Assembly: GCA_014190575.1 (NCBI GenBank)
Contig: BJGQ01000003.1
Location: 1-64,000 of the forward strand
Direction: 5' to 3'
Source of the DNA: Bacteroidota bacterium
Lineage (GTDB): Bacteria; Bacteroidota; Bacteroidia; Chitinophagales; UBA10324
Length of the DNA stretch: 64,000 nucleotides
Below are positions 1 to 64,000 of the stretch, piece by piece; the first letter of the stretch is position 1, and each line of letters opens with the position of its first letter. The notes beneath the pieces are model-generated. The model saw nothing but the letters and a program-made list of their open reading frames with translations, ran no database searches and was not told the DNA's origin. A program made the translations under genes and the position numbers.

Positions 1-254
1 GCAATCCATTTCCAGAACTGAAACTGTAAAGGTTGAATGATTGGTTGCTCATCAATCACCGAAAGCAGCTCCTTCACTTTAGAAATCTGCGGTGCGTTAT
101 GGTGAATATTTTTTACGATGCCCGAATAAATTCTGCGGCTACCGAATTGCACCTCCACTCTTTTTCCAATGGCAATTGCTCGTTGCATCATTTCAGGAAC
201 AGCATATGTATAAGTACGCGGAAGCGCGAGTGGCAATAAAACCTCGGCATACAT
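1..254 (-). CDS. priA: Primosomal protein N' (PriA helicase), N-terminal part only
   Basis: Translating the minus strand from an ATG at 254 gives an open frame that leaves the window at base 1. The peptide starts MYAEVLLPLALPRTYTYAVP and continues with a GKRVEVQFGSR stretch, which I recognise as the N-terminal 3'-DNA-end-binding domain of PriA. PriA restarts stalled replication forks by loading the replicative helicase. Only about 84 residues are present; the helicase domains lie outside the window. The gene is divergent from ksgA with about 127 bp between the starts. The identification rests on this short but characteristic segment. Confidence 0.85.
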   Translation of the reverse strand, partial: MYAEVLLPLALPRTYTYAVPEMMQRAIAIGKRVEVQFGSRRIYSGIVKNIHHNAPQISKVKELLSVIDEQPIIQPLQFQFWKWI

Positions 255-381
255 TTTTTCTTCCTGTAACAATTCAGACTGAATCACCGTGCGAAAATAT
301 CTTTTTCATAAAAGTAAAATGGAAAGATTTCATTTCTGAAATTTCATTCCCTGCAATTGCTATTTTGCGGGCGCAATAAAA

Positions 382-1167
382 TTGAATTTGAAATCTCCTC
401 TCGCAAAAAAATCACTTGGTCAGCACTTCCTGCATGATGAAAATATTTCAAGCCGGATTGTTGATTCATTGATGGAGAAAATAAGAGAATCAAAAAATGT
501 AATTGAAATTGGTCCCGGTCCCGGTGCGCTGACAAAAATTTTATTGAAAGAAAAAATAAATCTCCGTTGCATTGAATTGGATCAGCGGATGATTGAACAT
601 CTGCATAAAACTTATCCTGCTTCAAAGGATAAAGTCATTCACGGCGATTTCCTCACGGTGAATCTTGCAGAAATATTCAATGATAAATATTCAGTGGTCG
701 GAAATTTCCCCTACAACATTTCATCACAAATACTTTTCCGGATTTTGCAGGAGAAAGAAACAATTCCATTGATGGTCGGCATGTTTCAGAAAGAAGTTGG
801 CGATCGCATTGCTTCCATACACGGAAATAAAACTTACGGAATACTGAGTGTGCTGGTGCAGGCCTATTATGATGTCGAAAATCTTTTTATTGTGGAGCCA
901 TCGTCATTTACTCCGCCACCCAAAGTCAGAAGTGTGGTGCTTCGTTTAACATTGAAGAAAGAAAAGGCGGAGATTGCTGATGAAAAATATTTTTTCGCTT
1001 TTGTAAAAAATGCTTTTGGTCAGCGACGGAAAACTTTGCGTAATTCGTTAGCGCAATTAATTCCGAAAGAAAAATTATCGGATGCAATTTTCGAAAAGCG
1101 CGCCGAGCAATTAAGCGTGCAACAATTTATTGATCTCGCAAATAAGTTTGCAACGCAAAATGGCTGA
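382..1167 (+). CDS. rsmA: 16S rRNA (adenine1518-N6/adenine1519-N6)-dimethyltransferase KsgA/RsmA
   Basis: This SAM-dependent enzyme dimethylates two adjacent adenines in helix 45 of 16S rRNA during small-subunit maturation. Visible marks are the N-terminal KKSLGQHFL segment (residues 9-17), the SAM-binding IEIGPGPGAL (41-50) and the catalytic NFPYN motif (108-112, the family NLPYN). The length of 261 residues is normal. No ATG is available: the start is TTG at 382, with an in-frame TTG at 388 as alternative. A TATTTTG stretch at 361-367 resembles a -7 element with one base missing. The stop overlaps the next gene by 8 nt, implying co-translation. Confidence 0.93.
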   Translation: MNLKSPLAKKSLGQHFLHDENISSRIVDSLMEKIRESKNVIEIGPGPGALTKILLKEKINLRCIELDQRMIEHLHKTYPASKDKVIHGDFLTVNLAEIFNDKYSVVGNFPYNISSQILFRILQEKETIPLMVGMFQKEVGDRIASIHGNKTYGILSVLVQAYYDVENLFIVEPSSFTPPPKVRSVVLRLTLKKEKAEIADEKYFFAFVKNAFGQRRKTLRNSLAQLIPKEKLSDAIFEKRAEQLSVQQFIDLANKFATQNG

Positions 1168-2104
1168 TAAGGGAAAAGTTTTAATCACCGATAAAGTAGA
1201 TGACCTGCTGATTCACGGTTTGCAAAAACTCGGATACGATTGTGATTTCAGAGTTGGCATTTCGCAGGAAGAAGTTGACAGAATCATTTATCAGTTTGCA
1301 GGAATTGTAATCACTACAAAAACTACTTTGTATAAACCCACTCTTGAAAAAGCAGTGCAATTAAAATGGATTGCCCGCACTGGCTCAGGAATGGAAATAG
1401 TGGATGTCGAATTTGCGAGATCAAAAAATATCATTTGCATTAATTCACCCGAAGGAAACCGTAACAGTGTAGGCGAACACGCACTTGGATTATTACTCGC
1501 ACTCACACACAACATTGTTCGGTCTTCAAAACAAACTGAAAAATTAATCTGGAAGGTAGAAGAAAACAGAGTGACTGAAATTGCAGGAATGACAATCGGG
1601 ATTATCGGTTACGGAAACTCTGGTTCAACCTTCGCAGAGAAATTAAAAATGTTCGGCGTAAAAATTCTGGCCTACGATAAATACAAAACCAATTACGGAA
1701 ATGAGTTTGTGAAGGAATGTGAAATGAAAGAGTTGTACGATCAATGCGATGTAGTGAGTTTTCATGTTCCATTAACAAATGAAACAATTCATCTTGCCAA
1801 TGAGAATTTCTTCAGCAGTTTTAAAAAGAAAATTTATTTCCTCAATACTTCCCGCGGAAAAGTGGTTGATACTTCTGCATTGCTCAACGCTATAATTAAT
1901 GAAAAAATAATAGGAGCGGGGCTTGATGTTTTGGAAAACGAAAATTTTTCGTCGCTCACTTCAAGTGAAAAAAGTTTATTGGAACAATTAATTCAAACAG
2001 GCAAAACAATCATCACTCCGCATGTTGCCGGAAAGAGTTTCTCCTCTCAAAAACGATTCGCTGAAGTGTTGTTATGCAAGATTACTGAAAGTGAGCAATT
2101 GTAA
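1160..2104 (+). CDS. D-isomer specific 2-hydroxyacid dehydrogenase (phosphoglycerate dehydrogenase-like)
   Basis: NAD-dependent oxidoreductase of the SerA/2-hydroxyacid dehydrogenase family. The nucleotide-binding motif GIIGYGNSGS is at residues 147-156. The substrate/catalytic regions ARTGSG (Arg), GLDVLENE (Glu) and TPHVAG (His) are all present, so the Arg-Glu-His set is intact. The protein is 314 residues with no C-terminal ACT domain, shorter than classical SerA, so the true substrate could be phosphoglycerate or another 2-hydroxyacid. The start is the ATG at 1160, overlapping ksgA by 8 nt; an in-frame ATG at 1130 lies deeper inside ksgA and gives a non-homologous leader. Confidence 0.85.
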   Translation: MADKGKVLITDKVDDLLIHGLQKLGYDCDFRVGISQEEVDRIIYQFAGIVITTKTTLYKPTLEKAVQLKWIARTGSGMEIVDVEFARSKNIICINSPEGNRNSVGEHALGLLLALTHNIVRSSKQTEKLIWKVEENRVTEIAGMTIGIIGYGNSGSTFAEKLKMFGVKILAYDKYKTNYGNEFVKECEMKELYDQCDVVSFHVPLTNETIHLANENFFSSFKKKIYFLNTSRGKVVDTSALLNAIINEKIIGAGLDVLENENFSSLTSSEKSLLEQLIQTGKTIITPHVAGKSFSSQKRFAEVLLCKITESEQL

Positions 2105-2131
2105 AAATTCTGTCAGCATTGCATGCAACAC

Positions 2132-2163
2132 TTGCACGCTATTTTAAATTTAATCTACATTAG
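2132..2163 (+). promoter_or_regulatory. Candidate Bacteroidota promoter for the TonB/T9SS/PorV operon
   Basis: TTG at 2132-2134, a 21-nt spacer, then TACATTAG at 2156-2163. This fits the phylum's -33 TTG / -7 TAnnTTTG pattern with one mismatch. It would leave a 5' leader of roughly 80 nt before the ATG at 2248. Seen by eye; transcription is inferred. Confidence 0.45.
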
Positions 2164-2247
2164 TTCCAGAATTCAAAATCGCGATTAAATTTGTCGGCCT
2201 CCAAAATGGAAAAGCATAACAATAATTTAAACCAAAACCCGTAGGGC

Positions 2248-5200
2248 ATGAAAAAAATTTTCTCCCTCTTCTCTCTGATTCTTATTTCTTCGGCAACCTT
2301 GTTTGCGCAAAATGGCGAATTGCAGGGGCGAGTTATTGATAGTGGATCAAAAACCAAGGAAGGTGTTACAGCCGCAACTGTTGTTCTGTTCCGAAATGGA
2401 ACTCAGGTAACAGGAACCGTCGCCGATTTTGATGGTAATTATATCATAAAGCCAATTGTTCCTGGTTCTTATGATTTAAAGATCACAGCTGTAGGTTTTA
2501 TTGACATGACGATTAATAAAATTGAAGTACATGCTGATCAGATAACTTTTAAGGATATTATTATGCAACCTAGCGGGGCATTTAATTTAAAAGAAATTAT
2601 TGTAACAGATAAGCCACCACTTGTTGCAAAAGATAATACCCAACAAGGTGGAAATATGTCAAAAGAAGAAATTCAACAATCAGCAATAACAAGAAGTAAC
2701 CCAAATAATATAGCCGCAAAAACAGCCGGCGTTTATCAGAAAGATGACAATGCAGGATTAAATATTGCAGGTGGTCGTGATTATTCTCAGAAGTATTATG
2801 TTGATGGTATTCCAATGCGAGGAGCAATTAATCTTCCTTCCTCATCCATTGAACAATTAACAATTATAACTGGTGGTGTACCGGCAAGATACGGCGATGC
2901 AACTGGTGGAATAATAAATATAACAACTCGTGGACCTTCAAATAAATATCATGGAGGCATTGAAGCATCTAATTCTTATTTTTTAGATCCTTATGGATAT
3001 AAATTATTAAGCTTGAATTTAAGCGGGCCAATATATACAAAGTATAAAAAATCAAGAAATCAACCTGGCGATTCATCCGAAGCTAAAATTGGATTTTTCC
3101 TTTCATTAGAGTATGAAGGAAACCTTGACAGATCTCCATCAGCGGTTGGATACTGGACTGCGACTGATAGTGTTTTAGCTCATCTTCAGGAAAATCCACT
3201 ACGACCATCACCGTTTGGAACCGGATTTATTCCGAATGCCTTTTTCATTACTAAGGATAGCTTGAAGCACATTAAAGCTGTTCAAAACGGAGATGATAAT
3301 AATATCAGAGCTTCTTTAAAAATAGATTATAAAATTAATAAGTACACTAACCTAACGGTTGGAGGAAATGCAAATTACTTTCAATACAATAATGGTGATT
3401 TCGCAAATCAATTATTTTCCCCTCAATCCAGTAGTAGCAATTCTGAATTAACCTATCGGACATTTGTAAGATTTACTCAGCGATTTGGTTCAGGAAAAAA
3501 TGCAGATGATAAAACAGCTTCTGTATTTCAAAACGCTTATTATAGCATTCAAGTTGATTACAGTAAATTTTTTCAGAAATTTGAAGACAAAGACAAAAAA
3601 TTTGATGCTTTTTCGTATGGATATGTTGGAAAATATAAAACTTATCGTAAACCAAGATATCAGCAGGATTCATGCAAGGTTTGGGAAAATGGTGCATACA
3701 AAGTTTATTCAGGTTTAGAATTTAAGAGTTATCAGGATACCTTGGTAACATTTGAACCAGGAACATCAAATCCATTACTTGCTAATTATACAAAGCAGTA
3801 TTATCAATTGGCAGGAAGTACTCCTGTTGATGGTGTTTATGGATTGGTTGATGCAAGTCAAGACAATCAACAAACATATTATTCATCACTTACAGATATT
3901 TTAATTGGTGGTGGTATTTTAAATGGCCAATCAGCATTTGATATTAATGCGATGTGGTCACCAACCGGTAATGTATATGGAAATTTTGGTTATCGAAATA
4001 ACGATCAATATCGTCTTGCATTTTTTAGCTCCGTTGATATTGTTCGACCTTCAAAAGTAAAAGGTGAAGAAAACCGACACGCAATTGAATTTGGAATTGA
4101 ATATGAACAGCGCACGGATAGAGCATATACAGTAGCTCCTATTGGTTTATGGGGTTTAGCAAGACAATTAACCAATGGCCATATTTTGGAATTTGACCTT
4201 TCAAATCCTATTTTGGTTTACGATGCATTTGGCGTGTATCAGGATACAATAAATTATAATCGGAAAGTTGGAACAGGGCAATCAGTTTTTGATAGGAATC
4301 TTCGTAAGAAATTGAATCTGGATCCAAACGGAACTGACTTCATTGATATCGATGCCGTTGATCCTTCCATACTATCATTAGATATGTTTAGCCCTGATGA
4401 GTTATTAAATAACGGAGGTAATTTAGTAAGTTATTATGGCTATGATTATTTAGGTAATGTCTTAAATAAACAACCAAGTTTTGATGATTACTTCAACAAA
4501 AATGTTGATGATGATTTTTATCCACGAAAAATCGGTGCTTATCGCCCAACTTATGTTGCGGGTTATATTCAAGATAAATTCAACTTTAAAGATTTGATTT
4601 TTAATGTTGGTTTGCGTGTCGATTATTATGATGCCAATCAAAAAGTATTGAAAGATCCATATTTATTGTATCCGGCTAAAACAAAAAGTGAAGTAACAGA
4701 ATTAAATGGAAAGCCGGTTGAATATCCATCAAACATTGGAAATGATTATGTTTTGTATGTTGATAATCCAACAGATCCAAAAACAATTGTTGGATATAGA
4801 AATGGAAATGTTTGGTACAATGCTGCCGGAACCGAAATATCAAATCCATCTGTAATAGCGTTGGCAAGTTCAACAGGTAAAATAGCTCCGTATTTAAAAA
4901 GCTCCGATAGCTTAATTGTTACCCCGGATGCTTTCAAAGATTACAATCCTCAATATACATTAATGCCTCGTATTGCTTTTTCATTTCCAATCAGTGATGA
5001 GGCTATATTTTTTGCACATTACGATGTGCTTTCACAACGCCCATCATCAAATCGTATGAATCCATTCAGTTATTATTTTCTTCAGGAAAATGCTGTGAAC
5101 GGCGCAATCCAAAATCCGGATTTGAAGCCTGAAAAAACAATTGATTACCAGGTTGGTTTCAAACAGGCCTTGAGCAAAAACACTGCTCTTTCAATTTCAG

Positions 5201-6021
5201 GTATTTACAGGGAATTAAAAAATCAGGTTCAGATTAAAAAATACTTTTACTCCTTCCCAACTGATTATACCACTTATGGCAATGAAGATTTTGGAACAGT
5301 AAAATCAATGCAAGTTGCTTATGAAATGCGCCGTACAAATAATATCAGGATGGAAGTGAATTATACTTTGCAATTTGCTGACGGTACAGGCTCTAGCACA
5401 TCTTCAGCAAGTGGCCTATTAAGCGCAACAAATCCGAATTTTAAAACTATTGTGCCTTTCAGTTATGATCAGCGACATACAATTACCACAACTTTTGACT
5501 ATAGATATGGAGAAGGAGATGATTACAACGGACCAGTAGTTGGAAAGAACAACAAGCCAATTCTTGCAAATACCGGATTGGATGTAATATTTACTGCAGG
5601 ATCAGGAACCCCATACTCCCGTCAGGTAAATCCGACACCTAATGCATTTTCTGGAGTAGCTACTCAATCAAGTTTAAGTGGAACTTTAAATGGAGCGCGA
5701 TTACCTTGGAGTTTTAAGTTTGATTTGAAATTGGATAAGGATTTTAAATTCGGTAAGGATGATGGTAAACATAAATCAGTTTATGTGAATGGTTACCTGC
5801 TCGTTCAAAATGTGTTGAATACAAAAAATATTCTAAGTGTTTATTCTTATACAGGTAATCCTGACGATGATGGTTATCTATCATCTGCCGTTGGACAACA
5901 ATTATTAGAATCGCAAATTAATAGCCAAGCAATTATTGATCAATACGCAATAAGAATTAACAGTCCCGGAAATTATTCATTGCCTCGGCGAATTCGTGTT
6001 GGTGCATCATTTAATTTTTAA
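2248..6021 (+). CDS. TonB-dependent outer-membrane receptor with carboxypeptidase-like regulatory domain
   Basis: A 1,257-residue outer-membrane protein. It begins with a Sec signal peptide ending ATLFAQ (residues 1-21). Next come a carboxypeptidase-regulatory-like beta-sandwich (about 22-110, with DFDGNYIIKPIVPGSYDL) and a plug domain (about 120-230, with YYVDGIPM and GGVPARYGDATGGIINI). A long beta-barrel ends in Phe (GASFNF), as usual for BAM substrates. Such receptors use TonB energy to import ligands or, in Bacteroidota, take part in surface complexes. The ligand cannot be told from sequence. It is not paired with a SusD gene; instead it is followed after 24 nt by a T9SS cargo gene and then a PorV/PorQ gene. 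Confidence 0.9.
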   Translation: MKKIFSLFSLILISSATLFAQNGELQGRVIDSGSKTKEGVTAATVVLFRNGTQVTGTVADFDGNYIIKPIVPGSYDLKITAVGFIDMTINKIEVHADQITFKDIIMQPSGAFNLKEIIVTDKPPLVAKDNTQQGGNMSKEEIQQSAITRSNPNNIAAKTAGVYQKDDNAGLNIAGGRDYSQKYYVDGIPMRGAINLPSSSIEQLTIITGGVPARYGDATGGIINITTRGPSNKYHGGIEASNSYFLDPYGYKLLSLNLSGPIYTKYKKSRNQPGDSSEAKIGFFLSLEYEGNLDRSPSAVGYWTATDSVLAHLQENPLRPSPFGTGFIPNAFFITKDSLKHIKAVQNGDDNNIRASLKIDYKINKYTNLTVGGNANYFQYNNGDFANQLFSPQSSSSNSELTYRTFVRFTQRFGSGKNADDKTASVFQNAYYSIQVDYSKFFQKFEDKDKKFDAFSYGYVGKYKTYRKPRYQQDSCKVWENGAYKVYSGLEFKSYQDTLVTFEPGTSNPLLANYTKQYYQLAGSTPVDGVYGLVDASQDNQQTYYSSLTDILIGGGILNGQSAFDINAMWSPTGNVYGNFGYRNNDQYRLAFFSSVDIVRPSKVKGEENRHAIEFGIEYEQRTDRAYTVAPIGLWGLARQLTNGHILEFDLSNPILVYDAFGVYQDTINYNRKVGTGQSVFDRNLRKKLNLDPNGTDFIDIDAVDPSILSLDMFSPDELLNNGGNLVSYYGYDYLGNVLNKQPSFDDYFNKNVDDDFYPRKIGAYRPTYVAGYIQDKFNFKDLIFNVGLRVDYYDANQKVLKDPYLLYPAKTKSEVTELNGKPVEYPSNIGNDYVLYVDNPTDPKTIVGYRNGNVWYNAAGTEISNPSVIALASSTGKIAPYLKSSDSLIVTPDAFKDYNPQYTLMPRIAFSFPISDEAIFFAHYDVLSQRPSSNRMNPFSYYFLQENAVNGAIQNPDLKPEKTIDYQVGFKQALSKNTALSISGIYRELKNQVQIKKYFYSFPTDYTTYGNEDFGTVKSMQVAYEMRRTNNIRMEVNYTLQFADGTGSSTSSASGLLSATNPNFKTIVPFSYDQRHTITTTFDYRYGEGDDYNGPVVGKNNKPILANTGLDVIFTAGSGTPYSRQVNPTPNAFSGVATQSSLSGTLNGARLPWSFKFDLKLDKDFKFGKDDGKHKSVYVNGYLLVQNVLNTKNILSVYSYTGNPDDDGYLSSAVGQQLLESQINSQAIIDQYAIRINSPGNYSLPRRIRVGASFNF

Positions 6022-6045
6022 AAGAGAGAAAAATAATTCATAATT

Positions 6046-9000
6046 ATGAAAAAAATTACTACTTCGCTCGCCTTTGCAACAGCTTTTTTAATTGCTGCAA
6101 CTTCCGCCAGGGCATTTGAAAATATTGGAATGCCACATAAGACCGAGCAAGGGCACAAAATAGAAGCTGGAGATTGTAAACCAGCCACCTCTCAAATTGA
6201 CTTAAACATTAACAATGTTCGCGCAAGGTTAATGAATGGTGGCGACATGTGGTGGGATTTAAATACTGCTGCAAAATATGAAATCCCCAAAATTCCAATT
6301 GAAAGTACTGAGCCGAGAGTAAGTTCATTATTTGCCGGATCAGTTTGGATTGGAGGTATTGACCAGGGAGGACAATTAAAAGTTGCTGCCGGAACTTATC
6401 GCCAGAATGGTAATGATTTTTATCCCGGGCCTCTTGATGCAAATGGAGAAGTTGATCAAAATACCTGTACTGATTTTGATAAGCAATGGCAGGTTTTAGG
6501 TTCTGAAATTGACGAGTTAAAAACGAAGTTTGAGGGGCATTTTGCCGGGGATGGTTATCAGATCGATCCAAGTGAGGTACCACAAAACATTTTGGATTGG
6601 CCAGCTAAAAACAATCCTTTTAATACTTTGCCCGGGAATCGTGATTTAGCTCCATTTTTTGATTATGATAACAGTGGAGATTTTGATCCAACATATGGTG
6701 ACTTTCCGGTAATTAATTCAAAACTTCAAAATTATGCCGACCAAATGATTTGGTGGGTTTATAATGATAAAGGAAACATTCATACAGAAACAGGAGGTCA
6801 GGCAATTGGTATGGAAATACAAACTCTTGCTTTCGCATATAAAACGACTGATGAAGTTGATAATATGACTTTCTACAAATATGAATTAATAAATAAAGCA
6901 ACATCGGAACTTGATTCTGTTTATATGGGACAATGGGTTGACCCTGATCTTGGTTGCTACCTTGATGACTATATTGGTTGTGATACTTCAAAAGGAGGTG
7001 GAGGACTTAATCCGAAAAGTCGTGGATTAGGTATTATTTATAATGCCGATGCACTTGACCAGCCTTGCCCGCTTGGCTACGGCGATCAACCACCATTATT
7101 AGGGGTTGATTATTTTAAAGGACCATTGAATGAAGATAGCGTGGAGTTAGGTATGAGCAAGTTTTTATATTACAATAATGATTTCACTTCAATGGGAAAT
7201 CCTGAAAATGCTTCACATTATTACGGATATCTTTCTGGTTCTTGGAAAGATGGAACTCCATTTACCGAGGGTGGAAATGCACACGGAGGATCAGTTCCAA
7301 CAAGTTTTGTTTTTCCTAGTTCTCCGAATGATGCATCTGGTTGGTCTGAGTGTTCACAGAATAATACTCCTGCTGACCGCCGTTTTATTGAATCAACTGG
7401 TCCTTTTAAATTAATACCCGGTGCATCAAATGAAATAATAATTGGTGTAATTTGGGTTCGACCACCAGTTGGAACATATCCATGCCCAAGTTTTAGTCTC
7501 TTGCAAACTGCTGATGATAAAGCACAAGCATTATTTGATTCAAATTTTAAAATATTAGATGGCCCAAAAGCTCCTGATGCAAAAATTGTAGAATTGGATA
7601 AGACCTTAATATTTAATCTCCTGAATACTTTTAATGAGGTAGAAAAATATCATGATACTGATCCGATTGTTGCTGCACTTGGTGATCCTGATTCAACCTA
7701 CTTTTTCCAAGGATATCAGGTTTTTCAATTAGTAAATACAAAAATCAGTGCACAAGAATTAGGCGATCCTTCAAAGGCAAGATTAGTTGCACAATGTGAC
7801 CTGAAAGATGCGGTTAGCAAAGTTGTGAACTTAACTTACGATCCAACTTTAGAAACCAATGTTCCAACCTTGAAAGTTGATGGAGCGAATATTGGGCTAC
7901 AGCATTCGTTTGAATTTTTAAACGATGCTTTTGCTACTGGAGATAAAAGATTGGTGAATAACAAGAGATATTATTACATGGTTGTTTCTTATGCATACAA
8001 TGGGGCAGCTCAGCAAAAGACCAAGTACCTGCAAGGAAGAAAAAATACAAAAATATATTCCGCAATTCCACATATTCCTGCTCCTGAATTTAATGGTTTA
8101 GTTATTAATTCAGAGTACGGTGATGGGCCTCAGATTATTCGTGAAGAAGGAAGGGGAAATAGCGGATTTCAATTGGAAATAACTGAAAGTTCTGATTCTT
8201 TAATTAGAATATTTGGTTTTGATCCTAGAGTGGAATATAAAGGAGGAAAAGGACCGGTTGGGATTAAAGTTATTGATCCGAAAAATGTTCCGGCCGACGA
8301 TTTTGAGTTAACACTTATTGACTCAATTTCTTCTAATATGGTTATGAAAGATGCAGGTACTTATTGGAAATTACATGATCTTACCACTAATGAAATAATA
8401 TACAGCGATACCACAATTGATCAGAGCAATGAACAAATGTTGCCTGATTGGGGCCTTTCGGTTTATGTAAAACAAGTTCGCAACGCAGGTAGCAATAATG
8501 CAAGTGATAATAATGGCTTTATTGAATCTTCCATAACCTTTAAGGAACCTCAAACAACCTGGTTGTCTGGAGTACCTGATGCTGAAGGTGAAGATGATTT
8601 AAATTGGATTCGTTCCGGAACTTCAAATACTACAGGGTTAAAACATCCGGATTATGTGGGTGAAGATGACAACCAGTATTTTGAAGATATTATTGGCAGA
8701 ACCTGGGCACCTTATCACTTGTGTTCGCAGGACAATGATTGGGGGCCAATTTGGTCGAATAATTCAACTAGAATTCAAAACAGATTGGATAGTTTACCAA
8801 GTGTAAAAATTATTTTCACTTCTGATAAAACTAAGTGGACTCATTGCATTGTAATAGAAGGTCAACCTGAAAAAAATCTGGCAGAAGGCGGAGCTCCCAA
8901 AATGAGTATTCGTAAACATGGTTCATTAAATCTGGACGGTACTTATCAAACTATGAATGCTGCAGACCCAATGTCGATAGGGTATTCATGGTTTCCTGGA

Positions 9001-9801
9001 TATGCAATTGATTTGGAAACAGGAACCCGTTTGAATATTATGTTTTCTGAAGATTCAAGAAACATTGGTGAAAACGGAGGTGATATGATATGGAATCCTA
9101 CTTCTACTACCAAAACTGCAAATGGCGAAGTTTCATTAGGAGGTCGTCATTTTATTTATGTTGCAAGAACAAGGTATGATGAAGATGTATATTTCAGTCA
9201 GAACCTAGAAACAAATGCTCAAGGTTTGGTTGCTTCTGTTGCAACCAATACTTATAGAAAAATTGCCTGGGTTAGCATGCCGTTATTAACTCCTGGGTTC
9301 AAGTTAAAATCATTTGCTGATGGATTAATTCCAACTGAAACTACTATTTTCATTTGGGTGAATAAGGCTTATACTCAATTTCATACAGGTAATGCCGAAA
9401 CCAATGGAGGATATCCACGATATACATTCAGCACAAAAAATTTGGCCGCTGTAAAGGGTGATGCAAGTACTGCAAAAAATGCGCTCGACACTATCAACAT
9501 TGTTCCTAATCCATACTACGCGTACAGTAGTTACGAAAGCAGCCAAACTGATAATCGTGTAAAGATTACTAACCTGCCACAGAAATGCACCATTTCAATT
9601 TATAGCGTTGATGGAATTCTGATTAAGAAATTTGAACGCGATGACGCAACAATAACTTCTCTTGATTGGGATTTAAAAAACAGTGTTGGCGTGCCGGTTT
9701 CAAGCGGAATTTATCTCATTCATATTAATGCCGGAGAATTGGGTGAAAAAACACTGAAATGGTTTGGCATCATGCGTCCTGTGGATCTAGATAGTTTCTA
9801 A
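6046..9801 (+). CDS. Large secreted protein with T9SS type A C-terminal domain
   Basis: A 1,251-residue protein of unrecognised function. It has a Sec signal peptide (residues 1-23, ending TSARAF). A central conserved-looking part carries acidic calcium-site-like repeats (YDNSGDFDPTYGDF near 205; GQWVDPDLGCYLDDYIGCD near 300). The last roughly 90 residues form a T9SS sorting domain: IVPNPYYAY, VKITNLP, CTISIYSVDG, then GVPVSSGIYLIHI. The protein should cross the outer membrane through T9SS and be retained or released at the surface. The chain ends in RPVDLDSF rather than the common short basic end. It lies between a TonB receptor (24 nt upstream) and a PorV/PorQ gene (34 nt downstream), probably in one transcript. 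Confidence 0.8.
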   Translation: MKKITTSLAFATAFLIAATSARAFENIGMPHKTEQGHKIEAGDCKPATSQIDLNINNVRARLMNGGDMWWDLNTAAKYEIPKIPIESTEPRVSSLFAGSVWIGGIDQGGQLKVAAGTYRQNGNDFYPGPLDANGEVDQNTCTDFDKQWQVLGSEIDELKTKFEGHFAGDGYQIDPSEVPQNILDWPAKNNPFNTLPGNRDLAPFFDYDNSGDFDPTYGDFPVINSKLQNYADQMIWWVYNDKGNIHTETGGQAIGMEIQTLAFAYKTTDEVDNMTFYKYELINKATSELDSVYMGQWVDPDLGCYLDDYIGCDTSKGGGGLNPKSRGLGIIYNADALDQPCPLGYGDQPPLLGVDYFKGPLNEDSVELGMSKFLYYNNDFTSMGNPENASHYYGYLSGSWKDGTPFTEGGNAHGGSVPTSFVFPSSPNDASGWSECSQNNTPADRRFIESTGPFKLIPGASNEIIIGVIWVRPPVGTYPCPSFSLLQTADDKAQALFDSNFKILDGPKAPDAKIVELDKTLIFNLLNTFNEVEKYHDTDPIVAALGDPDSTYFFQGYQVFQLVNTKISAQELGDPSKARLVAQCDLKDAVSKVVNLTYDPTLETNVPTLKVDGANIGLQHSFEFLNDAFATGDKRLVNNKRYYYMVVSYAYNGAAQQKTKYLQGRKNTKIYSAIPHIPAPEFNGLVINSEYGDGPQIIREEGRGNSGFQLEITESSDSLIRIFGFDPRVEYKGGKGPVGIKVIDPKNVPADDFELTLIDSISSNMVMKDAGTYWKLHDLTTNEIIYSDTTIDQSNEQMLPDWGLSVYVKQVRNAGSNNASDNNGFIESSITFKEPQTTWLSGVPDAEGEDDLNWIRSGTSNTTGLKHPDYVGEDDNQYFEDIIGRTWAPYHLCSQDNDWGPIWSNNSTRIQNRLDSLPSVKIIFTSDKTKWTHCIVIEGQPEKNLAEGGAPKMSIRKHGSLNLDGTYQTMNAADPMSIGYSWFPGYAIDLETGTRLNIMFSEDSRNIGENGGDMIWNPTSTTKTANGEVSLGGRHFIYVARTRYDEDVYFSQNLETNAQGLVASVATNTYRKIAWVSMPLLTPGFKLKSFADGLIPTETTIFIWVNKAYTQFHTGNAETNGGYPRYTFSTKNLAAVKGDASTAKNALDTINIVPNPYYAYSSYESSQTDNRVKITNLPQKCTISIYSVDGILIKKFERDDATITSLDWDLKNSVGVPVSSGIYLIHINAGELGEKTLKWFGIMRPVDLDSF

Positions 9802-9835
9802 ATTTTAACATTAATTAAAACCCCAAATTCGGGCA

Positions 9836-10906
9836 ATGAAAAAAATATTAATCGTAATTGTAGCCATCGCACTAAGCTCGCCTTCAGTGTTTGCCGGTAA
9901 TAAAGATCGTGCTGGTCAGGCAGGTGCTTATGAATTATTAATTAACCCATGGGCACGCAGCAGTGGTTGGCATGGATTGAATACAAGTAGTGTTCGCGGG
10001 CTCGAGTCATTGAATTTGAATGTAGCCGGATTAGCATTTACTCAAAAAACAGAAGTGCTTTTTGCACACTCAATTTACTTGCAGGGAACCGGAGTAAATA
10101 TTAATGCTTTTGGTTTTAGCCAGGCATTGGGAAAATCAGGTGGAGTTTTGGGTGTGGACTTAATGGCCATGAGTTTCGGGGATATTATGGTTACCACCGT
10201 AAATTTACCTGAAGGGGGACTTGGAACTTATCACCCTCAATTTATTAATCTCGGTATTGCTTATTCTAAAAGTTTTTCTCATAGCATTTATGGCGGTTTA
10301 GTTGTTCGGGCTATTACTGAAGGTGTAGCCGATGCGAAAGCTTCAGGTCTTTCTTTTGACGCGGGAATTCAATACATGACAGGGGATAAGAAATATGACG
10401 ACCGTGTTAAATTTGGAATTTCGCTTAAGAATATTGGAACAGCTTTGAAATTTCAAGGTGATGCTTTGTCGTTTAAAGGAAATGCTGCTGAAGGTGATTA
10501 TCAAATGACTGTTTCGCAAAGGTCGCAGCAATTTGAACTTCCATCATTGTTGAATATCGGAGGCTCTTATGATTTCCATTTTGGAAAAGCTAACGGTGAT
10601 AACAAAACTACTAACCGCGTAACGCTTGCTGTTAATTTTACATCGCATTCTTTTCAGCGCGACAACATTGGCGCAGGGTTAGAGTACTCGCTTAAAGACG
10701 AGTTTATGGCGCGTGTTGGTTATAACTATGAAACCGGATTGCTAAAAGAAGCATCAAGAACAAACGCATACACGGGCTTGGCTGGTGGTTTTACTTTTGA
10801 ATTACCAACTAAGAAAAATGGTCCTACCGTTGCGTTGGATTATTCTTACCGCGCTTCAAACCCATGGGGCGGCACCCACACTTTGGGGGCTCGAATTAAT
10901 TTGTAA
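9836..10906 (+). CDS. PorV/PorQ family outer-membrane beta-barrel protein
   Basis: A 356-residue protein with a signal peptide ending SVFAG. Its N-terminal mature segment, AGQAGAYELLINPWARSSG, is typical of PorV/PorQ (UPF0164) barrels. The rest is alternating beta-strand sequence ending GARINL. In described T9SS systems PorV accepts folded CTD cargo at the translocon and carries it to the attachment complex. Placement directly after a CTD cargo gene suggests a dedicated partner for that protein. It is probably a paralogue rather than the housekeeping PorV, which usually neighbours porU; no porU is seen here. A strong terminator follows. Confidence 0.8.
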   Translation: MKKILIVIVAIALSSPSVFAGNKDRAGQAGAYELLINPWARSSGWHGLNTSSVRGLESLNLNVAGLAFTQKTEVLFAHSIYLQGTGVNINAFGFSQALGKSGGVLGVDLMAMSFGDIMVTTVNLPEGGLGTYHPQFINLGIAYSKSFSHSIYGGLVVRAITEGVADAKASGLSFDAGIQYMTGDKKYDDRVKFGISLKNIGTALKFQGDALSFKGNAAEGDYQMTVSQRSQQFELPSLLNIGGSYDFHFGKANGDNKTTNRVTLAVNFTSHSFQRDNIGAGLEYSLKDEFMARVGYNYETGLLKEASRTNAYTGLAGGFTFELPTKKNGPTVALDYSYRASNPWGGTHTLGARINL

Positions 10907-10931
10907 TTTTACACCCACTTAATAGCAAGGC

Positions 10932-10969
10932 AAACGCTTCAGATAAAACTGAAGCGTTTTCTTTTTTTT
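10932..10969 (+). terminator. Rho-independent terminator of the TonB/T9SS/PorV operon
   Basis: Perfect 11-bp stem AAACGCTTCAG / CTGAAGCGTTT (10932-10942 and 10949-10959) with a 6-nt ATAAAA loop, followed by a T-rich tail to 10969. It ends the three-gene unit 26 nt after the PorV-like gene and before greA. Confidence 0.92.
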
Positions 10970-10987
10970 AATCAACAACCGAACAAC

Positions 10988-11461
10988 ATGTCTGAAACAC
11001 ATTACTTTACTGAAGAGGGACTCAATAAACTGAAGAAAGAAATTTCGGAATTAAGAACTAAGGGGCGTGCTGAAATTTCGAAAGCCATTTCGGATGCGCG
11101 CGATAAGGGCGACTTATCAGAAAACGCTGAATATGATGCGGCCAAGGATGCTCAGGGAATGCTGGAAATGAAAATTAACCAGTTGGAAACCACGCTTGCA
11201 AATTCCAAGTTGATTGATGTGAGTAAAATGGATAACAGCAAGGTGATGATTATGTCGAAAGTGAAGGTGAAGAACCTGGGTACTAAATCAAATCATCATT
11301 TTACATTGGTATCGGAAAAGGAAGCGGATATTAAAATCGGAAAAATTTCGGTTGGCTCACCTATAGGGCAGGGATTACTGGGAAAGATTAAGGGCGAAGT
11401 GGTGGAGATTACAGTGCCGAACGGTAAAATGAAACTGGAGATTATTGAAATAACTTTTTAA
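10988..11461 (+). CDS. greA: Transcription elongation factor GreA
   Basis: GreA enters the RNA polymerase secondary channel and stimulates cleavage of backtracked RNA. The 157-residue protein has the N-terminal coiled coil with the conserved tip GDLSENAEYDAAK (residues about 38-50), including the acidic pair that coordinates Mg2+. The C-terminal FKBP-like domain (about 80-157) contains KISVGSPIGQGLLGK. The length is normal. Transcription probably begins after the terminator at 10969; no clear -7 box fits in the 18-nt gap, so the promoter may overlap the hairpin, or readthrough may occur. Confidence 0.95.
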   Translation: MSETHYFTEEGLNKLKKEISELRTKGRAEISKAISDARDKGDLSENAEYDAAKDAQGMLEMKINQLETTLANSKLIDVSKMDNSKVMIMSKVKVKNLGTKSNHHFTLVSEKEADIKIGKISVGSPIGQGLLGKIKGEVVEITVPNGKMKLEIIEITF

Positions 11462-11554
11462 TAAAGTAAGCAACAAGTCAATACAAGTACTTAGTAAATA
11501 CGAGTATCTATAACCTGCAACAACAAACTAAAAACCCGAAACGCGCAACCGGTT

Positions 11555-11944
11555 ATGACCATTTTTTCTAAAATAATAGCGGGTGATATACCTTGTCATA
11601 AAATTGCGGAGACGGATGAGTTTATTGCCTTTCTTGATATTATGCCGCTGGCTATGGGGCATACTTTAGTGATTCCGAAAAAAGAGGTTGATTATATTTT
11701 TTCGCTCGACGATAAAACCCTTGCCGGGTTAATGTTGTTTGCCAAACAAATTGCGCCGGCTATTGAAAAGGCAGTACCTTGTTTGCGTATTGGCGTGGCT
11801 GTTATTGGTCTTGAAGTGCCTCATGCGCATGTTCACCTTGTTCCGCTTAATACAGTGGACGATATCAATTTCACCCGGCCTAAACTGAAGCCTTCGCAGG
11901 ATGAACTGGCAGTTGTTGCTGCTAAAATCAGAGCTAATATTTAA
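11555..11944 (+). CDS. HIT family (histidine triad) nucleotide-binding protein
   Basis: A 129-residue HIT-fold protein of the HinT branch, hydrolysing AMP-linked compounds such as adenosine phosphoramidates. The catalytic triad motif HAHVHLV is near residues 91-97, and the N-terminal part contains the usual IFSKIIAGDIPCHKI. Bacteroidota often place this gene after greA, as here (93-nt gap). The exact physiological substrate is not deducible. Confidence 0.92.
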   Translation: MTIFSKIIAGDIPCHKIAETDEFIAFLDIMPLAMGHTLVIPKKEVDYIFSLDDKTLAGLMLFAKQIAPAIEKAVPCLRIGVAVIGLEVPHAHVHLVPLNTVDDINFTRPKLKPSQDELAVVAAKIRANI

Positions 11945-11988
11945 GTAGTTTTTTATTGCAGTAATGCAATTTCTGTTAGCATAAAAAG

Positions 11989-12396
11989 TTAATCTCCCTT
12001 CGGCTCTGCTTTTTCTTTTGAGAGTATTTCAATAACCGTAATTTGAATATCGGGGGCATCCATAAACGGATGTTTAACTTTGTTCTTTTTCACCCGAAGG
12101 TTATAGATATAACCAGGCTCGTAATTAAAACCTGAAATGTATTCATAGGTCATTTCCCATTTATCAGTACCTATTAAATCGCCTTCCTGAATTGTATAGC
12201 AATCGGTTTGCCCCTCGTAACCGGAACATGGTATTTTATTTTCTTTAACCCGAAGGTTGGTTTTTTTGGGAATGACCTGTTGTCTGGTATCTGTTGATTG
12301 AGCTGTGCTATCAGCCGTAAGAAGCAATGCGATGAAAACCACAAAGCAGCAGAGCATACCTGTTGTCTTGATTGTTAACAGATGGTTTTTTTTCAT
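11989..12396 (-). CDS. DUF4377-like exported protein
   Basis: Small exported protein of unknown function. From the ATG at 12396 it opens MKKNHLLTIKTTGMLCC, a basic start plus hydrophobic segment ending near ADSTAQ, so Sec export is likely. The mature part has the pattern CSGYEGQTDCYTIQEG...W.MTYEYISGFNYEPGYIYNLRV followed by ITVIEILSKE, which I recognise as DUF4377-like. Two cysteines could form a disulfide. An ATG 15 codons upstream gives a hydrophilic leader ahead of the signal sequence and is less likely. It lies 26 nt downstream of the TonB-domain gene and is probably co-transcribed. Confidence 0.7.
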   Translation of the reverse strand: MKKNHLLTIKTTGMLCCFVVFIALLLTADSTAQSTDTRQQVIPKKTNLRVKENKIPCSGYEGQTDCYTIQEGDLIGTDKWEMTYEYISGFNYEPGYIYNLRVKKNKVKHPFMDAPDIQITVIEILSKEKAEPKGD

Positions 12397-12421
12397 TGTG
12401 TTTTTATTTTGAACGGTACAC

Positions 12422-12805
12422 CTAAAAATATTCGGCTTCAACAGGCTTACCGTTTTTTGTTGCCGGAATCCAGCGGGGCATGCTGTACATTAACCGTAAT
12501 GCTTCCTTGGCTAAGTTTGGTGCGTAGGGCACTCCGTTAATCAGTTGCACATTGGTAACTGCGCCGCTTGTGTCAACAATAAATTTCAGGTAAACTCCAC
12601 CTTGCAATCCCTTCGATTTTTCGGGCTCGGGATACCGAACACTATCGGCGAAGAATTGGCGCATGGCAGTAGGGCCGCCGGGATACTGAGGCGCGGTATC
12701 ATATACCGGTTCAGGCATGTTCCAGGGTAATGGGTTTTCGCCTTCCTGAGCAAAGCATAGGTTGCTAAATGCTATAATCGTTATTATAAAACCCAGTGAC
12801 TTCAT
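12422..12805 (-). CDS. Periplasmic TonB C-terminal-domain protein
   Basis: A 127-residue protein with a signal peptide ending LCFAQ (residues about 1-19) and then a TonB C-terminal-like domain. Visible motifs are YPGGPTAMRQFFADSVRYP, VYLKFIVDTSGAV, and MPRWIPATKNGKPVEAEY at the end. It has no transmembrane anchor plus proline-rich spacer, so it is not a full energy transducer. Isolated secreted TonB_C domains of this kind are common in Bacteroidota. It is followed by the DUF4377 gene; upstream lies a 114-bp very A+T-rich gap before the Hint gene. Its role is unknown. Confidence 0.8.
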   Translation of the reverse strand: MKSLGFIITIIAFSNLCFAQEGENPLPWNMPEPVYDTAPQYPGGPTAMRQFFADSVRYPEPEKSKGLQGGVYLKFIVDTSGAVTNVQLINGVPYAPNLAKEALRLMYSMPRWIPATKNGKPVEAEYF

Positions 12806-12919
12806 TTATTTTTTAATAAAATTTTTTCAAAATTGATTTATTCATAAATTTTATATTCTTAAAACACAACTAAACATATTAAAACGCATCTTCCAATAAT
12901 TTTTTAAAAATGTATTTAT

Positions 12920-13753
12920 TCACCACCCCATTTGCAATAATTTATAAGTACAGTAACTGTTGAACAGTGTGCTGCCAATTAAAATATCGTTAGCCCGGTA
13001 ATAACCCGTATCGCCATCGGGTAAAATATCATAAGTAAAGGAATCATTTAGTTCAGTAAAATATTTTTGAGTTACTGTGCTCTTGTCAAGAACAGTTCCT
13101 GTTTCGTACTGCGTAAGCGAAAAATAATCAACAGCAGCAGGATGGTCGGGAGTAACCTGCAGTTTGCGTCCATCTGCAAGTTCAATGTTAAGCATACGGT
13201 GATTGGGTTCAACAGCAATTTTATTAACTGCTATAATCGGCACAATTATTTTTTCTCCCGTGGCATTCACCGAGTAAACTGAATCGCCCTTCATCAATAA
13301 AGAAATAAGCACCTTGCCTTTTGGTGTTGAAATAAAAGTGGAAGCCGGCAGGCACCTGCATGAATTGGGTGTGCCTCTGAATTGTTTCTTATCGATGGTT
13401 TTATAAAGCAGAGTACCATCGTCTAACGAGCGAACAATCACCGGATCATCAAGCGTGGCCATTGGAATACATACATGTTCAATTGGCCAGGTGTAAACAT
13501 CTTTGGCACGGTAGTTCTTCTTGTTATAGCCCGAATAAATAACCACCACTTTGTTTTTTTGTGCCCAGCAACTGTTCAGGTAGCAACGAAAATCTGTGCC
13601 GGTAACAGGTGCATATTCATAATAGTCGCACTCCTGATTCAGCAAAGCCCCATCCTGAGCCGGAGGATTAACATTGTTATGGTTTTGTGCCTGAATATTT
13701 ATTGAATCAGCAACCAGTATGAGATATAGAAGAAAGGCAGTAACTGTTTTCAT
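12920..13753 (-). CDS. Secreted Hint (Hedgehog/intein) domain protein
   Basis: A 277-residue protein with a signal peptide ending IQAQ (residues about 1-22) and an N-terminal region of about 110 residues rich in Cys and Tyr that I do not recognise. The C-terminal half is Hint-like: it starts CLPASTFISTPKG (about residue 132), has the block-B motif TPDHPA with its Thr and His, and ends RANDILIGSTLFN. The His-Asn plus nucleophile junction of splicing inteins is absent and no C-extein follows. The likely activity, if any, is N-terminal cleavage or transfer rather than splicing. Both domain identity and export are inferred from sequence patterns. Confidence 0.75.
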   Translation of the reverse strand: MKTVTAFLLYLILVADSINIQAQNHNNVNPPAQDGALLNQECDYYEYAPVTGTDFRCYLNSCWAQKNKVVVIYSGYNKKNYRAKDVYTWPIEHVCIPMATLDDPVIVRSLDDGTLLYKTIDKKQFRGTPNSCRCLPASTFISTPKGKVLISLLMKGDSVYSVNATGEKIIVPIIAVNKIAVEPNHRMLNIELADGRKLQVTPDHPAAVDYFSLTQYETGTVLDKSTVTQKYFTELNDSFTYDILPDGDTGYYRANDILIGSTLFNSYCTYKLLQMGW

Positions 13754-13876
13754 TTAGTGGCTGGTTGCAACTTTTGATTTTGTTAAGTCGAAAATAAGAT
13801 ATTAAAGGAACAGAAATTCCATAAAGGCTTTGAACTACTTCTTAACTCTTCCCGGATTCTCAGAAATAAAATCTTT

Positions 13877-14118
13877 TCATCCAGTATAACTCTTTCTCTT
13901 ACTCACTGGTTTTCCTTTCTGAAAATGATGACACAGCGCAACAGCCATTGCATCAGTAGCATCAAAAAATTGGTGCTGTTCTTTTATGGCGAGTATGCGG
14001 CTAATCATAGCGGCCACCTGTTCCTTGCTTGCGTTACCATTTCCGGTAATGCTTTGTTTTTTTTCTTGGGTGAATATTCAAACACAATCGATGTAAGCAA
14101 TTTATATGCGGCGCAATA
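13877..14118 (-). pseudogene. ruvC: Decayed 3' fragment of ruvC (Holliday junction resolvase)
   Basis: Minus-strand translation ending with TGA at 13879-13877 gives KQSITGNGNASKEQVAAM, then FFDATDAMAVALCHHFQ, the C-terminal third of RuvC including the catalytic Asp region DATDA. Upstream, in another frame, IVFEYSPKK continues the homology to about 14118. The two parts are separated by a one-base deletion in a run of eight A (T8 at 14057-14064 on the plus strand; nine would restore the frame). The N-terminal two thirds, including the GIDPGT catalytic motif, are absent, and the next gene begins at 14250. The fragment is a truncated, frameshifted relic. Confidence 0.85.
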
Positions 14119-14249
14119 TTTTGTTTCTATCAGAAAAAATGATTGAAGTGTTTTGGTTAAACAGTTTGTTAAGGAATAATTTTTGCCGATTATGTTACTT
14201 TCGTATTTACCGAAAGTCATCACAGTTGATTAAATAAAAACAAGTTGCC

Positions 14250-15137
14250 TTGAAAATAAAAATTGAAAGTATTGTTATCACAAATGCTATCTCATCTGCA
14301 TCAGGGTTGGCAGTTGCCGGAAACATTATTTGGATGGTAGGTGACGATGCTGATTATGTTACTAAATCAACTATTGGTCAAACAGATTTCAGAAGAATTA
14401 AATTGTGCGAAAATGCTTCTGAAGAGCGCTTGGCAAAAGCAACGAAGCACGATTTTGAAGCTTGCACCATAGGAGAGATTGCAGGGAAGCAATATTTGTT
14501 TGTGCTTGGTTCAGGTGGCCTGAGCCCATATAGGGAATCAATGTTTGCACTGAACATTGAAAATACTGAACAGTGTTATAAGCGGTCGCTGCAGCATTTA
14601 TACAATGCTATCAGAAGCAGTGCTGGATTGAAAGAAAAAGAATTAAACATAGAAGGCGCGGCAGTGGCCGGCGATAAACTGGTGTTATTTAATCGGGGAA
14701 AAAATTTTATTGTTTTACTGTCGTGGAAAAAATTTTCATCATTTGCGCTTCATGAAGATGCGACCGATATACCACCTTTTAAAATAATTATGATTGAATT
14801 GCCAATGGTCAATGGATTTCAAATTGGTTTTTCGGGTGCCTGTACTATTAACGAAAACGAATTGCTTTTCACCGCCACACTTGAAGAAACCCATGACCCG
14901 ATTGCTGACGGAGCAATAAAGGGCAGTTACATTGGCTTACTGAATCTGCAGGGCAACGATTTCGCACAAGTGGTTTCACTCACTCAAATGAAAAATAATG
15001 ACAACCATTTTGTCACTGACAAACTTGAAGCAATCGAAATAATTAAAATCAAAGGAAAAAATATGTCTGCCATTGCAGTCGCCGATAATGATGATGGTTC
15101 CTCCAAATTGTATTACTTATCAATTTGTATTGATTGA
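14250..15137 (+). CDS. Conserved hypothetical protein (DUF6929-like, possible beta-propeller)
   Basis: A 295-residue protein that I do not firmly recognise. The sequence has repeated short beta-strand patterns (SASGLAVAGNIIWMVGDD; EGAAVAGDKLVLFNRG; GFSGACTINENELLFTA; KLEAIEIIKIKGKNMSAIAVAD) suggesting a propeller-like fold. It resembles Bacteroidota proteins grouped as DUF6929. No signal peptide or membrane segment is visible. The start is TTG at 14250; there is no nearby in-frame ATG. It stands alone, divergent from the ruvC relic and convergent with the NTF2-like gene. Confidence 0.7.
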   Translation: MKIKIESIVITNAISSASGLAVAGNIIWMVGDDADYVTKSTIGQTDFRRIKLCENASEERLAKATKHDFEACTIGEIAGKQYLFVLGSGGLSPYRESMFALNIENTEQCYKRSLQHLYNAIRSSAGLKEKELNIEGAAVAGDKLVLFNRGKNFIVLLSWKKFSSFALHEDATDIPPFKIIMIELPMVNGFQIGFSGACTINENELLFTATLEETHDPIADGAIKGSYIGLLNLQGNDFAQVVSLTQMKNNDNHFVTDKLEAIEIIKIKGKNMSAIAVADNDDGSSKLYYLSICID

Positions 15138-15250
15138 AGTTATTGCGTGTTATGGGCCCGTCAGATTTACAAAGCAACATGGCGATTAATGCGCAGTGTG
15201 TCCTTGCATGAAAACTTCATTATGCGGAAATGAATACTGCTTGAAACAAC

Positions 15251-15739
15251 TTACGGCATCTTGTTAGCGTGCCGTGTAACCAGGTACCAGTTTGTTGCTC
15301 GTTTTATATAAACTTCAGTATAGCCTAATTGCAAATCGAACGGTGTTCCATTCATTTCACCTGCAAATTTTCCATGACCATTAATAATTGCTGTAGTACC
15401 AAACATTCGAATAGCAGCATCGGTAATTGATACATTAATCAGCTTTAATTTTCCGTTTTTAAAATCGTTGATCATGTCTTGTTTATGTTGTATCCAACTG
15501 TTTGAATGAACATATAGAATATCCTCATCCAATATAGTATTCAACGAATCCAGATTCAGGTTAATCATCCACTTAAATTTTTGTGCAGATAAATAAAGTA
15601 GTGAGTCACTGATAGTGTAAGTAACTATCGAAGTTTTTGAAACCGGAATTGAAAACGACTGCGGCGCCGATTGAGAATTAAATAATAAACCCGAACTTAA
15701 AATCAGTAGCAGGCAAAAACCTTTGGTGATTGTTTTCAT
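15251..15739 (-). CDS. Exported NTF2-like (SnoaL/DUF4440-type) protein
   Basis: From the ATG at 15739 the protein is 162 residues: MKTITKGFCLLLILSSG is a signal peptide, followed by an NTF2-like cone fold (about residues 40-162). Recognisable pieces are LNLDSLNTILDEDILYVHSN, IINGHGKFAGEMNG and YTEVYIKRATNWYLVTRHA. Members of this family bind small ligands or act as cyclases or isomerases; no specific role is indicated. An ATG six codons further upstream is possible but places MLINRF ahead of the signal sequence. The gene is a single transcription unit. Confidence 0.78.
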   Translation of the reverse strand: MKTITKGFCLLLILSSGLLFNSQSAPQSFSIPVSKTSIVTYTISDSLLYLSAQKFKWMINLNLDSLNTILDEDILYVHSNSWIQHKQDMINDFKNGKLKLINVSITDAAIRMFGTTAIINGHGKFAGEMNGTPFDLQLGYTEVYIKRATNWYLVTRHANKMP

Positions 15740-15856
15740 AAATCTGTTGATTAACATTTATTAATGAGAGGAAAAGTAGTTTCAAATTTATAATTGCCAA
15801 AAAGAAGTGGAACATAGTTGTAAAGGTTGCTTATGTAACAGTCTCACCGTCCCGCC

Positions 15857-15880
15857 TCGGTTCGTGTCTTCACGAACCGA
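15857..15880. repeat. Perfect inverted repeat in intergenic space
   Basis: TCGGTTCGTG (15857-15866), loop TCTT, CACGAACCGA (15871-15880). The 10-bp stem is perfect and much more G+C-rich than its surroundings. It lies between divergent promoter regions (NTF2-like gene on minus, DUF5916 gene on plus), and only a weak T-rich stretch follows. It does not serve as a terminator for a neighbouring gene in either direction; a dispersed REP-like element is possible. Confidence 0.6.
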
Positions 15881-15955
15881 AATTGTTTTCACTCCAACAA
15901 ACAAATGTTAGCACCAAGCAATTTTTAATTGCAACATAATTTTATGTTTGCTTCA

Positions 15956-18196
15956 ATGCGTTTCCGGAAATTCATTTATTTAGTACTGTTCACTGTTCAC
16001 TATTCACTATTCACTGAATTGTTGCAGGCTCAATCGGTGCACGATAAATATTCGCTGCACATTCATCACGCAACCGCGCCTTTCAAAATTGATGGAGTAA
16101 TTGATGAACCTGATTGGCAATTAGCAGATGTTGCAAAAGATTTTTTTGCCATACTTCCTTACGACACTTCTTTTTCGAAAAGCAAAACTGAATGCCGCGT
16201 TGCCTACGACGATAATTATTTTTATGTGAGCGCAGTTTGTTATGATGAGTTGCCAGGGCACTATGTAATACAATCGCTCAAGCGCGATTATTCTTATCCT
16301 GTTACTGATGCATTTGCAGTAGTGCTTGATCCTTTTCTCGATGGAACAAATGGTTTTAACTTCGGGGTCAATCCATACAATGTGCAGCGCGAAGGAAGCA
16401 TTGATAATGGTGGTGGCTTTGGTGTAAGCACTGATTGGAATGTGAAATGGATTTCGGAAACAAAAATTGAAGATGGTAAATGGACCTGCGAAATAGCCAT
16501 TCCATTTAACAGCATCCGCTTTAAACCGAATGCAGATAAATGGTACATTAATTTTATCCGCAATGATTTAAAGCGCAACGAACAATCGGGCTGGGTTCCG
16601 GTGCCACGCAGTTTTAATCCGAGTTCGCTTGCTTTTACCGGCACATTAATCTGGGATAAACCGTTGGGCAAAACCGGGGAGAATATTTCGTTGATTCCAT
16701 ATGCCATTGGTTCAGTAAATACTATTGCAACTGAAGGAAATGATATTCATGCAAAACCAAATTTCGGATTGGATGCGAAAGTTGCCGTGAGCAGTTCGTT
16801 GAATTTAGATGTAACAGTCAATCCCGATTTTAGTCAGGTGGAAGTGGATGCGCAACAAACCAATCTCACTCGTTACAATTTATTTTATCCCGAGAAAAGA
16901 AGTTTCTTTATTGAGAACAGTGATTTGTTCGGTCAGTTTGGTTTCCGGCAAATCCGTCCGTTCTTCTCCCGCAATGTTGGATTGAGCAATGGAAATGTTA
17001 TTCCCATTCAAGGCGGATTGCGATTAAGCGGAAAGCTGACGCCAAAAGACAGAATCGGAGTAATGAGTATTCAAACGGCTGATGATTCCATTGGAACAAG
17101 TGCCATCAATGGGCAGAATTATTCAGTAGTTGCTTATCAGCGCAAAATATTTTCTCGCTCCAACATTGCATTCATCGGCGTGAATCGTCAGGCATTCAAT
17201 CATTTTAAATTGCAGAAAAAAGATTTCAATCGGGTAGGAGGTATTCAATACAATCTTGCATCAGCCAATAACAAATTAGTGGGCTTTGCTTTTTTTATGT
17301 ATTCAAATAATATGGTGAGTGGTTATCGTGCATACTCGCATGCAGCTTTCTGGTCTTATAATTCTACCCACTGGCAGTTTGTTTACAATCATGAATATGT
17401 AGGAAAAAATTTTTTAACCGATGTAGGTTTTGTTCCTCGATTATATAATTATGATGCAGCTAACAAAAAGGTATTCAGAAATTCGTATTGGCGATTGGAA
17501 CCTTCCATTACAAGAAAATTCTTCCCGACCGGAAATTTGAAATCAAAAGTGAATAATTTTTCAATTCAACTTTACAGCAGCGATTACTTGAATGAAGAAT
17601 ACAAACCAACCGAGTTGTATCAGAATTTAATTTTACAAACCAATTTTCAGAACAGCGCTATTTTCGAAATTGATATTGACCATACCGATTTGAATTTACA
17701 ATACGGAACTTCAATCAATCAAAAAGATACTCTTTATTTTCTCCCTGGAAAATATTCTTATCAAAGTGCAATTCTTAAATTCAATTCGAACCTTCGAAAA
17801 ATTTTCAACTACACAATTAGTGCACAGTATGGTTCATTTTACACCGGAACAAAACTGACTTTCAATTCAAATGTTACTTACCGTATTCAACCATACGCAA
17901 ATCTTTCGCTCGCTGTAAATTATAATCAGGTTGATTTGCCCTCACCGTTTCAAGATTTTTATTTACTGTTAGTTGGTCCGAAACTGGAATTCACTTTCAC
18001 ACACGATTTATTCTTCACAGCATTTTTGCAATACAATACACAGGCAGAAAATTTCAATGTCAACTGTAGGTTGCAATGGCAGTTCAAACCGCTCAGTTAT
18101 TTATACTTTGTTTACAGTGATAATTATGAAACAATAAATTTTGGAAATAAAAATCGCCAGGTGGTTTTAAAATTTGTTTACTGGCTCAGCTTATAA
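15956..18196 (+). CDS. DUF5916 outer-membrane protein with CBM9-like N-terminal domain
   Basis: A protein of about 746 residues. After the signal peptide (MRFRKFIYLVLF...LLQAQ) comes a carbohydrate-binding-family-9-like domain (about residues 30-225: FKIDGVIDEPDW, AYDDNYFYVSAVCYD, FNSIRFKP). A DUF5916 barrel-like domain follows to the end (NPDFSQVEVDAQQTNLTRYN; YPEKRSFFIEN; C-terminal KFVYWLSL). The function is unknown; family members are outer-membrane proteins found beside peptidase or polysaccharide genes. In-frame ATGs at 15944 and 15956 both work; 15956 gives the more usual basic n-region. A 7-bp tandem repeat lies in the signal-peptide codons. pcm starts 2 nt after the stop. Confidence 0.82.
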   Translation: MRFRKFIYLVLFTVHYSLFTELLQAQSVHDKYSLHIHHATAPFKIDGVIDEPDWQLADVAKDFFAILPYDTSFSKSKTECRVAYDDNYFYVSAVCYDELPGHYVIQSLKRDYSYPVTDAFAVVLDPFLDGTNGFNFGVNPYNVQREGSIDNGGGFGVSTDWNVKWISETKIEDGKWTCEIAIPFNSIRFKPNADKWYINFIRNDLKRNEQSGWVPVPRSFNPSSLAFTGTLIWDKPLGKTGENISLIPYAIGSVNTIATEGNDIHAKPNFGLDAKVAVSSSLNLDVTVNPDFSQVEVDAQQTNLTRYNLFYPEKRSFFIENSDLFGQFGFRQIRPFFSRNVGLSNGNVIPIQGGLRLSGKLTPKDRIGVMSIQTADDSIGTSAINGQNYSVVAYQRKIFSRSNIAFIGVNRQAFNHFKLQKKDFNRVGGIQYNLASANNKLVGFAFFMYSNNMVSGYRAYSHAAFWSYNSTHWQFVYNHEYVGKNFLTDVGFVPRLYNYDAANKKVFRNSYWRLEPSITRKFFPTGNLKSKVNNFSIQLYSSDYLNEEYKPTELYQNLILQTNFQNSAIFEIDIDHTDLNLQYGTSINQKDTLYFLPGKYSYQSAILKFNSNLRKIFNYTISAQYGSFYTGTKLTFNSNVTYRIQPYANLSLAVNYNQVDLPSPFQDFYLLLVGPKLEFTFTHDLFFTAFLQYNTQAENFNVNCRLQWQFKPLSYLYFVYSDNYETINFGNKNRQVVLKFVYWLSL
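15988..16015 (+). repeat. Four tandem copies of a 7-bp unit (RTTCACT) in coding sequence
   Basis: GTTCACT GTTCACT ATTCACT ATTCACT runs without interruption and differs only at the first base. It encodes part of the hydrophobic core of the DUF5916 signal peptide. Because 7 is not a multiple of 3, gain or loss of one copy shifts the reading frame. Confidence 0.9.
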
Positions 18197-18198
18197 AA

Positions 18199-18861
18199 AT
18201 GATTAACAAGGAGAAACTGGATACTTACCTGCATAAGGGAATGCGGAAAAAATTGGTGGAATCAATTGCCAAGCGTGGAATTATTAATAAAGAGGTATTG
18301 GAAGCAGTTAATCGGGTTCCTAGGCATTTGTTTTTTTTCGATTCAGTTTTTTTAGAGAAAGCGTATGAGGACAAAGCCTTTCCAATTGGCGAGGAACAAA
18401 CCATTTCGCAACCATATACGGTAGCCTACCAAACTTCTTTATTAGAAATAAAAAAAGGAGAAAAAATTTTGGAGGTCGGTACTGGAAGCGGATATCAGGC
18501 TTCGGTGCTTGCTGAAATGGGCGCAAAGGTTTTTACCATAGAAAGACAAAAGAAATTATATGAGAAAACAAAACCTATGCTCACCGATTTAGGATATTCT
18601 ACAATCAAGTGTTTTTATGGTGATGGTTTTGCGGGGTTGCCAACTTTTGCTCCATTCGATAAAATAGTAGTTACAGCCGCTGCCCCATTTATTCCGGAAC
18701 CTTTACTAAAACAATTAAAAACAGGAGGGGGGTTGGTTATTCCGGTTGGCGAAAATGTGCAGCGAATGAAAAGAATAACCCGCATTTCAGAAGGAGATTG
18801 GACGGAGGAAATATTCGATAATTTTAAGTTTGTACCAATGTTAACTGGAAAAGTCAGCTAG
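18199..18861 (+). CDS. pcm: Protein-L-isoaspartate O-methyltransferase
   Basis: SAM-dependent cytoplasmic enzyme that methylates L-isoaspartyl residues to start repair of age-damaged proteins. The 220-residue protein has the family elements RHLFFFDSVFLEKAYEDKAFPIGEEQTISQP split around residues 41-72, the SAM motif ILEVGTGSGYQASVLAEM (about 90-107) and VVTAAAPFIPEPLL (about 153-166). Length is standard. It begins 2 nt after the DUF5916 stop, so the two are probably co-transcribed. Confidence 0.94.
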   Translation: MINKEKLDTYLHKGMRKKLVESIAKRGIINKEVLEAVNRVPRHLFFFDSVFLEKAYEDKAFPIGEEQTISQPYTVAYQTSLLEIKKGEKILEVGTGSGYQASVLAEMGAKVFTIERQKKLYEKTKPMLTDLGYSTIKCFYGDGFAGLPTFAPFDKIVVTAAAPFIPEPLLKQLKTGGGLVIPVGENVQRMKRITRISEGDWTEEIFDNFKFVPMLTGKVS

Positions 18862-18916
18862 TAGTAATAACGAATATTTTGAATCTGTAAGGTGTCATGC
18901 AACCATTTTTTCACAA

Positions 18917-18949
18917 TTGGTATCTGAATGAAGATTTCAATTATATTTG
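18917..18949 (+). promoter_or_regulatory. Candidate promoter for the lipoprotein gene
   Basis: TTG at 18917-18919, a 22-nt spacer and a perfect TATATTTG at 18942-18949 (TAnnTTTG consensus). The expected start of transcription is near 18956, leaving about 20 nt before the ATG at 18976. This rules against the upstream in-frame ATG at 18928, which would lie inside the promoter. Confidence 0.6.
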
Positions 18950-18975
18950 CCCACCAATTAAAAAAAAAGAATAAC

Positions 18976-19617
18976 ATGAAGAAACTCCTTTTAGTCATTT
19001 TGGTTATTGTAACCGCTGGAGAAATTTTTTACGGATGCAGAAAAGGTCCTGAAGATCCTTTGCTTTCATTTCGCTCGCGAAAGCACCGTGTAACAGGTAA
19101 GTGGCAAGTGTGCTCTTACAAGATTAATGATGCAGATTCATTAATTGACAATGTAACTGTTGTTGATACTACAACTCCAATTACTAACCTTTTTGTATGC
19201 TTGGGTAAAGTAACCTATACAAGAAAGAAAACCTATATCATGGAATTTGATGATAATGGACTTTATATTTTTAGAAACACATTTTTATGGACTGTTTCCA
19301 GAGATTGGAAAACAAATACTCCTCAATGTACAGATTCAACTGATTATGTATGGAAAGATACTACCTGGTTAACCAAAGGTCTTTGGACAATGGCCGGAGG
19401 AGTTGGAGATTATCGAAACAAAGAGTTACTTCAATTAACTGATGGAGTGGATCAGGTTACTGGTCAATCTTATGAACTTGTTGAAGTTCGCGAGAAAGAA
19501 TTAAAATTCAGACAATCAGTAACCGCAATTTCACCTACGGGGACACCAGTTGTTACAAAATGGGAATGGACCTTGTGCCCTTATGCTGATAGCACAAGCG
19601 CTAATGGAAATCAATAA
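18976..19617 (+). CDS. Hypothetical lipoprotein
   Basis: A 213-residue protein of unrecognised function. MKKLLLVILVIVTAGEIFYGC ends in a lipobox-like Cys at residue 21, so lipidation and envelope location are likely. The mature part starts with a short basic stretch, then GKWQVCSYKINDAD; strands such as TYIMEFDDNGLYIFRN and GLWTMAGG suggest a lipocalin-like or small beta-barrel fold. Several Cys residues are present (about 48, 84, 121). The start at 18976 is chosen because a promoter lies just upstream. A strong bidirectional terminator follows. Confidence 0.7.
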   Translation: MKKLLLVILVIVTAGEIFYGCRKGPEDPLLSFRSRKHRVTGKWQVCSYKINDADSLIDNVTVVDTTTPITNLFVCLGKVTYTRKKTYIMEFDDNGLYIFRNTFLWTVSRDWKTNTPQCTDSTDYVWKDTTWLTKGLWTMAGGVGDYRNKELLQLTDGVDQVTGQSYELVEVREKELKFRQSVTAISPTGTPVVTKWEWTLCPYADSTSANGNQ

Positions 19618-19640
19618 AGATTAATTAAAATTAATGATAA

Positions 19641-19680
19641 AAACCCCGATTCACATTTGTGAATCGGGGTTTTGTTTTTT
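19641..19680. terminator. Bidirectional rho-independent terminator
   Basis: A perfect 14-bp stem AAACCCCGATTCAC / GTGAATCGGGGTTT (19641-19654, 19659-19672) with an ATTT loop. T-runs lie on both sides when read in either direction. It separates the convergent lipoprotein gene and smpB, whose stop codon touches its right edge. Confidence 0.92.
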
Positions 19681-20144
19681 TATCTATCCTTCAATATTCT
19701 GTCGAGATCTCTTTTTGAATCTTTCTTTTTTATTGAATCCCGTTTATCGTGCAGTTTTTTTCCTCGTACTAACCCTATTTCTAATTTTGCGAATCCTCTT
19801 TCAGAAAAAAATAAATTGATTGGGATAATTGTGAATCCCCGCTCTTTCACTTTCGCCTGAAGTTTTTCTAATTCTTTTTTCTTCAATAATAATTTTCGAG
19901 GTCGCATTGGTTCATGATTGAAATGAGAACCATTGCTGTATTCCGAAATATTCAGGTGTCGAACCCATAAATCATTTTTTTGAAAGGCACAAAATGCATC
20001 ACCCATATTTGCTTTTCCTTCGCGCACACTTTTTACTTCTGTTCCGGTTAGCATAATGCCGGCAATGTATTTATCCATCACTTCGTATTCATACAAAGCA
20101 CGCTTGTTATTAATTACAGTGTTTTTAATTTTTACTTCACTCAT
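19680..20144 (-). CDS. smpB: SsrA-binding protein SmpB
   Basis: SmpB binds tmRNA and the stalled ribosome in trans-translation. The 154-residue protein shows the OB-fold core with AGIMLTGTEVKSVREGKANMGDAF (in two parts, residues about 28-52), HLNISEYSNG and HEPMRPRKLLLKK, GFTIIPINLFFSERGFAKLEIGLVRGKK (split), and the basic C-terminal tail HDKRDSIKKKD that enters the decoding centre. Length is normal. The start codon overlaps the preceding stop by 1 nt (TGATG), indicating translational coupling with the thioesterase gene. The ssrA gene is not in this window. Confidence 0.96.
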   Translation of the reverse strand: MSEVKIKNTVINNKRALYEYEVMDKYIAGIMLTGTEVKSVREGKANMGDAFCAFQKNDLWVRHLNISEYSNGSHFNHEPMRPRKLLLKKKELEKLQAKVKERGFTIIPINLFFSERGFAKLEIGLVRGKKLHDKRDSIKKKDSKRDLDRILKDR

Positions 20145-20533
20145 CAGTTCTTGTTAAGTACCTGCTCTATTTTTTCTTTCTTCAAAATTTTTTGTGCGGT
20201 TTCTCCGCTTGCAATTAATCGATTTCCGTCATGGGCTTCAAACGAACAAAGCACTTCGTTTTTATTCAATGAAATAAATGTTCCGGTAAAAATTATTTCA
20301 GTCCCAACTTTGGCCGGAGCATGATGAATAACTTTTACCATGCTGCCGATTCCTTCTTCATCATTGTCTTTTATATCAAGAACAAACAGCCTGCAAACCC
20401 ATTCAGCATCGCGAGTAATTGCATAAGTAGAATAAACTGAATGCAAAGCACCGGTTCTGAATTTCACCAGATCATCTTCATCAACCCTGCAGGTATATTT
20501 TTTTTTATCGCCGGGATTAAAAATATTTTTCAT
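20144..20533 (-). CDS. Hotdog-fold thioesterase-like protein
   Basis: A 129-residue protein resembling the fluoroacetyl-CoA thioesterase/hotdog group found beside housekeeping genes in Bacteroidota. Visible features are an N-terminal KKKYTCRVDEDDLVKF strand, the helix-like GALHSVYSTYAITRDAEW segment, VGTEIIFTGTFISLNKNEVLCSFEAH and a C-terminal helix AQKILKKEKIEQVL. The substrate is unknown. It overlaps smpB by 1 nt, so expression is coupled; a functional link to trans-translation is not implied. Confidence 0.7.
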   Translation of the reverse strand: MKNIFNPGDKKKYTCRVDEDDLVKFRTGALHSVYSTYAITRDAEWVCRLFVLDIKDNDEEGIGSMVKVIHHAPAKVGTEIIFTGTFISLNKNEVLCSFEAHDGNRLIASGETAQKILKKEKIEQVLNKN

Positions 20534-20607
20534 TGCACAAATGTGATGAAAGAAATGAAAAGAAGTTCTAACTAATTTGAAAAACGAAAGTAAAAACCCT
20601 AAATGAA

Positions 20608-22482
20608 TCAGCTAACAGCAAGCACCGGAATTTTTACTAAGTGCCGAACTCTTGAAATGGTTTCACCAAAAACAATATCTTTCAATCCACGGTGACCGTG
20701 AGTTCCCATTACTAGTAAATCAGCTTTAAATTCAAATACGCTTTTAGCTATGGCAAAACTTCTCTTTCCATAACCTAACTCAAACGATGAGTTGAATCCA
20801 TTATCAATTAATTCTTTTGTAACTTGAATTAAATGTTCAATATCTTCCTGTTCTTCTTTATCCGATATCTGATTGCCGATTAATAATGCACCTGCTGATT
20901 CAAGCACATGGATAAGATGATATTCTGCACCTGTTCCACCAATTGAAAGTGCTTGTGAAATAGTATTGCTGTCGTGTTTTGAAAAATCAAGTGTGATTGC
21001 AATTCGTTTGAATTGTTCCTTGCTTTGAAGTTCGGGCAAACTGAAATCATGAATTTTTATTTCCCGTTCTTTTCTTCTGAAAATAAACGGACCGAATGTG
21101 ATGTAGAGTAAAAGTATTCCTGCAATAGCTGCTATCGGCAAAACAAAAACATAAATCCACCACGCATTATTGTAATCGGTCATCAATGAAATTATTTCTT
21201 CTGACACCAGTTTTACATTTAAAGTTACAATGACAATCGCTGATACCCACGATGCTAATTTCAACCAAAACCCTATTGCAAATTCACCCATTTTCTTTTT
21301 ATCACTTACAAAATGTATGAGCGGAATTACGGCAAACCCAAGTTGCATACTTAAGATTACTTGTGATAAAATTAATAAACTGCCTGTTGCCCCTTCGCCA
21401 TAAAACCAGAGAACTAAAAACGCTGGAACTACAGCAAGCATTCTTGTAATCAGACGGCGCAACCAAGGAGTGATACGAAGATTTAAATAACCTTCCATTA
21501 TAATTTGCCCGGCTAATGTTCCGGTGATGGTGCTGCTTTGTCCACTGGCGATTAATGCAAATGCAAATAATATTGGTGCCAGTGATGAGCCAAGCAATGG
21601 TTCCAATAATTTGTGTGCATCATTTATATCTGCTATGTTAAACATTCCTCGTGTAAAAAATACGGAAGCGGCAAGAATGAGAATTGCTGCATTTACAAAA
21701 AGAGCGAGGTTTAATGCAATGGCTGAATCAAAGATGTTAAATTTTATGGCCTTCTTCATTCCTAAAACGGTGCGTTCAATTTTTCGGGTTTGAACCAATG
21801 ATGAATGCAGGTATAAATTGTGTGGCATAACTGTGGCACCAATAATTCCAATTGTTAAATAAAGTGCTGTTCCGTATGGAATAGATGGAATAAAACCTGC
21901 GGCAATATCACCAACATCTGGTTTGGCCATTAATAATTCAACCAGAAAACTTCCACCCATTATCACTACCATTCCAATAATGAAAACTTCCATTTTTCGA
22001 ATGCCGATGTTCATTAAAGTGAGAAGGATTAAGCAATCGAAGACTGCTATGGTTACTCCGCCGAGTAATGGAATATGAAACAAGAGATTTAATCCGATTG
22101 CAAGTCCCAATACCTCAGCTAAATCACACGCAGCGATGGCAATTTCAGCAAGTATGTATAATGGAATATTGATTATTGAATGATACATTTCCTTTGATGC
22201 CTGAGCCAGATCACGACCTCGAACAATACCTAGCCGAACGCAATGACTTTGCAATAGCAACGCAATTAAATTTGACATCAGTAAAACCCAAATAAGTTTG
22301 TAGCCATAAGCACTACCGGCAGCAATATCTGTTGCCCAATTTCCAGGATCCATATATCCAACACTTACCATGTAGGCCGGACCAAGGAAAGCAAATAATG
22401 TTCGCCACCAGTTTTTATTCTTGGTTTCAACTGAAGAGTGAACTTCTTCGAGTGATTTGGTTGAAGTGTTTTTTGAAATCAT
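20608..22482 (-). CDS. mntH: Nramp-type Mn2+/Fe2+ transporter with fused C-terminal universal stress domain
   Basis: A 624-residue inner-membrane protein. Residues about 25-480 are an Nramp transporter: MDPGNWATDIAAGSAYG is the TM1 metal-site motif (DPGN), and MPHNLYLHSSLVQ is the TM6 motif (MPHN). After the last membrane segment, residues about 490-624 form a UspA-type domain (KRIAITLDFSKHDS start; MGTHGHRGLKDIVFGETISR ATP-loop motif). Manganese uptake is likely because the gene overlaps a DtxR/MntR-family repressor gene by 4 nt. The Usp domain may sense nucleotides or stress; that role is inference. Confidence 0.9.
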   Translation of the reverse strand: MISKNTSTKSLEEVHSSVETKNKNWWRTLFAFLGPAYMVSVGYMDPGNWATDIAAGSAYGYKLIWVLLMSNLIALLLQSHCVRLGIVRGRDLAQASKEMYHSIINIPLYILAEIAIAACDLAEVLGLAIGLNLLFHIPLLGGVTIAVFDCLILLTLMNIGIRKMEVFIIGMVVIMGGSFLVELLMAKPDVGDIAAGFIPSIPYGTALYLTIGIIGATVMPHNLYLHSSLVQTRKIERTVLGMKKAIKFNIFDSAIALNLALFVNAAILILAASVFFTRGMFNIADINDAHKLLEPLLGSSLAPILFAFALIASGQSSTITGTLAGQIIMEGYLNLRITPWLRRLITRMLAVVPAFLVLWFYGEGATGSLLILSQVILSMQLGFAVIPLIHFVSDKKKMGEFAIGFWLKLASWVSAIVIVTLNVKLVSEEIISLMTDYNNAWWIYVFVLPIAAIAGILLLYITFGPFIFRRKEREIKIHDFSLPELQSKEQFKRIAITLDFSKHDSNTISQALSIGGTGAEYHLIHVLESAGALLIGNQISDKEEQEDIEHLIQVTKELIDNGFNSSFELGYGKRSFAIAKSVFEFKADLLVMGTHGHRGLKDIVFGETISRVRHLVKIPVLAVS

Positions 22483-23135
22483 AATTGAACACTTATGTTG
22501 TTTGCGATTGAAGAACTTATCTGCACTTTGTTTTTTCCATTGATGAGTAACAGCATGCTTTGATCGAACGAATTTTTTTCCATTACTTTTAATTTTGAAC
22601 CAATGCTGATTCCGATTTTACTCAGGTAACGAAGTAATTCGGGTTGGTCAGTAACAAGGTTAACAATTGCTTCTTTTTTTTCGGTTACATCAATCAATTT
22701 TTGTGAATCGGATTTTTTTATCACTCCTTTTTTATCAGGAATTGGATCACCGTGAGGGTCAAATCGCGGATGTTCGAGAAAGGAATCCAATCGTTCTACC
22801 AATACTTCTGATTGAATGTGTTCCAGCTGTTCAGCCACTTCATGAATTTCATCCCAGCTGAATTTTAATTTCTCCACTAAAAAATATTCCCACAATCGAT
22901 GTTTGCGAACAATTAAAAGTGCTTGCTTAGTACCGGAATCAGTAAGCGTCACGCCATTGTATTTTTTATAACGAATGAGTTTTTGTGTGGAAAGCTTCTT
23001 GAGCATTTCAGTAACAGATGCTGCCTTGGTTCCAAGAGAAGCAGCAATATCATTAGTTGAAACAGCATTGTTGCTGATACCGGCATGATGAAAAATGGTT
23101 TTCAGGTAATTCTCTTCAGAAGTAGTTTGAATCAT
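22479..23135 (-). CDS. mntR: DtxR/MntR-family metal-dependent transcriptional repressor
   Basis: A 218-residue regulator. The N-terminal winged helix (about 1-65) contains SLGTKAASVTEMLKKLSTQKL. A dimerisation and metal-binding helical domain follows (about 66-140, HKLWEYFLVEKLKFSWDEIHEVAEQLEH-like, with E/H/C-type ligands such as HPRFDPHGDPIP). The C-terminal FeoA/SH3-like domain (about 150-218) includes GISIGSKLKVM. With Mn2+ or Fe2+ bound it should repress its own operon with mntH. A palindrome on the -7 element 20 bp upstream supports this. ATGA overlap with mntH indicates coupling. Confidence 0.9.
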   Translation of the reverse strand: MIQTTSEENYLKTIFHHAGISNNAVSTNDIAASLGTKAASVTEMLKKLSTQKLIRYKKYNGVTLTDSGTKQALLIVRKHRLWEYFLVEKLKFSWDEIHEVAEQLEHIQSEVLVERLDSFLEHPRFDPHGDPIPDKKGVIKKSDSQKLIDVTEKKEAIVNLVTDQPELLRYLSKIGISIGSKLKVMEKNSFDQSMLLLINGKNKVQISSSIANNISVQL

Positions 23136-23154
23136 TGGCTTGTCTAAATATAAA

Positions 23155-23170
23155 TTTAGGCAAACCTAAA
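23155..23170 (-). promoter_or_regulatory. MntR/DtxR-type operator overlapping the -7 box of mntR-mntH
   Basis: TTTAGGCAAACCTAAA is an inverted repeat with 6-bp perfect arms, like boxes known for the MntR/TroR/SirR branch. On the minus strand it reads TTTAGGTTTGCCTAAA and contains TAGGTTTG (23168-23161), a perfect TAnnTTTG -7 element. Transcription would start near 23154, about 19 nt before the mntR ATG at 23135. Repressor binding would cover the core promoter. Confidence 0.8.
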
Positions 23171-23196
23171 AAATAATTTATACTTTTAATTATAAT

Positions 23197-23487
23197 TTAG
23201 CGCACAATAATTTCCTCTACAATTCCCTCTCCGAATTTGGTATTGATAAGTTCTATCATTTGCTGACGAGAATAAACGAGTTCATTTTTAAGGGGGGCGG
23301 AGTTCACTTCCACATATAATTTTTTATTACGCAGGTTCACACTCTTGGTGTAACGGGCAATTGTTTTTCCCAGCAGTTCTTCCCAGCATTGCAACAACCG
23401 CACTTCATTTACTTTATCGTTCCACTTGTTGGCGGTCATCAGTTGTTTCAAAATATCTCCAATTGGTTGGTCGTTGTGCTTTTTCAT
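23197..23487 (-). CDS. DUF721 (DciA-like) protein
   Basis: A 96-residue protein of the DUF721 family, with DILKQLMTANKWNDKVNEV, WEELLGKTIARYT and KLYVEVNSAPLKNELVYSR. Related DciA proteins load or recruit the replicative helicase in many bacteria, and the gene commonly lies beside recF as here (6-nt gap). Function in this organism is inferred from family and context only. Confidence 0.85.
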   Translation of the reverse strand: MKKHNDQPIGDILKQLMTANKWNDKVNEVRLLQCWEELLGKTIARYTKSVNLRNKKLYVEVNSAPLKNELVYSRQQMIELINTKFGEGIVEEIIVR

Positions 23488-23493
23488 TTTTAA

Positions 23494-24579
23494 TTATTTT
23501 ATAAAACCATATTCAACATTAAAATGCTTTGATGGTTTTTCAGAATTAATAATTCCGTTCCAATTGGTGCAGGTAATAAAAACCTGCCCGCGATTATTAC
23601 TTGCCGCATCAGCCAATAATTTTTCAGAACGATGCTGATCAAGTTTATCAAAAATATCATCAAGCAAAAGAAGAGGAGTTTCATTTTTCTTTTCAGCAAT
23701 GAAATCAAACTGTGCGAGTTTGAGTGCGATAAGAAATGATTTTTTTTGTCCCTGACTGCCGAACTTCTTTATGGAAAATTCATTCAAAAGAAAATCAAGA
23801 TCATCGCGATGTACACCTGCAGTAGTTCGTTGCAGTATCATATCCTTTTCACGATTGGCTAAAAGTGTTTTTGAAAAATCATTTTCATTTAACAATGATT
23901 CATATTTCATCAATGCTATTTCGAGTGCATCAGAAATAAATGCATAATGTTTTTGTAACAATGGAATTAGAATCTGCAAGCTTCTATTCCGTTCATCGTA
24001 AATCTGTTTACCAAGTTTCACCAACTGTTCATCCAGCACATTCATTAAATCATCATCGCGTGTTTGACCGACATACCATTGTTTCAATAATGCATTTCGC
24101 TGAATCAATACACGATTGTATTGCATTAAATCATCAAGGTACAAACGATTCACTTGCGAGATAGTATTGTCTAGCCATTTGCGTCGCTCTTCGCTTCCTT
24201 CAATAATTAATACAATATCATCTGGTGCTATTACTACCAATGGAAATTTACCAATATGGTCAGCTAGTTTTTCATAAATAATTTCATCGTGCTTCAACAA
24301 TTTCGGAGTTCCGCTTTGAAATGCGAGCGAAATATTTTCAGTTCTTTCTTCAAAAATAAAATTTCCCTGCAACCTGAAAAATTCTTCTTTAAAATTTATT
24401 GCTCCCAAATCACCTGAATGAAAATATCCTTTTGTCAGGCACAGATAATTTATGGCCTCGAGCAAATTGGTTTTGCCGGTACCGTTCCTTCCCGATAAAA
24501 TATTCAGTCCATCGCAAAACAAAATGCTTTGTTCGGTGTAGTTTCTAAAATTGGTTAACTGAATTGACGAAAGATGCAA
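23494..24579 (-). CDS. recF: DNA replication and repair protein RecF
   Basis: An SMC-like ATPase acting with RecO and RecR to load RecA at gapped DNA. The 361-residue protein has the N-terminal LSSIQLTNFRNY, Walker A GRNGTGKTN (about 30-38), the signature-like SQGQKKSFLIALKLAQ and Walker B PLLLLDDIFDKLD, followed by a D-loop and QVFITCTN near the end. Length is standard. It leads a two-gene unit with the DUF721 gene; the divergent partner is pdhA. Confidence 0.95.
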   Translation of the reverse strand: MHLSSIQLTNFRNYTEQSILFCDGLNILSGRNGTGKTNLLEAINYLCLTKGYFHSGDLGAINFKEEFFRLQGNFIFEERTENISLAFQSGTPKLLKHDEIIYEKLADHIGKFPLVVIAPDDIVLIIEGSEERRKWLDNTISQVNRLYLDDLMQYNRVLIQRNALLKQWYVGQTRDDDLMNVLDEQLVKLGKQIYDERNRSLQILIPLLQKHYAFISDALEIALMKYESLLNENDFSKTLLANREKDMILQRTTAGVHRDDLDFLLNEFSIKKFGSQGQKKSFLIALKLAQFDFIAEKKNETPLLLLDDIFDKLDQHRSEKLLADAASNNRGQVFITCTNWNGIINSEKPSKHFNVEYGFIK

Positions 24580-24725
24580 AACAAAATAAATTGAGTGCGC
24601 AAATATGCATTTGATTCTGCATTCACTTTCACTTTGGTTTCATCATCCATCTTAAAATTTTCTCAACGGAATTTTCAGCCCAATTTCGTGAGTATTTCAT
24701 GAATCAAACTGAATGGATTACCTAT

Positions 24726-24755
24726 TTGTCATTAAGCGGATTTCAATTAGGTTTG
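24726..24755 (+). promoter_or_regulatory. Candidate pdhA promoter
   Basis: TTG at 24726-24728 (within TTTG), a 19-nt spacer and a perfect TAGGTTTG at 24748-24755. The predicted transcript begins near 24762. It lies downstream of the first in-frame ATG (24699), so translation from that ATG would need a second upstream promoter. Confidence 0.6.
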
Positions 24756-24776
24756 CCGCTCCTAAAAAAACAGGCT

Positions 24777-25772
24777 TTGGCAAAAGCAAAATTCGAAAAG
24801 AAGGAATATTTACAATGGTATGAAACCATGCTACGGGTTCGTCGCTTTGAAGAAAAGGCGGGTCAATTGTACGGCATGCAAAAAATAAGAGGCTTTTGTC
24901 ATTTATACATTGGACAGGAAGCGGTTGCCGCCGGAACTGTTTCAGCATTGCGTCAGGAAGACCCAATGATTACTGCATATCGCGATCATGGATTGGCTTT
25001 GGCAAAAGGAATGACTGCCGATACTTGCATGGCTGAGTTGTATGGAAAAGTTACAGGATGCACAAAAGGTAAAGGGGGCTCTATGCATTTTTTCAGTAAA
25101 GAACATTTTTTCTTTGGAGGACACGGAATTGTGGGTGCCCAAATAGGTTTGGGAGCAGGAATAGCTTTTGCAGAAAAATATAAAGGCACTGATAATTTAT
25201 GTATTTGTTTTTTTGGTGATGGTGCTGCTCGTCAGGGGATATTGCATGAGACCTTCAATATGGCAATGATGTGGAAATTGCCTGTGATATTTGTTTGCGA
25301 GAATAATTATTACGCGATGGGAACATCAATTGAGCGTTCAAGTAATGTGGCGGATGTTTCGCAACTTGGATTGGGTTACAACATGCCTTCAGCCATTGTT
25401 GATGGAATGAAGTGTGAAGATGTTCACGATGCTGTTTCAATTGCTGCAGAGCGCGCACGCAAAGGTGATGGACCTACATTTTTAGAGATTCAGACTTATC
25501 GTTACAAAGGTCACTCAATGAGTGATCCTGCGAAATACCGTAGCAAGGAAGAGGTGGAAGAGTACAAGCAAAAAGATCCTTTGGAAACAACCCTTGCGAC
25601 TATTTTTGAAAAGAAATTTGCAACGCAGGCAGAGATCGATTTGATTGGTGAAAAGATTCATGCAGAGATTGAAGCATGTGTGAAATTTGCTGAAGAATCT
25701 GAATACCCTGAAGCCTCAGAATTATTTACTGACAATTACTCAGAAGCTGATTATCCATTCATACTATCCTGA
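24777..25772 (+). CDS. pdhA: Pyruvate dehydrogenase E1 component, alpha subunit
   Basis: The thiamine-diphosphate subunit that decarboxylates pyruvate and passes the acetyl group to E2. The ThDP motif runs from FFGDGAARQG to CENNYYAMG, and the phosphorylation-loop-like YRYKGHSMSDP is present. The start chosen is TTG at 24777, giving (M)AKAKFEKKEYLQWY and 331 residues, the usual length and N-terminus in Bacteroidota. The in-frame ATG at 24699 would add 26 residues but precedes the likely promoter. The beta subunit and E2 are not adjacent; a TPR gene follows 24 nt downstream. Confidence 0.92.
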   Translation: MAKAKFEKKEYLQWYETMLRVRRFEEKAGQLYGMQKIRGFCHLYIGQEAVAAGTVSALRQEDPMITAYRDHGLALAKGMTADTCMAELYGKVTGCTKGKGGSMHFFSKEHFFFGGHGIVGAQIGLGAGIAFAEKYKGTDNLCICFFGDGAARQGILHETFNMAMMWKLPVIFVCENNYYAMGTSIERSSNVADVSQLGLGYNMPSAIVDGMKCEDVHDAVSIAAERARKGDGPTFLEIQTYRYKGHSMSDPAKYRSKEEVEEYKQKDPLETTLATIFEKKFATQAEIDLIGEKIHAEIEACVKFAEESEYPEASELFTDNYSEADYPFILS

Positions 25773-25796
25773 TAAAAAAATTTAACAAACAATAAA

Positions 25797-26465
25797 ATGA
25801 CCGACAAAAAACAAGAACAAATACTAGACATCGGAGGCACTTACTCAAAATTCGAGCATTGGATTAACGAAAATAAAACCATGCTAACCATAGTGGTTGG
25901 CGGACTTTTTCTGGTAGTGGCAGGTTACCTTGGATTTAATAAATTGTATTTGCAACCGAAAGAAGATGAAGCACAAAATCAAATGTTTGTGGCGCAAAAA
26001 TATTTTGAAAAAGATTCATTGAATCTTGCTTTGAATGGCGATAAAAACTATCCTGGTTTTTTAAAAATCATTGATGATTATAAATGGACCAAAGCTGCAA
26101 ATCTTGCTCACTACTATGCAGGAGTAATATATTTAAAGCAGGGAAAATTTGACGATGCAATTTCTTACCTCGAAGATTTTAATGGAAAAGATATTTTGGT
26201 TTCAGGCATGGCATTGAATTGTTTGGGTGATGCTTACAGTGAAAAAGGTGAAATGGAAAAAGCGATTGATAATTACAAGAAAGCTGCATACAATCACGAG
26301 AATGAATTAACTACTCCAATCTTTTTAAAAAAGGCTGGAATGTTGTTAGAGAAAACCGGAAAAAAAGAAGAAGCTCTGAAAATGTATCAAGAGATAAGCG
26401 ATAAGTATCCAAAGAGTAATGAAGCCCGTGACATTGATAAATACATTGAACGAACGCAAGGATAA
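25797..26465 (+). CDS. Membrane-anchored tetratricopeptide-repeat protein
   Basis: A 222-residue protein with one N-terminal membrane segment (about 31-49, LTIVVGGLFLVVAGYLGF) after a short cytoplasmic part. TPR-like helices lie in the outer domain (AHYYAGVIYLKQGKFDDAI; LNCLGDAYSEKGEMEKAI; KAGMLLEKTGKKEEAL). The topology resembles YfgM-type periplasmic chaperone partners, but this is inference. It is 24 nt from pdhA and shares its transcript, which ends at a strong terminator. Confidence 0.8.
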   Translation: MTDKKQEQILDIGGTYSKFEHWINENKTMLTIVVGGLFLVVAGYLGFNKLYLQPKEDEAQNQMFVAQKYFEKDSLNLALNGDKNYPGFLKIIDDYKWTKAANLAHYYAGVIYLKQGKFDDAISYLEDFNGKDILVSGMALNCLGDAYSEKGEMEKAIDNYKKAAYNHENELTTPIFLKKAGMLLEKTGKKEEALKMYQEISDKYPKSNEARDIDKYIERTQG

Positions 26466-26506
26466 ATTGTAATTGAAAATATTTTTTCAGTTTGCACATT
26501 AAAACT

Positions 26507-26538
26507 AAAACCACCTTCTATATAGAAGGTGGTTTTTT
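26507..26538 (+). terminator. Rho-independent terminator after the TPR gene
   Basis: A perfect palindrome: AAAACCACCTTCTA (26507-26520) and TAGAAGGTGGTTTT (26523-26536) separated by TA, followed by more T. It can work for the pdhA-TPR transcript and, with a poorer tail, for the convergent subtilase gene. Confidence 0.9.
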
Positions 26539-26587
26539 ATTATATAATCTTTAAGATTGAATTATATCAAGGATAAAATTTAATATA

Positions 26588-28156
26588 TTACTTCAAATTC
26601 ATTGCTTTCTGTATTGCCAAGTAAGCATTTACAATTCCACCACTCACGCATAGTTTTTTATACTTTACCATCTTTTTATCTGAACCAGGAATTAAGGTTT
26701 TAGTTGATGGTATATAAACCGAGGAAAGTAAAATTTGTTTTACCTGAACAGCAGTTAAATTTGGGAAATATGAACGGATCATAGCCGCAACTCCAGCACA
26801 AACCGGCGATGCCATGCTGGTACCTTGTTCAATTTTGTATTCGTTACCAGGAACAGTAGAATAAATTTCTTCCCCTGGAGAAAATAGGTCAACACCAACT
26901 TTTCCGTAATTTGAAAATGGTGCTGCAGTTCCATCAGGTCCGCTTGCACCAACTTCAATCCACGATGCCGCGTATCCAGAACCATCAGCATATTTATCAT
27001 TCGGAAAATTATCAGTGTTATCGTTACTTTTACCATCGTTGCCAGCAGCATGAACTAATAACACATCTTTTGAAACAGCATACTTAACTGCTTCATCAAC
27101 GGCAGTTTTATTTGAACCAAATCCTTTACCGAAACTCATGTTAATTATTTTAGCTCCGTTATCGGCTGCATAGCGAATGGCATTGGCAACATCTTTATCA
27201 CGCTCATCGCCATCGGGCACACAACGGATAACCATAATTTTTACATTATTTCCTACTCCATCCATTCCCAGATTATTATTTCGAATCGCAGCAATAATCC
27301 CTGACACATGGGTGCCATGCAAACCATCTGGCCCTTGTAATTCATTGTTGCCATATCCTTTTTCATTTACATCAGCATAATTGTCGCCAACAATATTGCG
27401 AGGGTCAAACTCAAGATTGTAACCATAGTTCACCATGCTTTCATATTCTTTTTTTCCATCGTGTAAATCACTTATCACACTAGCATAATCTGTTGTTCCC
27501 ATTTGTTGAGCATAAGCGTTCAAAAATATTTTCGCCATCATCAATTTATTATCTGTCGGGCTGTAATTCTTTAAATCATCAGCAGTAATTGGTAATTTGT
27601 TTAAGTCCTTCACCATATCATCAACAGAAGTACAGAGGTTGTTAAAGAAGTCAAGATTTTTTTGTCCATCATCTCTTTTTGCATTGAATTCAGTTTGAAT
27701 TTTTAAGTAATATTCATACTCCTTATTATCACCGGAAGAATTTCCGTTTGCATATTTTTTTTTCAAATCACGATACACTCGAGTCAATTCATAATTATCC
27801 TGATTGACATCAGTTCCGTCTTTTCCTCCAATGAAATCCCATCCATGAATATCATCCACATAACCATTCTTATCATCGTCAATTCCGTTTCCCGGAATTT
27901 CTTTTTCATTGGTCCATATATCAGCACTTAAATCAGGATGTGTAACATCAACACCACCATCAATAACTGCAACAATAACTTGTGAACCCGTTTTTCCCTG
28001 TAATAATTTATCATAAGCTGCATTGGCGGCAGTACCTTTGTATGCATCAAGGGTAGGATCAAGAAGAAACCAATTGTGTGGTGCTTGTTGTGCAAAGGAA
28101 AATTGAAATGAAAAAATAATTGCGAAAAATGAAAGATTGAAAATTTTGTTTGTCAT
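26588..28156 (-). CDS. Secreted subtilisin-like serine protease (S8) with insertion between Asp and His motifs
   Basis: A 522-residue protein with a signal peptide ending FSFAQ. The catalytic triad is complete: VIDGGVD (Asp, about 65), HGTHVSG (His, about 279) and GTSMASP (Ser, about 445), with oxyanion-region AAGNDG. The Asp-His distance is about 210 residues, far more than the usual 40-60. The extra segment is charged and probably helical (for example RVYRDLKKKYANG, EYEYYLKIQTEF) and looks like an inserted domain. There is no T9SS CTD, so the protein is probably periplasmic or exported otherwise. Single-gene unit. Confidence 0.9.
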   Translation of the reverse strand: MTNKIFNLSFFAIIFSFQFSFAQQAPHNWFLLDPTLDAYKGTAANAAYDKLLQGKTGSQVIVAVIDGGVDVTHPDLSADIWTNEKEIPGNGIDDDKNGYVDDIHGWDFIGGKDGTDVNQDNYELTRVYRDLKKKYANGNSSGDNKEYEYYLKIQTEFNAKRDDGQKNLDFFNNLCTSVDDMVKDLNKLPITADDLKNYSPTDNKLMMAKIFLNAYAQQMGTTDYASVISDLHDGKKEYESMVNYGYNLEFDPRNIVGDNYADVNEKGYGNNELQGPDGLHGTHVSGIIAAIRNNNLGMDGVGNNVKIMVIRCVPDGDERDKDVANAIRYAADNGAKIINMSFGKGFGSNKTAVDEAVKYAVSKDVLLVHAAGNDGKSNDNTDNFPNDKYADGSGYAASWIEVGASGPDGTAAPFSNYGKVGVDLFSPGEEIYSTVPGNEYKIEQGTSMASPVCAGVAAMIRSYFPNLTAVQVKQILLSSVYIPSTKTLIPGSDKKMVKYKKLCVSGGIVNAYLAIQKAMNLK

Positions 28157-28223
28157 TTTGTAGTTTGAAATTTGAGTGGCAAAGTAATTTGATAATTGCG
28201 AGATTAGAAATTTAACGGTTGTA

Positions 28224-28844
28224 ATGATGATAAAAGAGAAACCACAACGGATAGGTTCGTATAGTTATTATGTTTTGTACAAACCTTTTAAAGTATTGTG
28301 TCAGTTTTCGCCAGTTGAAGGCAAGCGAACACTTAAAGATTTTTTTGATTTTCCGAAAGATGTATATCCGGTTGGCAGATTGGATGAAGACACTGAAGGA
28401 TTACTCATTCTCACAAACGACACTTCGCTAAATAATAAATTGCTGAACCCGAAAAACTCGCATACCAGAACTTATTTAGTGCAAGTAGAAGGAATAATAA
28501 CGGATGAAGCATTAAAGGAATTAGAAAGTGGATTGGCAATAAAAGTGAGAGGTGAAAGACACAAAACAAAATCATCTGAAGCAATATATTTAGTGGAAGA
28601 ACCATTGGTGCCAGAACGGATTCCGCCAATTCGTTTCAGAAAAAACAGCCCGACCTCGTGGATTGAGTTATCTTTGACCGAAGGAAAAAATCACCAAGTA
28701 CGGAAAATGACTGCGGCAGTAGGGTTTCCTACATTAAGATTAATCAGATGGAAAATTGAAAATCTGACTGCAGAAAAAATGTTAAGTGGCGATGTGATTG
28801 AAATGGAGAAGACGGAATTATATCATTTATTAAAATTGAGTTGA
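28224..28844 (+). CDS. rluE: RluE/RsuA-family rRNA pseudouridine synthase
   Basis: A 206-residue pseudouridine synthase acting on rRNA uridines. The catalytic motif GRLDEDTEGLLILTND (Asp near residue 54) and the C-terminal NHQVRKMTAAVGFPTLRL are diagnostic. The start YYVLYKPFKVLCQF without an N-terminal S4 domain matches the RluE branch (E. coli U2457 of 23S rRNA) better than RsuA or RluB. The target is inferred by family. A second ATG follows at 28227. A GNAT gene follows 6 nt downstream. Confidence 0.85.
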   Translation: MMIKEKPQRIGSYSYYVLYKPFKVLCQFSPVEGKRTLKDFFDFPKDVYPVGRLDEDTEGLLILTNDTSLNNKLLNPKNSHTRTYLVQVEGIITDEALKELESGLAIKVRGERHKTKSSEAIYLVEEPLVPERIPPIRFRKNSPTSWIELSLTEGKNHQVRKMTAAVGFPTLRLIRWKIENLTAEKMLSGDVIEMEKTELYHLLKLS

Positions 28845-28850
28845 AGAAAG

Positions 28851-29384
28851 ATGAAAGTTGAAAGGAAATTAAAAATTGTAAGGGCAACAATTGCAGATGT
28901 GAAAGAAATTAATGTATTGGTCAACTCCGCTTATCGTGGTGAATCATCAAAAATTGGATGGACAACTGAGGCAGATTTATTAGATGGCATTCGCGTTGAC
29001 GAAGAACGGCTTGTGGATTTTATTCAGAAAAAAGATTCAATGCTTTTAAAGTACATGGATGATGAAAATAAAATAATCGGTTGCGTTCATTTAGAAAAAC
29101 ATGGATACAAATTATACCTCGGCATGTTAACTGTTTCACCTGAATTTCAGGGAAGAGGAATAGGAAAAGAGATGATGAAGGAAGCTGAAGTACAGGCAAA
29201 GGCAGTAAATTGTTCTGCCGTTTATATGTCAGTAATTACCGACCGAAGAATTTTATTAGAATGGTATATAAAACATGGATATAAAAATACTGGGGTAAAA
29301 AAACCATTTCCATCACACGATAAAAGATTCGGATTGCCAAAAAAACCGCTTGAATTTATTTTACTGGAGAAAAGTATTTTATAA
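28851..29384 (+). CDS. GNAT-family N-acetyltransferase
   Basis: A 177-residue acetyl-CoA-dependent acetyltransferase. The acetyl-CoA binding motif is SPEFQGRGIGKEMMKEAE (about residues 98-115), preceded by YLGMLTV and followed by VYMSVITDRRILLEWYIKHGY. It begins 6 nt after the RluE-like gene. The substrate is unknown; a ribosomal target is possible from context only. Confidence 0.85.
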   Translation: MKVERKLKIVRATIADVKEINVLVNSAYRGESSKIGWTTEADLLDGIRVDEERLVDFIQKKDSMLLKYMDDENKIIGCVHLEKHGYKLYLGMLTVSPEFQGRGIGKEMMKEAEVQAKAVNCSAVYMSVITDRRILLEWYIKHGYKNTGVKKPFPSHDKRFGLPKKPLEFILLEKSIL

Positions 29385-29409
29385 AACCAAGCTGCACTTT
29401 TTTAGTTCT

Positions 29410-29895
29410 TCAATCTTCCATTTCTTCTTCATTCTTAATTGTAAATGAAAAAGTTTTATGTACTGCAAAACTTATTACTCCAATACTAACAGCGGCAGTG
29501 GCTCGTGCTAAAGTCGGATACCATTGAAATTCTTTAATTAAGAAATTCATCAAAAAATAATTCAGAACAAGCGCACCTAATGCTACGGCAGTATATCGCA
29601 TAAACTGATGACGAACTCGCAAATCGGATTCAGTGAAAACAAATTTTCGGGTGAGTGTAAAATTGGTTGCCAATCCAAAACAAAAAGAAATCATTAATGC
29701 AATGGTTGGTGCACCAATAGTAATGTGTTCAGCAAGTTGAAAATCGTTTTTTCTGATTACATAATTATAGGTTAAGAAATAAACAAATACGTCAACTGAT
29801 GTAGCAGTTATTGCAGTGAAGAAATACCTCACAACACGCAAGCGGAATATTTTTTTACTTAAATGAATGATCACATTAAAATTATTGCGCTGCAA
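29410..29895 (-). CDS. GtrA family membrane protein
   Basis: A 161-residue protein with four predicted membrane segments (VRYFFTAITATSVDVFVYFL; IALMISFCFGLATNFTL; YTAVALGALVLNYFLMNFL; ATAAVSIGVISFAVHKTF). The GtrA hallmark Asn-Phe after TM2 and a charged end are present. Family members help move lipid-linked sugars or modify surface glycans, usually with a glycosyltransferase partner. None adjoins this gene, which is a single unit convergent with the GNAT gene. Confidence 0.85.
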   Translation of the reverse strand: MQRNNFNVIIHLSKKIFRLRVVRYFFTAITATSVDVFVYFLTYNYVIRKNDFQLAEHITIGAPTIALMISFCFGLATNFTLTRKFVFTESDLRVRHQFMRYTAVALGALVLNYFLMNFLIKEFQWYPTLARATAAVSIGVISFAVHKTFSFTIKNEEEMED

Positions 29896-29964
29896 AAGTG
29901 TGCTTTATCAAATGAACTTCAAACTACTTTATTCAGAAAATATTTCTGTATGGAAAATGAAATG

Positions 29965-29993
29965 TTGCTGAAATAAATTCATACTTACATTCG
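29965..29993 (+). promoter_or_regulatory. Candidate promoter of the 30015 gene
   Basis: TTG at 29965-29967, an 18-nt spacer and TACATTCG at 29986-29993 (one mismatch to TAnnTTTG). This places the transcript start near 30000, about 15 nt before the ATG. Confidence 0.4.
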
Positions 29994-30014
29994 TTCATTG
30001 AAAAAAATAATCTC

Positions 30015-30761
30015 ATGAAAGTAAAATACTTTTTTGCATTAGTTCTATTGTTTTTGATACCTGCTTCATCAATCGGGCAATCGAATCCAGATACTTTATT
30101 ATGGAAGCAATTTTCATTGGGCTATAATGTTCTCCGTTCATTAATTCCAAATGGCACAAGAACCACATTACCTGTAGGTTTTATAAAATACAGAGTGAAT
30201 GATCATGCCTTCAGGTTATCGATGAACTCTGGTTATTTTGACAGTCATTACCAATATAATTATTCAGGCTTACCCTCTGCAATTATTAATTCAGATTCAA
30301 GTTCTGTTTACACCTATAAGTATTCATTCAACTCCGGAGGTTCGGTAAATCTAAGTTTTGAAAAATATCAACAACTTAAAGTCAATAATAATCTTGAATT
30401 TTATGTTGGTATTGGTTTAACAGGAGGATCTTCAGTAACAGAAGAAGGAAATAATTATGTTACTTATCTTAAGGATAGTTTGGGGGTTTTTCAATTGAAT
30501 GATTCTATCAGTCGGATTAATTACCAAGTTGGTATAAATAATTATAAATCCACTCAATTCGGCCTAGTACCTTATGGTGGGATTTTATTTATGCCTGATA
30601 AATTATTCAGTGCAGAATTTGAAATGAGCGCGCCTATCGTTTATCAAAGCAAAATTCTAACTACTGCTGCCTATAAACCAAGTTCAGGAATTTATTTCAA
30701 TATACTATTTGCAGTTAATCTCATTATTAATTTCGATTTGAATTTTAATGATGATGAATAA
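30015..30761 (+). CDS. Hypothetical exported protein, probable outer-membrane beta-barrel
   Basis: A 248-residue protein that I do not recognise. It has a signal peptide (MKVKYFFALVLLFLIPASSIG, cleavage near residue 21). The rest alternates hydrophobic and polar residues with many Tyr, Ser and Asn, as in outer-membrane beta-barrels (VGFIKYRVNDHAFRLSMNSG; NNLEFYVGIGLTGGS; LVPYGGILFMPDKLFSAEFEM). It ends FDLNFNDDE. It is a single unit, convergent with the esterase gene 24 nt away. Confidence 0.65.
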   Translation: MKVKYFFALVLLFLIPASSIGQSNPDTLLWKQFSLGYNVLRSLIPNGTRTTLPVGFIKYRVNDHAFRLSMNSGYFDSHYQYNYSGLPSAIINSDSSSVYTYKYSFNSGGSVNLSFEKYQQLKVNNNLEFYVGIGLTGGSSVTEEGNNYVTYLKDSLGVFQLNDSISRINYQVGINNYKSTQFGLVPYGGILFMPDKLFSAEFEMSAPIVYQSKILTTAAYKPSSGIYFNILFAVNLIINFDLNFNDDE

Positions 30762-30785
30762 ATTTCAATTGAAGCATTAAAGTGT

Positions 30786-31769
30786 TTATTCTTTTATTAA
30801 TCCAAAATCCTTAGCAATATAATAAGTGCTGAAAAAATTTTTATCGCTTGCAAACAATCCTGTTTCTCCTCCCTGATATTTTTCATTTCCGGGATCTACA
30901 GGTAGTAAATGCCGCATATCATTGAATGAATAAAAGATGATGATTTCATTTTTCATCTTATCAATCCATGAAAGCCTTTTTATGTCAGTATGGTTTTGAA
31001 AAGAATCAATTTCCATTGAAGGTTTTGTATCAATGTGATTCAAATTTGTCCATTGTTTAATTAACTCATTTGCGTTTTTATAATTTACAATAAAGTCTTT
31101 TTCGCCATGAATTATTATTAATCGCGGATACTTTCCCTTGTAATCAGGGTTTTGATTTCTGACTAAAGTTCCAAGTTCTTCAGGCGATTTTGACGAAGCG
31201 TGATTCATCATATTCATTCCTTCAATTGGATTTGTTGCTGACATAAATGGTCCGCCGGCAAGTGCTACACCAGCATTAAATAACTCAGGATAATCAGCCA
31301 TCATTGAAACCGCCATCAAAGCTCCGGCAGATAATCCATAAATAAAAATCTGCGTGGTGTCAACTGCATAATTTTTTACAGCATAAGAAATCATTTCCCT
31401 GATTGATAATGCTTCGCCTCTATCTTTTGAAACATCATTTACATTAAACCAATTGAAACACTCCGCCGTGTTATTGAACATAATTTGTTGCGGATACAAA
31501 ACATAAAATCCATACTCATCATCCTGTTTATTCCAACCTGATTGTCGCGCAATAATTTCCGCTGTTTGCGAACAACCATGCAATACAATTACCAATGGTT
31601 TCTCTCCTGAAATTTTCCATGAACCGTTTGGAGAATGAAAAAACAATTTCAGATTTCCGGGGTTGGTTCCGAAATTATTTATCTCTGACAATGAAGATTG
31701 TGCAGTTGCATTTGAATAAAATGAAATGCTGATTAATAAAATTCTGAATAAATTTTTAAAACAAAACAT
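30786..31769 (-). CDS. Exported PHB-depolymerase-family esterase
   Basis: A 327-residue alpha/beta-hydrolase with a signal peptide ending ATAQS. Residues include the oxyanion HGCSQTAE, nucleophile elbow GLSAGA (Ser), IIHGEKDFIVNY (Asp region) and a late His in FQNHTDI, matching the LpqC/PHB-depolymerase-like family. Substrates in this family include feruloyl or acetyl esters and polyhydroxyalkanoates. No polysaccharide-utilisation genes are near, so specificity is open. It is a single unit. Confidence 0.82.
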   Translation of the reverse strand: MFCFKNLFRILLISISFYSNATAQSSLSEINNFGTNPGNLKLFFHSPNGSWKISGEKPLVIVLHGCSQTAEIIARQSGWNKQDDEYGFYVLYPQQIMFNNTAECFNWFNVNDVSKDRGEALSIREMISYAVKNYAVDTTQIFIYGLSAGALMAVSMMADYPELFNAGVALAGGPFMSATNPIEGMNMMNHASSKSPEELGTLVRNQNPDYKGKYPRLIIIHGEKDFIVNYKNANELIKQWTNLNHIDTKPSMEIDSFQNHTDIKRLSWIDKMKNEIIIFYSFNDMRHLLPVDPGNEKYQGGETGLFASDKNFFSTYYIAKDFGLIKE

Positions 31770-31785
31770 GCAGCATTTCTATTTA

Positions 31786-31820
31786 AAACAAAAGGCAATT
31801 CATTTTCATGAATTGCCTTT
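31786..31820 (-). terminator. Rho-independent terminator of clpC
   Basis: AAAGGCAATTCAT (31791-31803), loop TTTC, ATGAATTGCCTTT (31808-31820): a 13-bp perfect stem 23 nt past the clpC stop. Read on the minus strand it is followed by TTTGTTTT. Confidence 0.85.
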
Positions 31821-31842
31821 CATTGATTGAAATTTATTTTAA

Positions 31843-34380
31843 CTACGCATCAGACTTTTCTGATTTCTTCAACTTCTTCACCGTGATTTTTAATTTCTCT
31901 TTATCCTTCGCATCCATATCCACCATCACAATATCACCGGCTTTAATTTGTGAATTCAGAATTTCTTCGGCTAACGGATCTTCTAAATATTTTTGAATGG
32001 CACGATGCAATGGTCTTGCTCCGTATTTTTCATCGTATCCTTTTTCGCTTAAGAAATCTTTTGCCGCCTTACTTAATTCCATTGTGAAACCAAGATGCTG
32101 AACGCGTGCATACACATCCTTCATCATGATGTCTATGATAACATGAATGTGCTCTTTTGTCAATGAGTTAAACACAATCACATCATCAATTCTATTTAAA
32201 AATTCAGGGGCGAAAGTGCGCTTCATTGCATTTTCAATTACAGTTTTGCTGTGTGTATCTGCTGAGGCAGCCTTTGCACCGGTAGCGAATCCTATTCCGG
32301 TTCCAAAGTCTTTCAACTGTCGTGCACCGATGTTTGAAGTCATGATGATTAAAGTATTCTTGAAATCAACTTTGCGTCCAAGACCATCAGTTAAAATTCC
32401 ATCATCCAGCACTTGCAATAAAACACTATAAACATCAGGATGTGCTTTTTCAATTTCATCAAGCAAAATTACAGAATATGGTTTTCGACGAACTTTCTCG
32501 GTTAATTGTCCTCCTTCTTCGTAACCAACATATCCGGGAGGCGCACCAATCAATCGTGATACAGAAAATTTTTCCATGTACTCACTCATGTCAATTCTTA
32601 ACAAGGCATCATCAGAATCGAATAAATATCTCGCTAATACTTTTGCCAATTCTGTTTTTCCTACACCTGTTGGGCCCAAGAAAATAAATGATCCAATTGG
32701 TTTCTTCGGATCTTTTAATCCTGCACGGTTTCGTTGAATGGCTTTTGTAACTTTAATAATTGCATCATCCTGTCCGATAACACTTCCTCTTAATTCTTCG
32801 CTCATCTTTAAAAGACGGGCACCTTCACCTTGTGCAACTCGTTTCACAGGAACTCCTGTAATCATTGCAACTACTTCTGCAATATCATCTTCAGTAACTG
32901 GGTAGCGCGCAATTTTTGTTTCTTCCTCCCAATTCTTTTTTGCTCCCTCTAATTCTTCCTGCAATTTCTTCTCTGAATCACGAAGGCGGGCTGCTTCTTC
33001 ATACTTCTGACTCTTCACCACTTTGTTTTTTTCCACTTTAACATCTTCAATCTTTTTTTCAAGATCGAGAAGACTTTGTGGAACATGAATATTTTTCAAG
33101 TGAACTTTTGCACCTACCTCATCCAATACATCAATTGCTTTATCAGGCAACAATCGATCGGTAATGTAGCGATTTGATAAATGCACACATGCTTTTATAG
33201 CTTCATCTGAATAATTTACATTGTGAAATTCTTCGTACTTGCTTTTAATGTTGGTGAGAATTATCACTGCTTCATCTGCTGATGGTGGTTCAACTAAAAC
33301 TTTTTGGAATCTTCTATCAAGTGCTCCATCTTTTTCTATATACTGACGATACTCATCCAAAGTGGAAGCGCCAATGCATTGTAATTCTCCACGGGCAAGA
33401 GCAGGTTTAAAAATATTCGAAGCATCCAGAGAACCGGTTGCTCCACCTGCGCCAACTATGGTATGAATTTCATCAATGAATAAAATAACATCGCGATTTT
33501 TTTCCAACTCGTTCATGATAGCTTTCATTCGTTCTTCAAACTGACCGCGATACTTTGTTCCCGCAACTAATGCTGCAAGGTCAAGCATCACAATTCTTTT
33601 ATCATATAATACGCGCGAAACTTTTCGTTGAATAATTCTTAACGCCAATCCTTCAACAATCGCCGTTTTACCAACACCGGGTTCTCCAATAAGAATCGGA
33701 TTATTTTTTTTGCGTCGACTTAATATCTGCGATACTCTTTCAATCTCCACTTCGCGACCAACAATCGGATCCAGATTTCCTTCTTCACCCATCTTGGTTA
33801 TATCTCTTCCAAAATTATCGAGCACTGGAGTTCGTGATTTTGCTGCACCTTGTTTGCGCGTGGTTCCGGTTGCTTTTGATTTTTCTTCGTCTTCAAAACC
33901 TTCATCATCGCCACTCTCACCGGGCATTTCATTTTTAATATCTTGTTGCAAAAAGTCTAATTCATCTTTAAATCGTTCGTACTCTACTTCAAAACGAGTT
34001 AACAATTCTGTTGCAACTGAATCTTTGTTTTTCAATATCGAAAGCATTAAATGTTCAGTTCCAATAGTTTCACTCTTCATGAGTTTTGCTTCCAAAATGG
34101 CAATCTTCAAAATTTTTTCTGCCTGTTTTGTCAGGGGAAGATTGCTTACATTCAATGATTGATGCCCGCCTTTTTCGCGAATTGAATCTTCAACTGCTTT
34201 GCGTAACATAACAACATCAACATCCATTGACTTAATAACCTTTATTGCTAACCCTTCACCTTCGCGAATGAGTCCCAATAATAAATGTTCAGTTCCAATG
34301 AAATCGTGACCTAACCTGAGTGCTTCTTCGCGGCTGAAGGAAATCACTTCTCTGACTTTTGGTGAAAATTTAGCTTCCAT
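31843..34380 (-). CDS. clpC: ATP-dependent Clp protease ATP-binding subunit ClpC
   Basis: A two-ring-domain Hsp100 unfoldase feeding ClpP. The N-domain has two Clp_N repeats (residues about 1-145, [20 protein letters not shown]). The first AAA module has Walker A GEPGVGKT (about 230) and [15 protein letters not shown]-like coiled segment lies near 450 ([14 protein letters not shown]). The second AAA module has GPTGVGKT (about 567) and a C-terminal D2-small domain. The UVR-type linker marks ClpC rather than ClpB. The 845-residue length is normal and the tail [11 protein letters not shown] is basic. It is a single gene after a 320-bp divergent spacer. Confidence 0.95.
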
Positions 34381-34700
34381 AGTTTATAGTGTTTGACAAA
34401 ACGCGCTCCAATTGTTTATTGTCTTGCATATTGTCAGTGTTTTCAAAGTTGAAATTAATTGCTCGTGTCACAAATCAAAACTAAAACGAATTAATCAGTT
34501 GACCATTTTTACACAACCAACTGTTATTTGTTTCCAAAGGTTTCCCACATTTGTCAACAGTCTGTATTTATGACAATCATTTGACATGTTTATTTGATTG
34601 ATGTGCTGATGTTATTTCAAAATTAATCTACACATAATTTCCGTACTATTTTAAGTGTCATTTTATTCATGTAAGTTTGTGACTCAATAACCAACCTAGT
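34381..34700. other. Divergent intergenic region rich in TGACA/TGTCA pentamers
   Basis: This 320-bp spacer between clpC (minus) and the STAS gene (plus) holds no coding signal on either strand. Seven TGACA or TGTCA pentamers occur (near 34394, 34432, 34466, 34552, 34571, 34582 and 34656), several extended to TTTGACA or TTGTCAA. The only clear promoter element is a -7 box for the STAS gene. Confidence 0.6.
34672..34679 (+). promoter_or_regulatory. Candidate -7 box of the STAS/RNase Z operon
   Basis: TAAGTTTG is a perfect TAnnTTTG, 22 nt before the ATG at 34701. No clear TTG is seen at the expected -33 distance. Confidence 0.45.
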
Positions 34701-35075
34701 ATGAAGTTCTCAATAGACAAACAAGAAAAATATTCTGTTTTCAAATTAGAAGATGAAAAACTGAATTCTGTTTTAGCTCCGTCACTAAAATCAGAAATGA
34801 TTGTGCTGAATGCCGAAGGAGTAAAAAATATAATTTTTGATATGAGTTCTATCCGGTTTGTAGATTCTTCAGGATTGAGTTCTATATTAATTGCTAATCG
34901 TCTCTGCAAGGGTGTAAATGGTTCATTGATATTGTGCAAAGTGAACGAAAATGTTTTAAAGCTGATTAAAATTTCTCAGTTGGATTCTATTCTCACTATT
35001 ATACCTACTCAGCAGGAAGCGAGTGATTTGATTATGATGGAAGAATTGGAGCGCGAGCTGAAGGCTAAAAATTAA
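34701..35075 (+). CDS. STAS-domain protein (anti-sigma factor antagonist-like)
   Basis: A 124-residue single STAS domain like SpoIIAA/RsbV. The conserved phosphorylatable Ser region is VDSSGLSSILIANR (about 55-68), preceded by KNIIFDMSSIRF. Such proteins relieve anti-sigma inhibition after dephosphorylation; no partner kinase or sigma gene adjoins. The gene starts 1 nt before the RNase Z frame region ends its gap (1-nt spacing to rnz), implying coupled translation. Confidence 0.85.
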   Translation: MKFSIDKQEKYSVFKLEDEKLNSVLAPSLKSEMIVLNAEGVKNIIFDMSSIRFVDSSGLSSILIANRLCKGVNGSLILCKVNENVLKLIKISQLDSILTIIPTQQEASDLIMMEELERELKAKN

Positions 35076-35076
35076 A

Positions 35077-35991
35077 ATGCCTTTTGAGGTTACTATCTTA
35101 GGAAATAATTCTGCTATTCCTGCGCATGGCAGGCATCCTACTTCTCAGGTAGTGCAAATTTATGAACAATATTTTTTAGTTGATTGTGGCGAAGGCACGC
35201 AAATGCAATTAACAAAATATAAAGTCCGCAAAAATAAATTCGATCACATTTTTATTTCGCACTTGCATGGCGACCATTATTTCGGATTGATTGGATTAAT
35301 TACTTCATATCATTTAATGCGACGCGAAAAACCATTGCATGTTTATGGCCCGAAAGGTCTATTGGATATTATCAATTTGCAATTAGCGGTTTCGAACACT
35401 AAACTTTTTTATGAATTAATTTTTCATGAGGTGAAAAGCGAGTTGGTAAATGTGTTATTGGAAACAGAAGAGTTTATCATCAGTTCATTTCCTGTGAAGC
35501 ATCGCATTCCAACTCATGGATTTTTATTTAAAGAAAAAACTGGATTACGAAAAATTAATCCTGAAAAGATTGAGGAATTGAATTTTCCTTTTCAGATTAT
35601 TACTGAATTGAAAAAAGGAAATGATTGTGAATGGGAAGGAAAATTATTAAAATCAAATGAATGGACTTTGCCACCCACACAACCTCGCTCTTATGCATTT
35701 TGCGCTGATACAATATATCATGAAGAGTTGAAAAAGTACATTGCTGGTTGCGATGTAATTTATCATGAATCAACTTTTATGGAAGAATCTTCAGAAAGAG
35801 CAATCATTACTTTTCATTCTACTGCACGACAGGCAGCCTCAATGGGAAAGGCAGTTGGAGCAAAAAAACTATTGATTGGTCATTTTTCTGCCAAGTACGA
35901 TAATCTTGAGCCATTGCTTGCTGAAGCAAAAGAAATTTTTAAGGAAACAGAATTAGCCATTGAAGGAAATGTATTTTCAATAGAGAAATAA
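35077..35991 (+). CDS. rnz: Ribonuclease Z
   Basis: A zinc-dependent beta-lactamase-fold endonuclease trimming tRNA 3' ends. The metal-binding HLHGDHYFGL motif (about residues 63-72), the N-terminal LGNNSAIPAHGRHPTSQ, CADTIYH and the late IGHFSAKY (His) are all present. The length of 304 is normal. The ATG lies 1 nt after the STAS stop codon, so both are translated from one message. Confidence 0.94.
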   Translation: MPFEVTILGNNSAIPAHGRHPTSQVVQIYEQYFLVDCGEGTQMQLTKYKVRKNKFDHIFISHLHGDHYFGLIGLITSYHLMRREKPLHVYGPKGLLDIINLQLAVSNTKLFYELIFHEVKSELVNVLLETEEFIISSFPVKHRIPTHGFLFKEKTGLRKINPEKIEELNFPFQIITELKKGNDCEWEGKLLKSNEWTLPPTQPRSYAFCADTIYHEELKKYIAGCDVIYHESTFMEESSERAIITFHSTARQAASMGKAVGAKKLLIGHFSAKYDNLEPLLAEAKEIFKETELAIEGNVFSIEK

Positions 35992-36116
35992 TTTGAAAAT
36001 ATTCCATCTTCTTTCTGGCCTTATTCATAGAATTATTTTTCGCTTAACAAAAATTATATACCGCTTTCACGCTGTTGGTGTTTAATTATTTTAGCGCTCT
36101 CAAAAAAATATCGAAC

Positions 36117-36158
36117 ATGAAATCGGAGATTCACGATTTCAAAAAAACAAAAAATTAA
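36117..36158 (+). CDS. Possible 13-codon leader ORF in frame with the downstream gene
   Basis: ATG at 36117 opens MKSEIHDFKKTKN and stops with TAA at 36156-36158, leaving 3 nt before the ATG of the deoxyhypusine-synthase-like gene. It is in the same frame as that gene, so stop readthrough would make an N-terminally extended protein. It may be a translational-coupling leader or chance. Confidence 0.25.
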   Translation: MKSEIHDFKKTKN

Positions 36159-36161
36159 ACC

Positions 36162-37136
36162 ATGAGTAAAGGTCCAGTTTCACAATTTATTACACATCAC
36201 TACCGGCATTTTAATTCTGCAGCTTTGATTGATGCAGCAAAAGGATATGAAGCGCATTTAACTGCAGGCGGAAAAATGATGGTAACTCTCGCAGGAGCAA
36301 TGAGCACGGCAGAGTTAGGAATTTCGTTTGCCGAAATGATTCGTCAGGGAAAGGTTGATATTATTTCATGCACCGGAGCAAACCTTGAAGAAGACATTAT
36401 GAATCTTGTTGCGCACTCGCACTACAAGAGAGTACCAAACTACCGTGAACTGACTCCGCAAGACGAGTGGGATTTGCTGGAGCATCATTATAATCGTGTA
36501 ACAGATACTTGCATTCCGGAAGAAGAAGCATTCCGCCGTCTGCAAAAACACATTCATAAAATATGGAAGGATGCGGAGACGAAAGGAGAAAGATATTTTC
36601 CGCACGAATACATGTATAAGATTTTGCTGAGTGGTGAGTTGGAACAGTATTATGAAATTGACCCGAAGGATTCCTGGATGCTGGCAGCGGCGCAAAAAAA
36701 TATTCCCATCATTGTTCCGGGTTGGGAAGATTCTACGATGGGAAATATTTTCGCTTCGTACTGTATCAAGGGCGAACTGAAACCTTCCACCATGAAATCA
36801 GGAATTGAATACATGGTGTGGCTGACTGAATGGTACCGAAATAATTCATCTGGAAAAGGAGTAGGATTTTTTCAAATAGGTGGTGGCATCGCGGGTGATT
36901 TTCCAATATGTGTGGTGCCGATGATGTACCAGGATCTGGAGTGGCATGATGTTCCGTTCTGGAGTTATTTCTGCCAGATAAGTGATTCAACTACTTCGTA
37001 TGGTTCGTATAGCGGCGCAGTGCCGAATGAAAAAATTACCTGGGGTAAACTCGATATCAATACACCGAAATTTATTGTCGAGAGCGATGCGACCATAGTT
37101 GCGCCGTTGATATTTGCTTATATACTTGGGTGGTAA
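36162..37136 (+). CDS. Deoxyhypusine synthase family protein (possible homospermidine synthase)
   Basis: A 324-residue enzyme of the deoxyhypusine synthase fold, which uses NAD and spermidine to transfer an aminobutyl group. Visible family features are KMMVTLAGAMSTAELG, DIISCTGANLEED, VPGWEDSTMGN, GFFQIGGGIAGDFP and the segment TWGKLDINTPKF, in which Lys296 aligns with the imine-forming Lys of eukaryotic DHS. Bacteria lack eIF5A, so the product may be homospermidine or another modified polyamine. No polyamine genes adjoin. It is preceded by a 13-codon in-frame ORF. Confidence 0.88.
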   Translation: MSKGPVSQFITHHYRHFNSAALIDAAKGYEAHLTAGGKMMVTLAGAMSTAELGISFAEMIRQGKVDIISCTGANLEEDIMNLVAHSHYKRVPNYRELTPQDEWDLLEHHYNRVTDTCIPEEEAFRRLQKHIHKIWKDAETKGERYFPHEYMYKILLSGELEQYYEIDPKDSWMLAAAQKNIPIIVPGWEDSTMGNIFASYCIKGELKPSTMKSGIEYMVWLTEWYRNNSSGKGVGFFQIGGGIAGDFPICVVPMMYQDLEWHDVPFWSYFCQISDSTTSYGSYSGAVPNEKITWGKLDINTPKFIVESDATIVAPLIFAYILGW

Positions 37137-37159
37137 TTGCTTTTCATCTCTTACATTCG
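37126..37159 (+). promoter_or_regulatory. Candidate promoter of the CotH-domain gene
   Basis: TTG at 37126-37128, a 23-nt spacer and TACATTCG at 37152-37159, the same -7 sequence as before the 30015 gene. The TTG lies inside the 3' end of the preceding gene, so its use is uncertain. Confidence 0.35.
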
Positions 37160-37179
37160 TCAAATAAAAATTTTATTCT

Positions 37180-39609
37180 TTGAAAAAATTTTACCTACTC
37201 ATTCTTGCAGTTTGTTTTTCAAACTTTGCAAGCGCTCAATCTTTTTCGCAGGTAGTAAGTGTTTTTGTTCCTGATAATGGTCCAATAGTATCTATTCCGA
37301 TTACTGTGAGCGGATTACCTACAGCAATAAATAACTCATTTGGTGTTGAGAAAGTAAATTTCTCAATGACTCATACCTATACTGCTGATATAGCATGCTG
37401 GTTAAAAGCCCCTGATGGAACAACAATTTTATTATTCAGTGGAGTAGGGGGCGGTGGCGATAATTTTGTAAACACCACATTGAAATGGGATGCGCCAACC
37501 AGTATTGCAAATGGTACTGCACCTTTTACCGGTAGTTATCAGCCAATGGGTTTAATGGGTTTAATTAACAATGGTCAAAATCCTAATGGAATATGGCAAT
37601 TTCAGTTTCAGGATCAGGCTGGTGTTGATACCGGAAGAGTTTCATTTATCAGTATCACTTTCAGTTCTAATCCTGCACCCGGCCTGGCTCTCGATAGCAC
37701 TCGCTTACCAATCGTGAATATTAATACGGGTGGAACAGCAATTCCTGATGCAAATAAAATTCCGGCAACATTTACAATTATTGATAACGGCAGTGGCATG
37801 TGGAATTATTTTGATCAAACAACTTATTCTCTTGAAGGAAACATGATGGTTGAATTGCAAGGGTTCACAGGTCCATCGTATCCAAAAAAGAATTATGATT
37901 TCGATTTAACTGATGGTTCAGGAAATAAGATAGATACTTCCATGCTTGGAATGCCATCTGAAAATGATTGGATATTAAAAGCAGAATACCTTGATTATTC
38001 ATTGATGAAAAACCCGGTTTCTTATGAAATGTCGAGAAGAATGGGACGATATGCACCGCGCACAGTTTTTTGTGAAGTGCTTGTGAACGGTGAATACATG
38101 GGTGTATATAATTTAACTGAGAAGGTGAAGCGTGATTCTAACAGGGTTGATATTTCAAAATTAACATCAGCTGATATTTCTGGACCTGAATTAACCGGTG
38201 GATATATAATTGAAATGAATATTAATGGAGATCCTGGCGCATGGAATTCAACTTATCTTCCAATAAATTATGCCACCTGCAATTTGCCTGTTGAGTTTAA
38301 ACATGTTTATCCGAAAGCTGATAGCATTAATCTGCCCCAGCATTATTACATCAAATCATTTGTCGATAGTTTTGAAAATGCATTGTGGTATCCCGGATTT
38401 CAGGATCCTGTAAACGGCTGGAGAAAATTTGCCGGAGAGGGTTCGTTCATAGATTTTCTGATTGTAAATGAATTCAGCGCTAATTATGATTCTTATGGAA
38501 GAAGCACATACTTATATAAAGAAAAAATTACTGATGGAAACAAATTGCACATTGGTCCACCATGGGATTACGACCGTGCTTTTGCGGATGGCACTCAAAG
38601 TGGATGGGTGAATGAAATAACACATCCAGGCTGGCCATTTCCATTTTGGTGGAGTCAGTTTCGTCAGGATTCGGTGTTTGAGCGGAAACTTTATTGTCGC
38701 TGGCATACACTGCGAACAACCACTTTAAGTGACGATTCGTTTTATATTTATATTGATTCAATCAGCAATTATATTCATGATGCAGCAGAAAGAAATTTTA
38801 TGCGCTGGCCTGAATTAGGTGTTACAGATTATGATGCACAGGTTGTAACCTTAAAAGATTTTATTCACGACAGAAACCAATGGATTGATTCCGCGTTGCC
38901 CGATTCGGACTTTGTAAGTACAGCAATTAATTTGCCCAACATTCAAATTTGTCAGTTCGAAACTGTGAATGCAACGCAAGGCGGAAGTTGGATGTTTAAT
39001 TATTTATGGAACACAGGTGCAACAACAGGTTCAATTCCAATTAATAGTTCAGGGTCCTACTCTGTGACAGTTTCCAGCATTTATGGTTGTCCAACAGCAT
39101 CAGATGGTTTCAATGCAACAACTTTCCCGATACCCGATGCTTATTTCACTGCCACATCGTTAGGAAACAATGCATATTTATTTACACCTTCCTTTACCAC
39201 TGCTACATTGTATTTGTGGGATTTTGGAAATGGAAATGTTTCATCGCAAATGAATCCGATTGCTGTATTACCTGATTCTCCAGCTGTAGTTTCTTTAACT
39301 GTTTATGGTGCAAATGCTTGTTCAGATATTTTTTATGATACTTTGAATATTGTTAATTCTGTTTACGGAATTTATACAGATAAAACAATTCGAATTTATC
39401 CTAACCCTGCGAGTGAAATATTATTTGTTCAAACAGATGTGTCGGACTTTGATAGAATTGAAATCCTTAATGTTGAGGGTAGAAAAGTTATTAGTGAACC
39501 ATTTTCTAATTCTATTTCCATTCAATCACTTTCACAAGGAGTTTATGAATTGAATTTATATTCTAAGACCGCCTTGCAGACTGGTAAGAAGCGATTTGTT
39601 AAAATGTAA
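37180..39609 (+). CDS. Secreted P-domain/CotH-kinase protein with T9SS type A signal
   Basis: An 809-residue protein with a signal peptide ending FASAQ. A proprotein-convertase P-domain-like region follows (about 22-165: FSMTHTYTADIACWLKAPDG, NPNGIWQFQFQDQAGVD). A CotH-kinase domain (about 215-565) contains EVLVNGEYMGVYNLTEKVKRD and HIGPPWDYDRAFAD, the kinase-like active-site region. A PKD-like segment (YLWDFGNGNVS) is followed by a T9SS CTD (IRIYPNPASEILFV...LSQGVYELNLY) ending KRFVKM. The start is TTG at 37180; no ATG fits. The substrate of the kinase-like domain is unknown. Confidence 0.87.
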   Translation: MKKFYLLILAVCFSNFASAQSFSQVVSVFVPDNGPIVSIPITVSGLPTAINNSFGVEKVNFSMTHTYTADIACWLKAPDGTTILLFSGVGGGGDNFVNTTLKWDAPTSIANGTAPFTGSYQPMGLMGLINNGQNPNGIWQFQFQDQAGVDTGRVSFISITFSSNPAPGLALDSTRLPIVNINTGGTAIPDANKIPATFTIIDNGSGMWNYFDQTTYSLEGNMMVELQGFTGPSYPKKNYDFDLTDGSGNKIDTSMLGMPSENDWILKAEYLDYSLMKNPVSYEMSRRMGRYAPRTVFCEVLVNGEYMGVYNLTEKVKRDSNRVDISKLTSADISGPELTGGYIIEMNINGDPGAWNSTYLPINYATCNLPVEFKHVYPKADSINLPQHYYIKSFVDSFENALWYPGFQDPVNGWRKFAGEGSFIDFLIVNEFSANYDSYGRSTYLYKEKITDGNKLHIGPPWDYDRAFADGTQSGWVNEITHPGWPFPFWWSQFRQDSVFERKLYCRWHTLRTTTLSDDSFYIYIDSISNYIHDAAERNFMRWPELGVTDYDAQVVTLKDFIHDRNQWIDSALPDSDFVSTAINLPNIQICQFETVNATQGGSWMFNYLWNTGATTGSIPINSSGSYSVTVSSIYGCPTASDGFNATTFPIPDAYFTATSLGNNAYLFTPSFTTATLYLWDFGNGNVSSQMNPIAVLPDSPAVVSLTVYGANACSDIFYDTLNIVNSVYGIYTDKTIRIYPNPASEILFVQTDVSDFDRIEILNVEGRKVISEPFSNSISIQSLSQGVYELNLYSKTALQTGKKRFVKM

Positions 39610-39687
39610 TTCAGGTCTCCTTCATCTTTGTTGGTTTCTTATTGCCAAATGTTGAAAGTTTTGTAAATGGGCACTATTGCTTTTACC

Positions 39688-39695
39688 TACTTTTG
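39688..39695 (+). promoter_or_regulatory. Candidate -7 box of purL
   Basis: TACTTTTG is a perfect TAnnTTTG, 27 nt before the ATG at 39722. A TTG at 39661-39663 is 24 nt upstream, slightly far. The box lies inside the extension to an earlier in-frame ATG (39677), supporting the later start. Confidence 0.5.
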
Positions 39696-39721
39696 ACGGC
39701 GAAAAATCATTCAAACATTTA

Positions 39722-41953
39722 ATGTCAACCACAACAAAGGAAGTAGCAGTAACATTTGAAACTGCAAAGCAGTTAGGATTACTTGAAGTAGAATTTGACA
39801 AGATTAAAGAAATACTTGGCCGCACTCCAAATTTTACAGAGCTCAGTATTTATTCTGTTATGTGGAGCGAACATTGTTCGTATAAAAATTCCATCCGTCT
39901 TTTAAAAACATTACCACGCGAAGGAGATAAGTTGTTGGCAAAAGCTGGTGAAGAAAATGCCGGACTTGTGGATATTGGAAACGGATTAGCATGTGCTTTT
40001 AAAATTGAATCGCATAATCATCCCTCAGCAATTGAACCTTATCAGGGTGCGGCTACAGGTGTAGGCGGAATTCATCGTGATATTTTTACCATGGGCGCCC
40101 GACCTGTTGCCGCATTAAATTCTCTTCGATTCGGAAAGTTAAGTGATGAAAAAACAAAGCATTTATTGCGCGGAGTAGTTAAAGGAATTGGCGATTATGG
40201 AAATGCATTTGGTGTTCCTACAGTTGGGGGCGAAGTTTTTTTTGATGAGTGTTATTCAACTAATCCATTAGTTAATGCATTCAGTGCCGGAATAGTTGAA
40301 GTCGGAAAAAATGTTTCTGCAACATCTTATGGTGCGGGTAATCCTGTTTTTATTGTTGGTTCCGCAACCGGTAAGGATGGAATTCACGGAGCAACTTTCG
40401 CTTCAGCAGATATTACTGAAGACAGTGCTGAAAAATTACCCAGCGTTCAAGTTGGCGATCCGTTTCAGGAAAAATTATTACTGGAAGCATCACTCGAAAT
40501 AATTGAAACCGGTGCATTGATAGGAATGCAGGATATGGGTGCAGCAGGAATCACTTGCTCAACCTCTGAGATGAGTGCAAAGGGTGGAGCAGGAATGAAA
40601 ATTTATTTAGATAAAGTTCCACTTCGCCAGCAAAACATGAAACCATTTGAAATTCTGTTGAGTGAATCGCAAGAGCGCATGCTGCTCGTGGTGAAAAAAG
40701 GAATGGAAGATAAAATTCAAAAAGTATTTGATAAATGGGATTTGAATTGTGTGTGTATTGGTGAAGTTACTGACGGCGACAGATTACAATATTTTATGTA
40801 TGACGAATTAGTTGCTGATGTACCAGCCGAATCATTAGTTCTGGGCGGGGGTGCTCCTGTTTACACCCGAGAATCTAAAGAGCCCGAATATTTTTCTGCT
40901 GCCAAAAATTTTTCAATTAATAATATTCCTGAACCAAATGATATAAGGGCAGTGGCTGAGCAATTGGTTCAAATGCCAAATATTGCTTCGAAGAAATGGG
41001 TGTTTGAACAATATGACTCAATGGTTGGAATTAATAATACTTCAACTAATGCGCCAAGTGATGCTGCTGTGGTTAGAATAAAAAATTCAGATGCTGCGCT
41101 TGCATTAAAAGTCGATTGTAATTCACGCTATGTTTACAGCGACCCATATAATGGAGCAGCCATAGCAGTTTCAGAAGCAGCAAGAAATATTGTTTGCAGT
41201 GGTGGTGAACCGAGTGCAATTACTAATTGCCTTAATTTTGGAAATCCTTATAATCCCGAAGTATTCTGGCAATTCGAAAATGCAATAAAAGGAATGGGCG
41301 ATGCTTGTCGCGCATTTTCAACTCCTGTTACAGGTGGTAATGTGAGTTTCTACAATCAATCCTCTGATGATGGACCGGTGTTTCCAACGCCAACTATTGG
41401 TATGCTTGGTTTAATTGACCATATGAAAAACCGAATGACTCTTAACTTCAAAAACGAGGGTGATTATATTTATTTGATTGGCGAAACACATAATGATATT
41501 AATGCTTCTGAATACTTAGCAAATATTTGTGGAGTTAAACTTTCACCGGCACCACATTTTAATTTGGAAGAAGAAGTTAATGTTCAAACTGCAGTTAAGG
41601 ATTTAATCAGAAAAAAATTAATTAAATCAGCACATGATTGCAGCGATGGTGGATTGTTTGTGACTTTGCTCGAATCTGCAATAGCAGGAAATAATGGATT
41701 TGATATTTCAACTGATGACTTCTTCCGTAAAGATGCTTTCTTGTTTGGGGAATCACAGAGCAGAATTGTGGTTTCAGTTGCTGAAGAAAAACAAGATGAA
41801 TTTATAAAGGCTCTTGCAACCCATGAAATTGATTTCAGCATGTTGGGTGAGGTAACTGATTCTCCATTGTATATTGATGGGGATGAATTTGGTGATGTTT
41901 CTTATTGGAAGGAGTTGTACGAAAATGCAATTGGAAAGGAGATGAGCAGGTAA
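39722..41953 (+). CDS. purL: Phosphoribosylformylglycinamidine synthase subunit PurL
   Basis: The large ATP-dependent subunit that converts FGAR and ammonia to FGAM in purine synthesis. From the ATG at 39722 it is 743 residues. Visible features are the N-terminal [11 protein letters not shown] (conserved His), [21 protein letters not shown] and the second AIRS-type half with [19 protein letters not shown]. This is the small, separate PurL that works with PurS and PurQ, which are not nearby. The start is set by a promoter box inside the longer frame. Confidence 0.94.
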
Positions 41954-42130
41954 GAGTAAATTCAGAGCAAAAAAATCATAACGGATTTTCAGGTTTCAAT
42001 TGCGAAATTTTTTTTTGAAAAGTAGAAGTTTGGGCAGGTAATTAATTAAATGACATTGCGCTTTTTTCAACTGAAATTTTTAATGTACCTTTCGCAAGAA
42101 TTTTTAAAAGAAAATTCAATTTTTTATACA

Positions 42131-43609
42131 ATGAATAAAAAGCTTGGATTATTATTTACAATTTTGTTGTTAGCCGAAACACTAGTCGCGCAAACAAGAG
42201 CAATCGTAAATGCAAGTTTTGAAATTCCTGCATTCTCCGTAGGTACTGTTGAATTTCTTGGGGCTCAGAATGATCCAATGCCTTCAATTCCAGGGTGGTA
42301 TTCAACAAACGGGCCTTATGGAGGATTGCAACATCCAATGGAAATATGGTCAAGTGGATATAGCGGCGTAAATGCTGCCCCAGGTTTAGGAAATCAATAT
42401 AACGAAATCAATTGCAGTGAAAATGCAAGAATCTATCAAATTATTTGCCTGGTACAAGGCGAAAAAATTGATTGGAGTTTTTATCACCGTGGTCGTGCTG
42501 GTATTGATGTTACTGAATTTAATGTTTATGATTTAACAGGATCGAATAAAATTCAGGTTTTTGAAACCGCAACTTCAACACAGGATTGGAAAACATATAC
42601 AGGTTCTTCTGTTTTCACTGGTCCTACCGGATTTTATCAGGTTTCATTTGAAGCAATGTCTAGTGCAAATGATAATCCGGCTGTTGGAAATTTTTTAGAT
42701 GGGGTGAATATTGCATTTCATCCAATGGTAGAATTTATTCAACCAAATTATTCCGGGGTAGAGCATGTTGGAAATAATTTACCACGAATACGATTGAAAG
42801 GTACAGTTCCGGAAGGAGGAATGAATTTAACTTTTGCAATTGCTGGTGGAACAGCAACTCCAGGAATTGATTTTAATTTAAATACAACTTTGTTGATTCC
42901 TGAAGGTGAATATAGTGGCAGTAATTCAGTTGCCTTTACCCTTCCACTTACAATTTACGATGATGAATTATTAGAACAAGACGAAACTGTTGTAGTTTCA
43001 ATTATAGGTGCCGATGCAGGTGGGCAATTACTTGATGCAAATTGTGACGGGCAATCATTGTTGACATCCACTTATAAAATTGTTAACGATGATATTTGTG
43101 TTACACCATATATAATTTCAAGCAGCCCGATTCCATTTTGTGCAGGCGATACTATTTTGCTTCATGTTGGTGATGTAAGTAATGTTGAATGGTCGACAGG
43201 TGAAAAATCTTTAGCAATTGCAGTATCAGAACCTGGTAAGTATGTTGTTACATCTTTTGACCACAATTGTAATTCGAAAGATTCTATTTTGATAGAAACA
43301 AAAGTATGTGATTGCAATGTGGTTGTGCCGACAGCTTTTTCACCGAATGGTGATGGAATGAATGATTTATTTCGCCCCCTTAATGCTAACCAATGCAAAG
43401 TGGAAGATTTGGAATTGAAGGTGTTTAATAGATGGGGAGATTTAATTTATACTTCAACTAATATTCAAAACCCTTGGGATGGCACCTATAAAGGAGAACC
43501 TGCGCCAACCGGTGTTTATTTATGGACTTTGGAATATAAAATTCAAGGAGAAAAGGAAGTACAACCTATATTAGGAGCAATGACAGGAAATGTCACTCTT
43601 TTGAGATAG
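42131..43609 (+). CDS. Secreted protein with Calx-beta-like repeat and CHU_C (T9SS type B) domain
   Basis: A 492-residue protein from the ATG at 42131 (MNKKLGLLFTILLLAETLVAQ signal peptide). The N-terminal part (about 22-200) resembles a jelly-roll module (IDWSFYHRGRAG, DLTGSNKIQVFET). A Calx-beta-like domain lies at about 215-335 (GGTATPGIDFN, DDELLEQDETVVVSI). The C-terminal CHU_C domain (about 405-492) shows PTAFSPNGDGMNDLF, KVFNRWGDLIYTS and PTGVYLW. It should be exported by T9SS to the surface. The stop abuts the convergent rsmG stop with no spacer. Confidence 0.85.
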   Translation: MNKKLGLLFTILLLAETLVAQTRAIVNASFEIPAFSVGTVEFLGAQNDPMPSIPGWYSTNGPYGGLQHPMEIWSSGYSGVNAAPGLGNQYNEINCSENARIYQIICLVQGEKIDWSFYHRGRAGIDVTEFNVYDLTGSNKIQVFETATSTQDWKTYTGSSVFTGPTGFYQVSFEAMSSANDNPAVGNFLDGVNIAFHPMVEFIQPNYSGVEHVGNNLPRIRLKGTVPEGGMNLTFAIAGGTATPGIDFNLNTTLLIPEGEYSGSNSVAFTLPLTIYDDELLEQDETVVVSIIGADAGGQLLDANCDGQSLLTSTYKIVNDDICVTPYIISSSPIPFCAGDTILLHVGDVSNVEWSTGEKSLAIAVSEPGKYVVTSFDHNCNSKDSILIETKVCDCNVVVPTAFSPNGDGMNDLFRPLNANQCKVEDLELKVFNRWGDLIYTSTNIQNPWDGTYKGEPAPTGVYLWTLEYKIQGEKEVQPILGAMTGNVTLLR

Positions 43610-44245
43610 TTATTTTCTCAAATAAACTATTTTCTTTTCTTTAAAATATTCTTCTTCAAAAAAATCAGTTATAGAAAAGAATTGAAAAAAGACATTGTTG
43701 AAATTTAATTCTTCTTTTAAATCTCCGCCCTTTAAAAGCAGCCATCCATTTTTGAGTGAATTATTATTTTCTCTTTTCAATAAATTTTTTGTCCAGGTTA
43801 ATAATCTTGGAATTTCAGCAACGCCTCTGCAAGTGATAAAATCATATTCAGTTTTCAGTTCTTCCACTCTTGTTTTTTCAGCAAACACATTTTCTAAATT
43901 CAATTCTTTAATCACTTCATTCACTACTTGAATTTTTTTACCAATACTGTCAACCAAATGAAAATTTACATCTGGAAAAAGTATGGCGAGTGGAATTCCC
44001 GGAAATCCTCCGCCGGTTCCGAAGTCAAGTATTTCAGATTGGGGTGAGAATGAAATTAATTTTGCAATGCTTAATGAATGCAAAGCATGTCGCTCATAAA
44101 AATGTTCGAAATCTTTCCTTGAAATTACATTGATACGCTCATTCCATAAAGCATAAAGCGGTTTCAATTGTTCAAATTGTGATACCTGTTTAATAGTAAG
44201 ATTGGGAAAATATTTTTTTATTATTTCTATAGAAAAGTCGACCAC
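43610..44245 (-). CDS. rsmG: 16S rRNA (guanine527-N7)-methyltransferase
   Basis: SAM-dependent methyltransferase (GidB) for G527 of 16S rRNA. The 211-residue protein contains LYALWNERINVISRKDFEHFYERHALHS (split), the SAM motif ILDFGTGGGFPGIPLAIL, DSIGKKIQVV and TCRGVAEIP with the family R-x-V-A. Length is standard. The gene ends flush against the convergent CHU_C gene. Confidence 0.95.
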   Translation of the reverse strand: MVDFSIEIIKKYFPNLTIKQVSQFEQLKPLYALWNERINVISRKDFEHFYERHALHSLSIAKLISFSPQSEILDFGTGGGFPGIPLAILFPDVNFHLVDSIGKKIQVVNEVIKELNLENVFAEKTRVEELKTEYDFITCRGVAEIPRLLTWTKNLLKRENNNSLKNGWLLLKGGDLKEELNFNNVFFQFFSITDFFEEEYFKEKKIVYLRK

Positions 44246-44308
44246 AGTTTCAAAGATTAAACAAATAATAAAATACTCTTCACTTTTTGTTTTTCACAGT
44301 TCAATAAA

Positions 44309-44980
44309 TCAGTACCTTCCTTTTTTCGGAGCTAAAACCTGATACAATAAATCTTTTGCTCTGAATAATTGTGCTTTCACAGTTCCTAATGGAAGATTAG
44401 TTTTTTCGGCAATTTCTTCATACGACAATTCATCAAAAAATCTCATCTCAATCAACATTCTGTATTTAGGGTTTAGTTTGTCAATTAATTCGCGCATTAA
44501 TCTTGCGCGCTGTTCTTTAATGTATTTTTCTTCGGGGTCGAGTGAATGACTTTTTATTTCAATTGAATAATTATCTCCACTTTCGCTTTCAACAGGTTCG
44601 TCAATCGATAATGTTTCTAATTTTCTTTTTCTAATCCAATCAATTGAATTATTCAACGCAATTTTATATAACCAGGTACTGAACGCAAAATCAGGGCTAT
44701 ACTTTTCTAAGTTGCTGAATGCTTTACCAAAAGCTTCAATAGTTAAATCATCAGCATCATCCGGATCATGAACCATTTTCAACACCATGAAATAAATACT
44801 ATCGCGATAGCGTGATAATAATTTTGCATAAGCTCCTTGATCTTTTACTTCAATTGCCAACTTAACTAAATCGTAATCTTCTTTTGCACGAATAGAAAAA
44901 TTTGGGTTACCCGTAGCAGAAAAAACACTGGGCTTTTTTGGACCTGATTCTTCTTCCGGAAAATTTTCTTTTACTTCCAT
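44309..44980 (-). CDS. Sigma-70 family (ECF-type) RNA polymerase sigma factor
   Basis: A 223-residue sigma factor. Region 2 includes MVHDPDDADDLTIEAFGKAF and FSTWLYKIALNNSIDWIRKRK; region 4 is LSYEEIAEKTNLPLGTVKAQLFRAKDLL. A roughly 45-residue N-terminal extension precedes region 2, and a linker between regions 2 and 4 is acidic. No anti-sigma gene is adjacent. It overlaps the upstream glycosyltransferase gene by 10 nt, so it is probably expressed with it. Confidence 0.9.
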   Translation of the reverse strand: MEVKENFPEEESGPKKPSVFSATGNPNFSIRAKEDYDLVKLAIEVKDQGAYAKLLSRYRDSIYFMVLKMVHDPDDADDLTIEAFGKAFSNLEKYSPDFAFSTWLYKIALNNSIDWIRKRKLETLSIDEPVESESGDNYSIEIKSHSLDPEEKYIKEQRARLMRELIDKLNPKYRMLIEMRFFDELSYEEIAEKTNLPLGTVKAQLFRAKDLLYQVLAPKKGRY

Positions 44981-46083
44981 TTTTGGGTGTTTGGGTTTAA
45001 AAGCGAAGGAGTCATTATGTAATAATACAAAGGCATAAGTAAATCCATTATTGGAAACCAGAAAAATAAATCGAGTTCTTTTAAGCGGCGCATTGAAGGA
45101 ATGAAAATGAATGCCATGATGAAGTAACGAATTCCAAAAATACCAAGTATTTCAATTTGTTTGTCGCTGTATAAAACTAAAAGTATGAACGATAAATAAA
45201 AAATGACCAGAGAAAGAGTTTGCATGCCCAATAGAAACTGATGCTTGAATTTATAATGCATGCCGGTACTGATGTGTCGTTTCTTTTGATAAATCCATTC
45301 ATCCCATGTAGTTTTCGGATTACTTATAATGAAACTTTCAGGAGTGAGTTGAACTTTTGTATTTCGTGAAGTGGCAATTTCGTTTATGAATAAATCATCG
45401 TCGCCACTCAGCAGTTCGGGATTTTTTACGAACACATTCTGATTAAAAAATAATTTTCGTTTATATGCCATATTCCGTCCAACACCCATGTATGGAGTTT
45501 TGGCCATTGCGAAAGAGAGGTAAAGTAATGCAGTCCAAAAAGTTTCGTAGCGGATACATTTGTTTAAAAATCCGGGCAATTTTTTATAGGGAGCATAACC
45601 CAATACAATTTCTTTATTCTCTTCAAACTTCAAACGCATTTCGCGCAACCAATTTTTAGATACTGGAATACAATCAGCATCAGTCACCACTACAATATCA
45701 TTTTTTGCGGCCTTCAATCCAATTGTGAGTGCGTATTTTTTGCCCATCAATACGCGTGATTCCTGATGTAGATTTCTGAAAACCAGATTCGGAAATTTGT
45801 AAGAAAAATCGAATAACACATTCACACTTTCATCAGAAGAATTATCATTAACCACTATCACTTCAAAGTCAGGATAATCTTGTTCTAAAATTGACTGTAA
45901 ATTATTCCGAAGATTATGTTCTTCATCTTTCGCACAAATAATAACTGATATTGGTGTAAGCGGAAATGACTTTGCTGTTTTGTTTTTATAGATTGCTACA
46001 CGGATGAAAAAAAATAAATAATAAAAAACCTGAATTGTCGCAGCTGCATAAAACACATAAAGAATTATATTCAGTAATAACAT
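44971..46083 (-). CDS. Membrane-bound family 2 glycosyltransferase
   Basis: A 370-residue GT-A enzyme anchored by an N-terminal hydrophobic segment (about 1-30) and two to three C-terminal segments (about 275-360). The nucleotide-sugar region PISVIICAKDEEHNL, VVNDNSSD, the DxD motif VVTDADC and the later ELLSGDDDLFINE and QKKRH (QxxRW-like) point to a processive or polyprenyl-type GT2. The product sugar is unknown. The gene overlaps the sigma factor gene by 10 nt. Confidence 0.85.
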   Translation of the reverse strand: MLLLNIILYVFYAAATIQVFYYLFFFIRVAIYKNKTAKSFPLTPISVIICAKDEEHNLRNNLQSILEQDYPDFEVIVVNDNSSDESVNVLFDFSYKFPNLVFRNLHQESRVLMGKKYALTIGLKAAKNDIVVVTDADCIPVSKNWLREMRLKFEENKEIVLGYAPYKKLPGFLNKCIRYETFWTALLYLSFAMAKTPYMGVGRNMAYKRKLFFNQNVFVKNPELLSGDDDLFINEIATSRNTKVQLTPESFIISNPKTTWDEWIYQKKRHISTGMHYKFKHQFLLGMQTLSLVIFYLSFILLVLYSDKQIEILGIFGIRYFIMAFIFIPSMRRLKELDLFFWFPIMDLLMPLYYYIMTPSLLNPNTQKWK

Positions 46084-46164
46084 TTATTTCACTTAGGTAT
46101 TATTTTAAAAATTATTATTTGCCAATGAATTTTATTTGTATCCCTTTCTATTGGTAAATTCATT

Positions 46165-46190
46165 TAGGTTTGGTGCGCAAATTAGATTTG
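46165..46190 (+). promoter_or_regulatory. Two candidate -7 boxes upstream of tgt
   Basis: TAGGTTTG (46165-46172) and TAGATTTG (46183-46190) both match TAnnTTTG. No TTG lies at the usual distance from either. The predicted starts are near 46179 and 46197, before the ATG at 46222. Confidence 0.4.
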
Positions 46191-46221
46191 GCCTGCATTC
46201 ATTTTTCTTCGCATTATCCAC

Positions 46222-47352
46222 ATGAAATTTAAAGTTGTTACAACAGATAAACATTGCAACGCAAGAGCAGGAGTTTTAAAAACTGACCACGGAAAAATTG
46301 AAACACCCATATTCATGCCCGTAGGAACTGTTGGAAGTGTGAAAGCCGTTCATCAGAAAGAGTTAAATAAAAATATCAAATCACAAATAATTCTTGGTAA
46401 CACTTATCACTTATTTCTTCGCCCTGGCTTAGAAGTTATTCGAGAAGCAGGAGGCCTTCATAAATTTATTGGTTGGGATAAACCAATACTGACTGACAGT
46501 GGTGGATACCAGGTTTTTTCTTTGTCAGGAAACAGAAAGTTGAAAGAGGAAGGTGTAATTTTTAATTCGCACATCGATGGTTCAAAACATTTATTCACTC
46601 CGGAAAATGTGATAGACATACAGCGCGTACTTGGTAGCGATATTATTATGGCTTTTGATGAATGCACGCCGTACCCATGTGAATATATTCCGGCAAAAAA
46701 ATCAATGGAACTTACACATCGCTGGTTGAAGAGATGCATTGATCACTTGAAAACCACCAAGCCACTATACGACTTTAAGCAAACACTATTTCCTATTGTA
46801 CAGGGAAGTGTGTATAAAGATTTAAGGAAGCAAAGTGCGGAAACTGTGAGTAGTTATAATTGCGATGGAAATGCAATCGGTGGCTTATCAGTTGGAGAAC
46901 CTGCTGAAGTGATGTATGAAATGACCGAATGGGTTTGCAGTTATTTACCAAAAGAAAAACCACGCTACCTGATGGGTGTTGGAACCCCGGCAAATATTTT
47001 GGAGTGCATTGCGCTTGGTATTGATATGTTTGATTGTGTGATGCCGACACGAAACGGTCGTAATGGAATGTTGTTTACATCGCAAGGTATCATCAATATG
47101 AAAAATAAAAAATGGCAAAAAGATTTTTCACTTATTGATGAAGAATTGGATAATGGTGTTAGTAATTTTTATTCGAAAGCATATCTGAGGCATTTGTTTA
47201 TTGCGCAGGAAATTCTCGCACTCCAAATTGCAAGCATACACAACCTGAGTTTTTATCTTTGGCTGGTGAAAGAAGCGCGACAGCAAATTATTGCAGGCAC
47301 TTTTTTAAAATGGAAAAATAAAATGGTTAAGCAACTCCAAAATAGATTGTGA
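46222..47352 (+). CDS. tgt: tRNA-guanine transglycosylase
   Basis: Exchanges guanine 34 of GUN-anticodon tRNAs for the queuosine precursor preQ1. The 376-residue TIM barrel has DSGGYQVFSLS, FDECTPYP, GGLSVGEP and the catalytic-site FDCVMPTRNGRNG; the zinc site is in the C-terminal part. Length is normal. The next gene (GTG start) overlaps by 4 nt. Confidence 0.95.
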   Translation: MKFKVVTTDKHCNARAGVLKTDHGKIETPIFMPVGTVGSVKAVHQKELNKNIKSQIILGNTYHLFLRPGLEVIREAGGLHKFIGWDKPILTDSGGYQVFSLSGNRKLKEEGVIFNSHIDGSKHLFTPENVIDIQRVLGSDIIMAFDECTPYPCEYIPAKKSMELTHRWLKRCIDHLKTTKPLYDFKQTLFPIVQGSVYKDLRKQSAETVSSYNCDGNAIGGLSVGEPAEVMYEMTEWVCSYLPKEKPRYLMGVGTPANILECIALGIDMFDCVMPTRNGRNGMLFTSQGIINMKNKKWQKDFSLIDEELDNGVSNFYSKAYLRHLFIAQEILALQIASIHNLSFYLWLVKEARQQIIAGTFLKWKNKMVKQLQNRL

Positions 47353-48443
47353 AAAATATTCCGGGATTTACAATTATTGACAGATATATAATCAGAAAAT
47401 TTCTGACAACTTTTTTCTTTGCATTGATTTTATTCATTGTTATAGCTATCGTATTCGACATTACCGAAAAACTTGATGATTTTATTGATGGTCATGTGCC
47501 TTTCACTGAAATTGTTTTTACTTATTACTTAAGTTTCATTCCTTTTTTTGCCGTCACTTTTACACCGCTCTTTCTTTTTGTTTCGGTAATTTTTTTTACA
47601 TCTCGCATGGCGGCTAATTCCGAGATAGTGGCAATTCTCAATGGAGGTATGACTTTTCGTCGTTTGCTGGTTCCATTTTTTATTGCTGCTTCTATTATAA
47701 TGCTACTGAATATTTATGCCAATCACTGGGTTGTGCCTCAGGCAAATAAAACGAGGGTAGGTTTCGAAAGCACATACATCAATACTTCTTGGAGTGTAGA
47801 CAAATCAAATATCCATATGCAAATTGAAAAAGGTTTGTACATGTATTTGCAGAATTATAATTATAGCGATAGCACAGGGTATCGTTTTGCAATTGAAAAA
47901 TTTATAGGCGACAACCTTGTTTATAAACTCAAAAGTGACCGTGTTATCTGGAATTTCCCAACAAAAAAATGGAAGATTATTAATTATACGGAACGACGAA
48001 ATGGTCATATGACCGAGAGCCTTACGCATGGAAAAGATACATTGGTTGAATATAATTTTTCACCAAAAGATTTTGCCCGTAAAGTAGACGAAGCTACCAC
48101 TCTTGATGCAAAAGAACTGAATGATGTTATTGCCGACGAACGATTAAAAGGCTCTCAAAATGTTCCATCATTTGAAGTTGAAAAATACAGACGCACTGCC
48201 TTTCCATTTGCTATTCTAATTCTAACACTTATAGCAGTAGCGCTCTCATCGCGCAAAACCCGTGGTGGCACCGGAATGCATATAGGATTGGGAATTGCAT
48301 TAAGTTTCTCCTACATATTGTTTCTTCAATTTTCTTCTACCTTTTCAATAAATGGAAATTTGCCTGCTTTTGTGGCTGTTTGGATTCCTAATTTTTTATA
48401 CCTCGCTATAGCATTGGTGTTGTTGAAGTTAGCACCGAAATAA
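47349..48443 (+). CDS. LptF/LptG family lipopolysaccharide-export permease
   Basis: A 364-residue inner-membrane permease of the YjgP/YjgQ family. It has three N-terminal membrane segments (for example FFALILFIVIAIVF), a periplasmic beta-jellyroll (about 130-260) and three C-terminal segments ending LALVLLKLAPK. It would work with LptB and a partner permease to move LPS out of the inner membrane. Whether it is LptF or LptG cannot be said; a second copy should exist elsewhere. The start is GTG at 47349, overlapping the tgt stop. Confidence 0.9.
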   Translation: MKNIPGFTIIDRYIIRKFLTTFFFALILFIVIAIVFDITEKLDDFIDGHVPFTEIVFTYYLSFIPFFAVTFTPLFLFVSVIFFTSRMAANSEIVAILNGGMTFRRLLVPFFIAASIIMLLNIYANHWVVPQANKTRVGFESTYINTSWSVDKSNIHMQIEKGLYMYLQNYNYSDSTGYRFAIEKFIGDNLVYKLKSDRVIWNFPTKKWKIINYTERRNGHMTESLTHGKDTLVEYNFSPKDFARKVDEATTLDAKELNDVIADERLKGSQNVPSFEVEKYRRTAFPFAILILTLIAVALSSRKTRGGTGMHIGLGIALSFSYILFLQFSSTFSINGNLPAFVAVWIPNFLYLAIALVLLKLAPK

Positions 48444-48471
48444 TATGCATTAATTTTAATCTAAAAGGATT

Positions 48472-49998
48472 CTAAATTTTTTTCATTTCTGTTTCCTTCT
48501 TTTTATAAATCTCCCATAAAATTTTATTCTTTGGAATGTTGTTTATACTATTTGTCCATATAAAAATGTCTTTGCCTTTTTCGTTACAATAACAAAAACC
48601 TTTTAAATCATATTCTGAATTTATATAAAGAACATTATTCAATACCCATGTATGAAACCATTCATCATACCAATGACTTTTGGTATTTATAACAAAAATT
48701 GGATGGTGTAACATTAACTGATTGGTAAATTCATGAACCATAGAATCTTTCATCGAATGATTTTCTACCAACGGAAAGTCATAGATGTATGCGGTTGATG
48801 ATTGCCGTTGAGAATAAAAATAAATTTCCGGTTCTGAACCAACCACTAAAATTCGGTCAGTAGCTTTGGAGTGATTAGTTATGTAGTTGCTAATAGTAAT
48901 TGCTTCGCTAAATATATGATTGCCAAAATACATGTCGGCTGAAGCATCGGTAGGTTTTAATAAAAAGAAAACTTGCCTTTCTCCAATAAGATAGTACAGT
49001 AAACTGGCTGAAAATATGATAGGTGCAATTATCTTTTTATATTTTTCTCTTTGGATACTCCAATCAAAAATCGCGTCACAAAAAATTCCGAAATAAATTG
49101 CTGAAGCAGGAATCATCAACAAATAATAGTGAGGCCTGAAGTAATATCCTGGGAAGATAGCAATTATCGAAAATATAAACCAGACAAGAACCGGTATTGA
49201 AAATTTCTTTTCAATTAGTGTAAACGACAAAAACAATCCGGCAATAATTGCAAGCCACATTATGTGATTGTTTACAATTCGGCCAGCCAGAAAGAAAAAA
49301 AAGTTGAGAAATTCTGTATTGAATGTTTTGTATGAAATATAGTTGCGACCATATTCAAATGTGAGAAAGATAAATTTTTCATAAGTGCCGGAAATCCAAA
49401 CTAAATAAAACAAACTAAGAATGACCACTAAAAATCCTGAAAGAATATGAAAAAGGTTTTTAGATAAGTTGAATTTTAATTGAGTGCTGTTTATTCGTTC
49501 AATTATTACTGCAACTAATGCAACTATTAGAAAATAGGTGCCATGTTGTTTCATCATACAAGCGAAGCCTGATAAAATGCCGGTCAGAAGCAAAAAAATA
49601 TTTCTCCGACTTTTTATCCATAGAATCAAACAAAATGCTGCAGCTATTACAAACAGATTTACAAAATGCTCGGTATTAGCTATCAAACCATGAAATCTAG
49701 GAGCTGCCGATAAGGCAATAAATCCAATTGTAGCAAATATTGCAGTTATACGATTGCGTAGCTGTTCACCAATTTTAAAAATTAAAAAGGAACTCAATAA
49801 ATTCACTAATAAACTACCAATTCGAATTGCTTCAGAACTATTTCCAAATATCCAAAGAAATAGCGAATAGAAATAGTAAACCCCTGGAAATTTCATGCTG
49901 TATATTTCTTTATAGGGAGGTACGCCATTTAATATTAGCTGACCTGCATATGCATATTCTCCTTCATCACTTTCAAATGGAAGAGCTAGTAAACGCAA
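48472..49998 (-). CDS. Family 39-type membrane glycosyltransferase, N-terminus possibly frameshifted
   Basis: A 508-residue polytopic protein with the family 39 (ArnT/PMT-like) entry motif FESDEGEYAYAG containing the acidic pair and many membrane segments. It transfers a sugar from a polyprenyl carrier. The first listed start is TTG at 49998, but the open frame upstream encodes KKTPLFFWFLLTFIV, a typical first helix, without a start before an in-frame TAG. An ATG at 50093 in the next frame would join it if the A7 run at about 50060 had eight A. The gene may be truncated in vivo or damaged by one-base loss. Confidence 0.8.
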   Translation of the reverse strand: MRLLALPFESDEGEYAYAGQLILNGVPPYKEIYSMKFPGVYYFYSLFLWIFGNSSEAIRIGSLLVNLLSSFLIFKIGEQLRNRITAIFATIGFIALSAAPRFHGLIANTEHFVNLFVIAAAFCLILWIKSRRNIFLLLTGILSGFACMMKQHGTYFLIVALVAVIIERINSTQLKFNLSKNLFHILSGFLVVILSLFYLVWISGTYEKFIFLTFEYGRNYISYKTFNTEFLNFFFFLAGRIVNNHIMWLAIIAGLFLSFTLIEKKFSIPVLVWFIFSIIAIFPGYYFRPHYYLLMIPASAIYFGIFCDAIFDWSIQREKYKKIIAPIIFSASLLYYLIGERQVFFLLKPTDASADMYFGNHIFSEAITISNYITNHSKATDRILVVGSEPEIYFYSQRQSSTAYIYDFPLVENHSMKDSMVHEFTNQLMLHHPIFVINTKSHWYDEWFHTWVLNNVLYINSEYDLKGFCYCNEKGKDIFIWTNSINNIPKNKILWEIYKKKETEMKKI

Positions 49999-50309
49999 TC
50001 GAATAAAGATGAAAATGCCAACTATAAAGGTTAATAGAAACCAAAAAAATAAGGGCGTTTTTTTCTATAAACCAAATAAGACTGCTCCCACATTTCTCCA
50101 TTTCATTTTAATCAATCAGAATTTTATTTCAGAGAAAATATTTATTTCTACTGAAAGCATTGTTGGCAATGAGTCACACAGAATATTCAGAATTTACCTT
50201 ATTGGGAGAATAAACTGAGGAATCGCTATTCACAAACCAATTGTTGGAAACATAAAGTATTGATTTTCACAAGCTGAATGGTTGTTTAATGCATCAATAG
50301 TAGCTAATA

Positions 50310-50351
50310 GTGTTTAAAAGTGGTGAAAAGTGGAAAATGTGGTTACATTTG
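50310..50351 (+). promoter_or_regulatory. MraZ-type operator and promoter of the division/cell-wall cluster
   Basis: Three GTGG repeats start at 50320, 50330 and 50339, in the context AAGTGG..AAGTGG..TGTGG, with 9-10 bp spacing. This is the helical-phase direct repeat used by MraZ upstream of mraZ genes. A perfect -7 element TACATTTG lies at 50344-50351; the repeats occupy the -33 zone. It predicts self-repression of the cluster. The expected transcript start is near 50358. Confidence 0.75.
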
Positions 50352-50368
50352 TTCCGCCACCAATAAAA

Positions 50369-50842
50369 ATGAGTCAGACACAACTAATCGGCGAATTCGA
50401 AATCAACCTTGATGCAAAGGGGCGGGTGATGGTACCTTCTGCACTCAAGCGCCAGTTGCCTGTCGACTCTCATGATAAGTTGGTGATCAATCGCGGAGTT
50501 GAAAAATGTTTGGTGTTGTATCCGATTAACGATTGGAAAATTATTTCGCATGAGATTAACAAGTTGAATTTGTATGTGAAGGACAATCGTGATTTCGCAC
50601 GATACTTTTTTCGTGGAGCCTCAGAAATATCTCTTGATGCGAATAACCGAATACTTATTCCGAAACCATTATTGGAATATGCAGGCATTGAAAAAGATGT
50701 GGTGCTTTTTGCCTACAACAATCGAATTGAAGTTTGGAGCAAAAAGAATTATCACAAGCAGATGGATGAAGAACCTCGCGACTTCGTAAAACTTTCAGAA
50801 CAAGTAATGGGAAAAGTAAATGGCAACATCAACCTTTCATAA
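50369..50842 (+). CDS. mraZ: Transcriptional regulator MraZ
   Basis: A 157-residue double AbrB-like protein: two SpoVT/AbrB-type repeats (LIGEFEINLDAKGRVMVPSALK and ASEISLDANNRILIPKPLLEY, each split). It binds the repeats upstream and controls the division cluster. The start at ATG 50369 is chosen because the upstream in-frame frame runs through the operator and promoter. The stop overlaps rsmH by 23 nt. Confidence 0.94.
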   Translation: MSQTQLIGEFEINLDAKGRVMVPSALKRQLPVDSHDKLVINRGVEKCLVLYPINDWKIISHEINKLNLYVKDNRDFARYFFRGASEISLDANNRILIPKPLLEYAGIEKDVVLFAYNNRIEVWSKKNYHKQMDEEPRDFVKLSEQVMGKVNGNINLS

Positions 50843-51734
50843 ACCGGTAATGCTCAAAGAATGCATGGATGCGTTAGCTATTAATCCTTCCGGAAAATAT
50901 GTTGATGTCACCTTCGGTGGCGGTGGCCATAGTCGCGCCATTTTAGAACAATTGAATTCTAATGGAAAATTATTCGCTTTTGACCAAGATAAGGATGCGA
51001 CTGAAAATATTGTTGATGATAAGCGCTTGACCTTTGTCCCACAAAACTTCTGTCACCTTCGGCGTTTTCTAAAATTATATGATGCCGATAATGTAAATGG
51101 ATATAATGGAATATTAGCCGACCTCGGAATTTCTTCTTACCAGATTGATACACCTGAAAGAGGTTTCTCTATTCGTTATGAAGCCAACCTTGATATGAGA
51201 ATGGATGCTTCACTGGAAATATCTGCAGCCGATATTCTCAATACTTATTCTGCCGAACAGTTACAAAACATTTTCAGCAGCTATGGCGAACTAAGAAATT
51301 CAAAAACCCTGGCTGAATTAATTGTAAAGGATAGATTGGTTTCTGCTTTCACCACCACTACAGATTTTATTTCAAAAATTGATTCTTGTATCAGAGGTCA
51401 TCGACCGCGATACCTCGCTCAGGTTTTTCAAGCATTGCGCATGGAGGTGAATCAGGAAATGAATTCATTGGAAGAACTGATGAAGCAAAGTAGTGAAGTG
51501 CTTACCAAGGGCGGAAGAATGGTGGTGCTCACTTATCACTCACTCGAAGACAGAATGGTGAAAAATTTTTTTAAAGCTGGTAATGCATCCGGAGAAGAAG
51601 AGAAAGATTTATTCGGACACAGTGAAAAAATATTTACGCTGGTAAATAAAAAACCAATTACTGCAACAGAAGAAGAAATAAAAGAAAACCCGAGAGCACG
51701 CAGCGCAAAATTGAGAATAGCAATAAAAAATTAA
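50820..51734 (+). CDS. rsmH: 16S rRNA (cytosine1402-N4)-methyltransferase RsmH (MraW)
   Basis: SAM-dependent methylase of C1402. It has FHKPVMLKECMDAL at the N-terminus, the SAM loop YVDVTFGGGGHSRAILEQ, GILADLGISSYQID and the C-terminal VVLTYHSLEDRMVKNFF. Its 304 residues are standard. It overlaps mraZ by 23 nt and is followed by the ftsL-like gene after 4 nt. Confidence 0.96.
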   Translation: MATSTFHKPVMLKECMDALAINPSGKYVDVTFGGGGHSRAILEQLNSNGKLFAFDQDKDATENIVDDKRLTFVPQNFCHLRRFLKLYDADNVNGYNGILADLGISSYQIDTPERGFSIRYEANLDMRMDASLEISAADILNTYSAEQLQNIFSSYGELRNSKTLAELIVKDRLVSAFTTTTDFISKIDSCIRGHRPRYLAQVFQALRMEVNQEMNSLEELMKQSSEVLTKGGRMVVLTYHSLEDRMVKNFFKAGNASGEEEKDLFGHSEKIFTLVNKKPITATEEEIKENPRARSAKLRIAIKN

Positions 51735-51738
51735 TGCA

Positions 51739-52134
51739 TTGAAAAGAGAGAAGGAAGAAGAATTTATTGGAAACACAGAACCTGTTCAGGAAGAAAAAAA
51801 GAGCAGGAAGAAAAAATCGAACCTCATGGATATACTGGATGTAAGCCAGTGGGTGAGTTACGAAACTGTTATCCGCAATCTTCCATTTGTTCTTTTCATA
51901 GCAGGGTTAGGAATAGTTTACATCTGGAATTCGCACCAAGTAGAAAAATCAGTTCGTGAATCAAACACGATTGAAAAGCAGATGAAGGAATTGAAGTGGG
52001 AATACACCACAACAAAAAGCGAGTTGGAATATTCAAGTAAAATGTCGGAAGTCGGGAAGATGGTTATGACCACAGGTTTAGAAGAATTAAGAGTTCCGCC
52101 TAAAAAAATAGTTGAAGTAAATCATGGGAATTAA
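51739..52134 (+). CDS. ftsL: FtsL-like cell division protein
   Basis: A 131-residue bitopic protein in the FtsL position between rsmH and the class B PBP. It has a long charged cytoplasmic part (about 1-47, rich in Glu and Lys), one membrane segment (about 49-64, FVLFIAGLGIVYIW) and an outer coiled-coil-like region (HQVEKSVRESNTIEKQMKEL). FtsL sequences diverge strongly, so identity rests on topology and place. The start is TTG at 51739; the stop overlaps the next gene by 11 nt. Confidence 0.8.
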   Translation: MKREKEEEFIGNTEPVQEEKKSRKKKSNLMDILDVSQWVSYETVIRNLPFVLFIAGLGIVYIWNSHQVEKSVRESNTIEKQMKELKWEYTTTKSELEYSSKMSEVGKMVMTTGLEELRVPPKKIVEVNHGN

Positions 52135-54238
52135 ACGAGACATATACTGGAGAATTGCAATTGCATTTATGGCGGTGGTGGTTTTTGCGCTCGCTATTCT
52201 CTGGAAAATATTTCAGATTCAAAATGTGGAAGGCAACTACTGGCGAGCAATGGCTGATAGTTTAACTACAAAATATTTAGCAATTGATGCCGACCGTGGA
52301 AATATTTATTCAAGTGATAATCGTTTACTCGCAACATCACTTCCAAGTTTTGAGATTCGATTTGATGCAAGAGCCGAAGGTTTAGAAAATGATTATTTCA
52401 ATTCTACAGTTGGGAAATTGGCTGATTCACTTTTTTTATTATTTAATGACAGAACATCAAATGATTACAGATTTGAATTAACCAATGCAAGAAAAAACAA
52501 GGAGCGTTTTCATTTGCTTAAACGGGAAATTTCATATACTCAATTACAGAAGTTGAAAAACTTTCCGATTTTCAGAGATGGTCAGTATAAGGGGGGATTA
52601 ATCGTTACTCAAAATAATAAGCGCGCTTATCCATTTAAAGTTTTAGCAAACAGAACCATTGGTTATGTAAGAGACAATGGAACAAAACCGGTTGGCCTTG
52701 AAGCGAAATTCAATAAAGAATTAAATGGCATTCAGGGAAAAAGATTGATGCAGAAAATTTCAGGTGGAATATGGATGCCTGTGAATGACGACAACGAATT
52801 TGACCCTGAAAATGGAAAGGATATTATAACAACGCTAGATGTTTCTATACAGGATGTTGCAGAAAATGCATTGCTGAAAACATTATTAAAGAACAATGCA
52901 AATCATGGTTGCGTGATTGTGATGGATGTAAAAACCGGAGCCATAAAAGCAATTGCCAATCTTGGCCGTGATAAAGATTCTGTTTATAAAGAGTTATACA
53001 ATTATGCAATTGGCGAAGCACACGAACCCGGTTCTACTTTCAAACTTGCTTCAATGTTATCATTACTTGAAGATGATTACATAAAATTAACTGACACGAT
53101 TGATACCGAACATGGTCGTAAAGTTTATGGTCAGCAAATAATGAAAGATGCTGAAGACCACGGTGAATCACGAGTGACAATTGAAAAATGTTTTGCCATC
53201 AGTTCCAATGTCGGAGTTTCAAAATTGGTTTATCAGAATTATAATAAAAACCCTGATAAATATTTAAAGCACTTGCGCGATTTGCAATTAGACCAACTTG
53301 TTGGAATTGAAATACCGGGAGAGAGAGTTCCATACATTAAAAATACTAGAGACAAATTATGGAACAAAAGTGTTTCGCTTCCATGGATGGCAGTTGGTTA
53401 TGAATTGAATATTACTCCTCTTCGTCTGTTGACTCTATATAACGCAGTTGCAAACAATGGTGTGATGATGAAACCATTCATCGTTCAATCCATTCAGGAA
53501 TATGGTGAACCCACAAAAGAATTTTCACCAATCATTATAAATCAAAAAATTTGCAGTGACGCAACTCTTGCTTCGTTACAGGAATTATTGAACGATGTGG
53601 TGATTGAAGGAACCGCCCACAACCTGATGAATCCATATTATAGCATTGCTGGAAAAACTGGTACTGCTCAAATTACAAATATTGGGGGTGGTTATGTAAA
53701 TCATATTTATCAATCTTCATTTTATGGATACTTCCCTGCGGTAAATCCTATTTACTCTATTGCAGTAGTTATTAATAATCCTTCGAATGGAATTTATTAT
53801 GGTTCTGCGGTGGCCGGTCCGGTGTTCAAAGAAATTGCAGATAATATTTTTTCTACCAATCTGGAAATGCATCCTACAATGGAGAAAGACACAACTACTT
53901 ATAACGCAACATTGCCAATTGTTAAAAATGGTTACAGTTCAGATTTAAAATACCTGTTCAGCAATTTAGGAATTCCATTTATCAATGATGAAGAAGGAAC
54001 ATGGTTGCAACAAATAGCAAATGAAAAATTAGTTGAACTCACTTCATCCAACAAAACAGTTATAGCCGGAGTAGTTCCTGATGTAAAAGGAATGGGATTG
54101 CGCGATGCAATTTATTTGTTAGAGAGCAGCGGATTGCATGTGAAAGTGGAAGGAATTGGTATGGTAAAAAATCAATCGCTGCCTGCAGGAACAAAAATTT
54201 CGAAAGGTCAATTCATCACCATCACACTCAACACTTGA
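52124..54238 (+). CDS. ftsI: Class B penicillin-binding protein (FtsI-type) with PASTA domain
   Basis: A 704-residue septal transpeptidase with one N-terminal membrane anchor (about 10-30). Active-site motifs are GSTFKLAS (Ser-x-x-Lys, about 303), SSN (about 360) and KTGTAQ (about 510). A C-terminal PASTA domain (about 645-704, VVPDVKGMGLRDAIYLL...) may sense peptidoglycan or beta-lactam-like ligands. The stop overlaps murE by 4 nt. Confidence 0.95.
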   Translation: MGIKRDIYWRIAIAFMAVVVFALAILWKIFQIQNVEGNYWRAMADSLTTKYLAIDADRGNIYSSDNRLLATSLPSFEIRFDARAEGLENDYFNSTVGKLADSLFLLFNDRTSNDYRFELTNARKNKERFHLLKREISYTQLQKLKNFPIFRDGQYKGGLIVTQNNKRAYPFKVLANRTIGYVRDNGTKPVGLEAKFNKELNGIQGKRLMQKISGGIWMPVNDDNEFDPENGKDIITTLDVSIQDVAENALLKTLLKNNANHGCVIVMDVKTGAIKAIANLGRDKDSVYKELYNYAIGEAHEPGSTFKLASMLSLLEDDYIKLTDTIDTEHGRKVYGQQIMKDAEDHGESRVTIEKCFAISSNVGVSKLVYQNYNKNPDKYLKHLRDLQLDQLVGIEIPGERVPYIKNTRDKLWNKSVSLPWMAVGYELNITPLRLLTLYNAVANNGVMMKPFIVQSIQEYGEPTKEFSPIIINQKICSDATLASLQELLNDVVIEGTAHNLMNPYYSIAGKTGTAQITNIGGGYVNHIYQSSFYGYFPAVNPIYSIAVVINNPSNGIYYGSAVAGPVFKEIADNIFSTNLEMHPTMEKDTTTYNATLPIVKNGYSSDLKYLFSNLGIPFINDEEGTWLQQIANEKLVELTSSNKTVIAGVVPDVKGMGLRDAIYLLESSGLHVKVEGIGMVKNQSLPAGTKISKGQFITITLNT

Positions 54239-55701
54239 AAAAACTTTCCGACATATTATATAAAGTAAATCTTCAGGAATTGAAGGGCGACACGGGTATT
54301 CATGTGCTCGATATCACTTTTGATTCGCGCGATGTTAAAGAAGGTTCATTGTTCATTGCAGTGAAAGGAGTGGCAACGGATGGCCATAAATTTATTGATC
54401 TCGCCATTCAGAAAGGTGCAGTTGCCATTGTGTGCGATAAGTTTCCATCTGATATAAAAGATGGAATTACTTACTTAAAAGTTCCGGATAGTTCTGTTGC
54501 CCTTGGCATAATTGCAGATAATTATTTCGACCAGCCTTCATCAAGAATAAAAATTGTTTGCGTTACAGGTACCAATGGAAAAACGACTGTTGCCACTTTG
54601 TTGTATCGGTTGTTTCAATCACTCGGTTATCCATGCGGTTTACTTTCTACTGTAGAAAACAGAATTAACGATTCAGTAATAGAGGCGACACATACAACTC
54701 CCGATGCAATTCAGATAAATCGTTTGCTGAAAGACATGTTGTATGCAGGCTGCACTTATTGTTTCATGGAAGCAAGCTCGCACGCAATTGACCAGAACAG
54801 ATTGAGCGGATTAAATATCGTTGGTGCAATTTTCACCAACATCACCCGCGACCATCTCGACTATCACAAAACTTTTGAGAATTACATCACTGCAAAAAAG
54901 AAACTATTTGATAATCTTTCTTCTGATGCTTTTGCGTTAACAAACATTGACGACAAGCGTGGCATCGTGATGATTCAAAATACAAAAGCAAAAAAATATT
55001 CTTATAGTCTTTCTACAGTTGCAGATCATACTGCCAAGATTTTAGAAAATTCTTTTAATGGTTTGTTGATGAACATTGATGGAGTGGATGTATCCACTCA
55101 TCTTGTTGGCGAATTCAATGCGTATAATTTATTATCAATTTATTCAGCAGCTGTTTTATTAGGAGAAGAAAAATTAAAAGTGCTTACCGCACTCAGCGCG
55201 TTACAACCTGCTGAAGGAAGATTTGATTTTATTATTTCTGATAAAATGAAAATTGTTGGCATCGTTGATTATGCGCACACCCCTGATGCGTTGGAAAAAG
55301 TTTTATCAACTGTAAAAAGTATTCGCACCAACAACGAGCGGATTTTAACAATCGTCGGTTGCGGTGGCGACAGAGATAATGGCAAGCGCCCAATGATGGC
55401 GCAAGTTGCAGCGGAGTTAAGTGATAAAGTAATTCTCACTTCCGATAATCCACGCAGCGAAGACCCTGATGAAATTTTAAGTCAAATGAAAACTGGAATC
55501 CCTTTAACAATGATTCCGAATGTGCTTTCAATAGCTGACAGAAAAGAAGCAATAAAAACCGCAGTATCACTTGCTCATAGTGGTGATATTATTCTGCTGG
55601 CAGGAAAAGGCCATGAAAAATACCAGGAGATAAAAGGAGTGAAACATCCTTTCGATGATAAGCAAGTGCTTGATGAAACTTTTAAATCTCAAATGAAATA
55701 A
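54235..55701 (+). CDS. murE: UDP-MurNAc-L-Ala-D-Glu:meso-diaminopimelate ligase
   Basis: Adds the third residue to the peptidoglycan stem. The ATP loop is [13 protein letters not shown] (about 111), HTTPDA, and the substrate-selecting motif DNPRSEDP (about 403) is the DAP type rather than the Lys type. The length of 488 is standard. The start is TTG at 54235, overlapping the PBP stop by 4 nt; the stop overlaps mraY by 1 nt. Confidence 0.95.
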
Positions 55702-56960
55702 TGCTTTACTATCTCTTTCAATATCTGAATCAGCATTTCAATATTCCTGGCGCGGGAGTGTTTCAGTACATTTCGTTTCGTGCGGCTTTTGCAATTATTG
55801 CTTCTCTTATTATTTCTTTGCTCATTGGTAAAATCTTAATCCGTTACTTGCAGAGAAAACAAGTTGGAGAAATTGTTCGCGACCTTGGCTTGGAAGGACA
55901 ATTAAAAAAACAAGGCACTCCAACAATGGGAGGGCTCATCATTCTTGCTGCAATATTGATCCCAACATTGTTGTTTGCAAAAATTCAAAATGTATATATC
56001 ATCATCATGCTGATGTGCACTGTGTGGTTGGGTATGATTGGTTTCATTGATGATTATATCAAGGTTTTCAAAAAAGATAAAAGAGGATTAGCAGGAAAAT
56101 TTAAAGTGTTGGGTCAGGTAATTCTGGGTTTGGTAATCGGAATTATTCTTTATACAAGTGATGCCGTTACAGTGCGCCGTGAAATTGTAAAAGCTGATCC
56201 AAAAGAAAGAATTGAGATGAGTGAATTTCAATCGGTTGCTGAAAGAGACACTGCTATTTCTAAAAAGTTTGTGGATGTACATACACCGATTACTACCATT
56301 CCATTTGTAAAGAATCACGAATTCAATTATTCAAAATTGCTTACCTGGTTCAATGCCGATTGGGAAAAATATACCTGGATAATTTTTATTCCATTTGTAA
56401 TATTCATAATCACTGCCGTTTCAAATGGTGCAAATATTACAGATGGAATTGATGGACTTGCTGCAGGTTCAAGTGCAATTATTGGTGCGACTCTCGGTGT
56501 GTTTGCTTATGTGAGTGGCAACATCAACACAGCGAATTATTTAAACATAATGTACATACCCAACTCCGGGGAGTTGGTGATTTTTCTTGCGGCACTTATT
56601 GGTGCCTGCATTGGATTCCTCTGGTACAATACTTATCCGGCGCAGGTTTTCATGGGCGATACCGGTTCACTTGCACTTGGCGGAATCATCGGCACCTTGG
56701 CGTTGGTGCTTCGCAAAGAATTATTGATTCCGATTCTGTGCGGAATATTTCTAGTAGAAAATCTTTCAGTAATTATTCAGGTTACATACTTCAAATACAC
56801 AAAAAGAAAATACGGCGAAGGCAGAAGAGTTTTTAAAATGTCACCGCTTCATCATCACTATCAGAAATTAAATTATCCTGAACCAAAAATCGTAATGCGC
56901 TTTTTGATTGTCGGAATAATGCTCGCAGTACTCACCATCATCACACTAAAACTCAGATAG
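55701..56960 (+). CDS. mraY: Phospho-N-acetylmuramoyl-pentapeptide-transferase MraY
   Basis: Forms lipid I from UDP-MurNAc-pentapeptide and undecaprenyl phosphate. The 419-residue protein has the catalytic FIDDYIK (about 115), [12 protein letters not shown] (about 245) and [10 protein letters not shown] (about 382). An extra segment of about 55-60 residues (about 152-225, with charged [16 protein letters not shown]) accounts for the length above the usual 360 and is typical for Bacteroidota. Its start overlaps the murE stop by 1 nt; murD follows after 7 nt. Confidence 0.95.
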
Positions 56961-56967
56961 AAATTTA

Positions 56968-58311
56968 ATGCAACCATTCATAGTAATACTCGGAGCGGCG
57001 GAAAGCGGAATTGGTGCAGCCTTGCTTGCCATCAAGCAAGGTGCAGATGTTTTTGTTTCTGAAAAAGGAGAAATTAAAGAAAAGTATAAACAAACTCTGA
57101 TTGAAAATAATATTCCGTTCGAAGAAAATAGTCATTCAGAAGAAAAAATTCTGAAAGCAACTGAAGTTATAAAAAGTCCGGGCATCAGCGCTAAGGTTCC
57201 TCTGATTCAAACAATAAAATCGAAAGGCATTCCCATCATTTCTGAAATTGAATACGGAGCTCGATATACTAACTCTCCGATCATTGCCATCACCGGCACG
57301 AATGGAAAGTCAACAACCACTTCACTCACACATCACATTCTGACTAAGGCAGGTTTGGATGCAGCACTTGTCGGCAACATCGGTTACAGTTTCGCGCGCC
57401 AGGTTGCGGAACGCGATGCCGCTTACTATGTAATGGAGATCAGCAGTTTTCAACTTGAAGATTGTTATGATTTCAATCCGCACATTGCCATGATTCTCAA
57501 TATCACTGAAAACCATTTAGACAGATACAATTATAAAATTGAAGGATATGCTGCTGCTAAGTCCCGGATTGCTCAAAACCTTGCCCAAAAAGACTACTTT
57601 ATCTATGGAGCGGATAGCTTCTATCTGACATATAGTCTTTCTCAACAGCATATATCTGCCAAAAAATTACCATTCAGTCTTGAACGCAAAATTCTTGAAG
57701 GAGCCTACGCCAACAACGAAAAACTTTTCATAAACCAAAATCAAAACACCATCACCATGAACCTTAACCAACTCAGCCTTCGCGGCAAACACAATGTGTA
57801 CAATTCAATGGCAGCAGGCCTTGCAGCCACTTCAATCGGATTGAAAGAAGGAATCATCAGAGAATCAATGAGCGATTTCCATTCACTCGAACATCGCTTG
57901 GAAGAAGCAGGTTATAAAAAGGGAATCCTTTACATCAACGATTCAAAAGCAACAAATGTGAATTCGGTTTGGTATGCATTGGAAAGTATGGAACAACCTG
58001 TAGTTTGGATTGCCGGAGGAGTTGATAAAGGAAATGATTATTCAAAACTCACTGACCTCGTTCGTGAAAAAGTTAAAGCAATTGTTTGCTTGGGAAAAGA
58101 CAATCGTAAAATTCACGAAGCATTTTCAAAATCAGTTGACCTCATTGTTAATACAGAAAGCATGGAAGATGCAATTGCTGCTGCACAGCATTTTGCCAAT
58201 GAAGGCGATGCAGTTTTACTTTCACCTGCATGCGCAAGTTTCGATTTGTTTGAGAACTACGAAGCACGCGGACAAAAATTTAAGCAGGTAGTGAATTCAC
58301 TTCCTGAATAA
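56968..58311 (+). CDS. murD: UDP-MurNAc-L-alanine:D-glutamate ligase
   Basis: Adds D-Glu to UDP-MurNAc-L-Ala. The ATP loop is ITGTNGKSTTTS (about 108-119), with ENHLDRYNY and DSKATNVNSVWYALESM as further family marks, and GGVDKGNDYSKL late. The length of 447 is normal. The 149-bp gap after it is the largest within the cluster and holds short repeats. Confidence 0.95.
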   Translation: MQPFIVILGAAESGIGAALLAIKQGADVFVSEKGEIKEKYKQTLIENNIPFEENSHSEEKILKATEVIKSPGISAKVPLIQTIKSKGIPIISEIEYGARYTNSPIIAITGTNGKSTTTSLTHHILTKAGLDAALVGNIGYSFARQVAERDAAYYVMEISSFQLEDCYDFNPHIAMILNITENHLDRYNYKIEGYAAAKSRIAQNLAQKDYFIYGADSFYLTYSLSQQHISAKKLPFSLERKILEGAYANNEKLFINQNQNTITMNLNQLSLRGKHNVYNSMAAGLAATSIGLKEGIIRESMSDFHSLEHRLEEAGYKKGILYINDSKATNVNSVWYALESMEQPVVWIAGGVDKGNDYSKLTDLVREKVKAIVCLGKDNRKIHEAFSKSVDLIVNTESMEDAIAAAQHFANEGDAVLLSPACASFDLFENYEARGQKFKQVVNSLPE

Positions 58312-58412
58312 TATTCAATTCACTGATTGTTGTGTGCAATAGCTGAAAATCTTTCTGTTGTTCTAAGAATTAATCTTTGAATTTGCAGAAGGAAATAAAC
58401 TAGCCATTAACC

Positions 58413-58448
58413 CGAAACTCTCTTAACTCGAAACCCAAAACTCGAAAC
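58413..58448 (+). repeat. Three degenerate direct repeats before ftsW
   Basis: CGAAAC occurs at 58413-58418, 58429-58434 and 58443-58448, in longer frames such as CTCGAAAC and CCGAAACTC. The array ends 13 nt before the ftsW ATG. It looks like a degenerate simple-sequence expansion in the only sizeable gap of the cluster. Confidence 0.6.
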
Positions 58449-58460
58449 TCGTAATAAAAA

Positions 58461-59612
58461 ATGCAGGCAATTTTTAACAGAACAAAGGGCGACCGTTTTA
58501 TCTGGTTAATCGTGATTGTACTCACACTTATTTCCATGCTCGCTGTATACAGCAGCACTGGTTCGCTTGCATTTAAATACCAGGGCGGGAATACAGAATA
58601 CTATCTCATCAAGCACTTTGGAATTTTTGCTTTCGGTTTGTTCCTCTTGTATCTCGCCCACCTTGTTAATTATAAATTCTATTCTAAAATTTCATTGCTG
58701 TTAATTTTCCTTACACTTCCGCTTTTGTTATTTACACTTTTTTTCGGAGTAGAAATTAATGATGCAAGAAGGTGGCTAACGATTCCGTTAATCAACATGT
58801 CGTTTCAAACTTCTGACTTAGCAAAGTTGGCGCTCATCATGTACATGGCTCGTGTGCTTTCAAAAAAACAGGAGATGATTAAAGATTTCTGGAAAGGATT
58901 TATTCCTGTTATGATTCCTCCGGTTCTCACTTGTGCATTCATTGCTCCATCCAATCTTTCAACCGCCGCCATTTTATTTGCAACTTGTTTGTTGCTGATG
59001 TTCATTGGCAGAGTGAGCATGAAATATATTTTCATAACTCTTGGAGGCGGATTGATTGTGCTCACATTTATTATTCTCATTGCATTGTTCACTCCGTTCA
59101 AAGCGCGTGTTTACACTTGGGAGAGTCGCATTGAAAATTTTACTAAAGACCCAAAAGGAAGTTACCAAGTGCAACAAGCAAAAATTGCAATAGCACAGGG
59201 AGGATTTTTTGGTAAAGGTCCGGGCAACAGCACACAGCGAAATTTTTTACCAAGTCCGTATGCCGATTTTATTTTCTCCATCATCATTGAAGAATATGGT
59301 TTGTTCGGTGGATTTCTAATACTTTTGATTTATATTTTGTTTTTGCTCCGATGTATAAAACTCTTTGTCAAATGCCCGGGCGCGTTCGGCGCCTTCCTTG
59401 CCGTGGGGTTAAGTTTTGCGTTGGTTATTCAGGCAATGATTAACATGGCTGTAGTTACCAACTTACTTCCGGTAACAGGAGTTACACTACCATTAGTTAG
59501 TATGGGTGGAACATCTTTGTGGTTTACCAGCCTTGCTATCGGAATAATTTTGAGCGTGAGCCGGTTCGTAGAGCAAAATGAAAAAGGAGAAGCGGCAGTA
59601 GAAAGCGAGTAG
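58461..59612 (+). CDS. ftsW: Lipid II polymerase FtsW (SEDS family)
   Basis: A 383-residue polytopic septal glycosyltransferase partner of FtsI. Features are about ten membrane segments, GVEINDARRWL in the first large loop, GPGNSTQRNFLPSPYADFIFSIIIEE (split) in the periplasmic active-site loop and a late MGGTSLW. The charged end EQNEKGEAAVESE is cytoplasmic. The ATG at 58461 follows the repeat array. Confidence 0.94.
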   Translation: MQAIFNRTKGDRFIWLIVIVLTLISMLAVYSSTGSLAFKYQGGNTEYYLIKHFGIFAFGLFLLYLAHLVNYKFYSKISLLLIFLTLPLLLFTLFFGVEINDARRWLTIPLINMSFQTSDLAKLALIMYMARVLSKKQEMIKDFWKGFIPVMIPPVLTCAFIAPSNLSTAAILFATCLLLMFIGRVSMKYIFITLGGGLIVLTFIILIALFTPFKARVYTWESRIENFTKDPKGSYQVQQAKIAIAQGGFFGKGPGNSTQRNFLPSPYADFIFSIIIEEYGLFGGFLILLIYILFLLRCIKLFVKCPGAFGAFLAVGLSFALVIQAMINMAVVTNLLPVTGVTLPLVSMGGTSLWFTSLAIGIILSVSRFVEQNEKGEAAVESE

Positions 59613-59616
59613 TAAT

Positions 59617-59639
59617 CAGTATGCAATAAACAGTATGCA
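59617..59639 (+). repeat. Two 9-bp direct repeats between ftsW and murG
   Basis: CAGTATGCA at 59617-59625 and 59631-59639, 14-bp period. They lie 5 nt after the ftsW stop; a second, AT-rich repeat of TCTAAT-like units fills 59675-59700 up to murG. Confidence 0.55.
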
Positions 59640-59701
59640 GATTTTTTCCCCAATGGAATTGCAAACTTTTTTAATCTCTAATTTTTAATTTCTAATCTAA
59701 A

Positions 59702-60793
59702 GTGAAAGTAATCATCAGCGGTGGCGGAACGGGCGGACATATTTTCCCTGCAGTTGCTATTGCGAATGCTATTAAAAATCGTATTGGAGAGAACGCAGAA
59801 ATTTTATTTATCGGTGCGGAAGGCAGAATGGAAATGGAAAAAGTTCCTGCTGCCGGTTATAAAATTATCGGAATGCCGATTGCAGGATTGCAACGGAAAC
59901 TGGATTTAAAAAATTTTATTCTTCCGTTCAAAGTGCTGAACAGTTTATGGAAGGCAAGTAGAATTATTTCTTCGTTCAAACCGGATGTGGTAGTTGGTGT
60001 TGGAGGTTATGCAAGTGGCCCCGTATTATTCGCTGCTTCGTTGCAGGGAATTCCAACTTTGATTCAGGAACAAAATTCTTTTGCAGGTATCACCAATAAA
60101 ATCTTGGGAAGAAGAGCAAAGAAAATTTGTGTGGCTTACGAAGGAATGAATCAATTCTTCATTGAGAAAAAAATTGTGTTCACCGGAAATCCCGTGAGAA
60201 AGGATGTAACAAAACAATCAATCTCAAAAGAAGAAGCATTGAATTTTTTTCAGTTGCAGCCCAACAAAAAAATAATTTTAGTGATTGGCGGAAGTTTGGG
60301 TGCAAGAACAATCAATGAATCCATCGAACAAAATATTTCTGCATTCAGTTCCTATAACATTCAACTCATTTGGCAAACGGGAAAAAGTTATTTCGAAAAA
60401 GCAAAGGAACTAGCGGCAGTAAATGCAGATGTAAAAGTTTTTGATTTCATTAATCGGATGGATATGGCTTATGCTGCTGCGGATGTAGTAATCAGTCGCG
60501 CTGGTGCGTTGAGCATTTCGGAATTGTGTGTATTGGGAAAAGCAACCGTGTTGGTTCCCTCCCCCAATGTATCAGAAGACCATCAAACAAAAAACGCTAT
60601 GGCATTAGTAAATAAAAATGCTGCGGTGTTAGTGAAGGATGTAGCAGCAAAAGAAAAATTAGTTGCAACAACCATTTCAGTTTTAAATGATGAAATCAAA
60701 TTGACTGAACTTAAAAAAAATATTCTCCAACTCGCAAAACCCGATGCAGATGAATTGATTTGTGACGAGATAATAAAATTAATCAAGAAGTAA
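59702..60793 (+). CDS. murG: UDP-GlcNAc:undecaprenyl-PP-MurNAc-pentapeptide transferase
   Basis: Converts lipid I to lipid II at the inner-membrane face. The N-terminal GGGTGGHIFPAVA (about 7-19), VGVGGYASGPV, IQEQNSFAG and GGSLGARTIN are typical, and the C-terminal half carries SRAGALSISEL. The length of 363 is normal. The start is GTG at 59702; there is no nearby ATG. Confidence 0.96.
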   Translation: MKVIISGGGTGGHIFPAVAIANAIKNRIGENAEILFIGAEGRMEMEKVPAAGYKIIGMPIAGLQRKLDLKNFILPFKVLNSLWKASRIISSFKPDVVVGVGGYASGPVLFAASLQGIPTLIQEQNSFAGITNKILGRRAKKICVAYEGMNQFFIEKKIVFTGNPVRKDVTKQSISKEEALNFFQLQPNKKIILVIGGSLGARTINESIEQNISAFSSYNIQLIWQTGKSYFEKAKELAAVNADVKVFDFINRMDMAYAAADVVISRAGALSISELCVLGKATVLVPSPNVSEDHQTKNAMALVNKNAAVLVKDVAAKEKLVATTISVLNDEIKLTELKKNILQLAKPDADELICDEIIKLIKK

Positions 60794-60835
60794 AAGTGAT
60801 ATTGTTGCTTTTATTTACTGGCGCAAATTTTCTAA

Positions 60836-62200
60836 ATGAAACTCCTCTCTGAAATAAAATCTATTTACTTCATCGGTATCGGCGGAATTGGTATGAGCGC
60901 ATTGGCGCGATACTTCAATAATCGCGGAGTAAAAATTTGCGGGTACGATAAAACTCCTTCACAACTTACAGATGAATTGCAATCAGAAGGAATCAAAATT
61001 CATTTCGAAGAAAACATTTCATTCATACCAAAAGATGCTGAGTTAGTTGTTTACACACCTGCAGTGCCGAATGAACATGCAGAGTTGATTTACTTCCGGA
61101 AAAATAATTTCGAAGTCATCAAGCGCTCCGATTTATTAGAGCAGGTGACGAAGGATGCGTTCACTATTGCAGTTGCAGGCACTCATGGCAAGACCACTAC
61201 AACAAGTATGATTGCTCACCTGCTGAAATCATCCGGTTACGATTGCACTGCTTTTCTCGGGGGAATCACAGTGAACTACAACACGAATTTTATTTCCGGA
61301 AAAAATAATGTGATTGTGGTGGAAGCAGATGAATACGACCGCAGCTTTTTAAAACTGCATCCGGATATTTCCATCATCACTTCTGCCGATGCTGACCACT
61401 TAGATATTTACGGAACAGGGGAAGAGGTCGTGAAATCATTTATTGCTTTCGCACATCAGTTAAAAAAAGAAGGAAGTTTAATTGTAAAACATGAATTGCC
61501 TTTCCGCAATTCGCTGCACGAGTTAAAACATTTCTCTTATTCTGTTGCTGATTATGAAGCTGATTTCACCTGCACCAACGAACAATTATTGAACGGAACT
61601 TTTCAGTTTGATTTAATTGCCGGAGAAAATACCATCAACGAAATTCATCTCGGTGTTGCCGGAATGCACAATGTAGAAAATGCAGTTGCCGCAGCAGCAG
61701 TAGGAATGTTGCTGAAAATTTCTCCAAAAAAAATTCGAGAAGCACTCGAAACTTTCAAAGGAGTGAAGCGCCGTTTTGAATACATCATTCGCACTGAAGA
61801 TTTTATTTTCATTGATGATTACGCACATCATCCACAAGAATTAAAAGCATTCCTCACTGCGGTACGAGAAATTTTTCCCGATAAAAAAATCACCTGCGTG
61901 TTTCAACCACACTTGTATTCGCGTACCCGTGATTTTGCTGATGGGTTTGCCGAATCACTTTCACTGGCTCACGATATTTTTCTTTTACCAATCTATCCTG
62001 CAAGAGAAGAACCGATTGCCGGCGTGAACTCAGAAATGATTCGTGATAAAATGGAAGGAGTAAATGTTCGCGTGGTTCAAAAAGAAAATTTAATTCGTAC
62101 ATTGGATTTAAGCAAACCTGAAGTATTAGTCACTTGCGGCGCAGGTGATATTGATATGTTGTTGGAGCCAATTCGAAAATATTTTTCAATGACTGCCTAA
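60836..62200 (+). CDS. murC: UDP-MurNAc:L-alanine ligase
   Basis: Adds the first residue to UDP-MurNAc. The N-terminal FIGIGGIGMSALARYF (about 11-26), ATP loop AGTHGKTTTTSM (about 114-125), EADEYDRSFLKL and DDYAHHPQELKA are present. The length of 454 is standard. It is preceded by a 42-nt gap after murG and followed by 70 nt with no feature that I recognise. Confidence 0.96.
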   Translation: MKLLSEIKSIYFIGIGGIGMSALARYFNNRGVKICGYDKTPSQLTDELQSEGIKIHFEENISFIPKDAELVVYTPAVPNEHAELIYFRKNNFEVIKRSDLLEQVTKDAFTIAVAGTHGKTTTTSMIAHLLKSSGYDCTAFLGGITVNYNTNFISGKNNVIVVEADEYDRSFLKLHPDISIITSADADHLDIYGTGEEVVKSFIAFAHQLKKEGSLIVKHELPFRNSLHELKHFSYSVADYEADFTCTNEQLLNGTFQFDLIAGENTINEIHLGVAGMHNVENAVAAAAVGMLLKISPKKIREALETFKGVKRRFEYIIRTEDFIFIDDYAHHPQELKAFLTAVREIFPDKKITCVFQPHLYSRTRDFADGFAESLSLAHDIFLLPIYPAREEPIAGVNSEMIRDKMEGVNVRVVQKENLIRTLDLSKPEVLVTCGAGDIDMLLEPIRKYFSMTA

Positions 62201-62270
62201 AAAAATCAACTAACAGATATATCGATGTGCAATACAATTCCGTTATGGGAGGTATCGAAAAAATACTTTA

Positions 62271-63125
62271 GTGCGCGTGAAAAAGAAATTCCAAAAATTA
62301 AAACCTGTTCTGCGTATCGCAGGATATTGTTCTATCGGAATAGTATTTCTTATTGTTTCTGTCGCTGCAATAAATCATCAGCAAAATATTCCATGCACTG
62401 ATTATCGTATTCACATCAACACCGAAAACGGAATTTATTTTCTCGATGAGAATGATGTGAACCAGATTATCAGGGATAATAATTATGTTTCGCGAAAAGG
62501 GACTGCCTCAGGCGAAATTGATTACAACAGATTAGAAAAAATTATAGAGAACAATCCGTTCACCGAAAAATCTGAAATTGTTTTATCGCCAAGCGGTGAT
62601 GTGGATGTATATGTGCAACAGCGCCTTCCGATATTGAGGATTATTAACAAAAAAGGTGTTGGCTTTTACCTTGATAAGCAAGGGAAGAAGCTTCCACTCT
62701 CTGATAAATTTACCGCCCGAGTTACAGTAGCAACAGGAAACATTCTTGATTCAGGATTGAACGAAGATTTTTCTGACTCAACATTAACAAACAAATTATT
62801 TCAATTGGCATCATTCATCAATTCAGATTCATTACTCAGTGCATTAACTGAACAGATTTTTATCACTGACGAAAATGAATTTGAACTGGTTCCGAAAATC
62901 GGTAATCATATTATTTTATTGGGAGACATAAATGATTTGCAGGAGAAAACGGAAAAACTGCGTTCATTTTATCGCGATGGATTAAACCATGTGGGATGGC
63001 AGCAATACAGTTTAGTAAATTTAAAATTTAATAATCAGGTGTATGCAACACGCAGAGATGTTGCCGCTCCTCAGCCAAAAATACTTACACAGGTTGCTGT
63101 TACTGACTCAAGCAAACTGAATTAA
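62271..63125 (+). CDS. ftsQ: Cell division protein FtsQ/DivIB-like
   Basis: A 284-residue bitopic division protein. A basic start (VKKKFQKLKPVLRI) precedes one membrane segment (about 15-35, IAGYCSIGIVFLIVSVAAIN). The POTRA-like part begins near 45 (YRIHINTENGIYFLDENDVN) and a beta domain follows (about 130-255). It links FtsW/FtsI to the FtsA/FtsZ ring. The start is GTG at 62271, with GTG at 62277 as alternative. The sequence is divergent, so the name rests on topology and its place between murC and ftsA. Confidence 0.88.
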   Translation: MRVKKKFQKLKPVLRIAGYCSIGIVFLIVSVAAINHQQNIPCTDYRIHINTENGIYFLDENDVNQIIRDNNYVSRKGTASGEIDYNRLEKIIENNPFTEKSEIVLSPSGDVDVYVQQRLPILRIINKKGVGFYLDKQGKKLPLSDKFTARVTVATGNILDSGLNEDFSDSTLTNKLFQLASFINSDSLLSALTEQIFITDENEFELVPKIGNHIILLGDINDLQEKTEKLRSFYRDGLNHVGWQQYSLVNLKFNNQVYATRRDVAAPQPKILTQVAVTDSSKLN

Positions 63126-63138
63126 ACCAAACAAAAAA

Positions 63139-64000
63139 ATGATTGACTCTCAGGAATTCATTGTAGGACTCGACATAGGAACAACCAAAATCTGTGTGCT
63201 GGTCGGAAGAAAAAACGAACACGAAAAAATAGAAATCGTTGGAATCGGTAAATCTGATTCACACGGTGTAATGCGTGGCGTGGTATCGAACATTGATAAA
63301 ACTGTTGATGCAATTAAGAAAGCTGTGAAGGAAGCGGAAGACAGTAGTGGAGTAGAAATTAGAAATGTGTATGTTGGAATAGCAGGGCAACACATTCGCA
63401 GCATGCAGCATCGCGGACAATTATTGCGCAACAATGCTGAAACTGAAATCACGGTTGACGAAATAAAAAAATTAGTGCAAGACATGCGCCGCCTCGCAGT
63501 TCCTGCAGGTGACCGCATTATAGATTCTCTACCGCAAGAATTTATTGTTGACAATGAATTAGGAATTAAAGACCCTGTTGGAATGTGCGGTGCAAAAGTG
63601 GAAGCTGATTTTCACATCATCACCGGACAAGTTAGTGCGATACAAAATATTCGTAAGTGTATTGAGAAAGCCGGATTGAACTTGGTTGAAATGTTTTTAG
63701 AACCTCATGCTTCATCATGTGCCGTATTAAGTGCTGATGAAAAAGAAGCCGGCGTTGCATTGGTTGATATCGGTGGTGGCACTTCGGACATTGCCATTTT
63801 TCAGGATGGAATTATTCGTCACACTTGCGTTATTCCATTTGGAGGAAACATAATTACTGAAGATATAAAAGATGGTTGTCAGGTAATGCGCGCTCATGCT
63901 GAGTTATTGAAAGTGCGCTTCGGTTCTGCATTAGAACAGGAGACACAGGATAATCAGGTAGTAAGTATTCCGGGTTTGCGTGGAAGAGAACCGCGGGAAA
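63139..64000 (+). CDS. ftsA: Cell division protein FtsA (N-terminal part, cut by window end)
   Basis: The actin-like anchor of FtsZ. The ATG at 63139 opens MIDSQEFIVGLDIGTTKICV with the phosphate-1 loop, then the SHS2-like domain (NVYVGIAGQHIRSM), then the phosphate-2 loop VDIGGGTSDIAIF. The frame stays open to base 64000 (about 287 residues), so the C-terminal membrane helix and ftsZ are outside. It lies 13 nt after the ftsQ-like stop. Confidence 0.94.
   Translation, partial: MIDSQEFIVGLDIGTTKICVLVGRKNEHEKIEIVGIGKSDSHGVMRGVVSNIDKTVDAIKKAVKEAEDSSGVEIRNVYVGIAGQHIRSMQHRGQLLRNNAETEITVDEIKKLVQDMRRLAVPAGDRIIDSLPQEFIVDNELGIKDPVGMCGAKVEADFHIITGQVSAIQNIRKCIEKAGLNLVEMFLEPHASSCAVLSADEKEAGVALVDIGGGTSDIAIFQDGIIRHTCVIPFGGNIITEDIKDGCQVMRAHAELLKVRFGSALEQETQDNQVVSIPGLRGREPRE

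Follow-up and report, generated by a model that had tools for sequence, protein, structure and literature searches.

Sequence comparison indicates that a three-gene unit encoding a TonB-dependent receptor (TBDT), a T9SS cargo and a PorV-family barrel is ancient and conserved over several classes of Bacteroidota. The trio is probably an uncharacterised surface machine, and a search of papers outside subscription for PorV-like proteins combined with TonB receptors found no description of it. We lean towards a reading in which the three proteins form one outer-membrane surface complex, where the cargo would be held through its CTD by a dedicated PorV-like carrier and would work with the TonB receptor. 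The carrier-plus-CTD principle is already known for PorV, PorQ-PorZ and type B pairs, and the trio would extend it by joining a TonB receptor.

Gene layout and flanking signals

ORF analysis of the window, the whole 64,000-nt stretch of DNA analysed, places the three genes head to tail on the + strand between positions 2248 and 10906, separated by 24 nt (TBDT to cargo) and 34 nt (cargo to barrel), in agreement with the arrangement described in an earlier note on this DNA (Table 1). The terminator that it described is also confirmed, as a perfect 11-pair stem followed by TCTTTTTTTT as its T tail. The promoter that it had set at 2132-2163 is probably misplaced: the TAnnTTTG box there carries one mismatch, and the exact box TAAATTTG at 2186-2193 is better conserved. 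At this second site, TA[AT]ATTTG is invariant in the seven upstream regions aligned, from the window and six relatives, and a TTnG element lies about 22 nt 5' of the box, which is the likely promoter of the trio in place of the earlier candidate. The exact TTTG-spacer-TAnnTTTG pattern was no more frequent across the window than expected by chance and did not occur in the trio region, and a sigma-70 scan returned matches at chance level only.

Table 1. Positions in the window of the trio genes, the cargo domains and the flanking signals.
Feature	Position	Strand	Basis
Likely promoter, TAnnTTTG box TAAATTTG	2160..2193 (box 2186-2193)	+	Conserved in aligned upstream regions
TonB-dependent receptor (TBDT), 1257 aa	2248..6021	+	Pfam Plug and CarboxypepD_reg matches
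T9SS cargo, 1251 aa, without lipobox	6046..9801	+	CTD fold, signal peptide
Cargo N-module, residues ~44-505, super-beta-sandwich	6175..7560	+	Predicted fold
FN3-like domain, residues ~505-685	7558..8100	+	Predicted fold, Z about 9
Type A CTD fold, residues ~1141-1244	9466..9777	+	Profile and structure comparison
Private C-terminal tail RPVDLDSF, past canonical CTD end	9775..9798	+	Cargo alignment
PorV-family barrel, 356 aa, own clade	9836..10906	+	NCBIfam PorV_fam, tree
Intrinsic terminator, 11-pair stem, 6-nt loop, T tail	10932..10969	+

Distribution across Bacteroidota

Each trio protein was searched against 61 genomes of the order. An ortholog of the barrel was found in 48 of them (E <= 1e-59) and is unambiguous because the other barrel matches in these genomes were weaker than 1e-16. 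All 48 also carry the cargo and 47 the receptor, the remaining genome being cut at a contig start; the genes adjoin wherever the contig permits, and the full trio arrangement is present in 47 of the 61 relatives' genomes. Eight genomes, belonging to two families, lack all three genes (six of them scored 100% complete), and five fragmentary genomes hold part of the trio only. The T9SS translocon SprA is present in all six complete genomes that lack the trio, so the trio is not simply part of the T9SS.

Among named public genomes, the arrangement TBDT-cargo-barrel was found in 71 of 80 loci, with three loci cut by contig ends and six consisting of solitary cargo copies; the gaps within the trio are mostly 10 to 60 nt across loci. 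One cultivable species with the trio is Membranihabitans marinus (L088). Within 2.5 kb downstream, 63 loci have greA and 60 have a HIT gene, and these stable surroundings point to vertical inheritance at one chromosomal site. Class-wide, the barrel was detected at 1e-50 or better in 301 of 396 genomes and 151 of 199 genera, nearly always once. A phylum-wide search with the barrel only returned relatives from other classes at 1e-36 to 1e-48, closer to the trio barrel than the next-best PorV-family match in the window's own genome (1.5e-6). These loci were picked by the barrel alone, and the full trio was present in the same order in all 17 readable regions, while in an eighteenth, truncated by the end of its contig, the CTD and barrel are present. 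Matches in the other classes range from 1e-109 to 1e-270 for the receptor, 1e-46 to 1e-130 for the cargo N-module and 1e-19 to 1e-39 for the CTD, and SprA was found in 20 of 20 trio genomes tested outside the order. The earlier note would have given up its reading if the gene arrangement had proved rare outside this strain; instead, it recurs in the order, in the class and in other classes, and chance is ruled out for the arrangement because it is conserved.

Several loci depart from the single trio or have particular neighbours. Tandem duplications at three loci (L124, L135 and L136) have produced at least two trios, or extra copies of cargo and barrel, per locus, and the L124 genome contains 15 PorV-family hits. 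At other-class loci (L126, L127, L130, L137 and L139, and L122, L123 and L128), the trio is often followed by a gene for a GWxTD-domain protein and then by genes for lipid A acyltransferase and members of the heptosyltransferase family, or has sugar-nucleotide genes nearby.

Composition of the three proteins

The receptor comprises a signal peptide, a CarboxypepD_reg extension at residues 25-103 (41.8 bits; Pfam cut-off 32.3), a TonB-box-like stretch, a plug at residues 136-222 (29.1 bits; cut-off 23.9) and a large barrel. A Plug match above the cut-off followed by a large barrel identifies it as a TonB-dependent receptor; its dependence on TonB is putative, from the TonB-box-like stretch. Its next-best paralog in the same genome matches at 3e-18, in the plug region only.

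The N-module of the cargo was predicted with a pLDDT of 93 and matches the N-terminal super-sandwich of glucoamylase-, cellobiose-phosphorylase- and GH116-type enzymes (GH94/GH15/GH116), the best structural match giving a Z of 18.6 over 259 residues at 3.8 A. The predicted structure is without the catalytic (alpha/alpha)6 barrel of these sugar enzymes. That the sandwich fold is shared with sugar enzymes is no proof of sugar binding, and a sugar ligand is a guess from the fold. The remaining C-terminal part (pLDDT 92) begins with the FN3-like domain and ends with the CTD; its Foldseek TM-scores are very low over the full length because it is multi-domain, and only single-domain matches were used. 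Pfam searches with 18 cargoes matched no family, SusD included. In relatives, we also observed stand-alone paralogs of about 550 aa that contain only the cargo N-module (for example, G002:C90:17554-18855 and G020:C194).

That the cargo carries a T9SS CTD, as the earlier note had stated, holds by predicted fold but not by sequence score. The predicted C-terminal beta-sandwich resembles three known CTDs, that of PorZ (Z 11.7, with 26% identical residues in an alignment of 91), that of PorU (Z 9.6) and that of NucA (TM 0.67 by target), whereas the sequence stays below the cut-offs of TIGR04183 (19.6 against 23 bits) and Pfam PF18962 (13.4 against 27). This structural model assigns the cargo CTD to the type A folds, with the PorZ CTD as its nearest match. 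The cargo as a whole is not assigned to PorZ: its match to the PorZ equivalog NF052228 reaches 37.1 bits and covers the CTD only, against a cut-off of 260 over the whole protein. Beyond the CTD, the cargoes share a tail with the consensus R-P-x-D-L-D-[ST]-[FY]. In 103 full cargoes, W1239 is conserved in 97, R1244 in 99 and D1247 in 102, and the final residue is F, Y or L in all 103; other-class cargoes also have a C-terminal extension, whose last residue is in most cases aromatic or otherwise hydrophobic.

The barrel is PorV/PorQ-like, as the earlier note had it, and belongs to neither of these two families in the strict sense. It scores 119.6 bits against NCBIfam PorV_fam (NF033709, cut-off 90) and falls short of both the PorV equivalog (NF033710, 48.4 bits, cut-off 250) and the PorQ equivalog (NF033711, 61.4 bits, cut-off 220). 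A grouping with the housekeeping PorV would have told against a private barrel. An 83-sequence tree gathers the barrels of the trio, whatever their class, into one group of their own (support 88/97), with PorV (100/99), PorQ (100/100) and PorV2 (100/100) outside it and PorV2 as its neighbour (98/90). Among solved structures searched by sequence, the barrel matches PorV only, and the cargo and receptor match none. Elsewhere in the window's own genome, the neighbour of PorQ is not PorZ but a protein that combines a type B CTD with a CotH-kinase-like domain (contig C26, L145, 4306-7966), and that of a second full PorV is a protein of 823 aa that matches CarboxypepD_reg and, weakly, the plug (contig C9, L143, 7288-11007).

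A candidate carrier-bound complex and its alternatives

PorV loops bind CTDs in the translocon (PMC10994853), and PorZ and PorU are reported to keep their CTDs bound to PorQ and PorV (PMC10202324). For type B proteins, the neighbouring PorP/SprF barrel serves as anchor and also determines where they finally reside (PMC9143113, PMC12618676). By analogy with these systems, we propose a model in which the cargo would be exported by Sec and then via the T9SS translocon, and its uncleaved CTD with the private tail would be taken up by the neighbouring PorV-family barrel, which would stay bound as carrier and permanent anchor, as PorQ does for PorZ. Passage through the SprA translocon is suggested by co-presence with SprA and by the precedents. 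The surface-displayed cargo would then present its sugar-enzyme-like beta-sandwich and FN3-type domains and act jointly with the TBDT of the same operon, a step that co-inheritance suggests. The likeliest use of the complex may be to capture a common glycan-like ligand and bring it in with energy from TonB, although both ligand and transport direction are only weakly suggested. The division of labour would resemble that of SusCD, with a T9SS protein on a PorV-like clamp replacing the SusD lipoprotein.

The trio shares features with several known systems and is identical to none of them. In PorQ-PorZ, a large surface protein reportedly keeps its type A CTD uncleaved and held by a PorV-family barrel (PMC10202324), and the CTD of the trio cargo is closest to that of PorZ; unlike this pair, the trio has its own barrel clade, a super-beta-sandwich in the N-terminal half of the cargo, a private tail and a fixed partnership with a TonB receptor. 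In the units of SprF/PorP and type B CTD proteins (SprB, PG1035), a carrier barrel beside its own CTD protein likewise serves as surface anchor (PMC9143113, PMC12618676), but there the CTD is of type B, the barrel belongs to the PorP family and a TonB receptor is not reported, whereas the trio has a type A fold and a PorV-family barrel. PorV-PorU and PorV2-PorU2, which also adjoin in the window's own genome, likewise combine a PorV-family barrel with a CTD protein; their partners, however, are sortases, and no TonB receptor was seen beside PorU or PorU2. In BamG-BamH of the Bacteroidota BAM complex, a FadL-type barrel binds a surface protein with its outer loops (PMC12578637), though the partner is a lipoprotein and the families are different. 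SusC/SusD (RagA/RagB) resembles the trio in encoding a TonB receptor and a surface-exposed partner in one operon. SusC/SusD systems occur in many specialised copies, whereas the trio is inherited in single copy, like a core gene. The trio partner also carries a T9SS CTD, is joined by an additional PorV-like barrel and is not a SusD-type lipoprotein, since its signal peptides are without a lipobox (a lipobox-like pattern appears in 1 of 103 cargoes) and SusD matches are absent.

The earlier note had proposed that the barrel is a dedicated acceptor for its neighbour cargo. The separate barrel clade, the widespread gene arrangement and the PorV-PorU and PorV2-PorU2 precedents argue for this pairing, but distance correlations do not single out the CTD and the barrel. 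Corrected for GreA and HIT, these correlations lie between 0.50 and 0.70 for all trio pairs, with TBDT and barrel highest (0.70); the value for CTD and barrel (0.51) is no higher than that for N-module and barrel (0.50), and we rejected it as proof of contact. The three proteins evolve together more than they do with greA or HIT, both controls being short. Solitary cargoes were likewise rejected as a sign of pairing in trans: five of the six genomes concerned have a trio barrel elsewhere, near the background frequency.

The most serious alternative, which we consider rather unlikely, is an envelope-biogenesis module, in which the cell's own surface glycan or LPS, not an external nutrient, would be bound, delivered or exported with energy from the TonB receptor. 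Near-universal single-copy inheritance, stable housekeeping surroundings of greA and HIT, and the lack of any carbohydrate-utilisation gene noted beside the trio favour it, as does the resemblance of the CTD to that of PorZ, a named anionic-LPS delivery protein; indeed, single copy, broad vertical inheritance and the greA-HIT site agree with a housekeeping function in the envelope at least as well as they do with nutrient uptake. Several other-class trios have genes for a lipid A acyltransferase, a member of the heptosyltransferase family and an M23 peptidase downstream, or a UDP-sugar dehydrogenase nearby, but such LPS-gene surroundings were not seen in the Bacteroidia loci, and two whole sampled families live without the trio. 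It is considerably less probable that three independent surface genes merely share an operon, with the cargo using the housekeeping PorV and losing its CTD to PorU, as ordinary type A substrates do. The genome does hold two PorV copies and PorU, and the cargo CTD is of type A; yet the strict co-inheritance and fixed order over several classes, the private CTD tail and the separation of the barrel clade from PorV all argue against it. Least probable of all is an Oar/PopC-like receptor that would help a surface or secreted protein to be released or exported: Oar, which has the same architecture of CarboxypepD_reg, plug and barrel, indicates that a TBDT of this layout can be required for protein secretion (PMC6434023), but the layout dominates Bacteroidetes TBDTs generally and is hence unspecific (PMC6434023), and the T9SS would already export the cargo.

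Returning to the carrier-bound surface complex, we offer as a more tentative proposal that the trio adds a third kind to the known T9SS surface complexes, namely a transporter powered through TonB with a T9SS-delivered ligand-binding subunit, whose retained CTD would be clamped on its own PorV-family carrier, ancestral to several Bacteroidota classes and kept by most sampled Bacteroidia. If so, the two energy chains of the cell's outer membrane would come together in a single surface complex through the operon with a TonB receptor, in a trio that occurs in about three quarters of the sampled genomes of the class as well as in other classes, and the SusCD division of labour would extend to non-lipoproteins. 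The model also offers a testable reason for the presence of several PorV-family barrels per genome, namely one barrel per retained CTD partner.

Two further genes lie past the trio on the - strand of the window. The first, 1.5 kb beyond it (12422-12805), encodes a small exported protein that matches the TonB C-terminal domain with 49.7 bits, and the second (12920-13753) encodes a secreted protein with a weak match to a Hint (hedgehog/intein-type) domain.
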